Part shown: one piece after another, positions 1-64,000 of the stretch
How the letters are laid out: each line of letters starts with the position of its first letter
How positions within the stretch are numbered: position 1 is the stretch's first letter
Assembly (NCBI RefSeq): GCF_021155765.1
Contig: NC_060112.1
Location: 11,470,001 to 11,534,000 of the forward strand
DNA: 64,000 bases
Direction of reading: 5' to 3'
From: Diprion similis
Lineage: Eukaryota; Arthropoda; Insecta; Hymenoptera; Diprionidae
Notes under the pieces: model-generated
The model's database searches: none
Told to the model about the DNA's origin: nothing
What the model saw: only the letters and a program-made list of their open reading frames with translations
Position numbers and translations under genes: made by a program

Positions 1-3000
1 CGCGTTCGATACGTAAACCACTTTATCTAAATTTTTTATCTGTATTAATACTAAACAGGACTCGCATTGAGTTCCGTTGAGATGTGAAAGCAATTTTGAT
101 CGATTGACAGTCTTGGCGCCCGCCTGATCCTTCGCCTGCTCGAAAACCTGAACAGCTTTATGGTCTGTTAATCGTATGGGTATAATGAGTTGTAGCCTAA
201 CCCATAATGCGTTTAGAAACAACTTAGCTATACATCTAGAACGTTCAGAGTAATAATTGACTTCGATTAATGCGTTGTGCCCGATCATCGATTCATTCTC
301 AATCCTATAACGATATTATTTATTTATGGTGGTAGATGTTGATTTTTTATATACCTCGTGTTCATTGGGACAATTTAAATTCAACGGAGTAAACGTTATA
401 CAAACAATATCTGACAATGAGTCTCTTTTGGAATCGCTTTTATCTGTGTTTAATCGGCTACTGTTAGAAAGAAATATTTTTTGTACCATCTATAAGTTGC
501 TAATAATAATAATCATTCTCGTTACGTTTTTGGCATCGCACGTTGCGAGAGAAAATCTAATGGAGGAATTTTGTGCAAAATCTGAAGTTCAATTGGAATT
601 AGTGAAACAAAGAAGAAACAATTATGAACACGGATTTCCATTTAATTGCATTAAGTATAATTGTACAATTAAATTTATTTCAATCTAGGAATCCAAATTA
701 TTTAATACATTTAATTAAGGCTTTAATCAAAACTGTTCACAAGCTTTATTCAGAACGAAACGAAAAGTATTTATTGCACGGTGAATTCTGCTGTCTTTTT
801 CTTAATACCTTCGGTTGTAGCAATAACTGTAAAAGAATAAAAGCATTGCGTTAATCTTTTGACCCGTAAAACCAATTTTCCAACCCTATAAAAAGAAATG
901 AGGTGAAAACTTTGGAACACTCAAAGATATTTTTCCCGCTAATTTCGAAATCAAATGTAGCGTATGTGTATAGATGTTGAACTCAGTGACGCGTAGGAAC
1001 GAATTTCTTTAATTAAATCCACCTTCAGGCTACTCGGTAATTATGATACCAAAATTTTAATTCCGGTCCGGTAAAACGGTTCGAGTTCAAAAACCCAGTG
1101 TGGTTGTCACCTCGTTACGACATAATTCATCCGCAGTGAAACTGAAACCTTGCGAGCTACACCACGAATTCCCACATAAATCGGGATCATAGGAAGGAGG
1201 TTTGAACCGGTTATTTAACCGTCAACAGATACAATTACAAAAAGACGCATGAATATTGAGTCCTGCATGGCTGCGGACGGCCGTTCCGCCTCCTGGTGCC
1301 ATCAATCCTTCCCCGATACAACGGCGGCTTTTCTGAGTCGATGAGAAAGGATTCTAAAACTTCATTCTGCCCTTCGGCTCTTCGAACTTCCCTACCTTTT
1401 AACGCATCGTTATAATACACGCTTGTTGTCCGAGCAATATGTCAATAATATTCAAAAACACCGTCTGGCGGGAAAGGCGCAGCTTCCACTTGCTCGTATT
1501 TGTTTATAAAAGTAGTTTTTCATTACATTTCTTACCCAGCCGTCAATCAGTGTAACGTAATCAACGTATCTCACAGCACGCATGACGTTTTTTCTATATA
1601 CCTATGGATTCGTGTAATTCAATCGAAACGATCAGCTGATTGGCATGCACGACGCCATCTTGACTTAAACGCACGATCACGATTTCAAAGTTTCGCTGAT
1701 TTTATTTTTCACGTAATTTTTCTATTCGTCTGTCGCATTTTTAACCTTTTGTAAAATCAAAGGGCGGAGTTACATGCAATATACTAGCTGGGCAATAATT
1801 ATTAAATACAATCGTACATCGTGGAGACTTGTTCCGTGAAGGATAGCTAAAGATTCATATGTTGGAAAAATTTAGAAACTGCATTAGTGGATAAGCAAAA
1901 TTGCATTTTAGTTATTATTTTCATTCTTCTTTTAAACTCGTCTTGTTATTTTCTTTTATCAAAAGAAACTTTAACCGACTCGTAAACTCAATTAACCCTA
2001 ATCAAGTTATAATTTGCGGAAACCACTTTACCGTGATGGTTTTTTTTTTTTTCTTTTCGCAATAAATTTGCTGATGTGAAAATTGATCAATTAGCAAATC
2101 GTTTGGGAATATTATTTTCTCGATGACGATTCGTCACGAAGTAAAGAAACACAGATTATTTATGTACTAAATTTTTTTCGCATGCTTTTGGCCATTTCAT
2201 CGTAACTTTTGACTCGCAGAAATCTTTTATCATCCACATTGTGAATAAGATTGCGAACACTTTTTCCACCCTTCACAGCGAAAGTTTTCTTGTATACTCT
2301 TGAGTGCCGTGTTTTTGAACTTTGAAAACCGATATTTTTCGAATACCGCGTCGACACGGAAAGTTTCGAAACAGGCGTCGAGATCAGTAAAGCTTTTCAC
2401 GACACAGATGGTAAAATAATTTCAAACTTCTTCACCTTAGGACAGAAAATCGAATGTTTCGAGCTCGATTTTCACGCAATCCTTTACCAACATATTCACG
2501 AATAACCACGAACAGAAATTTTTCTACGCAATAGAGAAACCTGTTCCTGGTTTCCTGCGGCAAACTTCTTACGCAATAGATTAATTCCGGTTCCTTCTTT
2601 CTTCTCGTATGAGATTTAGTCTAGGCGTAATTGGATTTCAGCCTGACCTTAACGCCCGAGTATCTTTTTGAAGGCTTCGTTCATCGCTCGATTTCTAACG
2701 AAGCTTCATGCTTTTCATACACGGATCCGGTAATAATTCAGGCTTGCATATTCAACTTACTCCGTCTCCGAGTGATTAATTATTGCAGGGGTGTCGATAA
2801 AATAACAATTGCTTGACCGAAATTAATTATTTCCATAAAAACTGGCGAAAAGTGGAAGAAAATTTAGATAGTAAGAATACGCAGCGTTAGCTTGGCGCGT
2901 TTCAAAGCTTCCTAAAGTAGCAAACCACCCTCAACACCGACTCCGCTAATCTCGGCGCGCCATCTTTCCTCGAGTTGTTCGTGTAGCGATAAATCCAACC

Positions 3001-5963
3001 TTTTTAAAGAGGATGAGAAGAAGAACGGACTGCTGGGCCAAGGGTCGATAGTGCTTGGATGCAACCGCGGCCCTATTACACACCAATTCACGTCCTCCTC
3101 AAAGGGAGCTTGATTTGGTTCCTTATATTTGTCAGTGTGCAGACTTGCTTAAAATGTGCGAGAATCGCAATGAAAAGGTTGAAGAAAGTTGCAGTTTGGA
3201 ATACACGGCTTGATTGTTGTATTAGATTTGAATCAATTTTTGTTTGAAAATATTGCATCTCTTCAATGGTTTTATGAAATTTTTTGATATTTTGACGGAG
3301 GTTTAACGATATCTCGATACACTTTTTGAAGTTTTGAGGGATTTCAAGATATTTTGCTATATTTGATACTTTATGGAAAGATAAAGATATTATTAATATT
3401 CCGCTCGGTTTCACTTATAGGGAATTTTATTTTTGAGAGCAATGTGATTCAAGCTTTTTGGAATTCGTTTCAGTTGATCGATTATCGTTGCAAAAAAATT
3501 TTGTTTCTTATCAGTAAAACTACTAGATTCTATTTAGTTTGTTTGGTCTACTGATTCCGTAAAATTATTACAATGCTGTCATGATTAACTTACTGGCAAA
3601 TTTACCAAATATGTCTGGTCTAAAATTGAACATCGGAAAACCGGACTTGTGTAGAAACATTTCTTTGCAATGAAATCCTTCGTCTAATTAAAGTTTCATA
3701 CCTTTATCACTTGTGTATCTTGAATTTCATGTTAATAGAGCCAGTTTTATCATCTCTTGCTATAATCTTCGCAATTTCTGAGATGAATTTTAAAAACAAC
3801 GATGAAAAATGAATAATCCAAAGTTCGAATTCAATATTAATATATATAGTAATTCATATGATATATTTTTCTTCCTCCGATGTATGTGTTGATATAACAT
3901 TACATATTATTATAATTATAAATATATTACGTATAATTTTATATCACCCGATGTATCAGAAGAAGAAAAAAATGATAATTCGTTTGAAGCACCAAGAATA
4001 AAAAACAAAAGCAACAACAACATCAATTCAACCTGGAATTCCCTGACTTATGGATTAGGCAGAGTTGACGTAACTTGGCTAATGCATGGGCTTGGCATGA
4101 CTTGCTTATTATACTTTTACAACATCCGTTCTAGCAATCAACCCCCAGGCAGTATACCTGGTTCGTTATTACACCCACAGTTCAGGACTTTCCCGTCATA
4201 TTTTTGCATCGAAAGATGAAGAAATTGATAATTTGCCGTTTAACTCTAGGTTCAGGTGATTCGTTTGAATTTCGATGCGAATTACACGTTGGTAAAATGA
4301 AATAAGTCGAATAATGGTGAAACGAAATATCGTCCGTGTTCCAAGATAGCGGTGAAGTAATTCCGACTCTTTGTGGTAGAAAATAGCGTTCATCCAGATT
4401 AAGGGATGAGCATTAAACCAACTTCTGAACAGTAACTCACCAGAATTACCAAAATTTCAACAATGACAGACTCGGCGTAATTAAGGAGTTTTTATGGCTA
4501 ACTTCATTCTCTCAAAGCGTATTTTTTTTTTTTTTTTTCGGTTGGTACATTCAGTTAGCTCACAACTTTGGAGAAAACATTTCTTATCATTTTCTTTAAC
4601 GTTGGCCTTTGCGTTCATTTAAGAAGTTCATGCAAAAATCACGCGAGACTCTACGCAAAAAAAAAAATGAATTGAATAAAAAAAAAAAAAAAAAAGTACG
4701 ACGACGCGTTTGAAGTACATAGATTTTAAAAAGTCATTTAGAGATATTTCTCTTTTTCATTTTTATCTCAATGCAAGTTGGCTACGGTAGTTCGTTTGAG
4801 AGTTGGCCGTTAATGGGATGAAATTTGATGGAAAAGAATCGATTGATGAAAAAAATGAGGGTGCGTCAAGAGACGGTAATTGACAATGAGCGTTCTTCTC
4901 GTCTTGAGGACTTATTGGCTTCAGATGAAAGTGACGAAGAGATTATGCAGTAGCGTGCGCGAAAGGGTGAATCGTACACCGAAATTTTTGCTGTCAAGTA
5001 TTAAAGCTCTTTAAACGCAATCCTGTTTCGCACTCGTGAAAGTTTCGCAATACGAAAAGCGGCTTATGCGCAAGTTTCGTTTCGTTATGTCCAACTAACA
5101 CTCACAGATGTAGTCATCCATCGCATTTCACCTGGACAAGAAAACTCCGCAAACTCTCTTAAGAGGATTACTCAAGCTTTCTTTATCCTCAACCTCATAT
5201 TGCTTCGTAAGTTAACTTTCGGTAATATATCACACGATCCTTGAAGCGAATGTTTTTGGGCAATATACGGGCGACGATTGGCCGGATTTTTTTCAATTGA
5301 AATAAAATGTAAGAATTTCAATGGTTGAATAATTGCATTTACAGAAAACGTGAAATTACAGGAATGAAGTTTTAGTGAAGTCATGTTTTTTTCATTTTTT
5401 CATTTCAGAAACCTGTGAAATCGGCTAGACCTACGATTACATCGATTCGTAAGTAAACTCACTATGACTATTTCGGCAATTGATTTAAATGGTTATTTGT
5501 TTGAATAATTAATGTAACTGACAGTGGAAAGCAATATGAAGCGTTCTGTGTGAGTTTTTTTTTCACTGATATCGTAAGGATATACCCAGCGTATAATCTA
5601 AAGGAAAAAGTGTGGAATAAAAACAAATGTGTGACGGTTGAATTGCATGAAATTAAAAATTATCTCTTTAATATTACGAACAAAAAAATATTGGAAAATT
5701 TAAAAAAAAATTAAGTATAATTGATTTTATAGTATGAATTTATTGCGCTGCAAAAAATTGCCTCAGACTAATTTTTACCAATAAAATCAGCTTTGACTCG
5801 CTGATCTTTTTTTATTACATTCCTTAAATCTTGATGTTAACTCGAGATACGATAATTTTGAACCAAATTCAGAGATACGAAGTTTTTCAACCGAATCCTA
5901 AGATACAATTTTGTTTTGCTCAGGCGTCAAAGTGTCACTATGGCTAATGGCTAATTTAATGTT
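1..5963. other. Non-coding stretch, nothing recognised
   Basis: AT-rich sequence with frequent stops in all frames and several poly-A or poly-T runs (for example near 2040, 4522 and 4671-4695). The short open frames here have AT-driven composition and no recognisable motif. A TATA-like stretch with a downstream A-run near 885 lacks a clear initiator. I see no RNA gene, transposon end or credible exon. Confidence 0.6.
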
Positions 5964-6094
5964 TCAACGAATGACTAGCATTTTACTACAGATTTTCAAA
6001 CCGAAACGATTCATCTGTATGAATATTTGCGGAATAAATTGTTGCGACTGTAAAAGTTTGAGGTTAAAACGACCGTTGAAGTAGCTCAGCTTAC

Positions 6095-6168
6095 CGAAGA
6101 GCACAACCCCAACAAGGATGAAAATGCAGGAAAACAGAAGAAACACTGAAGGTCCCAGCATCGCGTTT
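6095..6168 (-). other. Candidate exon encoding a membrane segment
   Basis: On the minus strand an acceptor-like CAG (after a pyrimidine-containing stretch) precedes base 6168, an ATG lies at 6161, and a GTAAGC donor follows base 6095. The 22 codons from this ATG give a strongly hydrophobic segment beginning MLGPSVFLLFSCIF and rich in I, V, L and F, as in a signal peptide or transmembrane helix. Two other frames across the same bases are also open, so the reading frame is not secure. No partner exon was found on either side. It could be part of a small multi-exon membrane protein or a chance open frame; no family is recognised. Confidence 0.2.
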
Positions 6169-6851
6169 CTGGTAGAATTGCAGAATTTAATCTCAAAGTC
6201 TCCGAAGTGGAAGCTCTGGCTTTACGGCTTATATGGCGCAGCCATCCGCTGCTGTATTGTATCAGTGAGGAAATAATCCCGTGATTACGACCCTCGGGAA
6301 ACAGTGGCGTCAACAACCGAATCGGTTTCTGATAACCAATTTTTCACACAACAAATGCTCGCCTCTGCAGAATGATCGAAGGCCGATTGCTTTTTGAATG
6401 TCGTTCAAAGCCTCATTGCACACTCAAAAACCGAGAGAAATGGAGACTCGTACTATAGTTTCTCTGATAAACTATTTCGAAGATTTAATTTTTACCCAAC
6501 AAGAAATTCATGTCGAGGCCTCATTCAATTGAGAAAATTTAATTAATTAAACAAACAGATTTAACCTTCCATCAAGCAAAAAATGTAGCATTCATAATCC
6601 AGAATCACATCAAATACTTACTTGAGTAACATTTCCTTGCAGTTCTAACAAAATTTGAATCGTTATTGTTGCTAGAATTTTCGGGAAACTATAAAAAATT
6701 GAATCTTTTTCTCTTTTGGCCAAAGTCATTTCGCTTCGCTATTGCTTTCATGTCGCGAACTGTTTATACTTAGTCGAGCCAACGGAGCGCACAAAATTCC
6801 ACGACTATGCACCGCCGTTTATCATCGAAAATTGGTAGACAATAGACCTAA

Positions 6852-7106
6852 ATTCGATTAAGCCAAGCTTCGCCTGTGGCGACTGAAGCATCAGGCTCAA
6901 ATAATTACTCAGGTACCCGCTATCTCATCAACGTTGAATTTACCCTGAACAATGAGAACCTTTCAAGGGTGGCGAGCCACTATTTGGAAACTCCATTTTC
7001 AGTCCCGTACGAACCAGAGGATTTTCTGGCCAATCCCATTTTAGTCTTCTGGCTAGGATTCCTAAATCTTTGCACTGTGGTTCCGATAGTTTTCGTATTT
7101 TTATAA
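6852..7106 (+). pseudogene. Coding-like open frame, unrecognised, probably a fragment
   Basis: An open frame of about 85 codons runs from just after an in-frame TAA to a TAA at 7104-7106. It has no ATG; the first possible start is GTG. The translation has mixed composition (residues such as YLINVEFTLNNENLSRVASH, then PYEPEDFLANPILVFWLGFL) and a hydrophobic C-terminal end. It looks more protein-like than neighbouring chance frames. With no ATG and no identified splice sites it reads best as an internal exon or a fragment of a dead gene. It lies about 600 bases ahead of the other coding-like debris at 7.7-8.46 kb and may belong to the same locus. No family recognised. Confidence 0.22.
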
Positions 7107-7729
7107 TTATTCTCGGTGTAAAGAAAATTCTGTTTGGCAAACTGACGCGTTTGAGTGCGTTTGAGTTGAATATATACTATATTTATCATTCACACTTGCT
7201 TACAAGGAAGTCATCATAGTTTGGCTGAAGCCATGGCCTCGTGATCTCAAGTATCATATAAGTTTCTTCTAGAGTTACTCATGGGAAGTAGATGTAACAG
7301 TGGACTGAATCGATATTTGAACATGAAGCTATTAAAGAACAATTAGTGTAATTCTAAGTAATTTGGGTGTCACTTTCTCTTGCTGTGAATTTTTATAGTA
7401 CGGCATAAAATTTATACGATCTATTTTACATACCGTTGAAATACGTTGTACTACCCAAGACGAATCCGCTGTTGCCATTTTTCTTTCATCAACTAGGTCG
7501 ACGAGAGGTTATTACACTTTTCCACTTCTGTAGATACTGTCACATGTCAAGGCTGTGTTTTCAACATGTGCATAAGTATCAGACATACTTGCCAAATCTG
7601 TAGTCGATGTTTCTGATTAGTAGTCTAAAACAGCAGTGTTAACTTTTATCTCATCCCTCGGCTATTGAAACATCGATTTTAAAAGCTGAACACCCAATAT
7701 CGTTAGTGTCAAAATCTTAATCAGATATA

Positions 7730-8460
7730 ATGCTGATGGATTCCGACGACTTCCTATACCAACTCATTGATAATTCACTGATTCTGAAGCTTCTGAAATT
7801 TCCTGAGCAACAACTTTGGCCATCTCTGCACGCACATAAGAATAATAAATCTTGCAAAAACGAACAAGCTGACAGAGCAAAAAGTCATAAAATCCACTGA
7901 CGCAACAGGACCAGCAACGAGACATGACAGTCGGCGAAAAAAGTCAGACCTAACAGTCCGTCGATCCCTGGTTCAAAGTAGGTTCTACAGGACGATGAGA
8001 TCGATGGTATTCGGCGCACACGTTGCACCGAAGAGCGGCAAAAAAGGAAAGGACGAGACACTTGAAAAGCTTGTAACGCTGACGCTTCAGTTTGCTGACC
8101 TTTCGAAGAACCTGGAAGGAAAGGTGTGAAAATATCCACCAGCAGACATGGTTTTCGTTTAGAGACAGGATTTGATGAATTCACCAAATATTAGGAGAAA
8201 TTTCGTTTGAAACAAATTAAAACATGATCAGAACATGGATAGACCACACCTGTTCGAGTCAACAGATCATTCCTGTCGCCATATTTAGCAAATTCGTTTC
8301 TATGTCAGTGGGAGACGACGATAGCGGCTAGATTAAACTGGCCAACAAAGCCTTTGACGACGTGAAGTATGGAACGGTGGAGTAAATTTCGATGAAAATG
8401 GCGTCCTGAGAGTTCTTTAAGCTTGTTGCTGCCCCTTCCTTCCTTGACAAAGTACAGGTT
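7730..8460 (+). pseudogene. Eroded protein-coding remnant in several frames
   Basis: Several overlapping or successive plus-strand stretches look like protein but are broken. One runs 7730-7900 from an ATG and begins MLMDSDDFLYQLIDNSLI. A second frame is open from about 7796 to a TGA at 8129 and ends with GKKGKDETLEKLVTLTLQF followed by ADLSKNLEGKV. A third, at 8223-8450, reads like TWIDHTCSSQQIIPVAIFSK and, after an in-frame stop, IKLANKAFDDVKYGTVE, with two more stops in the next 40 bases. Coding-like composition that switches frame and carries isolated stops is what a decayed gene, retrocopy or old mobile-element ORF looks like. I do not recognise the ancestor. The antisense open frame at 7885-8187 is probably a shadow. 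Confidence 0.35.
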
Positions 8461-8924
8461 AGCCTGTCAGTTGAATGATCGTCTTACAAACTTGTAGATC
8501 TGCATTCAACAACATGAGTTTGAAGGCAGATTTTTGTCCTCGTGATTGCGATTGGTAGTGTGCAGATATTGAATCGTTCAATGCAAATTAGATAGTTCAG
8601 TTTCTTTCTATTCAAGCTAATATGTGGAGGCAGTAATTTTTAATGCAACAGTTAAGTATTTCATCTGTTAATCTCGAAGGTTCTTTATCGAAACAATGTA
8701 GAAAGTTTTTGAAAAATTGAGAGCTTAATGAGTAAAAACATAACAGATGAAGAATTACAATGCCTGTAAAAACTCATTGTTGGTACGTACATCAAACCAC
8801 TTGGTTTAAGGGAATATGTATTAATTGCCTGTTCGAAAACCTAAAACCATCAGCGAGCAATCTAAATGAGTTGCGTGAGATAATAAATGCATTAAATTGT
8901 GAGAAAAATTATACTTTTAGCATG
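8461..8924. other. Non-coding stretch
   Basis: AT-rich with no supported feature. The 66-residue plus-strand open frame at 8760-8960 has AT-driven composition and overlaps the end of the minus-strand candidate gene. Confidence 0.5.
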
Positions 8925-9107
8925 TTAATTATATACTTCATTAAATTTGTTCTGTGCTAAACTATAAAGAGAGCGAATAAGTGCCGCCACATACTTGATC
9001 AGATAACTGTGACATTCGCATGACAAATCTAGAAAGATTGGGAAAAAGGTACTGCAAATATCGTCGTGTTTACACAGCTGTTTCAGCCTCGTTAGCGTAG
9101 TTGACAT
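8925..9107 (-). CDS. Candidate small protein, 60 residues, unrecognised
   Basis: A minus-strand frame starts with ATG at 9107 and ends with TAA at 8925-8927. The translation begins MSTTLTRLKQLCKHDDICST and contains five cysteines and a fairly hydrophobic middle with no clear signal peptide. The reason to take it seriously is the promoter just upstream: a TATA box and an initiator at the right spacing would give a 5' leader of about 22 bases ending at this ATG, the first one in the transcript. The base at -3 is C, so the start context is weak. No poly(A) signal is evident directly downstream on this strand. It could also be the 5' end of a longer spliced or non-coding RNA. No homologous family is recognised. 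Confidence 0.25.
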   Translation of the reverse strand: MSTTLTRLKQLCKHDDICSTFFPIFLDLSCECHSYLIKYVAALIRSLYSLAQNKFNEVYN

Positions 9108-9125
9108 GTGTATAATGTTTGAGGC

Positions 9126-9160
9126 CAGTGATTGAGAACGAGTTTTTCTGACCTTATATA
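9126..9160 (-). promoter_or_regulatory. Candidate TATA/Inr core promoter
   Basis: Read on the minus strand, TATATAAG covers 9160-9153 and the initiator-like TCACTG covers 9131-9126. If the A at 9129 is +1, the first T of the TATA box is at -31, the usual spacing for metazoan RNA polymerase II promoters. It points into the 60-residue frame at 9107-8925. Confidence 0.4.
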
Positions 9161-10625
9161 CACGCGCACTGGACGTTACAATTGCACTGTTTATACATAC
9201 ATACGTGGAGTACACTGAAATACCCTTGTCGGTACTTAAGCTTATCGTTATGCAAACATATGTATTTCTGGTTAGTTCTTATCAAGTATGTAACAGAGAA
9301 ATCACCAGCTGAAGTTTTGCAGCAGAGTTTCAACTAATGTATACTGCACGTTCTAGTTTCTGAACGATTGTCGATGGTTAAGCGGTGAACCGTTGAAATA
9401 AACGAATTTCCAAATAGTATGAACAGCAATTGAGATATTAAGACATTAAAACATTCATATGAAGCAGGTTAATATCTCAGATATGTCCAATTACTTTGGT
9501 TATATATCGCTAGAATTTATGTTTATTTATGGTTTGCAGTCTCCATTTTCACCGAAGCATAAATAATTTAGAAAATTCTAGTGAACTCGCCTCGTCCCTA
9601 CATAAATCTTTTGCAATATTTGCACAAAAATTTATTAGTGCACTGAAGAGAAACCAGAAACCCTGCAGTCATGGCAGTGATCATTACTAAGCATGACCCG
9701 GGCCTCCCTTTCAAAGTGAGAGAGTATAGCGATGCGGAGAACCTGGTGAGGTGAAATTGTACTAGCATACGTCGATACTGCCGTGTGGCAACTTCTCGAA
9801 TTTAACCAAAACAATAGCATTGACTTTAGATCTGGGACTGGAATCGATCAGCTTTAATTTTATTAAAATAACTTTAGCTGATATAACATGTAATTTTGTT
9901 CAACTAAAATGTCATTACAAGTGCAGCATCCGTAGCGATATTTCTTGAACGACTGGAATATTCGTCTGCTAACATGATTGTTTCATTTATCAATTGAATT
10001 TTTGTGGATTCAGGTGGTCATGTCTGAGCAGATATACCTAAATATAAAAATGCAATTATGGATCCTTCCAACAGGTATTATAAATTATAATGCGCTTTAA
10101 AATCTGAATAATTTACATCACGAATTTTTTTCCATAACGTTGAAAAGGTCGTGTTAGATTAGTATTTGGAAACTCCACGTACCGAGCTCTGAATAGCTAG
10201 TTCTTCGCTGCGTGCCGCTAACGTATTTTCAAGAATGAAAGACTGAAAAGCCATTCCACACGCAATGATATCGTTAGGACACCAATTCTTCAGTTATGAC
10301 ATGCAATTTTACCGAATTACTACCGGTTCCTGCTGCTAATCATATCGGCCCTACGGCAACGATAACACAATCACCTTAGGAATCACTGCAATATTTATCG
10401 CTAGAGCCATTGATGTCCAAATGCATACGTTGAATCACTGCAATGGATTATAAACAAGAGAAAAACAAAGCGAAATGATAAATCTGATATTTTTTATACG
10501 TGATCGACTGTGTCAACGAAGTGGAAAATGACAGAGCGATCTCGAGTTCTTGTTTTCAAGTATTTAACCAGCAAGTAAACACGATGCAAGGTTGATGTTG
10601 CGAGTCATAGATGTTATTGAGCCAA
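9161..10625. other. Non-coding stretch left of the RNA island
   Basis: AT-rich with no supported gene. The minus-strand open frame at 9635-9820 has no ATG-context, motif or splice support. Sequence related to the tRNA-Ser 5' flank begins at about 10626. Confidence 0.5.
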
Positions 10626-10686
10626 AGGTGAGAAAGGAAGTAAATCGTAAGTACGGCGGCCATTTTGACATGTCATCGAATAAGAA
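10626..10686 (+). repeat. 5' flank shared by the tRNA-Ser copies (unit A)
   Basis: About 60 bases ahead of the first tRNA-Ser resemble the bases ahead of the decayed copy (10861-10920) and of the third copy (about 11650-11709). Shared landmarks are a TTTTGACAT/TTTGAAATG-like word followed by TCATTGAATAAGAA-like sequence ending at the tRNA. This shows the three loci arose by segmental duplication, not by retrotransposition of the tRNA alone. Confidence 0.6.
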
Positions 10687-10768
10687 GACGAGGTGGCCGA
10701 GAGGTTAAGGCGTTGGACTGCTAATCCAATGTGCTCAGCACGCATGGGTTCGAATCCCATCCTCGTCG
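10687..10768 (+). tRNA. tRNA-Ser: tRNA-Ser(GCT), copy 1
   Basis: An 82-base class II tRNA that decodes AGC/AGU serine codons. The acceptor stem GACGAGG (10687-10693) pairs with CCTCGTC (10761-10767), and the discriminator is G at 10768. The anticodon GCT lies at 10720-10722 in the loop CTGCTAA. A long variable arm follows, and the T arm carries the canonical GGTTCGAATCC, which is also the internal B box. The A box is intact (TGGCCGAGAGGTTAAGG). There is no intron. A run of six T at 10774-10779 is a good RNA polymerase III terminator. It is nearly identical to the copy at 11710-11791, differing at one base in the variable/T-arm region (GCATGGG versus GCGTGGG). Confidence 0.97.
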
Positions 10769-10920
10769 AACTCTTTTTTGTTGCTTTTGCATTCTACCGA
10801 ATTAAAAATGCATCGTGTCACACTTTTATATCTTTCATTCTCATTTCACTAGCTAAGCGAGGTACAAAAGAAAATGAATCGAAAGTATAGCTGTCAATTT
10901 GAAATGACATTGAATAAGAA

Positions 10921-11002
10921 GACGAGGTGGCTGAGAGCTTAAGACTTTAGTTTACTAATTCAATGTGGTCTGCATACCTGCGTTTGGATCCGGTCCTCGT
11001 AG
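10921..11002 (+). pseudogene. Decayed tRNA-Ser copy
   Basis: This copy aligns along its whole length with the intact tRNA-Ser genes and keeps the GACGAGGTGG start and most of the CCTCGT end. It has many substitutions. The anticodon position reads ACT (10954-10956) instead of GCT, the anticodon stem is mispaired, and the T-arm/B-box sequence is GTTTGGATCC in place of GGTTCGAATCC. The last acceptor pair is also changed. RNA polymerase III transcription and folding are unlikely. The duplicated 5' flank is still recognisable. A foldback element begins at its 3' end, so the insertion may have followed or accompanied the loss of function. Confidence 0.88.
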
Positions 11003-11577
11003 AAAAGATCCGAAAGCGCCTAATTCCGAATTATTTGGTGGTGAGACTTGAAGTAGGGAAATCTGTAAACTGTAATGAAGAACAAAGATTCGAACGGTTG
11101 GAATACCGAAAGCTCAAAGTTCCGAAATTCAAGTTACGATAGAGCAAAGTTCCCAAAAGTAAAGTTCGCATAGAACAAAATCTCGAAAGATAAAGTTTCG
11201 ATAGAGTAATATTCCAAAAAATTTTCCATTAAAATCTATCCACACAGCTTAGTGTAACTTAACGAGTGGGTGTGAAAAATCAAAGAAACCAAAAATCAGT
11301 ATGACAGGATTCCGAACATAAAAATATCGAAAACCCAAAATAAAGAAAGATGAAACTCGAAAATTTCACCAAGCCAGGAATTCACAGAACTGAAAATGTT
11401 TGATCTATCAGGATTTCGATCTTACAAATTTTTAAAGTTCCTCATTTTCACGCTTTTAGAACTTTGAGCGTCGGGTTTCGGACCATTCGAAACTTTGAAG
11501 TTTCGTTAAGAGTTTGATTTCTTTACTTAAAGTTTCACCACCAAAAAATTCGGAATTTGGCGCTTTCGGAACTTTCC
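11002..11577. mobile_element. Foldback (long inverted repeat) element, MITE-like
   Basis: The two ends are long imperfect inverted repeats. The left arm starts at about 11002, runs through CCGAAAGCGCC and ATTTGGTGGTGA, and continues to about 11130. The right arm, about 11460-11577, carries the reverse complements TCACCACC and GGCGCTTTCGG. The outer roughly 60 bases match at about 85%, and weaker complementarity continues inward (for example GCTCAAAGTTC at 11112 against GAACTTTGAGC at 11459). The interior left half has about three degenerate copies of a roughly 36-base unit (CGATAGAG...AAAGTT, 11138-11230). There is no coding capacity. It sits exactly at the end of the decayed tRNA-Ser, between it and the third tRNA-Ser copy. 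A target-site duplication is not evident, so the boundaries are approximate. Confidence 0.75.
11138..11230 (+). repeat. Degenerate roughly 36-bp tandem repeat inside the foldback element
   Basis: Successive segments start CGATAGAGCAAAGTT, CGCATAGAACAAAATCT and CGATAGAGTAATATTCC, spaced about 36 bases apart, each with an internal AAAGTT/AAAGTTT word. This gives roughly three diverged copies. Confidence 0.5.
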
Positions 11578-11709
11578 AAATTCCGAATTTAAACTCCGTT
11601 CCCATATTACACTGTTACATTCTTAATTATCATTCCATTTACTGACTGACGTGCAAAAGAAACTGAATCTAAAGTACCGTGTCCATTTTGTAACATCATT
11701 GAAGAAGAG

Positions 11710-11791
11710 GACGAGGTGGCCGAGAGGTTAAGGCGTTGGACTGCTAATCCAATGTGCTCAGCACGCGTGGGTTCGAATCCCATCCTCGTCG
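11710..11791 (+). tRNA. tRNA-Ser: tRNA-Ser(GCT), copy 3
   Basis: An intact 82-base tRNA-Ser with the same acceptor stem (GACGAGG with CCTCGTC), anticodon GCT at 11743-11745, long variable arm and intact A and B boxes as the copy at 10687. The single difference from that copy makes this one closer to the usual GCGTGGGTTCGAATCCC. The discriminator is G at 11791. T runs at 11798-11802 and a T6 at 11804-11809 serve as terminator. The 5' flank (about 11650-11709) is homologous to the flanks of the other two copies. Confidence 0.97.
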
Positions 11792-12705
11792 AATGAGTTC
11801 TTGTTTTTTGCATTCCTCCAAAATTTCATCTGCTGCTTCATTTTAGCAGTACAGTGTTTACTTGCCGTTGCAACGATCTGCAAGTCACAGCTCTCAACGT
11901 GTTAGGCAACCGTATAATTATTGAAAATTTCAACGATTTTTCCATATCCTTTTTATTGAATCTGTTTAAAGGATGTATCAATCGTCCGGTCTTAACATCT
12001 GAATTGAAGGTTCAGAAGCTATAACTAATTGGAAAGACAGTGAGGTTGAATTTAATCGAAACTGTGTCTTTTCACTGAGAAAACAAAATGTTTAAACTCC
12101 ATTATCAATAATTTTGAAGTAACTACATGATCGTACAATTTTATAATACTAAAAAAAATAGAGTTCGTCCAATTTTAATGAATCTGAAGTGGATTCTCTA
12201 TAAATTGTCTAATTGAGAAATGAATTTTTCTATACAAATCTTTAGTTCATCAGGGGTTATAATTGATGAATTCATCCCTCATTAGAAAAGATTATAACGT
12301 TTTTTAAAATTTAATGCCAGCGATGTTTATGTAAAGTACACATTGATAATCAAAATGAGCTTTGATGCTTACAAATTCTACAAATAACACAGCTATGAAG
12401 TCGGGGAAGCAGAACAATCGTCATATATGATTCTTGAACAAGTAAATTTACCGCATCTAATTTCCTGTTTAAATTTTTATTTTCACAAAAATTACCGGAG
12501 GTTTTTTTTGTGTACTAGACATAAAACCAACTAATTTTTACTCTCCGAAAACTGATCTGAATATTTCATTGTTTGATCTATTTTTTCCACAGAACGTTAG
12601 ATCGAATATATACGTTATATATCGAACGTCATATACGTCGAATAGTTCCTTAAATAATCTTCAATCTCACTAGTATTACTAAAATTTATTCACATTGCAT
12701 CAACA
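11792..12705. other. Spacer between tRNA-Ser and tRNA-Lys
   Basis: AT-rich, no open frame of interest and no additional RNA gene recognised. Confidence 0.6.
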
Positions 12706-12778
12706 GCCCGGCTAGCTCAGTCGGTAGAGCATGAGACTCTTAATCTCAGGGTCGTGGGTTCGAGCCCCACGTTGGGCG
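12706..12778 (+). tRNA. tRNA-Lys: tRNA-Lys(CTT)
   Basis: A 73-base cloverleaf that decodes AAG. The acceptor stem GCCCGGC pairs with GTTGGGC through one G-T pair (12771-12777), and the discriminator is G at 12778. The D arm reads TAGCTCAGTCGGTAGAGCA, and the anticodon CTT is at 12739-12741 in the loop CTCTTAA with the stem TGAGA/TCTCA. The variable loop is short, and the T arm GTGGGTTCGAGCCCCAC is canonical. There is no intron. A T8 run at 12784-12791 is the polymerase III terminator. All invariant positions look intact, so it should be functional. Confidence 0.97.
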
Positions 12779-13072
12779 AGTTATTTTTTTTCTATTTATT
12801 ACATTCACGCGATCAAGGAGTCTTTGAAACCAGGCAATCACCAATTTGTTGAAATTAAATTCACAAGAGGGAGATACGTTTCTGTCATTTATTAATTTAA
12901 GCTTCCTAAGATATCAATCCATCTGTAGGGTATTAATACGCAACCTAGGAGCTATTAAAACGAAAAGAAAACAAAAGATAACTGAACAAAAATCAAAGTT
13001 ACAGTTTACTCGGGGTTCCTAGTAGCTGAGGTAAAGCTCGTCACCGTCATTTAACGATGCGTTCGATTTTTC
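12779..13072. other. Spacer between tRNA-Lys and tRNA-Asn
   Basis: AT-rich with no gene seen. On the minus strand a T5 run (13077-13073) just past the tRNA-Asn 3' end is its likely terminator. Confidence 0.6.
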
Positions 13073-13081
13073 AAAAATAAT

Positions 13082-13098
13082 CGCCCCCGGGTGGGCTC

Positions 13099-13135
<37 letters not shown>

Positions 13136-13155
13136 GCCAATTGCGCCACGGAGGC
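13082..13155 (-). tRNA. tRNA-Asn: tRNA-Asn(GTT)
   Basis: A 74-base cloverleaf on the minus strand that decodes AAC/AAU. The 5' acceptor strand GCCTCCG is complementary to bases 13149-13155. The 3' strand CGGGGGC and discriminator G are complementary to 13082-13089. The anticodon GTT corresponds to AAC at 13119-13121 in the loop CTGTTAA, with the stem TCGGC/GCCGA. The T arm carries GGTTCGAGCC. There is no intron. A T5 run follows the 3' end on the minus strand. It is the only tRNA of the island on this strand and faces away from the U5 genes. Confidence 0.97.
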
Positions 13156-14191
13156 TTTGAGGATGAGCTAGATAAGAGTTTAGATAATTCTACGTACGAT
13201 AAATCTCTTATACCATGTGTAATTATATTAAACAGATTGTCCGTAATGATAATATATATTAAGTTTTCGTGTCAGGTTTTGGGATTGTTTGTTCCCTGGC
13301 GTTCTTCTAAGATCATTAGTAGAGTGAAGACTTTTGAGCGATTTTTGAAATCCCCAACGGCTTCTGTCGAAAACTTTGCACAACCGGTTATAAAATCTAG
13401 CTAGAAAGTTCCGTGGCATAAAACACGATCGACCCATTATCGCAATTTAGTGAAAAGTAGATAAAACAAGGGGGATTTCCTGTCATGAAAAGTACGATCA
13501 AGTGAACTGTGTGATTAGTACACCCATAATAAAAATTCAAAAAATTTCCCACACCCAGAGCAGTGAATACAGTTTCAGAATCTCTTCAAAAGGTTACCCT
13601 CGTTTAGAAATAACGAAAGGAGGCTTTTCATTTTCTCATTCAGGCTATTTTCCTTGTAATTTACATTGCTAAATTGTTTTTGCTTGCCTGAGAACCGCCT
13701 GGAAGCCGGGCAGTCGATTTGCAGCTTGAGCATCGTTCTTGTTTACGGAACAGAAAAATCAAGAATCGTTTTCGTTCGATTGCGCTCTACGGAATCCCTT
13801 ATACCTCACTAGTGCAGCGATATAGATTGCGTTTGCTCTGGGTGGGGCAGTTACGCCTACTCACCTACGACACGAATATAGACGAGATTGCTCGCCAGCA
13901 GCTTGAGCTGTAATCACTATCGTAAACGAGACTTTCATTTCGGAATATCTTATCAAACAATTTCTAGCATTCAACGGTTGACGACCTTTAAAGATGTAAA
14001 GATTTTCGTAAGAATCTATCCTGAGGCAGAAGTTTGAAAATATCCTTATTTTACAATTATCGAACAGGCATTCGTATGCGATTTCCTTTATTCTCTCTGC
14101 ATACTCTCTGGATTGTCGCAATTCAGTTCTATTGTGAGTAGAAGCCAAAGGTGATGATTTTATTATTGCAAGTGGCAATTAATAATGACGC
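13156..14191. other. Spacer between tRNA-Asn and the U5 cluster
   Basis: No RNA gene recognised. The plus-strand open frame at 13719-13913 (64 residues, rich in R and L, no ATG start) is the only moderately coding-like stretch and has no supporting splice or promoter signal. Confidence 0.45.
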
Positions 14192-14377
14192 ATGGACAAT
14201 GATCGTGCAGTTACACGATTTGATTCAGTTGTAGCTTCGAAACACCGATTTTCTCGTGCTAGACGACGACGAATCAATAAGTCACGAGGACCTATTGTGC
14301 CTAGTCCAAGTCCGGACGAGCAATTAGATTCACCATACGCAGCTCGAGCTTACAATTGGTGCCAAATGCGCTATTAA
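14192..14377 (+). CDS. Candidate small basic protein, 61 residues, unrecognised
   Basis: A complete ATG-to-TAA frame with an in-frame stop just upstream, so this Met is the natural start. The translation begins MDNDRAVTRFDSVVASKHRF, continues with an arginine cluster (SRARRRRINKSRG), then a proline/serine stretch (PIVPSPSPDEQLD) and ends AARAYNWCQMRY. Composition and varied third positions are more protein-like than in most frames here, and the basic patch would suit nucleic-acid or nuclear binding; that role is inference. It ends 46 bases before the 3' end of the first U5 gene, on the opposite strand. It could be a real small gene, one exon of a larger gene, or a chance frame. No family recognised. 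Confidence 0.3.
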   Translation: MDNDRAVTRFDSVVASKHRFSRARRRRINKSRGPIVPSPSPDEQLDSPYAARAYNWCQMRY

Positions 14378-14400
14378 TTGGCACCATGGCACCAACGAGT

Positions 14401-14412
14401 ACTTTCTGTTTC
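14401..14412 (-). promoter_or_regulatory. Candidate snRNA 3' box of U5 copy 1
   Basis: Read on the minus strand, GAAACAGAAAGT follows the 3' hairpin of U5 copy 1 by about 12 bases. The same AAACAGAA word follows copy 2 at the equivalent place (15891-15900). This matches the position and character of the 3' box that directs snRNA 3'-end formation. Confidence 0.45.
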
Positions 14413-14423
14413 AATTAAATTAT

Positions 14424-14548
14424 TGCCCTAGCTTGCGCCAGGGACTGTAAAAAATTGGTCTTATAGACTCATCAAGTTGTTCCCCTCCACGGAAATCTTT
14501 AGTAAAAGGCGAAAGATTTATTCGTATGTTGAAGGGAAACCAGAGTAC
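14424..14548 (-). ncRNA. U5: U5 spliceosomal snRNA, copy 1
   Basis: The minus strand reads as U5 snRNA: TACTCTGGTTT at the 5' end, then the long stem closed by the invariant loop 1 (AATCTTTCGCCTTTTAC then TAAAGATTT), the sequence CCGTGGAGGGGAACAA, an Sm site AATTTTTTA (14456-14448) and a 3' hairpin with a 7-bp stem and GCAA loop (14443-14426). In the U5 snRNP, loop 1 aligns exon ends during splicing. This copy differs from the other two at both sides of one internal stem (C at 14535 and G at 14484 in RNA sense, in place of U and A), a compensated pair, which argues it is functional. A candidate proximal promoter element lies at 14581-14606. The exact ends are estimated from known U5 RNAs. Confidence 0.94.
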
Positions 14549-14580
14549 TTATCGAGGCTACCAGGCAGGTTAATATTTAT

Positions 14581-14606
14581 ATCGAGGCTATACTTTTGTT
14601 GCGAGA
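14581..14606 (-). promoter_or_regulatory. Proximal sequence element (PSEA-like) of U5 copy 1
   Basis: On the minus strand, about 33-58 bases upstream of the U5 start, the sequence begins TCTCGC, contains AAAGTA and ends CCTCGAT. Copy 2 has the same layout at the same distance (16094-16069), although the intervening flanks differ. This fits the PSEA that recruits SNAPc to insect snRNA genes. A second ATCGAGGCTA word on the plus strand at 14551-14560 repeats its outer end. Confidence 0.65.
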
Positions 14607-15890
14607 GTCATCGTCTGCACCCGGCGCCTAGTGGCAGGCAGTGGCACTGTTGCCTAAGTCAGTCGCCTGCCTTACCGTGGTGCCAACAACGATTCCATTG
14701 CCGCGTTTCTGCCACTCGGCATCCTACTTACCGATCGAAGATACTCATGTCGACTATACGGCTGTACAGTTGTGAGATTGCGTCATGCTTGCGAATAGGT
14801 TCTTTCGCGATCAGTAGACATGTTACGATGGTATATGTATAGGTATACGTGCCTACGTTATAATGTTATATTAGACGAGCACTTATATTTCAGAACTGCA
14901 GCGCATTGGTTGTGATATTTTTGGTAATAAGGCCAAAATAAATTAACGGAATATTTAGAAAAGGCTAAGAAATACTAAGTGACAAATTTTCATTATAAAT
15001 TTTCTCAACATTTTATTAAAGTCATCTGTAGGTCTGTTACATTTGAATATTTAAATTTAATATTTCTAGATTTTTACTAGGTTGTATTCAATCTAATTTG
15101 AACGAAATTAAGAATAGTTTAAAGCACCTGATTTTATTTCCAACTCAACTGACACTAATCCAGAATCTTGACGTTGAATTCATGTGACAATATTTTTCAA
15201 TTCTTATAATGGCATTCTAGTGATCGCTTCATAAAATAGTTTCTTAACAATTGTGGTTTGGTCTCAGTAGGCCAGAATGAACATCAAAATCAGGGTTAAT
15301 TATTAATCATTGACAATGCGATAATTACATTTGCATGCATGCTTTTTATATTGCTATTTTTAATCGATAATTCTGGTTAATTGTTGATACAACAATAATA
15401 TTTCGTTTACCGGTAGTGGCTTGAAAATTAGATATTTATTTCTATATCGGTGAACCTCATTTTATTTCAATTGTTAATTTTTGCTTATTTAGTATTTGCT
15501 TCAATTTTTCATTAATTGAAAAAAGAAAATACATGACCCAATTATGTTTGGTTCCTTTACCGTATACGCATGTTGAAGTTATTTTATGTAAAGACTCCAA
15601 TGAGGATTGAAAAAGATGCGTGTTGTTTTGTGCATGAGGAATGAATTGTTTCATACCCCATAATAATGCCCAATCATGGCACTGTGTGAAAACTCGAGCA
15701 TTTACTAAACCAATCTATTTTAAATTTAAATTCAGCACGATTCTGATCATCAACTTTTGTCATGATGTTTATCATGGTTTGTTGAGTCCATTTCGTAACA
15801 CTGGATGCATAATCGGTTCTCACGATCATGATCATACATTAACGTGGAAAAAGGTCCCATTGCCACAGGACCCAAATATGGCTAGCTAGA
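14607..15890. other. Spacer between U5 copies 1 and 2
   Basis: No gene recognised. Short inverted words (GTGCCA/TGGCAC) occur around 14345-14395 and 14630-14690. The open frames at 14477-14842 and 15641-15889 partly overlap U5 or AT-rich sequence and are not supported. Confidence 0.5.
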
Positions 15891-15900
15891 ATTCTGTTTG
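15891..15900 (-). promoter_or_regulatory. Candidate snRNA 3' box of U5 copy 2
   Basis: CAAACAGAAT on the minus strand, about 11 bases beyond the 3' hairpin. It shares AAACAGAA with the corresponding position of copy 1. Confidence 0.4.
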
Positions 15901-15910
15901 ATATCGATTA

Positions 15911-16035
15911 TAGTCCCAGTTTGCACCGGGACAACAAAAAATTCGAGTTATAGACTCATCAAATTGTTCCTCTCCACGGAAATCTTTAGTAAAAGGCGAA
16001 AGATTTATTCGTATGTTGAAGAGAAACCAGAGTAA
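15911..16035 (-). ncRNA. U5: U5 spliceosomal snRNA, copy 2
   Basis: The minus strand has the full U5 layout: TACTCTGGTTTCTCTTCAAC at the 5' end, loop 1 GCCTTTTAC closed by AATCTTT/AAAGATT, CCGTGGAGAGGAACAA, Sm site AATTTTTTG (15943-15935), and a 3' hairpin with an 8-bp stem and GCAA loop (15932-15913; GTCCCGGT with ACTGGGAC, one G-T pair). A clear PSEA-like element lies upstream at 16069-16094 and a 3' box downstream. This copy carries every expected element and is the most canonical of the three. Confidence 0.95.
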
Positions 16036-16068
16036 TTTGGTAAGTCACGTCGGTCAGGACTAGGCATG

Positions 16069-16094
16069 ATCGAGGTCTTACTTTCAAAGCGAGA
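16069..16094 (-). promoter_or_regulatory. Proximal sequence element (PSEA-like) of U5 copy 2
   Basis: On the minus strand, TCTCGC, then GAAAGTA, then CCTCGAT, starting 34 bases upstream of the U5 5' end. Spacing and key words are the same as in copy 1. Confidence 0.65.
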
Positions 16095-17199
16095 AATTAC
16101 AGGCTCGACAGCCGCCTGGCGACGATGAATTGTACTAGGCATAGTTAGCTCAATCGCTCCTCCTTCGTGACGTCACCAGACCGTTACAAACTCATTGATG
16201 CCACGTACCCCAAGGGCAGGGACATCTGGTTGAAAAAAAGGAAGAGAAAAGAAATAAGATAATACGGTTTTTCGCATTTTATATATGCAAAAGTTCTGCG
16301 AGCGTTTATTAGGCGCGATACATGAATTTTCATTTTGCAACTTCTCAAAAGAGAGATAGAAAATTGAAAAATAAATAATAAATTTTAGACATAAATAAAA
16401 TCATTAAAAATAAATAAAATTAATACTCTAAAGAGTTATATATAAAAGAAAGAATTATATAATAATAAAAAGTTTGTACCATTTTAACTTGATCGGAAAT
16501 AAATATAATGTCCACAAGAATTGAAGATTGAATAAAAAATTTTATTTCGCTTATTATATTTGAGATTTGTGTGCTCCGCTATCGAAACTCTTAAATGTTG
16601 AGCCTTGACTGGAAAGTTCCTATAATGAATCAATGACTTACAACTCACTGATAGTTTGTGCCGTTTTGGACTAACCAGGATCTTCATTTTCCTTCCATCT
16701 AGACCGCACAAAACTTGACAAATAAATTTCTTACTTATTTGTGTATTGAAAATTTAAGACTGCCTAGTTACACGTGATATTGTGGCTACGCCCATTTTTG
16801 TAATAATAACTGAAGGTACTATTTATGTCCGAAGCCAACTGAACAAGCGCAGAAAACTTCATAGAAATTAACATATAGCGCTCGTAATAAGAAGTCTTAG
16901 AGCCTGAAACTGCACAGTGTTGCACATCTACCTTATTATAAGCGGATTGCCGAAAATATGTTGGCTAAATCGAGTGACCTCCTGTACAGACCACCGGATG
17001 GATTTGTCGACCCATTAAGATTCCCCTCAACTCATTGTGAACATAGAAAAGAAGTCCAAACATTTTTTCGACTAGGCATCCATTACGATCGGCGTGGATG
17101 TTCTCTTGGCAGATCCAAGATATTAGAATAATTCTAGAAATGGTTTTCGAGCAACATTGTGCCTGAATTTTATGTGGGAATTATATTTGTTATAATTAA
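16095..17199. other. Spacer between U5 copies 2 and 3
   Basis: Very AT-rich from about 16255 to 16560, with no gene recognised. The minus-strand open frame at 16484-16711 has no supporting signal. Confidence 0.55.
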
Positions 17200-17324
17200 T
17201 AGTCCCAGTTGTAACTGGGACGTTGAAAAATTTGAGTTATAGACTCATCAAATTGTTCCTCTCCACGGAAATCTTTAGTAAAAGGCGAAAGATTTATTCG
17301 TGTGTTGAAGAGAAACCAGAGTAC
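17200..17324 (-). ncRNA. U5: U5 spliceosomal snRNA, copy 3
   Basis: The minus strand is nearly identical to copy 2 through the 5' stem, loop 1 and the CCGTGGAGAGGAACAA segment, with one loop-proximal change (CACACG for CATACG). The Sm-type site is AAATTTTTC (17233-17225), with a C where the others have G or A at the end. The 3' hairpin (17221-17202) has a fully paired 8-bp stem GTCCCAGT/ACTGGGAC with loop TACA, so the G-T pair of copy 2 is A-T here. The upstream region lacks an obvious match to the PSEA-like element of copies 1 and 2 (only a weak TCCCGGAAGAAAA-type resemblance near 17360-17380), and the 3' box is less clear. The RNA body looks intact, but promoter activity is uncertain. Confidence 0.87.
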
Positions 17325-19918
17325 CTGACGATCGTTTTGCTCACCTTCTAGTCAACCTGCGGGAGATTTTTTCTTCCGGGAAGGTGAAGCTTCGTGAAAC
17401 TCCTAGCGGAGGGAAAACGAAGCCAAGACAGGGAGCTGAACACACCCTTCCAACCTGGGAATTATCTACGGCTCAGTAGCCCCGCTAGTAGCTAGCTATC
17501 CATTTCTTCCTTGCCTCAAACCCTCCCCTGGAATACGTGACAACCGAGTTGCGACAGAGACGAAAAAGTTAGGAGGAAATGAATGAAAGTAACGAGGGAC
17601 TTGTCTTAGACTGCGTCAGCTTCTGTTGCTGTTTTAATGAAGTTGGTTTACCGGAAATCGATACTTTTCATCAATTTTATTACCAGACAATCGTACATTG
17701 CATATAATTTAACATGTCATCATATTCTTGGGCTATGAAGTTCGCTTTAAAAATACAATAACAAAGTTTCAAGTTTACGGACTTCATCGGGTCTTCGCAA
17801 AAGCACATCAAATCCTGCGCTATCCAATCTGGGTATCACCGTGGCCATAATAACAGCCACGAACTGCAGATGAGCCCTGCAGCGTGGCTATCAACGGACT
17901 TGAAATGCACCATAATACACGCTCGGCAAGCATATTGCCTCGGAAAGGGTGGAAGAACGGTTCGCGTATATAGAAGCGGAAACAATTGACAATATATTGC
18001 AAAACGTTGGAACGGGGAGCAGCCGGTCAGTAACTCGGTTTTGGTCACGTTCAGCAGACTGTCCCTGCACTCACAATGCGGAGTATAACGTACGTGCGTA
18101 TATATGTGGGTGGAAAGCGCTTTGAGGGTGACATAAAAGTTTTAAACTCAATTTCCTACACGCATTTCCCAACTTTGGAATTACCCAATTTTCAACGATC
18201 CATGGACCAGTGCTTTCGAAGGTTTGCAGAAAACATGCGTTTAGCATCTGCGATAACGTAGATAACTAAAACGAAGGCTTGATTTAAACGAAATTCGTTA
18301 ATTTACTACCGATTTTTACAGAATTCGAAACATCGTCAAATTACTGTTCAGCATACGAGAAATAGTTTGTATAACAGTTTCTTTTCCTTGTAACATTGTA
18401 ACTTTTTCGATAAAATTTATCAACTGTTACACTCGAGTAAAACAAAATTTAGGAATCGTTTTATTGCTGCCGTGATACGAAAATTGTTAATTAAATTATA
18501 GCGATTTGAAAATAAATCGTATTCATTATACAGCGTATAATAGATAGATCGAGCCGAGTGCTCAATCCAATCTTCGAATCGAGACAGGGTGAGTGAAGTG
18601 GAGGCGTATTACCGCTTTTCAACCCACCGGTCAATTCACTTTGAAAAATAAGTACGTATTCCGCAGTGGCGTTGTACATGCTGCACGACTCCTTTGATCT
18701 GAATCACTTTGCATTTTCACACTTCTACACACCTGCCTGCCTGCCTGGCAGCGAGCTCGTCTTTGAACACCCCATTTGTCCGGACCAACGCAACATGATG
18801 GACGGCCAATGCTTCTATTCGCTACAGGGTGTCGTGATTTATATTTTCCATCATTGACAATAAGACCTAGAAAATTGGACAAACGTATCAATAGGAACCT
18901 GTAAGAATTAATTTCTGAATTAGGGAAGTCAGATTTTTACAGAGTTTTTGGAGAATCGATTCATTTAAAAACGACTCCAATGAATCGGTTTGTCATGAAT
19001 CCATCCAAGAATTGATAAAATTAAAATACTAATTATCGGTGAGCTAGATAAGGTCACATAAAAAATGCTGTAAGAGCGAGAAAATAAAAGTGCATTAGAT
19101 GAAATGTTTAGATGGCATGTAAAAATACGTGTAATAATATGCAGTACGTGTCAAAACGGTCGCAAAGAATTTTTGTCCACGGAATCAAAACAGTGAAATT
19201 GTAAATCGTTCTTAATTTATAATTAGCAACGTCTGGTTGGATCTAACAATAAGCGAGAAGTATCGATTCCTCACGTAGGATCCAAATCGTACAAAATCGT
19301 AAAAAATTTGCGTAAACTTGGCATTGCGTAATATGTGGGTAAAACCTTCTGAATGAAATTCGAATTTCTATAATCTGCACGAACTGGAACACCCTTGGGA
19401 ATCGGTGAATAAAGCCTTAAGGGATCCAGGAAGAACCACCCCTTAGACATGGCGGAGCGCAGACGCAGAGTTCCGACGTTCAGGCAGAGGTCGGTCTTTG
19501 AATAAAATGTAGCATGTACTATAGTGGGTCGTTACACGATGCCGGGGGAAATTCAGGTACCTGCTTTATCATCCAGCCTTCCACGCCGATATTTGTCTGA
19601 TAAATGTGACAGACGTGAGTCCGCAGGTTGTTATAACGACGCGCGGTGCAACTGAGCCAGCAGTTCCCCCCTTTCGAGGAAAAAAATCTTCCAGAAAGAA
19701 CTAATGGGAAGAACTCCTCAGGCATTTTTATATTTTTAAATTAAACAATGAAAATTCAGTTTTGCAGTTGTAATGATAAAATCTAGTAGTAGGTATGCTG
19801 TAATATTCTTTTTTTATTATGGCATTGACAGCCATAACCACACAGAATAGTCACTTTCACCACATTCTCTTTCAATTCCAACAATATTGAAATCTTTGTT
19901 GTAACGATATCTGGCATT
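17325..19918. other. Non-coding stretch right of the RNA island
   Basis: Mostly AT-rich. It includes a moderately GC-rich patch at 17340-17600, a CTGCCTGC run near 18733 and an 18-codon ATG frame at 19449-19505. Overlapping open frames near 17820-18048 and 18490-18890 occur on both strands without splice or promoter support. No gene is called. Confidence 0.5.
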
Positions 19919-20179
19919 TTACCAGAATTTTAGAACAACTGTAACATGAAGTGGAATTTTTCTCACTGCAGTATCGCCACGAGCCTCTCTTCTTTTCCGT
20001 ATCCCGTATCTCCAAGAGCGAATGGTATTCGCGAAATTTTCATTTTGCGGGCCCAGGGAATCCGCCGAAACTTTCTTCTGCCCTTCTTCGTCTCTTGGGC
20101 TTCGTCGCATTCCGTCACGTCCTTCCATCCAACCTTGCTTGTCTCCAATCGATGGGGGATCCCATTTTCTCTGGCCCAT
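19919..20179 (-). CDS. Candidate 86-residue open frame, unrecognised
   Basis: A minus-strand ATG-to-TAA frame beginning MGQRKWDPPSIGDKQGWMEG, hydrophilic and basic (a RYGIRKRREARGD stretch near the C terminus), with varied codon third positions. Four other frames over the same 260 bases are also open, because this patch is GC-richer than its surroundings and poor in stop-forming triplets, so openness alone means little. No signal peptide, domain, splice site or poly(A) signal supports it. It could be a small gene or a chance frame. Confidence 0.2.
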   Translation of the reverse strand: MGQRKWDPPSIGDKQGWMEGRDGMRRSPRDEEGQKKVSADSLGPQNENFANTIRSWRYGIRKRREARGDTAVRKIPLHVTVVLKFW

Positions 20180-20860
20180 TGCACCCTCGCTGCTTCAGAA
20201 CCGTCCGAGCTATTTCAATAAATCAAAAGACGAGAGAGCTTCAACGTGTTCTTTTTTAAAGGGGTTTCGTGGCTAGGTGCACCGGTGAATTAGAGTTCTT
20301 ACATGCCGCCCATTCCCTGCCTCCCATCTTCCATCATCTGTTCTCATTTTACCCGCTACTCATCACGTTCCACTCTGTCATGGTCATAAGTTTTCCTCAA
20401 ATTTTCCCCATTTCGTAAATATCGTTTTCCAGTAAATCAATTTCGAACCTCGAGAAATGTCATTTTTTCATAGAATCTTGTCACCATTTTTTAACTATCA
20501 ATTATGTACTTGTTATCGACCTATATGTTAGTTGGCTGGATTTTATTTACTGGATAATGTTAACTCCTTGGGTCGAGTGTATGAGTGTAATCGTGGATTG
20601 AAGTTTTCTTTGAAAACACGTTCGAGTCTCGACGGTCCCGCTGAGACGTTTTTAAGCACTTCTTTGATGTACTTTATACTAGTGCTAAAGAAAAAGAATT
20701 CGCACTCACGTACACTCGGTGTTTAAACTAGGATATAATTCCATTCCAACAACTTTACGAACTTCCTTCGCGACTTCTGGAGGAGAGAGTTCAAGTTAAG
20801 TGTGCAACAGCCGTATGATGAAAAGAATTGGTAATTTTTTAAATAAATAAAAAAATCAAA
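20180..20860. other. Non-coding stretch
   Basis: No supported feature. The region from 20290 to 20400 is pyrimidine-rich on the plus strand. Confidence 0.5.
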
Positions 20861-20977
20861 TAACGTAGAACGCTCGTATTTTGACAGAATCTTTCTTTCA
20901 CCCTAGACAAACTTTTTCGAAGGTGTCACGATGCAAGATCGTAAATTATTTTCTTCTGTAACACCCTAAGCCAATGT
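20861..20977 (+). repeat. Dispersed repeat, copy A
   Basis: About 117 bases align with 43049-43167 in the same orientation. Both begin AACGTAGAACGCTC, then share CAGAA, CTTTCTTT, AAACAAACTTTTT-type sequence, TCACGATG/TCACAGTG, AATTATTTT, and CTGTAACACCCTAA/CTGAAACATCCTAA. Identity is roughly 75% by eye, with no obvious terminal structure. It is probably an old interspersed repeat fragment. Confidence 0.6.
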
Positions 20978-22389
20978 GTAGGGTATGGTATGCAGGTATA
21001 TACGTACCTGGTTAATGGTAAGACAGGCGAGAAGATGGTTGCACGGAAAGTTTAAATCGATGGTAGTCAGCAGAGTTGAGAGTTGAGAAATGATGTCATC
21101 ATTCGTCTTCATGAATTATAATCCCTGGCACGTGGCTGGATATCATTACTGACTAATGGATTGATGAAACCAGAAGCGTGTAATAGAAATTGAACACCGT
21201 TTAAAGCAAGACCCTTTTATTGGCCACTTTATTACTAATTGAATGAGCACTCGGTAATTTGTAGTTTATTTGTGTCACGTGATCGCGTATCTATGTTGCC
21301 ATTGGAAGTAAGAATTTGAATTGCACAAAGAATAAGTGAGAGAGTCATCAATTTTTCTAATTTTAACGACTTCTCGATCATATGTACATCCTTGACGAAG
21401 CTCATACGTCAATTCCTATGAAATGTGATACTTGAAGAAACGGGATAACTTTTTGCTCCTGTGTCAGAATTCCGAGGGATTTCCCAAAGGCGAGGATTCT
21501 GCATCCGTGAAATTCCCCAGCGGAGCCAAAGAAGTTACAAATTTCTTTTATGTTTCTCTATGTTTCTTTTTCCTTCGCAGGCCTTTCGCGCCACACTGTG
21601 AATTCCACAAAATATATCTCTTCGAAAAGCTTCAACCGTGGTAGCCATCACAGATGAAGAAAAAGAAAACGAATAATAACAGAACAGAAAATCGACGTGG
21701 GAAAGTGAAAAATGCACGACTACTCAACCTGCAAAGTGGAAATTTTTCTCTCAAAGCTTTTCTCTCTCTTGAAAATTTTCAGAGTTCTTCAACAGTAGTC
21801 GAAACACTTTGAAATATGCTGCCTGCAGAAAACTTTCAGCGAAATTCGATGCGTTTTTTGAACCGAACTTGGAAATGGTAAAATTAATATCAATACATGC
21901 TATTAAAAATCTGTTAAAATTCAAGAAGTTGATTTTGACCTGAATGACTTTTCGACAGCAATAAATTGCGCCTAGGATAAAAAAAAAAAAAAAAAACCAG
22001 TACAACACGTACGTCACATAAGGTACACCGAGATAAAATAATGTTTCGAAATTCTGCTAATTGAAAATTTTCAATGCAGATCAGAAAGCTTGTGAATGAT
22101 TGGCCTGAAATATTTGAATCACGAGTCTTGGAAATCGAGATAAAAATCTTCTCAAGATGATTGTACAATGTACAGATCCGGAAGAAATTGACGGACAACC
22201 GGAGATACGAATTGGCGTGGAGATATTGAAAAGTCCGTTTTGTATGCGAGAATGGAAGCGTGGTATTCATCGGGGGCAATAAAATTCTGGAATAGAAACG
22301 AGTGCGAAACGCCGTGAGAGGCTTGCGGTTAAGCCGGGTGCAGGGTGGCTCTGGTTTTGGATTTGGGCACGCCGGGACGGGCATGCAAG
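20978..22389. other. Non-coding stretch
   Basis: AT-rich with an A17-type run near 21979-21997. The overlapping open frames on both strands at 21432-22384 read through simple sequence and are not supported. Confidence 0.5.
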
Positions 22390-22419
22390 AAAGGGAAGGG
22401 AAGGGAAGGGAAGGGAAGT
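22390..22419. repeat. (GGGAA)n microsatellite
   Basis: About five to six consecutive GGGAA units. Confidence 0.9.
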
Positions 22420-25400
22420 GAAGGAATAAATAGCTCCCCCTCTATTTGTTATCAGTCCGGAGACTAAAGCTCCAAGGTTCAGTTGCAGGGGTTGCATTCC
22501 GGGCTGGCTTCCGCGTTTCACCCTTATATACAACGCGTTTCCCTTCTCTTCGTTTATCCGGGCCGAAACGCTCCGTCGGAATGAATACTTCTTTATTTCT
22601 GCGATTTCTTCGCTTCTCTCTTCGCCCCGTCGGCGAGGTACGATAAGAAAGACTCGAGGTAGGTATGCGGTCGGACAAATAAAACGGATTCACTTATCAC
22701 GTTTCCTCGATCAACGGGTTCCGGGCTGTCGAAGAAAGATGGCCAACTTCAATCGGTCACAGGGTATCATTTAATTTTTTTTTATTCTCTCTTTTTTTTG
22801 GTTTTGATTTTACCTGTGTCAACGGATTTCAGTATTTAAGTTCGTTTAGTTTGGTTGCGAATCGGTACATTTAATACATTTTATTGCCTAAACAGTTTCA
22901 CTTTGAGTATTTATCAGACTGCTAATTATTGGTAAACTCATAAGCTACGTTCGTAATCTTGTTTTGAAAATAACAGACAGTTTATTGTTGAGTATTGATT
23001 TTTTCCTTGAAGTCGTATTGAAGTGGTTTAAAATTGGCGAGATGAAATCGTTTGATTGTCGTTTTGAACAGAATATTTTCTGCAATTTTACTAGAACAGA
23101 TTTATACTTTTTTTCGGCTGTGAATTCAATATTGATATTTGTTGCAATGTTTTAAAATTAAATTTTTAACTATACCTGCATCATGGAAAAAAGTGTTTCA
23201 GTAAATTTTTAGAAAATATTCTTCGGAATAAAATTATTTATCGTATAATGAAGTCGAAAAAATCTACTAGATTTTTAATAATTTTAAAACGATTTGAAAT
23301 GAAGCATTTTATTATTCAGTCAAATAGAACGAACGATGGCTTTTTGGCGTCCGGAAGATTATTGAATAATGCGATCTCCCTGATGTTCTTATCTTCTATT
23401 TCCGCAATGGAATTCAACCTGTTCAGCATAGCAAAAATTGTAAGATTTGAATTTTCGCGTCGAAGTTGAAAAAAAACTCGATTGAATACGGAGAATGAAT
23501 AGCTGAAAAAAACTACCAGAAAAAGATTATTATCAGTCACATAAATATCGGTGCAGTAGAATTTCTTTTGTAATTCAAAGTTGCCAGCATAAAATGGCTT
23601 TGGTTCTGGGCATTTGAACGATTTCATTGTCAGGAACCTCATATCCCATATATTTCGACCCATTACCATTCAGTGTTCATGATTCTATTTATAAGCTAGG
23701 CGATCACCGATCGGCGTCGAGCGGAACGGTGAAAATTAATACAGGCTGTAAATATTGCAGTTAAATGGTGAAACGGATCGAACGTCGCTGGAATATTCCG
23801 GCCTTATTATTTGGCTAATAAAACCTTAGAGCGGACGCAAGCGTTCCTGCATATGCAGGTTCTCGAGCCAACCGAACCATTCGGATACCGGTAATAAATT
23901 TTCTTTCTACGTATACACACATGCAAAGCCACGCCTGACGGGGGCGTTCAGGTCTGCCAACCAGTGCAGCTTATACAGGGGAAGAAGAGGTCACGGTTGC
24001 TAGTCGAGCATGTCTAACGTTGCCTCAATTATGCTCGTCCGAACGGCGCAACGTCGCAAGGAAAAAAATTTTTAATTCTTTTTAATTGTTTGAATTTTTT
24101 AGAATGATCAAAAAATATAATTTATCGAAATTCTTTAATTCTAGAAATCGAGTTACATCTGCACTTTTTATTCAACCCCTTCGTTATTAAAAGCCACGAT
24201 CATAGTGCGAGGCTTGGGACCATTAGAACAATTCGATTTCCGTACCCGCAGGCCCTTCGTTACTGGCTACTCTACTCTGGCATCTTCAAAGGAACACTTA
24301 TGGCTCTCACAGATGACCAAACGAAACCAGTTGAACCCAGGCGTGGTAATTTTACGCTCGAGTGGGTAGATTACTTTAATTAGGAATTCCAAAGTTTTAT
24401 CAAACTCCAAGTTTTGGGATTAATCAAACTGTTTGTTTTTGGACTTTAGTTTATAATTTCGAGCCAATAGCAGGTTTCAATATTCAGTATTAACTTTAGA
24501 TTACACATTTACACTTCGGTGCGAGCTTTTGTAAAACTTGTACAGCTGAGTGAATTGTATAAGGATCGAGAAGTTTTGAATGGAAATTTGCGTGAATAGT
24601 TCTCTTATTTTATTGGATTACAGCTGAATTGATAATAAATTTTTTAAACTGCAGACAAAATTGTTGCGAATAATTTTGCGGACAGTTTGTTTTTCCTTCT
24701 CTTTTTTTTTTTCAAATCATCAAAGTAATGTGAACCGGGTTGAAAAATTCCTTCCTGCACGTTACGCGGGTACCATTAATTATTATAAGTCGTTTTCAAT
24801 GGTCGATCTTCCGGAGTCTGACCTCAGTTGTGATGCAATTAACCGCAAAAATGCACATGCAGCCTGTGGCGCGAGCTGGCAATGCTTGATTAGTTGAACC
24901 GGTGCAACAAGCCGGTTTGGAAAAAACATCGACAACCCTTTTTACCCTGCAGTAGAAGCGGTAATGCGTGGGAGAGCATGTGCAGCTCCCCTTTAGAGAG
25001 CCGCATTCAGAAATTTCACCCTCTGCCAGCTCACAGAAATTCGTATTATCCGAGGCCATGTACAACGTATGTATATGAGCAATTCTAGATCAAATCGAAA
25101 AGGTTCTGAATTTTTACTTTAATTAGATTTGACCCGGTAAAATTTTTCCGACTTACTATTTTCAACTTGAAATTATTTTCGAAAGCATTTATTGTACAGC
25201 ATTTATCGAATTTTACTCAGACGGTGTTTTTTTCAAATACAACTCGCTTTAAAAAAAGAATTTTCAACCGAAGTTTAAAAAAAAAACGATAATAATGATA
25301 ATTTCGTCCCCTATCGTAAATAATAATCATACGTGAGATTTCCGAATTGAAGTACAAAATTAAATATTTCGAAAACATGAAATTCTCGATTTTGATATCC

Positions 25401-27929
25401 CTTTTTCGGAAACACAAAAAACAAGCCGAAAAACAAAATTTTTAAGTCTGATTCAAACTGGGACGAACTGTCATTGATATATCAGCCATCCCTTGAACCG
25501 GACCTTCTAAAACTAAACTGATTATTCCACACATAATTTCCAAACATGTCGTCCCATAAATTCATTTAATATGTAAGAGTCCGTATTGAATTCGAATAAT
25601 ATTTACAAGAAGAAGAAAAATGATATAAATTCTTATCCCAAATTAAAAAAATGTTCATCACATCTAAGAGTCGAAATTCAGAACCCTTTCGACTCGAGTG
25701 AGAATGACCCATATAAATCTCTGAGTATGTATGTAACACACGTATTTGCACAACGGGTAGAACTTGGCGTGTATATGTACATAAGAGAAAAGGTAGATGT
25801 CAGCAAAATCCAGAGGTAGATTGATGTACACCTGAGCCCACGCGTTCTGACAAGACAATGATATGGAAACGCCCTGCCGAGTGTTTGATGGGGGTAATTT
25901 TCACGGCTGGATTCCTTGGAATTGGGGGGAAAGCAGCTCAGGTGCCGAGTTTTTGGGAAACTAATAGCTGCCAGAGGCTTTCCCTTGAGAAGTTACGCAT
26001 GATTATACTGCACCTGTGATACTTCATCGCGAAAATTAGACGACATGAAATTCTGATGTCTATGAACCGAGGGTGCAGGCCGATTCAGAATTGAATGATG
26101 CAGCAATAATCAGGGCGAAACATCCAAAATTAGTCTACGGGGTGCCTGCAGGGCGATGTGAAAGATCAAGAATTTCGATCACAGCTTCCGATTATTGTAT
26201 CTCCGCAAAAGAACACACGGAGACTTGATGGATCGCGGTTTAATCACTCGATCAATTTGATTAATTATACTGCTGTTTCGTGAAACGAATAAAGCTGCGA
26301 AGCTTCTACCGAAAAGTCTCGGAACTATCCATAATTTACAATCCTTTGATGGAATTTTTTCTAGTCCGATCTGACTAGTCCGATCATTCCAACATTGAGT
26401 ACTTTACCAGGTACAGTGTTTCGTCTTACAGAGCGACAGTTTGTTCAAATTTACCGCTTCAATTATTCCACGCCCACACATCTGACATTGTAAAACAGTG
26501 AAAGAACATAGGGAGACGCATTCTAACCCTCACGTATGCGTAGAAACGCCTGAAATAAACTGGCGTCATTGAGGGTTCGTGGACAAGCGAATAATAATTC
26601 GCACCAACGTGAATTACAGCTTTGAACGTCATTTCGACGACGTCCTATTCTCATATGGATCTCTGGATCGTTTGGAATCGTCCTAATGATCGAAGCTACG
26701 CTTTAGCCTGAGAAACAGACTCAATTCATGCTCCATTAGTATCGTCAGATAAAATGTCGAAAAATAATCGACACGTATTTTTATTTTATTTTATTGTTTA
26801 TTAACTAAGATATTCCGCGACGAAGTTGAATTTCGCGTGACATATCTAAGCACATTGTGACGTCACGCGTCAATTTCAAACTGCTATATATCTTTGTTTG
26901 GGAACGTTGATTTGAAATAGAAAAAAAATATGTGTCAATTATTTTTACACATTCTATCTAACGATACTAATAGAATTTTTCATTTGCACACCTAACTGTG
27001 ACGATGAAGAAATGCCAGTGTAATAATTTGTTGAATCGAAATCTGTCGACAACAGTTGAGCTTGTTTCATGTCAAACTTCATAATTTAAGGTACCATTAT
27101 CAATTTCAGCTATTTTTAGTATAAGTAGAGAAACTTGGACCTTCGTCGAGGGTAAATAATAATACTCGTTTGAACAAGAGCTTGCACGGAGAAAGTAAAA
27201 TGAAGCTTTTTGGGGTGTGCAGAGGTAGACGCGTGAATGTTTTTACCTGTTTACGAAGCAACCTCGACTCGGTTCTCGTCGCGTGATAATTTGGACAGCA
27301 GGAGCTAGGCTATCAGCCGAACTGCCAAGACAAATAGAAGAGTTTCAAACCGTCATAAAGTTGATATTTGTTTTGGCGACATTCCAAATCCGAACGAGCG
27401 AACGAACGGCAGCTTATAAAGTCTCTCCAGCAGCGGTGTAACGGCTTCTTTCCGACCTGGAAATATCGTAATTACTCAACCTTTTTTTTTTCACCCCCGT
27501 TACAACCCCGCAATTTTCAACACTTTTTCAAACTCTCCAATAACTGATATCGAATTTTCCCAGTAAGTATCGTCGTCCTCGATTGATGAATATAGTTTAT
27601 CGGCGGATTGGAAGGACCAAAGTGTAGTTTTCCTGTGAGTAAATCTCAGGATTGATATATTAACGCCCCTTATTATTCCCGTAATATCATGGAACGAGTA
27701 TTATTTAATTAATTTTGGTTTTTACAGAAAAATATCGTATGTCTTTGGAAAATTTCTCTAGATTCGAGTCTACGCGTTGCTTTTACTTTTTATTGGAAAA
27801 GTAGAAAAATGTCTGATTGTCGTTAATTGTAATTTGATGAACATCATCACGAGGTTACCGTATTCTATAATTATTCTCGTTTCGTGTTCCAAAAGGATCG
27901 GATATTATAACGAACGTTGAAAATCGGTG
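22420..27929. other. Non-coding stretch
   Basis: Open frames at 22442-22693 on both strands lie in a GC-richer patch without other support. The rest is AT-rich. TATAAA at 27415-27420 has no initiator at the expected distance. Nothing else recognised. Confidence 0.45.
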
Positions 27930-27960
27930 CCCCCCCCCCCCCCCCCCCACCCCGCCCGCC
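27930..27960. repeat. C19 homopolymer with (CCCGCC)-like tail
   Basis: Nineteen consecutive C at 27930-27948, followed by an A and a C/G-rich tail. A similar C-rich tract lies at 33299-33323. Confidence 0.9.
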
Positions 27961-28510
27961 GCTTAATTTTGGTTGAAATCGATATCCCTATCCACGATGC
28001 GATTTCTATGCCTGTTATAACGTTTAATTACGTACAGATTATACGTGCCTGAAATACGTTTAACGTTTAACGGATGTATAATAATACAGCTCGGTGCAGG
28101 GAAAATATTTGCAAGGAGGATGACGCCAATTTGCGTTGCTGTATCCACGGGGACTTGTGATACACGTTGCATGGATGCTGGTCTCATTATCTCGACCGGA
28201 AGCCGCAGACTTGGAAGTCACGCCACAAACCCTGGCAATCTGTTAGCGTGTCCCAACAATGCCGACAGGCTGGATGGAAATTCCTGCAAACCCACATTCT
28301 GATCAGTCATGTTTGACTTGTTGCTACTTTTATTTTCTTTCACTCTTTCAAGACTCTTTCACTTTCATTCGTATATAAATTTTACATTGATGTCGCGTAT
28401 AGTTTTCAATTAAAATCTTCTTACGTCAAATATTAAAAACTGTTCAATCCACATCCTTTCATAGGATGCAATAACTCCTGTTTCATGATATTATACCCTT
28501 ATGAAGACAA

Positions 28511-28625
28511 AAACCTCAAAACCCTCAACTTGAGGGTGAATTTGTACCCTCAATTATTTTTTTTTTACAGGAATTTAGCATTATGTATGAATTGGGGGTA
28601 CAATTTCACCTCCAGGTTGAGGTTT
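28511..28625. repeat. Long imperfect hairpin
   Basis: The arm at 28511-28555 (AAACCTCAA ... GTACCCTCAATT) is complementary to the arm at 28590-28625 (AATTGGGGGTAC ... TTGAGGTTT). The left arm has an extra roughly 9-base insertion containing a second CCCTCAA. The loop of about 34 bases includes a T-run. It could be a small MITE relic or a structured transcript segment. Confidence 0.6.
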
Positions 28626-31600
28626 ATTCCGTAAATCTCGATTTGACACTTGGCTCTGGAATTGAAAAAAAAAACAAAATGTTTTCACAGCTTCAAAAAA
28701 TTTCACCAATAGTAAAACAATAACGTTGCAACGCTTTTCACGTATTTTTCTGGTTTAAAACACAAACCACGGTTTAATTGTCTGAATTTTTGAGGTGTTA
28801 ACAAACAATGCTTGCCCATATCGGGACCGTTTGTCTCAACAATACGAACTGTTGCGGCTCAACAGAACAATAGCAGCTGGGTTCAAACTGTCGTCAACGT
28901 TTTAGTACGAAATAGGGTCATTCGATAAAACCGAGTTACGTATACTTCACTGCATTCAACACGTACATAATTCATAGAAATGGCTGATACTTAGAAAAAG
29001 ATGGGAAAATAGAATTACTGCGAATCATTCAACAATTCAACTTATAATCATAATTGAATCGGTTTTCAAATTTTATCTCGAAAAACGACAGAATTTGATT
29101 GAATAGTTCAAAAAAATAGAAACGACAATATATTTAATACATCAAAATTTTCATTGCAATGTAATATTTACAAGCCAAAAAAATTGTGAAAACTCAACAT
29201 GACGATCAAATTTCTTACCAGGATAGTGATTGTATGAAACTGAAAATAAGAATTTTCAATATTTATAATAAGTTGTATTGATCAATCAAATAATTTACGT
29301 TACATGTAAGTGTAACGTGTTTTATTGGATTCAATTACATTATTACAACATTAAAACTGAGCCAAATAATTTGAACGTTGAAATGAAAAAAAAAAAAAAA
29401 AAAAATGTGTCTTTTAAATTTGATCAAAGACACTTTTCACTCGCGTTCCCTATAATCGGCGTAAAAATCTAATTTCCTAGGATTTTTCTAACTGGTTCTT
29501 CACCTCGTCCACCTCTCGTTCCAAGGGCTGTTGTTTCCCATTGATCGTTAAATTGAAGCATAAAATTTCGCCACTCTTCGCGCAAACCCCTTATAACAGG
29601 GCAGCATCGAATCACGAGGCAAACACGGTGGTGCAGAGGAGAGGCTGCGCCTCTTGTCTTCATATCCGAGCGAGGGAAACCTTCCTCGCTTTTCTCACCG
29701 CCTAATACGCGTGTATATATATAAATACATATGTGTTTACACGTGTACATAAACACGCCCGACCCCCCTGTACATCTACTTAAATACGTACATACGTCGA
29801 GCGTATACGTCGTACCTACTCACACCGGCACCTTCGGGTCGAACATCGGCTTCCACATTCGTCCTGCGCCTCCACCCGACGCACAATAACTCGATCTTGC
29901 CTTTCTGTGCTTAACTAATTGATTTATCATTAAAAGGTGGAGGGAAAATTCGTCTCGAATAAAAATTACTGGAAGTAATATTACAGTTGTTTCCTGTTTT
30001 TTTATTGTTGGTTTTTGTAGTTGAAGAATTCCAAACTTGTGACGTATGCATTAATATAAGGAATTCAAATACATGGACATATAATGTACGTGTAAATTAA
30101 AATTAAGTGTTTGGTATATTTTATGGAACGTGAAATATTATTAAAAAACAAAGGTATATACAAATGAAGAAGTTATCACATAAAACGTGATGTATTGAAA
30201 TCCCGCAATTATCATGCATAAAGGTATGAAATAAAAATTCGTAGCTTTATTAAATGTGCAAAAATTGGAATTGAATTTTTTTTAAATGTATAAAGAATCA
30301 GCCAATTGGTAGTTTTTTTTTCAAAACTCAATACTGAATTATAACAGATGTTCTTACGTCTGTCGACTTTTTTTTAATGTACCAACTATTAAATTGAAAA
30401 ATCAGAAATATCGCAAGTTTATGAGTTGAAATTTTTCAACGACAAAATTTGTGAAATTTATGAATTGTCAGATACACATACCAAAAATTGAACGATCGGT
30501 TTGTAACGAACCAAAAAATTCGAACGAGTCGATTCTTTTTCTTCCTGTTCTTCGTCCTCATTGCCTGCAATTATAATCAAAATCAAAATCAAACGAATCA
30601 GTTCCGAAATTTACGTAAACAGATATTTGATATTCTCACACAAAATTCATTCATTATACACCAGAATTGAAAGAGACTTTTTTAAACTTTCCTTACGTTA
30701 CGTCGCGAACTTTAACCTTAAGGCAAATCAGGTGAAAGTTTTTTTTGATAACTCATACTTTCCTCCAAAATATTTTTCAATTTCCTGTAAAAATATTTAA
30801 TTGCTAATATTTGCTTTCACTAATCATATCAAATAGGTACTAAGTAATTAAGACAATGATATTAATTGATACTTTGATCACACGAATTGATATTGTATTG
30901 CGTCCTTCGTGGGAGCAAAGAAAAAAAAACGATTACGAGGAAAAATAATCTATTATACTTCGATTAATTACTTTTTTCTTATTCTTAACTTAACAGGTAC
31001 CCACCCACCTGCAACTTGTCTCCATCTTCGGTGCAGATTGCATTTAACTTGAAGCAATATTCTCTCGGTTGACTTTTTGACGTTGATGCAGCAACTTTAC
31101 CGGTCCGGGATAATATATGAAGGGTGTACGTAGGTATGTACATAAATTTACCTAATTTATTAGGTGACATGGTACCCGCGGGTTCTGGTAGGCTGATAGA
31201 TGCAATGTGTATACACTATACGACTGCATTAGTTATGTGTTGCATGGATCTACTCGTCCTACTCGTCCCGCACGCACCATCACGTTGATTTATCGGGTTC
31301 GTACCAAGAATCACAAGCGATTCCTTTTACTAACGATCAATTGTGATCTTCGTGATTTATTCCAAGCTACTCCACGATCAATTCAAGTCTACCTGCAGCG
31401 TGAATTTGTTGTAAGATCTTCGTTATTCTCCTGATTAATTAATGAGGTGCAGACTTTGCATCGTACCTTAAATTCCATGGAATTCTATGACAATGTCATT
31501 TACTGAAAATAAATATGTTCATTTCATTCGTTCGATATTAATACTTTGTCAGAATTTAAATTGACTCATAAAACTCTGCAGTTATCCTGGTATTTCATTC

Positions 31601-33400
31601 ATTGCTTTTTCTAAGGATTAAATAAACTAATCAATTCTAAAGGATCGATACAAGCGACTGTAAAATGGAGAAATATTGCAAGGCTCATCGGTTATACGAT
31701 TCAATTCAATTCGGCTACGTCAGAAAAATTATTTTCTCCCTGTCGAATGAAGAGTGAATTATTAAAAAAAAAAAACGAGATGTTGACGGATTAATCAAAA
31801 AAAATTTTGAACATCACACTTCCAAACAGGATTCTTAGGCTCGAAAATTTTTCTGGCTTTCACTTAAATGTCATAAAGATGTGGAAAATAATCATTACAA
31901 TATCTGTAACATTTTTTCAAATGTTCGCATTTGCAATTGCGTGTAAAATTAATATCAACGTGTTGTTATTCATTCAGTCAGTGAAATGTTCTAACTATCG
32001 CGGCGGGATATGCGATTGTATAACATGAAATTTCGTCAGTTCTAAATGAATTATAGAAGTCTGAAATTCGAGGTAGTAAGATAACATGCGGGAAAGCCGC
32101 GGCTTATTATATACGATAATAATGAAATGATGTAATTCACGTTATTTCGCAACTTATATGGTATAAATAGATAATTTCAAAAGTAGATAATACTTTCGCG
32201 CCTTTCCATTCTATCGTCGCATACTTTAGTTATAGAAGACTTTAGAGAAATCGGATTGCAGACGCGTTGAGAGAATATTTAAATGTAAATACTTCGATGC
32301 ATTATTACTTTTAAATCGAAAATAAACGACATGGTTTTCTCGCAAACAGGTTTTCAAAACGAAGATATTTTTATTTTACTTTTTTTTTAGTCTCTGATAC
32401 TTCGGAACAACAAGTTGTGTCACATGGCAGAATTTTACTGCGATAAAAAGAGGAATAATTGAAAAATATACGTCGACTCATTTAAACAAATGAAAATTAT
32501 TTACTCTCAAACATTTTGAACAGTTTCGATATCAACGAATTTTAGCACCTTGTACAGTTATTCGTAAAGTGCAATAGTTTTTGCTCAAGATTGTTTGGTT
32601 ATACAGAATATTCACTTACAAAATTATTATCAATCGAAATGAAATTTATTTATTCAAAGAAACATTTCTTTCGGCGTATTTTATGCCAAATATTGATGTT
32701 TGGATAAAAACCGTCATTTCAAAAAACAAAAAAATATACATTAACTGGGGGGACTTGAAAAAAAAGTTAACATATGTATCCCAGATTAACCAAAAATAAT
32801 CGATTTTCTAATGAATCGATTATTTTTACCCGATTAATCGAGTATAATCAATTATTTTTCAAACTCGATTAATCGACTGAATCGAGTATTCCTCTTCACA
32901 ATCGGTTTTTCTTTTTTACTCCCACGAGCGATGCAATCCAATATCAATTTACGTGATTAAAGTATAAATTATTATCACCGTCTTACTTCCTAACAATAAG
33001 TACCTATTTAATATAATTAGTGCAAACTAAATAAATATTTTTTATCTAAAATGAAAAATATTTCGAATAAAATTATAAATTATCAAAAAACTTTTCGCTA
33101 TCCAGACCTCCATACATTGAAATTTAATAAATTTTCTTTTCAAATTCACCGTATAAAAATAATACGAAACAATAGATCAATTGATTCATTTTCACCGAAT
33201 TTTCAATCGACTCAAATTTGATTGTTTTTTCGGACTCGATTAATCGATGCATCGATTATATTTAGCCAAGTGGCCATCGCTACGATTCCACCCCTACCCT
33301 CCTCCCCCCCCCCGCCCGCCCCGAAAAAAAAATAGAAATTACCGAATAATTTTTGCTACACCCAAGTACCAAAAACACCCCGACCTAACTATATTCTACG
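28626..33400. other. Non-coding stretch, one weak exon candidate
   Basis: AT-rich. The plus-strand open frame at 31207-31434 becomes coding-like after about residue 15 (RTITLIYRVRTKNHKRFLLL) and meets a GTAAGA donor at 31410, but no acceptor or partner exon is identified. From 32790 to 33260 there is a cluster of ATTAATCGA-type palindromes. The region at 33299-33323 is C-rich. Confidence 0.4.
32798..33260. repeat. Cluster of CGATTAATCGA-type palindromic words
   Basis: ATCGATT/AATCGAT and TCGATTAATCGA words recur at about 32798, 32812, 32831, 32860, 32869 and 33235-33257, several of them self-complementary. They could be homeodomain-type (TAATC/ATTA) binding sites or a degenerate simple repeat. 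Confidence 0.45.
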
Positions 33401-33409
33401 TTTCTTGAT

Positions 33410-34045
33410 AAGAAGACAGACAGTCAGGATTAAACTTACTGCGGCAGGGATAGGAGACGACGGAACGTTTCACCCTCCCCACCCCCCGCAAGCTCGCGGC
33501 GCTTTGGCAGTCGGCGCACCCCCGGATTGGCCCCGGTTGTCCCGTCGACGTCGACGCGCGGGCGTCTCGCCCGTTGACGTTCACTTCGAAAGAGCTCACA
33601 GCCAGTTTTGGTTCAGTGCTCGTCGCGTTCGCGTCGTTAATCGTCGCGCCGAAACTCCCCGTCTGTAGGCGCAACGCATGTGCGTTCGTTCGCCTGCACG
33701 TCTCGTCGGCGTTCATTTGATACGTAAAATATACGCATATTTTTACATATGTATATATTTAATAATTAATTATGGAGTTCTCGTCGTGCGGGTAATTTAT
33801 TATATAATATTGAAAGGTTTTTTGTTTCTTTTTTTCTTTTTCTTTTTTTATCTTGTTGGTTTTTTTATGTTGACCATTTTTCGTTAGTTTTTTTTTCATC
33901 GATTGATCGAGGTACAATCGAATTTTTACGATTTACACATGGTTTGGTTCTCAGTTTTGTTCGTATAGGATTATACGCGTTTCTACCATTGGTTTATATC
34001 GCCTGACCATTATCTCCGGAATGACGTTGCGCCTCCATGAGATAG
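33410..34045 (+). other. Candidate CpG-rich promoter and first exon
   Basis: The block at 33440-33720 is strikingly GC- and CpG-rich against AT-rich surroundings. It contains an initiator-like TCAGTG at 33613-33618, no TATA box, and many CGTCG words. Downstream, a short frame starts with ATG at 34021 (MTLRLHEI) and reaches a good donor GTAAGAT directly after 34045, in phase 1. That leaves a G that would combine with AT at the acceptor near 63962 to make a GAT codon. The open frames at 33396-33716 on both strands are better explained by low stop density in GC-rich DNA than by coding. The gene identity is unknown. Confidence 0.35.
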
Positions 34046-34054
34046 GTAAGATAC

Positions 34055-34078
34055 TATTCTATTCTATTCTATTTTATT
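34055..34078. repeat. (ATTCT)n microsatellite
   Basis: Four to five ATTCT-type units immediately inside the putative intron donor. Confidence 0.8.
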
Positions 34079-37000
34079 CACTTGTATCGTCGTCTTGTTT
34101 TATTTCTTTATATATTCATGGACTTGTCATTCATCCGTTCGACGATTGTCACTCTTACTACGTTTGTCTGTATGTTTTATCGCCCACCGTACTATACGTA
34201 GTACATACTACGTTTTACTATACGCAATACGTTTTATGCATCACTTGTCTGTGCGATCGACATTCTGTCAGTGCCGATTGATTGCTGGATTTTTTAGGAG
34301 CTAGTCGAAAGTCATTTTCGATTTTTTTTTTATTATGAATAATTGTACGAGCTCGTAGATTTTGAATTTTGCGTGTATAACTAAATAAAAAATAATAAAA
34401 TACGACTTAATAATTTTTTTCGTCAATATTCGAGTATGTGATTAAAACCAAAAAGGATTTAGCCCAATTACTGTTCCGATGATAAATTTTTTGAGGAATA
34501 AATAAAATCCTATGAAACGTTATATATTTTTCTGACTAAATATTGCATCGATGTGTTCGATTATTATTATCCAACTCTTGTCGATCAAACCTGATCGATC
34601 AAAGCTTCAAGGACAAAGCTGATAAAACTACCAAAATAATTTTTCTTTTGAAATCCAAATTGAATCGAAAAATTTCATCTAACATTTACTTCATACACGT
34701 ATAATTTTAAATTTCTCGACAATTTTGGTCGGAAGAATTCTTTCATTAAACCAAATTTAAAATTTTACATCAACTACTTAATTCACTATTGAGTTCATAT
34801 TTGACGAACTAATGACAACATTTTACCTATTTTTATACGCATGTCTTTGCAAACTTGATGCAAATTTTCTTACGTAATCTGGAAAATCTTGTGGATTAAC
34901 TCACTTCTTTACGTTTCAATTTGCATACGTCAATCGAACATTTTTTTTTTTCTTTTTTTACATACGCGTTGACGTTTTAGGCAGCAATTAACGGCTTGAT
35001 TAATTACTACGGCGATCGAGAATTACTGACCAAGTATATAAGTATGTATATAGTAGGTATATGTATATATGGAGAGGCCATTGAGCAGTCCTGTAACATG
35101 TTCTTCACGATCAACGTTTCACGTTATACCTTTTTATCAGATCCTGCACACTGCGTATATTATAGATGGAAGGAAGTAGTTTCGATGCTGGATTTACTTA
35201 TTGGATTTACATTTTCTCAACCTACTCAATACAGTGTGAATTTGTACATGTGCTATTTTTGCTCTGTATTTTTTTCTCGTTAAAAAGTGCGGGAGATTAT
35301 TTTATGATAATGTGAAGTAAATTGTTTCTTACATTATAAAGAACCCGTTCAAGTATTAATTCTACAACATGTCGCAAAGCTCGAATCTTCGTTTTTGGAG
35401 TCTTATTATAAATATTCATTGTCTGTTTTTCTTCTTGATATTTGGAAAAAATCATTTCTACTATATATATGTATAGTGATTTACAGATGAATTTACAGTT
35501 CAGTTATTTTGCAATTAGGCTTAAAGCATACTAAAATATTTTCATCGTTTAATTATCTATAAGTACCTACCGATCGTCGTTCCACAAAATAATCAAACCA
35601 AAAACGACCAGTTATCAAAATGCGCTACGTGAAAATGCATTATTTATAAGGGGATTTTGAAAATTAACTAGATCCGTTGTGAAACTGTGTTTATATTAAA
35701 GCAATGATTACGCCGAAAACCAACTCGCGCTAATAACCGTTTCCCTATTATGTAAAAGACGAAAATTAACCGACCGTGTGAAATTAGTATCGGTATACAT
35801 ATTGCCGTATATCAGAATCGCAGAATGCATCCGCGTGTCGGGTTAATTACTCGAATCGTTCCTGCAGTTGAACGGATGCAACAGTTGCATACATAGACCT
35901 GAAAAAGAAAAAATCGAACTCACTGCGTATTTTTAAAAATCTCTGTTCTTTGATTTTTCATCGGACAAAAATGGCTCTTAACATTATTCTTACTTGCAAA
36001 AAGTATAATGTGCAGGTATAAGATTTATTATACACGATGAAAAATAATTTTTCCTTACATTAGCACATCTTGCAACTATATAATTAGGTTGAAAAAGAAC
36101 AGTTTTCAAACTTCACGAATTTACTAAGAACGTTATCGAAAATAGTATTCATTCAAGGGAGAATGTTACTCTGTGGAAAAATCAAATGTTGATTGTACAA
36201 TTTCATAATTACACAACGAAAAGTTTAATTGTTGAATAAATGTTGTGTAACAATTTCTCGATAGTTGTAAAAATATTTAAACCGTTATCCTAACAATATA
36301 ACCCTTTTCTAGTGACTTTATATAAAATAAACAAATCACGGAACTTTTTTTGAAGAGTGGAGAAATATTTTATTTCCATCCAAGTGCAAAACGCGCACAG
36401 CGATGTTATAACAACGATGATATATGAAAAGCGATATTACACGATAACTGCGATAACTCAACTTGTGTAATAATTTTCCTCCGCTCCGTAATTACGCGTA
36501 TAATATATCCTATTATTAAATCCTACTGTGTTTCGTCGAGGCAGCAAAAGTAAGGCCTGCGCGAAATGTATAACGTTTTAGATTAAAACTGATTAATCTA
36601 AGAATAGTATGATCAGGATTAACGACGTCGTCTCGCAAAAGGCAGCCGCCTGCCTCGTTCCATCACATCGCACCATGCAGCTCAAACGTTTCCCAAGGGT
36701 TCAGACTGCTTATTGCTACTGGATGGGGAAGAGCAAGGGCAAAACCCATAGAGAAGGAGGCAGAAGGGGAGGGACTGGGGTAGTTTAATTGTGGCGTGCA
36801 GGCCCTGCAAGGCGCTCTAACTTTCGACGGCATAAGTCAGAGGGGCGCGTGATGCATAAATGCGAAACATCATACCTAAGGGCTGGTTATATAGAGATAC
36901 GCGGAATTCGCGTGCAAGACTTGTAACTATTCGTAGGGCGTGGCTGAAAGTACTTAAGTTTTAGCACTAACAATGTTTTTACAACGACTTTCATGTTGTT

Positions 37001-40000
37001 GGCCCAATTTCAGATCAATTTGTAATTGCGCGAAGTTACGGTTTTTCCTAAACATGCATCGGTCACTGACTTCGACCTGATTTTTTAGCTGAGCATACAA
37101 GTCTAGTGGAGTTAGAAGATTATACTCTGAACTAGCGTTTTTCTTAATTTTGATCTTCTCTTTTATCATTCAAACTGTGGATCAAAATTGTCACGATAAG
37201 CTGTTGGACCAGTTATTATAACGAAGGTATACATTTTTTTTATCGAAGTATGAATTGCAATTTGAAAAAAAAACATTATGAATTCGGTGTGATTCTATTG
37301 ATGTTCTGCATTAATTTCAGTTTTTTCAACCGCATATCTGTAAACAAAAAACATTTTTTGTAATAATTTCCGCTCGGAATCAATTTTTCACCTCAAACAC
37401 GAACAAGGCTAATTCATAATTTAATTTATAGAATATGTAATTGGTATCTGTAGGAAAAATTCCCATAGATCGAATAGAAAAAACTTGTGCCTGGAATATC
37501 ATGAAAACAGTAATAAAAAAATAAAAAATGTAAGTATTTCGAAACTACGCGTTGCGCGTTGCCTTGCTTGTATAGTAACATTTCGTGAGGAACTGCGGCA
37601 GCACTGCATTCTGAGCTCGAACACTTATATCGATTTCACGCATGCTGTAGGTATACATATATGTATTAAATGGAAATATGTATACCTGTATATATATATA
37701 TATATACACCTTATACATTGTAATATACGTGTAATAATACAATGGGACAGAACTGGTTTTCAAAGAGCCAGATCCACGCTTAAGCCGACAAGGGTGGAAC
37801 GTCGCAGGAAGGGGATGAGAGGAGAGGAGAGGAGAGAAAGCAGGGGAAAATCCAAACAAGCCAGTGTTATAAATAATGGGCTGCACAGCTACCAGCCACA
37901 TTTAAAAATAAGAAAGAAAAAAAAATCTTGTTTATCTCATCAAATAAACGATAAATCATACCTTTGTTTCTCAGTTTTTCGTTTTCGCGTTGGTAATGCA
38001 GGGCTGCTCGCAGTGCGCCGGTGAAAAGAAACTTTCGAGTAAGCGTCTTATGTATAATGTCTAAAATCTGCTTGTCATATCGAGGGGTGCGTTTTATTAA
38101 AAGCAACACGCGTGGCGTTGGTTCGATGCACTTGCTAATCTCATTCTACGCACGGATCAGTCAAACTTTCATATTTATCTAATAAATTTTTACAACGATT
38201 CGAACATTTCAATTTTCACGTAATCTCTTTGAATTTTGTTTAAAAATTTTCATGGACCAAAATTTAGAGATGTAAGATACAAATGTGTATCGAGTTGCTT
38301 AATTTTTCGAAATTTATCTTACATTCGATTATGTGTGGATCGAAATTTTCAGAATTTTTGGTACAACATTTAAAAATAGTTATAGATTTTTCAATCAGTT
38401 TTCGTTTTTCACGAGTGAAATATGTTGAATGATTAAGGTTTGTTTTTTTCTTGTAAATTTTATGAAACACCATCGTACAAAAATGAAGAAGCGTTTAAGA
38501 AATATTCATCACATCCAATAATATCTCGATTTTTCTTCTTCCTTTCGTTTCGTCTAATTCGGGAATAATTCGAGGCTGATTTACGTTGAAAGTAACAAAA
38601 TTGCGAAAGAGTGCAGCAGCATTTCGTGCGTATTAAGAGCACGACGAGGGTTTTGAGGAGCGCTTGACAGATTAATGAAGTGAAAAGAGGACCGAAACGC
38701 GCGAAAATCCCTCCTCGCGACGATACGCTTAAGACGAATTTCGTGTCGAGTCTATGGGATTTTTTTCCTCGAGGGTTTATCGATTCCTAAACGCGGGGGT
38801 TTGAATTTCTTCCTTTCCCAGCGCTGCAGGCTCTCCAGCTCTTCTTCACCACCGACGGAAGTAGCATTTAGACGCCGTTAGACGTCTTGGCGAACTTTTG
38901 CGTCCTCGCCCTTGGGATGAAAAATAGCTCAACGTGCAGCCTCTGAATCACTCAGTCGTGAAACGAAGTCTGGTGACGAGTCCACTGCTTTTGCAAATTA
39001 GTCAGGAATACGTATATATGCGTACCTACCTACGACGTTGCTATATAAACTCGCCAAGTTTACTGATAACAACCCTAAAAGTTAAGTATGGGGAAAGAAA
39101 CGTCGAAAAAATTATTTCGATTTGTATTTTACTGCAAATTTTGTCTCTAAAATATGTCAAACTAGCAGCTGTTTCACAATAGGAATTAGGTATATAATAT
39201 AAATGTGCTGACATTTGGTTTTAGGAATTTATTTTATTTCGTTATTTAAAAAAAATCTTTATATACAGACCTAAAATATTTAAATACCTAAAACAAATAT
39301 CGCGAGTATATCAATCGATTCGTTATAAATTCATGTTAAATCAAATCTTGTGATAAATTCAAATACCGAATTTTTATTTTTTTTTAAGAATTATAATCGA
39401 AATAAATATTCTCTTAGATTCGATATTACAGTTTGTTTTTTATTTCGTCACGTCGTTTCCATTCAAAATATACTAAATTCCGCCATAATTCTCATCTTCA
39501 GGAATAACTCTCATTACACGCTTTGCCGGAAATCCGGTGATTAAATTCTCTCCCAAATCATCCAAGTATAATACAATAAAATGTATAAATTCTGAACGCA
39601 CGCATATGATAATACACGAGCGTATGTAAAAGAACACCGCATGCCATTAAGGGGGATGCAATTCGTTTATAGAAGTACAGAAGAAGTCGTAAAGAGACGT
39701 ACACCGCACTCGATCTTCCCTTCCCTCTCTTTCTTCACTCAGTACTAAAACGCAACCGGGATGCGGTTCTCCGGGCGCAGACACCCTGGAAAAATTATCC
39801 CCCCCCCCAGGCTGCAACCCTCGAACAGAGACGGGATGCGCCCTTCGCCCCTGCACTTCACAGTGCTGAGCTGTCGCGATTTAGTGCGTTACGTTACGTC
39901 GGCTCCTCCTCTTCACCCTCGCATGCAAGCTGCGTGCTTTTGCAACCCTCTGAAGGGTTCCGAGCAGGGTGAAGAAGGGATCAAGGGACGCGTTTATCTG

Positions 40001-43000
40001 GCCGTATGCAGAACGTTTGCGACAGTTGAGAGAAATTTGATTTTTTATTATGTTTATAATTTGGTCGGTTATGAGAAAATTTTCTCTTGTAAAATTAATC
40101 GCAATAAGTATAATGGCGGTGCTGAAATGGTTTGAGTATTTTTGAAATTGCTAAGAGAAAGTTTCGTACAAGGAAATATTTATTGTTAGTCTGATCATCA
40201 TAGTTGTGCAATATTTAATTAATCTGATTTACTTGATACATTTTTTTAGGAGTTAATAACGTCTAATTAACATCAATTTAATTTTACAAGTGCAATATAT
40301 GTTTTCGCAATAGAGTTGAAGTAATATTACAGCTACTAAAGTCATTTTAAAACGTGATGATAGTCGAGCATCTTTCAAGTAACCATCACTAGGAATTTCT
40401 CTCCTCGTTACAGGCTACGTATAAATCATAAATCATAAATGAAAAATCTAATTTTGAAGCTAAATTTGTACAAAGTAAGAAAATATTTCGGGATAATGAA
40501 AACAAAACGATTTTATATTGAACAAGATTGGAAAAATCAATGACGAAGATGATGAATAAAAATCTGATTGCATAAATTACAAATTTTTATTATGAAAATC
40601 GATTATCATTCAACATAAGGAAAAACCATATGTTACTTGATGAACTGTCGTTATTTATGGTGTTGCGCCAAGTTTTGTGTAACTGACGAAAATATAACCT
40701 CCCGAAAGTCGTTAATTAAAGTCGATAAATTTTAGCGGCAGCGAATTATAAGCAAAACGTAAATCACGTGGGTATAACAGAAACTTTACGGGCGACCAGT
40801 AAACTTTGCACAACTTTTTCTTATACCAAATGCTCGCCAAATGCAAAGTCGTGTAAACCTATAAGGTATATTTATGAAAAGTTAGTTTATTTTACGTTAT
40901 TCGTTCGCGTAAAATTGATCATATATATCAAAATTTCTAAATTTAAATTCCGTCAAACGAGGGAAAATCTCTGACCCATCTAAAGCCCTTCCAAGGTGCG
41001 ATGAAGGTGAACCTGCAGCCGTGACTAAAAAAATTTGATTGCCTTGTTGCATGCAGAAGCAACAACATCAGCACGAGACGAAAGTATGTAAGCGGATTGA
41101 ATCAATACCGAGAAAAGGAGTGAGACGGAGAGAAAGGACGAAGAATATGAAAGAGCGAGACGAAGGATTTAAGTAGCGCGTCAACTCCGCAAAGATCAGT
41201 TCCTTATAAGGAAAGAAACGTTTCATTGAATTACTGCAGACGCGAAGTGATGGATGTTGGGTAATTTTGATCGAAGATAAACCGTTTCATGATTTTATAA
41301 TTACCTTGATTATAATGTATGTGGGTATGAAACGTACGAGCAGTTTTACAAATGCCAATATTGGATCCATGAGCCTTCGATCCATAAGCAAGATCTGAAA
41401 TCCCCTGAAAGTTTAGATCGCTTGATCAGATATTTATCCCGTAATTCATATGCTAATTGTATCGCGAAGTTTATACATATCGTTTCTATAATATTAATCA
41501 TGCGTTTTCGAGCTGTCGACATCTTGTCTATATTACAAGTATGTATATGTTGAAATTATTATATGAATGTCGTTATTATAGTGTGTTGAACTCAGAGTGA
41601 TTTTTAATCGAAAACTTGATTAATTTAAGGAAAATGGTATTTCATTCGTAGATATTTCTTACGGATAAGCAAATTGAATTTCTTTTTTAATGATATTCAA
41701 TGAACATAATCGTGTTCGCAAATTTTTTACGTAACTCAAATTGCTGTATACCGTATGATGAAATTGTTGGAGCAGTTGATAACGATGTCTGAAAGGTGAA
41801 AGAAAGGCTGCATTTCAATCACGAATGTAAATTGCAGTGCAAATTTTTCGGCGACGATTGCCGAGATGGGGAGGATATAATGAAATGAGCGAGAAGAAAA
41901 AGGGGAGTGAGGAGGTGAAGTAGAAGGGAGAAGTTATCGTTGTATGATAGTGGGCCAAGGATGAACGGGTGATAAATAATAATTATAAGAAGCGAAGCTG
42001 CTCCGGAGCTGCTGCTTTATACGAATGACGAAATCCATTTCATTCCATCGGATCTCGTTATAAAAGTGTTTCTGACAATGGCGAGAGAGAAAGAGAGATA
42101 AAGAGAGAAAGAGAGAGCGTTGCAATCCTAATTTGGCACGATGATGAGCGAACGGATTTATCGCAGGAAAAGAAAAAAAAAATGAAAGGAAAATGAAGAT
42201 GAATTTACGAGTAATGACGGTCGTTACGCTAACAAGAAAAAGATTTCATTTGTTGTGTAGTTACTGGTGCCGAGCGTTTAATCGATTAATCGGCAACTTC
42301 GATCAGTGGCTTTTTCGAATAATCGTGCAGCACTAATAGTTCCTAAAAAATTTTACAGTCAAATATGTATCGTTGCGACAACGGCTCGGATATTGTTGAA
42401 AGGTACAAAAAAATGGTGTGCCATGGTAAATTGTACCAAATTTTTCCATTATTGGAACATTAAATTTGTTTATTCAGTTCAACTACATTTTTTTCAGTTG
42501 AATGAAGCCATAGAATTTTTTTTTTTTTTCACTATTTTAGTCACAAGAAAATACATAGTACGAGTCATTATTAGAAAAAAAAAATTAATAACTATATTTT
42601 TTACTAGATTTTTCCGGTTACAGCTACAAAATAACTTTTCATTTCGTACTTTTTTTTTATTTTTTTACGTTTTTCTTAATTTATAAAGAATGGTGAGTAA
42701 ATTTTTTTATTTTTCGTTGCTTACATCAGTCATAACATCAATTTACGTCTTTAAGAAGACCCACAACTTGTGATATCAAGTTTTCAGTTTATGTTTGAGG
42801 AGTGTATCTGACGGTTTTTTCATTATTAATACAATCTCATAAAATAGTTATTTAATTTTATATGAACTTTTTTTATGTCGGAGGATCAGATTCTCGGTTG
42901 ATATATCGTCGTATTGTGGATCGTGATCTTCCTGTTGGATATAAATGTTAGGAAAGGAATAACAATTGAAGTGCTACAACGTGTTTGTTCAAAAATTCAA

Positions 43001-43048
43001 AAAATTTGAAAAAAAACGTGAAAAATTAATTGAGCACGATCTTCCACA
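34079..43048. other. Putative intron, non-coding stretch
   Basis: AT-rich with many simple repeats: a TA run at 37689-37707, GAGAG units at 37815-37838 and a GA-rich tract at 42082-42118. The 179-residue open frame at 37485-38024 runs through the TA and GAGAG repeats and is not credible as a protein. A 37-residue ATG frame at 36675-36788 is unremarkable. No RNA gene or transposon end seen. Confidence 0.5.
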
Positions 43049-43167
43049 TAACGTAGAACGCTCATTTTTTTACAGAAACTTTCTTTTGATCTAAACAAAC
43101 TTTTTAGAGGGCCTCACAGTGGAAACTCGCTAATTATTTTTAACTGAAACATCCTAATGCATAATGC
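43049..43167 (+). repeat. Dispersed repeat, copy B
   Basis: Second member of the repeat pair described at 20861-20977, in the same orientation, with shared blocks AACGTAGAACGCTC, ACAAACTTTTT and TAATTATTTT and scattered differences. Confidence 0.6.
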
Positions 43168-44071
43168 ATATATAAATTACTGTCCACTCATAATAAAAAA
43201 TGGGAATAAATAGCTGCGAGTAGTGACGCGCCCAAAAAAGATTGATCGTCGACGCCACCGAAAGGAAATTTCGTTTAATTCGATTTCCAACGCTCTGCGA
43301 GACTGGCGTTAGTATAATTTTACGATTCCCTAATTTACTTTAAAGCGTGTCTGGGAAATTGTCCCGAAATCACGATTGAAGGGGATGCGAGGGGGATGCA
43401 AGAGTTGAGAATATAGTTCTGAGATAATTCGTGGGAGGTCGTCGCTGGGTGATTTCGAAATTTTACAAATTAACGGAACCCTTTGGAACGTTTTACGGTA
43501 TGATAATCATTCATTTCACACTTAGCAATTTTCGGTACTTTTAAGCATTAGAAAATTAGTAATTTTTATCTCCTTTTTTCCTGCAGAACCAACTGAAAAA
43601 ATATTCATGTCTATGAATTAAAAAAAGCGTGTGTATACGTTCATTTAAAATCGCGATTATCCATTGATTTTAGTATCCAAGCGCTGATTTAGTCGTTTGA
43701 GTTTAATTCTATATTATTAATTCTATAGAATATAATTATAACTCTCTAGTTATCTGCTTTTAATTTTTCACAAAACTTATAACCTAATTCAACCCAATTT
43801 AATCTTGTTTAAGCCGCAGGCAGGAATTTAATTATCGGCAATTAGTATTAACATAATAATAATCAGGAAGGATCGTATTTTAGAAAGTTTTTAACGTTAG
43901 TATAACGTTGCATTATAGCAAAAATTGTTATTTCACAACTACCGTATTCCGTCTGCAATTCAGTAAAATTTATACCGAATCCAAAGTACATTCTCATATT
44001 TTTGCAAACTCAGTTGCTTCGAAATTATTCTATACTTGGATAATAGTGTTTTTTATCTTCGGTATTTCGTT

Positions 44072-44365
44072 ATGTTAACATTACTCATAACCCACCGAAC
44101 GCTCGTAGTACGAAAAACAAACGAATTAGTAAATACCATTACATATTCCGAAAATTACACCGATGCTTGTTACGAAACATGTCTTCCTTCACTTTTTCGA
44201 GAACTGCTACGTCACTTTTACAACAATGTCTTGATGGTGTTTTTCGACGTCGATTGTCACGAGTCGTCGCCTCGTCTTTTGGAGCGATTAACGTCGTGTA
44301 TTGATTGCATTCCGCTTCTCGTCATTCCCGAATTTACACTGTTATTTTTACTAACGAATCAGTAA
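44072..44365 (+). CDS. Candidate small membrane-type protein, 97 residues, unrecognised
   Basis: A plus-strand frame from the first ATG at 44072 to TAA at 44363-44365. The N-terminal residues MLTLLITHRTLVV are hydrophobic. A cysteine-containing middle follows (YTDACYETCLPSLFRELLRH), then a hydrophobic C-terminal end (IPEFTLLFLLTNQ). The frame is open 12 codons further upstream but with no ATG. An AATAAA poly(A) signal lies 123 bases beyond the stop (44488-44493), a mild point in favour of a transcript ending here. There is no clear promoter. It lies inside the putative 30-kb intron on the same strand. It may be a nested small gene, an unrecognised exon or chance. Confidence 0.27.
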   Translation: MLTLLITHRTLVVRKTNELVNTITYSENYTDACYETCLPSLFRELLRHFYNNVLMVFFDVDCHESSPRLLERLTSCIDCIPLLVIPEFTLLFLLTNQ

Positions 44366-44487
44366 ACTTGCCTCAGTCAATCTCAACCTGCGTCTAAGTC
44401 ACTAACGATACAAACGCTGCAAGTGCGCAGATGGTAGATTATTTGTTTGCTATCGCTATCTTTATTTCACTGTACAAAGAATATCAG

Positions 44488-44493
44488 AATAAA
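44488..44493 (+). promoter_or_regulatory. AATAAA poly(A) signal candidate
   Basis: Canonical hexamer downstream of the 97-residue frame. In AT-rich DNA such hexamers are common, so the weight is low. Confidence 0.25.
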
Positions 44494-47472
44494 CGATTTC
44501 TATTTTGAAATGATCACGGAGTCATGTATCAACGAACCAGAACGAACTGTGTCCGTTGTTACATCAATTGTTGCAAATCTAATCATTTAACTATATCGTT
44601 TCAATTAATTTTTAATTTTTTTTTATTACTTTACTCGAAAACCATTAGCTGAGTGTTGTCACGATTGTTTTTCCAACGTTGTTCAATTCTATCACTCCTG
44701 ACTGGGCTTTAACTACGTTTATTTACAAAAAAATTCCACCGGTGAGCAAACACGTATGTCGTATATACGATCTGTTGTTGTTGCAGTAGTGTGAGAATAG
44801 TCAACTATAAATTGTGGGTCATAGAATAGTCAACTTATATTTTAAATATATTCCTTTTGACTTGTGCCACTCTATTAGCGACTTTGGTATTGTTAACTAT
44901 TTAGTTTTTCATCTTGTCTGTAAAACCTTAGCCTGAGGATAAAAAAGTAATATTTTTCGCTGCTGAATTAGTCAAAGTAACTAAAGAAAGAATGAATAAA
45001 AAAACTCCAAGTGAGGGATTGAATAGTAATAACAATCTAATTTGTCTCTGTGTAATATAAACCGTAATAATTAAATATTAACGATCAATTAAATATACGA
45101 CAAGTAACGAAACGACGATTGGAAAATAAAAAAGAACCAGAAGAATCAGAACTTGACGATACTTTACTGATCTCTGATTGCGATTGCATTGAAAATAGTC
45201 GATTCTAACGCGATTCTGTTATCGCCGTTTTGCTTTCTCACGCATTTTCAGCCGGTGATGATAATAATCATGACGCGCATTTCCGATATCCCCAACACAG
45301 AGTCTACGGTGGATATAACAGCTGCATTGGTGTCGTGACACCGGTTATAACTAAGTATAAGTGACATTCGTGACACGTTCGAGGAGCACGTGACACCAGA
45401 GAACTTGTACTCTCACACCTTGTAGATATACCCTTCGCATCTACGAAGAGGATGATAATTTACATCCTGGAGGCTATGCCGTTTCTATTTTTAGATTAGA
45501 GAATAAGGATGTACACGTATGAGGGGGGGGGGGGGGGGAGGGGGGGGGGGTGCACATTGTGATCGAACGAAACGCCACTGTCCCTCCTATACGCAGATGC
45601 ATATACGTGAATGTGAATACTTAATGCCTGTATAATGATGCAGTCCCAATGGGACAGGTGAACCATCGGTCCCCAGGTACAAGATAGATGATGGTGTGAG
45701 GTACGATGCTAAAGACGGGTCGACGCGTGTCTTTTAACAATAAGAAATGGACGATAAAATTATACCTACACTTATATGAAGAAGAAGGGGGCTTTCGTTA
45801 TGGGGCAGACAAGATCTTGGCTCTTGCTGCGAGTGGTGATATTTTTCTTAATATTGATTGCGGTGCCAGGTATAACGTGGATACATCGCAACGAGGATTT
45901 TCGCAGATGCATGCATTTGTTTAATCCTCGCACGGTCTTCCTTATAAATATTTATGCCTTTTTAACAGGCTTGGATATATACAACGAGATTGTTTTTTCT
46001 TTCTTCAGGTTGCTTAACCTTGCACAACATAATTCGAAAAGAAACATAAAAACAATAGTGATAAGTTTTTTTGCATTCCAACTTTCTTGCCCAGTCAAAG
46101 AACTGTAAAGAGAGAAATATCGTATGATTAAAAAATGGAAGTGCAACTCAAGCTCAATGAATTGAATTCGGTTCAAACAATCTTTACTTGGTACTAATTT
46201 TTTTTTCTAATCGTAAGTTTTAATTGCGACAGCATAGTTATTGATGACTTTGAAAAGATCCCGGTATTGAATCATTTCAATAATGCAAAAACCGCATCGT
46301 TTGAACAATTTTAATAAACTAGGGCTCATATTGACCGTAACTGAATTCTCAACGTATCAACAAAGTTATCCTTTTCATTTGGCTCCTCAGTTGATCCAAA
46401 ATAAAAAAAACCAGATTAGTAAATTAAAATTGTTCAAACGATGTAACGTTTTCATTGTGTAAATGATTCGATGATGGAATTTCTTCAGTCATCAATAATT
46501 GTGTTATTGTAGCTGAAATTTATGGTTTTTTTTAAATCATTTTCTGTGTCAAAGATATATCGCTTTAACTAAATTTGATTCGATTAACTTCAGTTGCACT
46601 TTGAAATTTTCATTACATCATATTTCTTGCTTTAAAGTTCTTTGGCTGGACTGTAGGTTTGACACATCCTTAAACCGTTATGTATTTTTTATACACCGAC
46701 CTTACTGCAGTAGAATTTTTTTGCAAAACTATATGAGATGAATGAATAAGGTTTTTTCGTAAATCATCTTTTTATACGCCAAGTAGACCCCACAGTTTAT
46801 TCATTATTGTAAACCATATTACTAAACGGAGAGAAAAATTTATTCTAGCGAAAAAGGGGTCCTTTTACGCCGAGGCAGATATGCGATAAGGTATATCGGC
46901 TGCGTCGCAGCCTAGAATCCTTCAAGGCGATAAGGAAACTTTGAAATACTCGAAGTTGCGTGTGTGTGTGTGTCAAGATCTCCGCCCTCGTTACTCGTTC
47001 GAAACTACAAGCCCCGTGTTTTTCCATCACTCCAATACACACAGCTATAAAAGGTTGCCAAGAAAATCTTTATCGAACCATTTTCTGATATATTGCAAAG
47101 GACACGTAGCGGAATAAAATTGAATTTTTCCTCACCTTTTACCCGATTTATTGTATTTCTCTATTTCTTATCTCGGAAATAAAGAAATCTTTATATCCTC
47201 CTTTTTGATACGAATCTCGAAGCTCTGATTTCAGCCCAAACCACAGTTGCAACCATAAATTGAGCCTGATCATAGATTCGATCGCAGAAAGTCTCGCAAA
47301 GTTGAGAATAACTTTCGTTCGCTTATTAGCTTTCAAAATATATAAAACACCTTCGGTGGGCATAAAAAATTTGGAAACGCTCAGAATTACCCATGACTTT
47401 TTGATACTCGTGATAAATTTTGTTTGAAAAATTCTTCAATCTTGGGTAGTGGTGAGTGTTTCACCTGCATGA
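44494..47472. other. Putative intron, non-coding stretch with G tract
   Basis: Contains a G-run (see separate entry), a TG repeat at 46959-46973, and a plus-strand frame at 45776-46108 whose N terminus (SWLLLRVVIFFLILIAVPG) resembles a signal anchor, but a second frame overlaps it and no splice or promoter signal supports it. TATAAAAG at 47046 has no initiator at the right distance. Confidence 0.4.
45523..45550. repeat. Interrupted G-homopolymer
   Basis: Sixteen G, one A, then eleven G. On the plus strand it is potentially quadruplex-forming, and it is prone to length error in assemblies. Confidence 0.9.
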
Positions 47473-47811
47473 ATGTTTCACAAATCCGTCGTCGGTTCGA
47501 TACCACGTCGATATCATCCTTGCGATGCGTCGGCCGATCCTTTTATCAGAAAAAGGACGGCATGGGAATGTGTGCATGAATGCATCGAAGGTACGCCTCG
47601 AGGTTTTCCATTAGTGGATTGGGCTGTTGAAAGGCTTCGAGGACGGGCGAGATTTGGAGGAAAAGAAGAAAAGAAAGGAGCAAATCATATTTTCGTTCCC
47701 CTTCAATTCCGCGTATCACCTCAAGGGGATTGCGTCTCAGGCAAATGTCAATGCCGACAGTATTTGCCTGAAGGGTCGGACGATGAGAGATTGAACTCCG
47801 GTGAAAAATAA
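47473..47811 (+). CDS. Candidate 112-residue open frame, unrecognised
   Basis: An ATG-to-TAA frame in a locally GC-richer patch. It begins MFHKSVVGSIPRRYHPCDAS, with a middle reading GTPRGFPLVDWAVERLRGRA and a C-terminal cysteine group (GDCVSGKCQCRQ). Mixed composition and varied third positions make it one of the better frames in this stretch, but a 92-residue antisense frame overlaps it, and there are no splice, promoter or domain signals. A perfect 9-bp stem (47738-47746 with 47762-47770) lies within it. No family recognised. Confidence 0.22.
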   Translation: MFHKSVVGSIPRRYHPCDASADPFIRKRTAWECVHECIEGTPRGFPLVDWAVERLRGRARFGGKEEKKGANHIFVPLQFRVSPQGDCVSGKCQCRQYLPEGSDDERLNSGEK

Positions 47812-47824
47812 GGTGTTTGCACAC

Positions 47825-50800
47825 CGCTTAAGTTCGCCAAATTATTCAACTTATAACATCGACTTTGAAATGCGAAATGGGGAAAGTGGATCCAATGATT
47901 CCCACGAGGTGATTTCACATTTGCAAGTATCTGGATTCATCTAAGTGCTTTTCAGTTCCAACCACTTACAAATGAATATATATAATACATACGAGTACAT
48001 TTTTTGTCGATGCTACCCTCCTTCAAACTATTCGTGTTTCTACTTTTTTTCAACTATGTCTATTGAACTCAAACGAATGGTTTCAATATGTTATCATAAA
48101 GTGGTTCTGTAGTCAATGCGAAGTCCCCAATAGAAATGAAGCAAATCCTCTCGTTGAATATCAAACTAGATTAACGGCCAAAACCGAGTAATAAAAAAAT
48201 GAAGATTGAAACGTTCATTTTTTGATTAAAAAAAATCCATTATACATTTAAATTTAAAAACAAATGGAAAACTATGAACATAACTTTATTAATACACGAA
48301 TTTTATTTCCGCGCATCAATCCAACAACTTTAATGTAAATTAAACACTTATCCAAAAGTATTGCGATTTCCAATTGTTTAATTTATCACTTCCTCGGGCG
48401 AATTAATCCTCGATACAACTTTTCTAATCAAGTAAAATCGAGAAACCGTAAGCTTGTAGGCTTGCATCAGACACATGTTCCATGTCCACCTTAAACTAGG
48501 TTGCAGCTTATCCCCGCGTGTATCTCGGGTCGTTTCAGCCGTAGGCAGCAATTCGAACTCGCCAATTTTACACCAGTTAGTCATCGAATTGAGGTCCGAT
48601 GCCACAACACTGTTCCAAAACCGTGTATAATGGTTTATACTGTTCTGCACGGGTTTATTTTCGATCCAACTTATATTCGGAATCGGCCTGGATTGCAACA
48701 CGTTGCACTAAATAACAACGCCACGAAATCTTAATTTGTGTAAAAATGATCCTCACTGTCTATACGCGATTAAATTTTGCGTGCTTGCAACACTGATACT
48801 CATTTTTCAAATTTTCTCCTCTCTTAATTTTTCCCCAGAGCTTTTTTCGCCTCCAGAAATGCATAGCACGAGGCCAGACATCGATGCATATACGATCAAA
48901 ACCAGCTCGTCAATCTTTGAACGTGCATATGTATATATACCGTACGATCTTTGATCCAAACCGCGATGATCTGGTCTGGTTTCATTTATAGGGTATTTAT
49001 AAAGTTGTAAATTTCTTATTTCTTGTTTCGTTACACGATGTTTTTCTCGAAACGCTTTTAGAACCGCGTGGCCATGTGTTCTATAATGTGCCTATTTTGA
49101 TTTCATAATATATTCTAGAATGTGCAATATTACCATGTAATAACTCGATTAAAAATTCATCGATCCGAATAACTGTATTCCTCCGAAACTTACATTCAGC
49201 AGGAAAGATTGATTGGTCTCAGAAAAGTTTTCCCTTTTTTATTTACCACGATCAAAATGAATAAATATAGATTCTTGCACGATTGCTTGGCGATCATATC
49301 ATTTTTCATTTCGTGCACATCGTGATCGCAGATAGTAATTTTTATAAAAACTAGAATGTAAACGATAATTTTCAGTTGGCAGTCAGAAAAATAGAGAAAT
49401 ATAATTTCATAAATTGGGAAAACGGAAGTTATTGAATGGATCTTTTTGATGCGAAGACACATAGTTTGATCGAAACACGGTTCATTTAATTCTAAGAAAG
49501 ATATTTAGTTTATTTTTATAATGATAATGTTTCTTTCGTCATATTTAGTAGATTCGATAAATTTCTTCTCCATTGAGCTAGTCGGCTAAGGGAAGTGCGG
49601 TTTGCATCTGAACCAAATAAGGACTCTCGTCTGATTTCTCGGAAACTATATGTAGAACAAACGACAAGGGAAAAATAACCTCGAGATTACGCTTGACCGA
49701 TTTTCATATCTGTGCGGTTTCAATCTGGCCTTTATGCGCACCCATTGAGTTTAAGATTCTAACTGATTATATAGTATAGAGTCAAGTTCTATGTAACATA
49801 GGTAGTAACCATACTAATTACTGTGCTAATTACTCATTTACGCCTGAGTAAATACGCATTCGCTTTCACCGATTTTTTTTTCATCTGTATGAGATTGCGC
49901 GGATTTAATCTAAATACCGCGTTTAAAATCGCTGCTTTAAAACAGATTTTTGAATTTGACAATGTGATCAGAAATTTTGTATCAAAAAAACTTTGCGTCT
50001 AAATTTTTCGGGCTTACATCGACTGCTGGATAAGCGACGAACCACAATATCTTCATTCACGTGGTAAGATTAAATATAGATTTCATCCTATATGTATATA
50101 TACTGGATATATGCGTCAGAATCCTGCAGCGCGTTGGTTAAAATCAGCGGTTTAACGGCACGCGATATAATTTTAAATGACACTGTAAGATGCACACGGA
50201 TTACTATCGAGCTTTCATCGTCGGTCGAAAATTCAAAGCAGGATGCTATTTATATGGATTAACTTACAACGAGATAAAAATCCGGACGTGAAGTTACGAA
50301 CTGACCATATACATTCCCTAAGTATTTTAATTTTAAAAAGACAATATAGCTCTCGGTACGGAATGAAAATCAGTTTCGTAGCTGTAAACGGAAGATCTAA
50401 TGCCCCTGAAATTTATGTAGATCAAGCTTGATCGAAGGCTGTAATCTTGGAATCCTGAAGAGTAAATAAAGAAACTTGGCTTTTATTATCAACGAAAAGC
50501 ACGATTCTACTGATCTATATTCTTTTAATATTATAGACCTAAGAATAATTGAAAACATGAGTTTTGGATCAAGCTTGATCGATCGAGATTTCATATATAA
50601 CATAAAATCTATCGAACGTTGTTGTTCTTTGTTTTTACAGCTATAATCTATCTGAATAATTACTCGTACCGCATTTCCTCCAATTTCAACAATACTTTTA
50701 ACGCTTCAATCATTCCGACGATACCCTACATTCCACTAAAATTTCCAGGCAATTATTAAGAATGACATTTTTATCAATCCATGGATCTTGACCGAAATCT

Positions 50801-51019
50801 GGGCCTATTCCTATCGCAAATAATTTATCGACGTTTCGAACGCGAAACGTTTTTTCACCGCTGCTGATGCTCTGGTCCTTATCGGCTGATCTCATGGGTC
50901 CCATTATTTCATCTCCTCTTTCTTCCTTCCTTCGAAGATCCTTCGCCGATCCTGCCACCATTGAAGGCAGAGCAGACGTGGTTCTGGATTGCCATTAATT
51001 CGCTCTCGTGTTATATACA
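47825..51019. other. Putative intron, non-coding stretch
   Basis: AT-rich. The 107-residue minus-strand frame at 48378-48701 lacks an ATG start and recognisable domains. Nothing else supported up to the left end of the transposon. Confidence 0.45.
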
Positions 51020-51063
51020 TACCGGGACCATCTCTAGAAACTAAACAGGAACTGCGCATGCGC
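51020..51063 (+). repeat. Left terminal inverted repeat
   Basis: Forty-four bases, reverse complement of 53671-53714. The outer end is TACCGGGACC and the inner end GCGCATGCGC. Confidence 0.92.
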
Positions 51064-51372
51064 CAAATGATTCAATTTCATTGGTCAGCAAAATTGCCCC
51101 GCGGAGTAATTTTCGTCAGCTAACCAAGGCGACCAACGTACACGAAATGTGACAAGACTCTGAATATTTCGCGCGTAAAGTAGCGTATTGAGGTTATGTT
51201 GATATTTATTCCTACTTATCGTGAATTTTCTAAGAAAAGTGTCATTCAGCAATACCGTAGTTGATATTAGCAGATATTTAATCGACACAATAAAGGCGTC
51301 AATGGAGAAACAAATATCAAAAGCTACAGAAATTGGATCAGTTATTTATTGAAAGAAGAAAACTGAAATCAA

Positions 51373-51913
51373 ATGTGGAACGTCATCAACGAGTGGGAGT
51401 CTAGACAAACTGAGGCAGGTAAGTAAAAATATTGTTTATTTCAAACAGATTCTTTATTTACATAAAATTAAGAATAAATGGATTGTTGAAACCCAGTAGA
51501 AGGTTGCTCCAGAGTAGATTTGTTACAGTGCAGTGCTCCGGAAGCCAGTAATCAGTGCCAATGAACATGAAATATCAAAATAAAATCAGTAACAAGGAAT
51601 AAAAGAAATAGTGTATCTTGAAACACAAAGCTTAGGAGTACAAAAAGTAGCAATTCGTTTTTCTGTCGCAATTTATTGAAAATTAGTGGTATTCAAAACA
51701 ATTAGAAGCGCTTGTCTGATGATAATATCTTTTAATATTTTCAGGTGGGAAACAAACATCATCGAAGCGAGACTAAAGTTGTCAGGCGTTGAAGCGTGTA
51801 AGTAAATTTCTGATACTATGATATTTGCATATTACAATATTTTCACATGTATTCAATGATAAAATTCGTTTGTTCTGACAGACTTGAAGTTTCAAGTTTG
51901 GATAATAGGATGA
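51373..51913 (+). pseudogene. Spliced remnant gene in the transposon, plus strand
   Basis: Three exon-like pieces have good splice sites: an ATG frame 51373-51418 (MWNVINEWESRQTEA) ending at GTAAGT; 51745-51797 between a TTTTCAG acceptor and a GTAAGT donor; and a piece from 51882 after TCTGACAG. Exons 2 and 3 join in one long coding-like frame (WETNIIEARLKLSGVEA, then YLKFQVWIIG) ending in TGA near 51913. Exon 1 reads coding-like in a frame that is out of phase with exon 2, so the unit is either frameshifted or uses a different first exon. The product is unrecognised. It points inward from the left repeat, which could supply the promoter. Confidence 0.4.
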
Positions 51914-53169
51914 AAATCATACCTTACCTGATGGTCAAAACGTTTTGGTGGGTAGGACCCTAATTTCTCGATTGGTGCCACCGTTCCAACCATCGAACCT
52001 GGTTGTTCCGTTGTTCCATTAGACAACAGGTATCCGAAGGAATTTCTCCTGGTCATCGCCACCTTCTGAACATCAGTCGTGGCAAAATTGAAGAGCACGA
52101 CACACTACAGATCATGGTGTTTGAATATTCCATCATTTTAGATCTATCGAGCCAATAGTAATAAGTTTGTTATTCAACAATTGCTGCTAACTAATTTTAC
52201 AGAGCAATCATTCCGTGCACCATTGTAATCCAAGCAGTATTATTGGCCCGCATTATTTTTCAAATTTTATTTTCGGCAGTTTTGATATTTTATTTTTCAC
52301 TCTCTTGGTATTCAATTCAGATGAATAGTGTTTCAAGTGTTAAATCAGATTCCAAGGATGAATTTTGATGTGTAAACTGAACCAATCTCAATCTAAAAAT
52401 GTTGGATAACTTCAGTTGAAAATGTCTTTAAAGTCAATATTAATCGACAGTATCATCTGACTAGCTAGTTGCAGCTATCATCCGTGCTTGAGCCTCGTTC
52501 AACCCCAGCAAGGTCTAAGGAATGCATTCACTTACTAGTACACATTACAAATGATCACTTTGTCTACAATAGGACTTACTTGCTGGCTAACTTTTTTATG
52601 ATGAATCTTTATCAGGGAGTCATCCGGTAACTTATTGAAAGCTTGAAACCAGATTCAATTTTATACTCTTACAATGGTCCTTCATTGAAACTGAGAGTTT
52701 GTGAATCTCCATTTATTACAATTAATTCTGCATCCCATGTTAACACTGTTCGAAACAAAAAATCTCATCCTAAGATTGGAAATGGAATCTGCAATGCAAA
52801 AGTTATCTAGTGGCACAAGTTAAAAACAAAGAACCTTATAACGGTTTCTGCGACAGAGGGATTCCTTCCGGATATTCATGTTACTGGATGATGTTCGGAG
52901 CACTATGAACAAGATATTGTATTGGATTTAGGTTTAAGTAAATATTTTCATGAACTTCAGTGAAAATTAGATATTCATTTGTTTCAAAGGAACAAGGGGT
53001 ACAATGTTGAATCCGATAAGTCAATATTTTCATATGAATGTTCTGAACATTACTCTAAAACATGATTATCCTTAAAGTTAATTACTGAGGCACATTTTGA
53101 AAATGTTGATTTTTAACTTGTGTCACAGAATGTTTCTGAGTTTTACTCTTCGGATTAGATTTCTTTAGA

Positions 53170-53554
53170 TTAGATTTGAAATTGAAAGAAACCGTAAGAT
53201 CTACAACTTCCTTTTCCAACCAACAAAAGTGGCCGATGATCTCTGCATGTGTCACGAATTGAATGGGAAGAGAAGACATCAGCTAACAGCAGAGATGCTA
53301 TTATTTTGGCTGTATTTTCTGTTGAAAGAAAAAAATTTCATTGTTATTCTTAATGTATGAAGTAATGAAAATGATTGAATAAATTGTCCCCACCTACCTG
53401 CTTCGTTTCTTCCAAGCACCCAACATTTGAACAGATTTCTTGTTTCAATCGAATAGGACGAATTTTCAAAGAGCATCAGCATTAAATTCCGACCGTTCTT
53501 TGAACAATCTATTTTCAATAACAAATGCTTCCCAAGTCTTCCCGAGTGACTATC
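53170..53554 (-). pseudogene. Spliced open frame in the transposon, minus strand
   Basis: On the minus strand an open stretch 53554-53398 (beginning DSHSGRLGKHLLLKID, with FKCWVLGRNEA at its end) reaches the donor CAG/GTAGGTG. A 79-bp intron (53397-53319) ends in a TTTTTTTCTTTCAACAG acceptor. The second exon continues in the same phase (NTAKIIASLLADVFSSHS...) to a TAA at 53172-53170, giving 101 codons. Intron length and sites are typical of insects. The 5' end is not resolved: no ATG at the beginning of the open stretch, so an upstream exon near the right repeat is likely. No domain is recognised. Confidence 0.4.
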
Positions 53555-53670
53555 TCAATGACTTGAGATTCTAACCTCAAAAATGCATGTGAACTACATC
53601 CCCGACAGAAACAGAGTTTGACAGCAGGGTCTCGGGGTGGCCAGACTGCACGGACGGCGGATTTAAATTC

Positions 53671-53714
53671 GCGCATGCGCAGTTCCTGTTTAGTTTCTAG
53701 AGATGGTCCCGGTA
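53671..53714 (-). repeat. Right terminal inverted repeat
   Basis: Mirror of the left repeat, with inner GCGCATGCGC at 53671-53680 and outer end GGTCCCGGTA at 53705-53714. Confidence 0.92.
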
Positions 53715-55516
53715 TACCTATTAATGTAACGTAAATTTTATGCCGTAATGACCGGTGGAGTTTGACGATAAAACTTGCGGAATTATCACGCCGTTTCTAT
53801 ACCACATGAATCGATGTTCTTTAGCGATTTTAATGATAAACTTGAATAGATCCAGATTTAGACAATTTTCTTTAGACAACAAGCGTAAAAATTCAACTCT
53901 TGGTTACAACGATGTAATTTTTTTAATCTTATATCGCCAGTTTAAAATTTTATCGTTAGATAGATGATAATTTTTCTTCCTGTTTGTATTTTTTTTTTAA
54001 CTTTTATGCCGAGGAATTTTGATTTGTATAAATTTTTATGGTACTCACGATTTTTTGAATGCATGTGGATGCATCAGACCAGAAATGAATGGATAAATTT
54101 ACCACATAGAATTATATTCACGAAAATCGAACTCTGAAGCAAAATAAATATTCGTACCAATTCGTTCCAGACGATTTCCAGGCGGAAATAATATTAATTT
54201 ACAATTTATGTGTGACATTTAAAGAATTGTAGAATAAATTACCTTGGATACTAAGTTCACGACGTGCATTCTACAAAAATTTGTAATAAGTAGAAGAAGA
54301 ATGGATTCTTCTTTTTGAAATTTGTAAACCCGTTCCTTTGACGTCAATAACGAACGTTAAAGCAAAATTTGAAAAAAGTGTGAGAACGTTTTAAAGTTTG
54401 GAAAATTGTCGAGACTAAAAAAAAATGAACAATTTACATTCAAGCCATTTAAAGTTGCTTAAATTTTAGGCGAGATGTTCAATCACGGATTAAGTATAAA
54501 ATTATTTCTTGAATCCGGAAAGTGACGTCAAAGCTAAAACGTTAATAATCGATTGGTCCTACAACTTGTTCTGCAAATGATTCGTCAACAAATTGAAAGA
54601 AAAAAATGTGAATTTGGCATCAATTAATTAGTTTGAAAATGATTTAAAATAAATTTTACAAAAATAACTGGCAACTGGTCCTAATTTAATATTCAACAAG
54701 AATCTGACGCGAATGTTTAATGGATCGGCTTTTCTTTCCCTTGTGAATTTACATCATGCATTGTCACGTTCTTTCGCAGGGGTGAAATTCTTTTGGTTAT
54801 TTAATTTTTTTTTTTTTTTTTTTGTTTTATTCTTGCGAAATTCCCGTACGATTAATGGGAAGCTTTATATCCACCTGACGTTCGCGGGCATGAAATACAT
54901 GAGGAAATTATTTACTTTATATTGTACATAGGTAAACGTATATCTTTCGCGAATTTACCCTATACAGGTAATAAAAATTCGGTGTGCGATAATAAATAAC
55001 GGAGAAATTCGCTCTCCATTTCTTCCCTCGGGAGAATTAAAGCGAAAAAAAGAGAAGAGAGTGCCAACGATTAACCATTAACGCATTGTCGAAGTATGGA
55101 ATAACTGGACCCACTAAGTTAAACATGAATCGACCGAATCACTCGAGGTGTTTCCCGGTTCCCGCAACTTTCAGACTCGTATTCCCGTCTTCCAGAAACC
55201 TGAGAAAACACAAAAGCAGCTCTTCCTTTCATCGCGCGACAACACGCGGAACGTGATCCTGACTCCCCTCGTACATACAAGAAAACGTGTCTCTCCTCCT
55301 GCAGGAACCCCCTATTTTTCACATCGGATTCCCGTGCCTTCGAGGGGACTCTGAGGAAACTCCAAGGAACGAGCTTGGAGTCTCGTGAATTATGGCGCTG
55401 ATGACGTCATTCGACACGGACCACTCACAGCCGTATCCTAGAGAAATTTCTAGTGCTGGTTACTATACCTACCCTGCTTGAATATTTTCGTTTTTTACCG
55501 TGTTTGGAAAATTGCA
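53715..55516. other. Putative intron, non-coding stretch
   Basis: AT-rich with a T19-type run near 54807-54823. Overlapping open frames at 55119-55354 on both strands lie in a GC-richer patch without other support. Confidence 0.5.
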
Positions 55517-55580
55517 ACTCCTTCAAAAGTTATTTGGGGTCAAACATCAAGAAAGGACCTCAAATAACTTTTGAAGGAGT
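55517..55580. repeat. 25-bp stem hairpin
   Basis: The arm at 55517-55541 (ACTCCTTCAAAAGTTATTTG then GGGTC) and the arm at 55556-55580 are reverse complements at 24 of 25 positions, with a 14-base loop. The single mismatch would be a G-T pair on the plus-strand RNA. It could be a miRNA-like precursor, a tiny MITE or a repeat-derived hairpin. Confidence 0.8.
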
Positions 55581-58500
55581 AGATTTATCGTAAAATGACA
55601 AGAGACCTTTTTTGTAGAACGTTCAATTTCATACAAAAACATGTTTATGAATTTTCTGTACGACGCGTCGTTATCTAGTTATAAAAATCGCAAGGAGCAA
55701 GAACCATTTTTGCCATGTTATTCTTATGGAAAGTAGAAAATCGCGATGAGGCACCTCTAACTATCAATATTAAAATCTGAAATTTTTATGCTATTTCTTT
55801 TTCGTCATCTTGAACAATATTTTCAGTATACCATTAAAAAAAAATAGTCCATTTTTTTTATACAGTCTAATATATATATCCTGACAAATATAGACACTGA
55901 TAATTATTTCAATACAAAACAGTTACTTGTAATACATTTTCTTGTAATTTCGACTATATTCAAACCGTTGTTCTAACGATACACATTTTAACGATAGTCT
56001 TTATTAAATTTATTAGAAGATTATCGTATTTATCGTATTGTTATATATTCGTGAGCTACGAGAGTCTTTTTGAAAATATAAAAATGGAAAATACAGGTAT
56101 TATTAAGAAAAAGTTTGAATATCGATGCTTCGTTTTAAATCACTTATAAGAATCGTTGAAATTGTTGTGGATTCGTTCCATTTTCACTTTACGATGTCTC
56201 ATTTTACTGGGAAAGCTTTCGTCTAAAATTTTTCTGGAATACATTTTTTTTTATCCTGTTGGTATATCTCAATATTCAATTCTGACAATATATTAAATGG
56301 GTAAGTGAGAGAAAAAAAATTCCATTTAGGTCACTTATTGTAGAAAATATTCTTCCGCAAAAAAAATGAACCATCCTATAGAGTGAAATCAAAAAAATAA
56401 GTGCTAAAAATGATCAAAAATATTATTTTTCTTCACAATCAGTTTTGCATTTTGCTTCGAAAACTGTTATTTTATACCTAGAAACGCGTAAAGAATAAAA
56501 TATTTCTATTTTGAGTCCCTTATTTAAAATCAATGTTGCATTCAATATCACAAGCAGTAAAATTTTGTCGCATATAGTTACGAAAAAATTCTGTTTAAAT
56601 AGATATCGTTATACTAACTGCACAATCAGAAATTTCTCTCGCTGCAGTAAAACAAAAACAAATATAATTATCACCGATAATATATTTGTTTTTGTTTTTA
56701 TATGATAATATATATGATATTCCGTACTTGAATTCACTTTGTCCGATGCATGTAGATTATAGAACGACATGTTTGCATGTCTGTGTCACATGTTTCGTGT
56801 TATGCAAAAATGTTATCGGCATCATATTGCAGGATGTCGTGACGCTGCACTCCAGCATATCAACGCGTGGAAGCCGGTGAATATTTTATAAATATTTGCG
56901 GATTGATAAAACGTTTCACTTCATCATCGGCGAAATGAAAGTTGAAATGTTGGAGGAGAAACTGTCACAGGCTCTGGATCCCCTCGTTTTTATGCACGAC
57001 TTATACGTGAAAATATGCGGATGCAAATTATGCCGCACAACGATTCGCCACTGCAATCAGCTGTCAGATGCTACAACGTTCAGTCGCCGAGATTGACACG
57101 CTGGAGCAGATTTAAAAGAGGAGTAAAAATCTTTATGAGCTGATTTAAACCGCGGCAGTTGAATATCGGAGAAAATGTTTTGCGTGCAATTTTTATCACT
57201 GCAGTTATAGATATGCACATTCGTTACGGCTGAGAAATTCACTCGATCTACTTTGTGTTGACGTCAAGACGATCTTTTCCTTCTTTCATCCATATTTATA
57301 ACGCAACGTTAAACGCCGCTGGCGACTGGAATTCTCCTCATTCGATAAAAGTGAAAATTAAAGTAAACGAAGCTTGGTCTGAGGAATTTTTTTCAAAAAC
57401 TTATTGACGATTTATTTTTTCACGTAATTGCATAAAGGTCAGAACTTTCCATTTTTATGATAAACATTATCAGACTTTGATTCGACTTTCTGCATACTCG
57501 AAACATCTTCAAAAAAATATTCGACTATTGTAAAATAAGATTCAAAGCTTTTTAACGTTTGAAACAATCGTCGAGTGATTCGTCAGTGTTTCAAAATATG
57601 CGAAAGTTGAAACAGGCAAACTGCACAGCCTTAAAAGGTGCTTTTTTTCTGATCGATTATTTTCCCCAGACGGTAATTGCATCGTAAGTTACGTCTTGGT
57701 TATCGCCTTTTCGTGGCCGTTCGACCGGTGCAGAAGTGCACGCTGACAATCCCCATTCGCGAGGAAAAGCATTTCCGGATCGTAAACGCCATTGAAAATC
57801 GTATTTCAGATAATTTTCCCGCTGGGTACACTCGGCGAAATACGCTTGCTATGAAATTCGCATTTTATGGATGAATGTAACTTTCATCGCTAAATCGAAT
57901 CAAGGTTTCTCTACACATCTTTTATATCACGTGTTTTTTCATAGTCCTGCAGTGCATATACATGTATTGACCGATTATAACGAACATTGTTAGATTCTAA
58001 GTCAAGTAATTTTTGTTTTAAAAATTTGAAAACCAGAATCGGACGAAAATTTATACTCAAAAGTTAAAACTAACTACTTCCGCTTTAGAAATAATTAGTC
58101 TTAAAATATTATTCTTGAATTATGCAGACACGTTTCGAAGCGATTGAAATATTTCATACACAAATCTCGAACCTCTGATGCATGGAAAGGGATTATTCTC
58201 GACTCATAAGCTGTCTGAGCTTTAACCTAGGCACAGAGCGGCGCATTTTGAGTGACATCTAACAGATGGTTTCACAAATATTTCAACACCTCACCGCTTG
58301 ATGTTTATCCGGATATATGAATCTTGGCATCTAAGAATAACGCCCGCTAGCCGCCGGCGGAACTATATAATACGACTATCAAATTCGCGATAATTTTTTA
58401 CTTCCTGGTGAAAAGAGTAGCCGCCTACAACAAGAAATTTGTAGCTGCTTCAATTTTTTATCCGCCACTTCTAGGCGCCCCGGTCAAAAGTTTTTTTAAG

Positions 58501-61500
58501 TAATATTGGCCTTGCAGCGAACTGACACCAATTATCCGGTGCAGCATCTCTCTGAGCTTGCATCTGGGACAATTTCAAGCCCAACGTCAGTTTTCAAAGG
58601 TTAAGCCGGTCTGACCCCTTAAGAATGACGTTGACTTGTTTAATTCGGTGGACTTAAAATCCTGCCTCAATCCTATAAAGAGGTCAACATTGTTTAGACA
58701 GTCGAATAATTTACTGTCAAATATCGTGATGACACCTTAGTTCGGTGGAGAGTTTAAGACCGACTTTAAATAATGCATCGGTGAAATTGGTGGACAGAAA
58801 ATTCATTGAAATCTTGATGCCTTTCATTTTCATTGTGCATTAGCGCCTCTCAGTCGACAGTAGAATGAAATATGAGGATTCAATTCACTTAAGTTTGGAA
58901 AGGATTCGTCAAAGTCTCTCTCGGCACCGATTCCCGAGAAAAGCCCCAAATTCTGGATCCAACTAGTCAAAGAACCCGAAACTTGAGATCCAAATTCCAT
59001 CAATTTGCATCGCGCTAACTCCCTCTTCTTCAGAGATTCGAAAAGGAGAAACTTTAGCAAAGTTTACTAGATCGATATCTTACGGCTGTTGTGAGTTACG
59101 GTTTTCTGCAAGAGGCTGTTCGCCGTGTTCTCCCTAAGGAAGGGATCGTCTAGTCTGCAGGGTTGTGGAAAATCCTGGTGAATTGAATTGGATTTAGAGA
59201 GTTAAGTCCACCGATTTCGGGGATTCGCTTGTCGTCTCAAATATTTATAAAATTCTTCTATTCCTCCCCGCGCTCTTCGTTCTCTCTGGGCCCTACGTCC
59301 CACGCTTAAAAAATATGACCCGTTGCGCATAAACTCCACATCATGGCCATAACCGTTCATTTTACCCCAAAAACACTTCGCGCTGTGTCCAAGTAGCGAG
59401 ACGAATCTCGGGACTCGCGGCTGGAGAAGCAAAAATACGCTTATTTTTCCTCTCTCCTCGTAAATTATACTGTGACTTGATGTTCACTCATAATTTGATA
59501 AAAACGCACACAATTTGATGTCGAATTCTCGTTCTCACATCATATGTTATGGAGAGTTTGCCTTGCCACGAATGATGGTTAAGAAAAAAGTTGTGAATTC
59601 GTCCTCATTCCTTGCATCGAAAATGAATCTTTTAATCTCTTCATTCTCATTCTACTTATCAAATTAACGTTACGTTTATCCACCCTAATAAATGACGGCT
59701 TAAAAACCCATGAAGACGTAACTTATTCCTCGAAAAAATGTTTAAATCGTTATCATCATTGCAAGAATTGATGGGACTGTGCAGAACCGTAATCTCGTCT
59801 GAATTGGGGAATTATTTTGCATCGATCGATGACTAGGCGTGTAGAGCAGATGACGGGGGTAGAAGTTTTGAACGGGCAATTAGTCAGGGAAGCAATTTAA
59901 CCTTTGACCCGTCGCGTCTTTCCACCCGCGAATTACTCGATCCTTGCTGCTCGAATGTGTAATGAATGACGAGCCAGAGGGAAAGTTCTCATCAAGCCTT
60001 ACACAAAGTCTGACTTTTTACGATCGCATGACTTACATTATCGTGTACAATGTGGACGTAGATAGACACTCGCCTTGTAGTACCGACACACTTGTTATCA
60101 CGTCAGGCTGCAGCTGCTTCCAACTCTGCAACTTGGCTCGTTAGCGAGTGTTGGACGTGGGCGAGCTTTCATCAATCAACCGTAGGAATTACTTTAATGC
60201 CAAAACACCGTCCCTGTCCGAAAAGTTTTTGAGCTCCTTTTGTTCTGGTGCTGCTGCAGCTCCCGCGTTTTTCAGCTTAGCCCAATTCTCGTTTTTGGAA
60301 TTTATGGTTTTTCGCTTTTTTTTCGTCTACTTCATCATGTCTACCTTCGCGTATTTTTTCTTTTCTCTTTTTCTGCTTCTTTCCCTCGTTAACGAGGGAA
60401 ATAAAACGAATCATCGTCTGTTTCTCAATAAATTAGATAACAATAACGAGATCCTCTGCACTGTTTGAATATTGTTACTAAGAAATTTTTGTCTCGTTAA
60501 ATTCACTATCGGAACATTTTCTTCTATCAAGGCTTGATGTATTCGAGCTGATTATCACGAGTCAAAAAAAAAAAAAAAAAATTGTTTTGAGTTTATATTT
60601 GAATGAATAAATTTTGATTCTATACATCGAATACTAAGCAAAATCTTAATTTATTACTTATAAAGTTTAATTTTGTCTTTTTACTTTTTATAAATATTTT
60701 TCCTTTTATTAGTTATGTGAAAAAAAGTCAAAATTTGACACCTAGAACCCAAACTCAAAGTTCGTGATGACGCTTTTATAGCCACTGAAATTTGTATCAT
60801 GGAGGACGAAAGTTACTCATCTGCTCGTTTAATCAGTCATATTTTTTGTCCATCTCCTCGCGACTTTAATTGAACGTGACGGACATTGTCGTAACAAAAT
60901 CCGGGACTGTCAGGACCATAAAATTATACAATTTACATAATAACAGAATTTTCTGTCCCGTTGAATCGATCCAGTTATATCCCGCAGCTTTCGCTTCATA
61001 CTATCCACACCTGTCGATATGAATTTTCTTTATCAAAATTCCCTCATTAACATGTTGACACTTTTTACATATTCATATAAGGAAAAGAAATTCCGTTACT
61101 TTCACTCTTAAGAAAACCCTTAAGAAAATAATGCCTAAAATCAGAATGAAATATTTGGAGTAATTATGATTTCCGAATGATTCATATTTCATAAAAAGTT
61201 CAGGTCGTTAATTTTGTACATCGTTATTTAAAAAATTTTAAGGTGCCCACTTATTGCCCCAACCTCCCATATATTGACGAAATTTTTACGCAACACGATC
61301 TCAAATATTTTCATTAAGTTTTATACTCAAGTACAATATCGAATTACTCTGAATGAAGAAGTCGGGAAACGAGCTTCACATTATCTGTTACAGAATTTGG
61401 AAATTCAGAATATTCTCAACTGATTGAAAAATTAAGTGAATCAATAAGATTTTCATGATTGTCAGATTAATTCATTATATTTTATACAATCAATTTCAAG

Positions 61501-62920
61501 CACTTTCTGTTTCACACGGTAAAAATATTCATTTCTTTGAAGCTGGTGGAAATTTGCTACTGAAAGATTATCCGACCGGATTGAATGTAGAATCAGGCAA
61601 AAAAAAAATCAGATTGACTTTTTTTATACCCTGACTTTGCGCTCTGATTAATTGGGGTTCCGGGACTAATTAATAGCTTGGGTATACGAATTCAATCGAT
61701 ATTCAATTCAACCTGTAGGTCCTTTTCCTTTTGGTGGTTTCGGTTGTGTTTTTTATTTTTCATTAGTTTGTGGACAATATTAGGGGTGCGATTTTTTTCA
61801 ATTTGGAGCTTTGAAAGTCGTAAAAATATTTTCTTCCCGTACCGGAGGAAGATTTAATCCGAGGAAACACGGAGACAGTAAAAAATATGGTTGAAACTGT
61901 ATTCCGTCATACAATTAGCAGAGCTTCGTATATTTCACCGATATTTTAGTCTACAATGTAATAAATTTGGTGCAATAAATTTTTTTCTTTACGCTTCTCT
62001 CTTCTTATTTATTCGTATCAAAGGCATGAAATTGATTGTTTTTCACGTCAGTTTTTAAAAAGACTTAAAACCGTGAACAAATAAAAGATTGAATTTTTAT
62101 TCCTGTAATCCGAGATCGCACCGATATAACCAAAAAATTATTCTAAATCACCGTCAACAATCATTGTCAGAATTACATTCAATAAAATTATTCACGTTGC
62201 GTGATTTAGTAAAAAGTAAAAAAAATATTCATAGGATTTTCAGTTTTCCACGTGTCTATTACAAGCCTCAAGCTAAAATATGTTGGAGAAACATTTTTAG
62301 TTTTAATTTTTTTTTTTTTTTCTCGAAACCATTTTCGTCCGTCGGTAAATTAATATATTTCTATCGTAATATATTATCCGTACAATAAATGTGAAACGAA
62401 ACACAATCTTGATTTTTCTTTCATCCTTTTGAAAGTTCGGTGAAAATTCTTCCATAAAATTATTATAATAATAACCTCGACTCGTATAAAAAAAATCAAC
62501 AACGGTGAGACGTTGACGGTTTTTAATATCGTCGAAAAATTTGATGGTTATTTAAATCCTTGGACATGCGGAGTCTATCGTTTGTCGGGAATAGACTGAA
62601 TGATCCTGTATACCCACCCAGGTCTGCCTGGGGTTGAGCTGACGAGTTGCCATGACGACCATCGTTGCCCCGCCATCGACAGAGATGCTCAACCCCGGAG
62701 GACTTCGATCGAAAATCGTCGACAGGCTGAATTAGGCCAACACAAATTGCACTTTTCTTCGGTAAAAAAAAGATTCTCGGTTCTTCTCCAATGATATCCG
62801 AACCGTTTCAACAACGCCAAAAAATTTGTACACCGAAAAATTTGACGCCCGGCGAAAATGAAAATACTTATCCGATTCACCACTGCTTTTGCCACCGATT
62901 CGTCTATAGTTTCATAGAGG
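55581..62920. other. Putative intron, non-coding stretch
   Basis: AT-rich. The minus-strand frame at 58830-59060 and the hydrophobic plus-strand frame at 60148-60468 (no ATG start) have no splice, promoter or domain support. An A17 run lies at 60565-60581. Nothing else recognised. Confidence 0.45.
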
Positions 62921-62975
62921 ACAGATAGATAGATATATGTATAGATAGATTGATAAATATATAGACAGATAGATA
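62921..62975. repeat. Imperfect (GATA)n microsatellite
   Basis: GATAGATA and ATAGATAGAT units with a few substitutions. Confidence 0.85.
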
Positions 62976-63961
62976 CACCCTGGCGGACAACAGCTTTTTT
63001 CATCGAGGATCACAATTTCTGATTAAAACGGGAGATTTTCGACCACGATCGTCGATTATTTTGTCTTATTTCTGTTTTTCAATTCCGTTAATTTTTTATA
63101 TCTTTTTTTTTTACAATCTTCTTTTATTCACTCGCGATAATTATATTACGTCAGTCTGCGCGGCTGAAAAGCATCTGAAACGGACAGTTTTCATTGTGTT
63201 ATAAATATTCAATCGGGCATGATCGACGAAAGGCAATTCCATTGGCTCGGTGTCGTTTTATTTGCTAAGTTATTCCGCCCGTACAGCCGGTGCTTTTAAA
63301 CAATAATTACTCATTCCCCTTCGATTGATTGGCTTTCGATAATTAGTCATTAACCCCCCCCCCAAGTTTCAGCAAATACAGACAGTGCTGATGACAGTCT
63401 GTTCGACAGGCGAATTTGGCAGGAATTTAGAAATTTACGAAGCTTCGATTTCATGGGAGATTCATTTCTATTGCATACTAAAATTATCCGTTTTTTTTTT
63501 TTTCCTTAAATTTTAAATCAAAGCGATCTGCCCGATTCGTGTAATTCTTAATTTACGGCGGCTAATTTGTTTACCTGCTGCTTTGATGGAAAAAAAAATG
63601 GTCCTGATCGATTTTCATTTTACTTTTCAATTTTAGCTCTATCAATTTTTTTTTTCATACGATACATTTTTTCACTTCACTTTATGCTTCGTTATTATAT
63701 CCATCCTCAACAAGCACGCATATCTGACTCAAGAAATTCGGTGTGAGGCAGGTTTCGATTTGAATTTATTTGCATTTTAATGAAGCTTCGCGTAGTTGAT
63801 CATAGTCGCGAATTTACGGTGAACAGTCGCATTTCACTCGGATTATATATACGTCAAGCGCATATCACATGTATATTTGAATAGATATATACGAATAACA
63901 GCACTCAGGAATTGTGGCAACTTGCATGAAAGCTTCAACGACTACGATATTTATGTTTCAG
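62976..63961. other. Putative intron 3' part
   Basis: AT-rich, with C9 near 63354-63362 and several T-runs. It ends in a TTTATGTTTCAG acceptor. Confidence 0.45.
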
Positions 63962-64000
63962 ATGAAACCGTCGGAGCAACGGCGATGGCTAATGTGATTG
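63962..64000 (+). CDS. Candidate exon, cut by the window end
   Basis: After the acceptor-like TTTATGTTTCAG the 39 remaining bases are open in the frame AT GAA ACC GTC GGA, giving (D)ETVGATAMANVI with good codon variety. In the other direct frame the ATG at the exon start meets TGA after 11 codons. The phase (two bases completing a codon) is the one required to join the donor after 34045, which would read MTLRLHEI then D ETVGATAMANVI. No protein family can be named from 12 residues. Confidence 0.3.

Follow-up and report, generated by a model that had tools for sequence, protein, structure and literature searches.

Three linked U5 snRNA genes in Diprion similis, with a decayed neighbor and a distant relative

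Introduction

When several copies of one small nuclear RNA (snRNA) gene lie side by side, do all of them work, how did they multiply, and what keeps their RNAs alike? These questions are raised for U5, one of the standard RNA components of the spliceosome, by a 64,000-nucleotide stretch of the Diprion similis genome (C8:11470001-11534000, referred to here as the window). The genome has 103 matches to PF02949, an odorant-receptor family not known outside insects, and is by this measure an insect's. Multi-copy, diverging U5 genes are already known from flies and mice, according to the portion of Lu and Matera (2014, PMC4291461) available to us, which counts seven distinguishable U5 genes in Drosophila melanogaster and describes fly U5 as the most diverse snRNA family, with expression that shifts with stage. 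A literature search, whose reach did not extend to the older insect surveys, found no paper on tandem insect U5 snRNA genes. Mount et al. 2007 and Hernandez et al. 2007 are reportedly surveys of insect snRNA genes or promoters.

Three full-length U5 genes lie in a row

Scanning the window against Rfam 15 with cmscan gave three matches to the U5 model RF00020, each covering the full model (positions 1-117 of 117). A search of the genome (269 Mb, 60 contigs) added a fourth intact gene. The four genes, with positions counted in the window unless a contig is named, are as follows.

17201 to 17324, minus strand: U5 snRNA gene copy A; RF00020 94.6 bits, E 2.3e-15; fold -34.7 kcal/mol, z -4.8
15912 to 16035, minus strand: U5 snRNA gene copy B; RF00020 94.2 bits, E 2.9e-15; fold z -3.3
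14425 to 14548, minus strand: U5 snRNA gene copy C, the most diverged; RF00020 84.9 bits, E 3.7e-13; whole-RNA fold z -2.7
C8:14308313 to 14308436: U5 gene D, the fourth intact copy, found by genome search 2.8 Mb off on the same contig

The scores in the window compare with a gathering score of 40, and at E values of 4e-13 or better a chance match is ruled out as the source of the U5 calls. All three genes are on the minus strand, with start-to-start distances of 1,487 and 1,289 bases. A first-pass annotation had placed three full-length minus-strand U5 genes here, 1.3-1.5 kb apart, and had proposed an Infernal run with RF00020 as a check; the three matches bear this description out, and its coordinates are correct to within one base. 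The cluster of three that it described is real, but the array is bigger, since it has a decayed member, copy E, and an intact relative in D. Across the genome, the RNA model and three DNA searches agree on four U5 genes (A, B, C and D). The genome-wide RNA search scores the best candidates only, and decayed copies can escape it, as E did. A 46-base U5 stretch compared with viral contigs returned no matches.

Loop 1 is invariant and the 3′ third varies

The description of loop 1 as invariant holds for every copy: alignment columns 30-56, which make up the loop-1 hairpin, show no difference among the four live genes, and all eight pairs of stem Ic are formed. Within the stem I domain, each of the 23 tested pairs is possible in 4/4 live genes, and the four outer pairs of stem I are replaced in the best structure of each of the four RNAs when folded alone. 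One stem I pair (columns 14-65) has changed on both sides in copy C, from U-A to C-G; this paired change is weak when taken alone because 122 of 500 shuffles reach it, and it is not significant on four sequences. The z values given above for A, B and C are from folding against shuffles, and the same comparison gave -3.6 for D and -2.0 for E.

Folding gives the 3′ hairpin for each of the four live genes, so the earlier claim of such a hairpin in each clustered copy stands for 3/3. In copy C, the hairpin has seven pairs and a GCAA loop, is largely new in sequence, and has lost its outermost two pairs. An Sm site in each copy had also been proposed, and here the claim survives in part. The A-U run AAUUUUU(U), followed by a hairpin, is found in 4/4 live genes, but the terminal G after the U run (columns 100-101) occurs only in copy B, with C in its place in A and D and A in its place in copy C. 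Our search pattern caught ten U1/U4 genes and a single U2 gene while passing over four further U2 genes, and every gene that it caught has this G. Counting variable columns among the four live genes gives 7 of 89 in the 5′ part versus 16 of 36 in the 3′ third.

Each U5 gene has a PSEA at the expected distance

We trained a 21-base motif for the promoter element PSEA on the regions upstream of eight U1 and two U4 genes of the same genome, with U5 unused. Left out of the training were a third U4 match (L021), which is without such a motif, and two U6 genes. Every one of the ten training genes carries the motif between -58 and -61, and in the window the motif identified the following sites.

17361 to 17381, minus strand: PSEA of copy A, at -57; 14.3 bits, the window's third best site; P 0.0016
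16074 to 16094, minus strand: PSEA of copy B, at -59; 14.8 bits, the window's second best site; P 0.0014
14586 to 14606, minus strand: PSEA of copy C, at -58; 20.8 bits, the window's best site; P 0.0006

The ranks refer to both strands of the entire window, where the next site reaches 12.3 bits, and the P values come from 5000 random window stretches, possibly including the U5 promoters themselves. Gene D carries a PSEA at -57, with a P value inside the range of 0.0006-0.0016 set by the trio, and that of copy C is the strongest among the four U5 genes. Six U2 matches, on which the motif was not trained, provide a comparison: in five the motif lies at -59 or -60, though weakly in two (7.7 and 7.8 bits), and the match with the lowest U2 model score is without it. 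Neither U6 gene matches the motif. Because the available part of PMC4227766 places the Drosophila PSEA ~40-60 bp upstream, the position of the U5 motif fits that of an insect PSEA.

Two further elements were compared among the copies, a 3′ box, using a motif trained on 15 U1/U2/U4 genes, and a TATA-like box.

15892 to 15905, minus strand: 3′ box-like element of copy B, at +7; P 0.0006
14404 to 14417, minus strand: 3′ box-like element of copy C, at +8; P 0.0006
14574 to 14581, minus strand: TATA-like box of copy C, at -33; 8/8 match to TATAWAWR

The 3′ box is clear in B, C and D (P 0.0002-0.0006) and weak in copy A (P 0.009, with other spacing); dead copy E gives 0.014. As for the TATA-like box, copy C is the only one of the Pol II-type snRNA genes compared to have a perfect match, with A, B and D reaching at most 5/8 and the best of 17 U1, U2 and U4 matches reaching 7/8. 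The box lies near the position of the U6 TATA boxes (-31 and -30, matching at 8/8 and 7/8), which makes the polymerase of copy C less certain. Chance is a fair explanation, because 320 of 20000 random 30-base window stretches equal this box and some twenty promoters were examined. In Drosophila, U6 has a PSEA plus a TATA, and the TATA box acts on efficiency and not on the choice of polymerase, as stated in the part of PMC4227766 available to us. Judged by these sequence features, the three U5 genes in the row are probably working genes.

The live copies are related in their bodies more than in their promoters

Gene-body identity is highest between A and D (119/124), followed by B and D (116) and A and B (113), and it falls to 107-109 of 125 between C and the others. 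Within the trio, the bodies differ at 11-18 positions, with C differing from A at 18/125 and from B at 16/125. Upstream, A and D agree at 64/75 positions from -150 to -75 and at 51/76 from -75 to 0. The remaining upstream comparisons within A-D barely depart from chance: B-C (z 2.9 and 4.1, in the first 150 bases upstream) and C-D (2.5 and 1.9) give weak signals. The spacers do not align to one another beyond the gene and ~20 bases downstream, and the similarity of A and B reaches little further than the RNA and its 3′ box. The spacers were thus correctly called unrelated, apart from the weak B-C signal.

From unrelated spacers the first-pass annotation had concluded that the duplications are old, and this is where it went further than its evidence: the spacers are as it said, but age does not follow from them alone. 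Short duplication units are an alternative, because the U1 trio of the same genome combines near-identical genes with spacers that cannot be aligned. Tandem duplication, also part of that reading, agrees with U5 genes standing in a row, but in its plain form it is too simple because copy A is closest by promoter to distant D and not to its neighbors. Two other models could be ruled out: a whole-unit tandem array with homogenised spacers, by spacers that are not alignable and A-C bodies that differ as listed above, and a single recent tandem triplication, by promoters that are largely unrelated and the grouping of A with D.

A decayed U5 copy lies in the same array

Copy E surfaced in a repeat search, which picked out a fourth stretch similar to the 5′ end of U5.

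9538 to 9769 (about), minus strand: U5 pseudogene E with promoter, decayed; local alignment to B, -107 to +125

When the promoter of B was compared with 1158 tiles on both strands, the E tiles were the best after B itself, scoring 62 versus at most 34. Aligned to B, E has lost loop 1, the Sm site and the 3′ hairpin, and Rfam gives no U5 match at its place even at E 10. A weak PSEA-like remnant (4.6 bits) persists at -59. Identity to B is 73/103 (71%) in the promoter and 80/121 (66%) in the body, whereas the live copies keep 86-96%. E is on the same strand as the trio and within the same 8 kb.

Discussion

We are confident that A, B and C are three ordinary insect U5 genes of the Pol II type, predicted to be separate transcription units, and that duplication, decay and purifying selection would account for the array. 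From the sequences, folds, promoter motif, genome copy number and relic described above, we infer a scheme that extends to transcription, SNAPc binding, polymerase, snRNP assembly and duplication order. In this scheme, each gene would form its own transcription unit, with the PSEA ~58 bases upstream bound by SNAPc, and would yield an RNA of ~124 nt with the U5 fold, followed by the 3′ box (clear in B and C, weak in A). The RNA would join the U5 snRNP and hold exons via loop 1. The array would have grown as short units were duplicated, each a gene with at most a few hundred further bases, and shrunk by decay, with E as a dead member, while relative D would have moved or been copied 2.8 Mb away. 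Purifying selection would keep the live RNAs alike and let promoters, spacers and the sequence of the 3′ hairpin drift.

The earlier annotation left it open whether selection or conversion had kept the RNA bodies. We favor selection because the body of E decays like its promoter and the live bodies do not, and because the variable columns are concentrated in the RNA's 3′ third, where homogenising should work equally well, and linked E was left unhomogenised. That the bodies are alike mainly through gene conversion (concerted evolution), with selection secondary, appears unlikely to us, the more so as 18 of the 125 aligned positions separate C from A and 16 separate it from B. Conversion does have points in its favor: multi-copy snRNA families are said to evolve in concert in the part of PMC4291461 available to us, two U1 copies of this genome (L014 and L015) have identical genes and unalignable spacers, the A/B similarity stops close to where the RNA and its 3′ box do, and E may have escaped once diverged. 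A different account of the row itself is that U5 units were inserted separately into one favorable site, with no tandem duplication. Such insertions would fit three largely unrelated promoters and spacers, the placement of A's nearest promoter relative 2.8 Mb off, and the description of snRNA genes as mobile in the same portion of PMC4291461. We regard them as improbable, given that the trio shares one strand and a similar 1.3-1.5 kb spacing, that B and C retain weak upstream similarity (z 2.9 and 4.1), and that a B-type relic, E, lies on that strand in the same 8 kb.

Whether each member of the trio is alive can also be questioned, and copy C would be the likeliest young pseudogene: its score is ~10 bits lower, the outermost two pairs of its 3′ hairpin are lost and its Sm-site G is missing, and low-expressed U5 paralogs exist in flies according to the available text of PMC4291461. 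Its PSEA, however, is the best of the four genes, its 3′ box is good, loop 1 is intact, the stem I change is paired, and the hairpin has re-formed with seven base pairs and a GCAA loop, so that we consider a pseudogene among the trio very unlikely. Some of the same features (the new 3′ hairpin, the altered stem I pair, the strongest PSEA and the perfect TATA-like box) could instead be read as signs that the linked genes are functionally separate U5 isoforms, with C under different promoter control for use by stage or tissue and with promoter divergence keeping the copies. We think this reading, drawn from sequence, would probably prove wrong. Under the reading that we prefer, ordinary U5 genes shaped by duplication, decay and purifying selection, the locus shows the birth and death of snRNA genes cleanly and on a small scale, with three live copies, one dead and one distant relative. 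Promoter classes record a history that the spacers have lost, and relic E allows selection to be told apart from conversion more readily than the live copies do by themselves. Beyond this birth-and-death case, the U5 trio is routine annotation.

Comparison with other snRNA genes

Elsewhere in the genome we found eight U1, six U2, three U4 and two U6 matches, and since U1 and U2 are clustered too, the clustering of U5 is no exception. A U1 trio (C4:17364517-17372924) comprises three genes ~4 kb apart on one strand. Like the U5 trio, it has PSEAs at -58 and unalignable spacers; unlike the U5 copies, two of its members (L014 and L015) share identical RNA bodies, with the third differing at 3 of 162 positions, a pattern pointing to conversion or to duplication in very short units. 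A U2 quartet (C5:2998498-3006592) places four genes within 8.1 kb and resembles the U5 trio in its clustering and in its PSEAs at -59 or -60, one of them weak, but it is mixed in orientation where the U5 trio keeps to one strand. In primates, the RNU2 (U2) tandem array likewise links snRNA genes of a single kind. Homogenisation there extends to the entire repeat unit with its spacer, whereas the spacers of the U5 trio share nothing detectable.

The closest parallel is with flies. The part of Lu and Matera available to us describes a fly U5 3′ stem-loop whose structure is kept and whose sequence is not, and a mouse U5 whose variable part is likewise the 3′ end (PMC4291461). D. similis resembles D. 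melanogaster, as portrayed there, in having several distinguishable U5 genes and a 3′ stem-loop that keeps its structure while its sequence diverges. It differs in having four U5 genes in place of seven, with three of them within 2.9 kb, and the fly paralogs in that text are known by expression, whereas the copies here are known by their sequence.

A separate observation is an apparent gathering of snRNA genes on contig C8, where 11.48-15.40 Mb holds, within 3.9 Mb, all four U5 genes, two of the eight U1 genes (the lowest-scoring) and the lowest-scoring of the three U4 matches.

Neighborhood of the array

Upstream of both A and D lies a second element common to the two loci.

17755 to 17896, minus strand: block F, upstream of A and D; 79% identical over 142 bp to C8:14309658 to 14309799, minus strand

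These two copies of block F are the only ones found in the genome, and the sequence between the block and the U5 gene is unalignable. Block F has no Rfam match near threshold, no Pfam match and no match to the PSEA motif. A short reading frame starting MATVIPRLDSAGF is, by eye, partly common to both copies; the block's one PDB match is to a designed repeat protein and was taken as chance. Pfam searches with ten chosen ORFs of the window gave weak matches for two, the better of them, to an integrin EGF domain (E 0.0034), falling short of the cut-off.

Between E and the live array is a tRNA cluster (10687-13155) of four intact genes, tRNA-Ser(GCT) twice, tRNA-Lys(CTT) and tRNA-Asn(GTT). A decayed tRNA-Ser copy (10920-11000, plus strand) lies between the intact tRNA-Ser(GCT) genes at 10687-10768 and 11710-11791, a further example, within the same 10 kb, of genes being born and dying.
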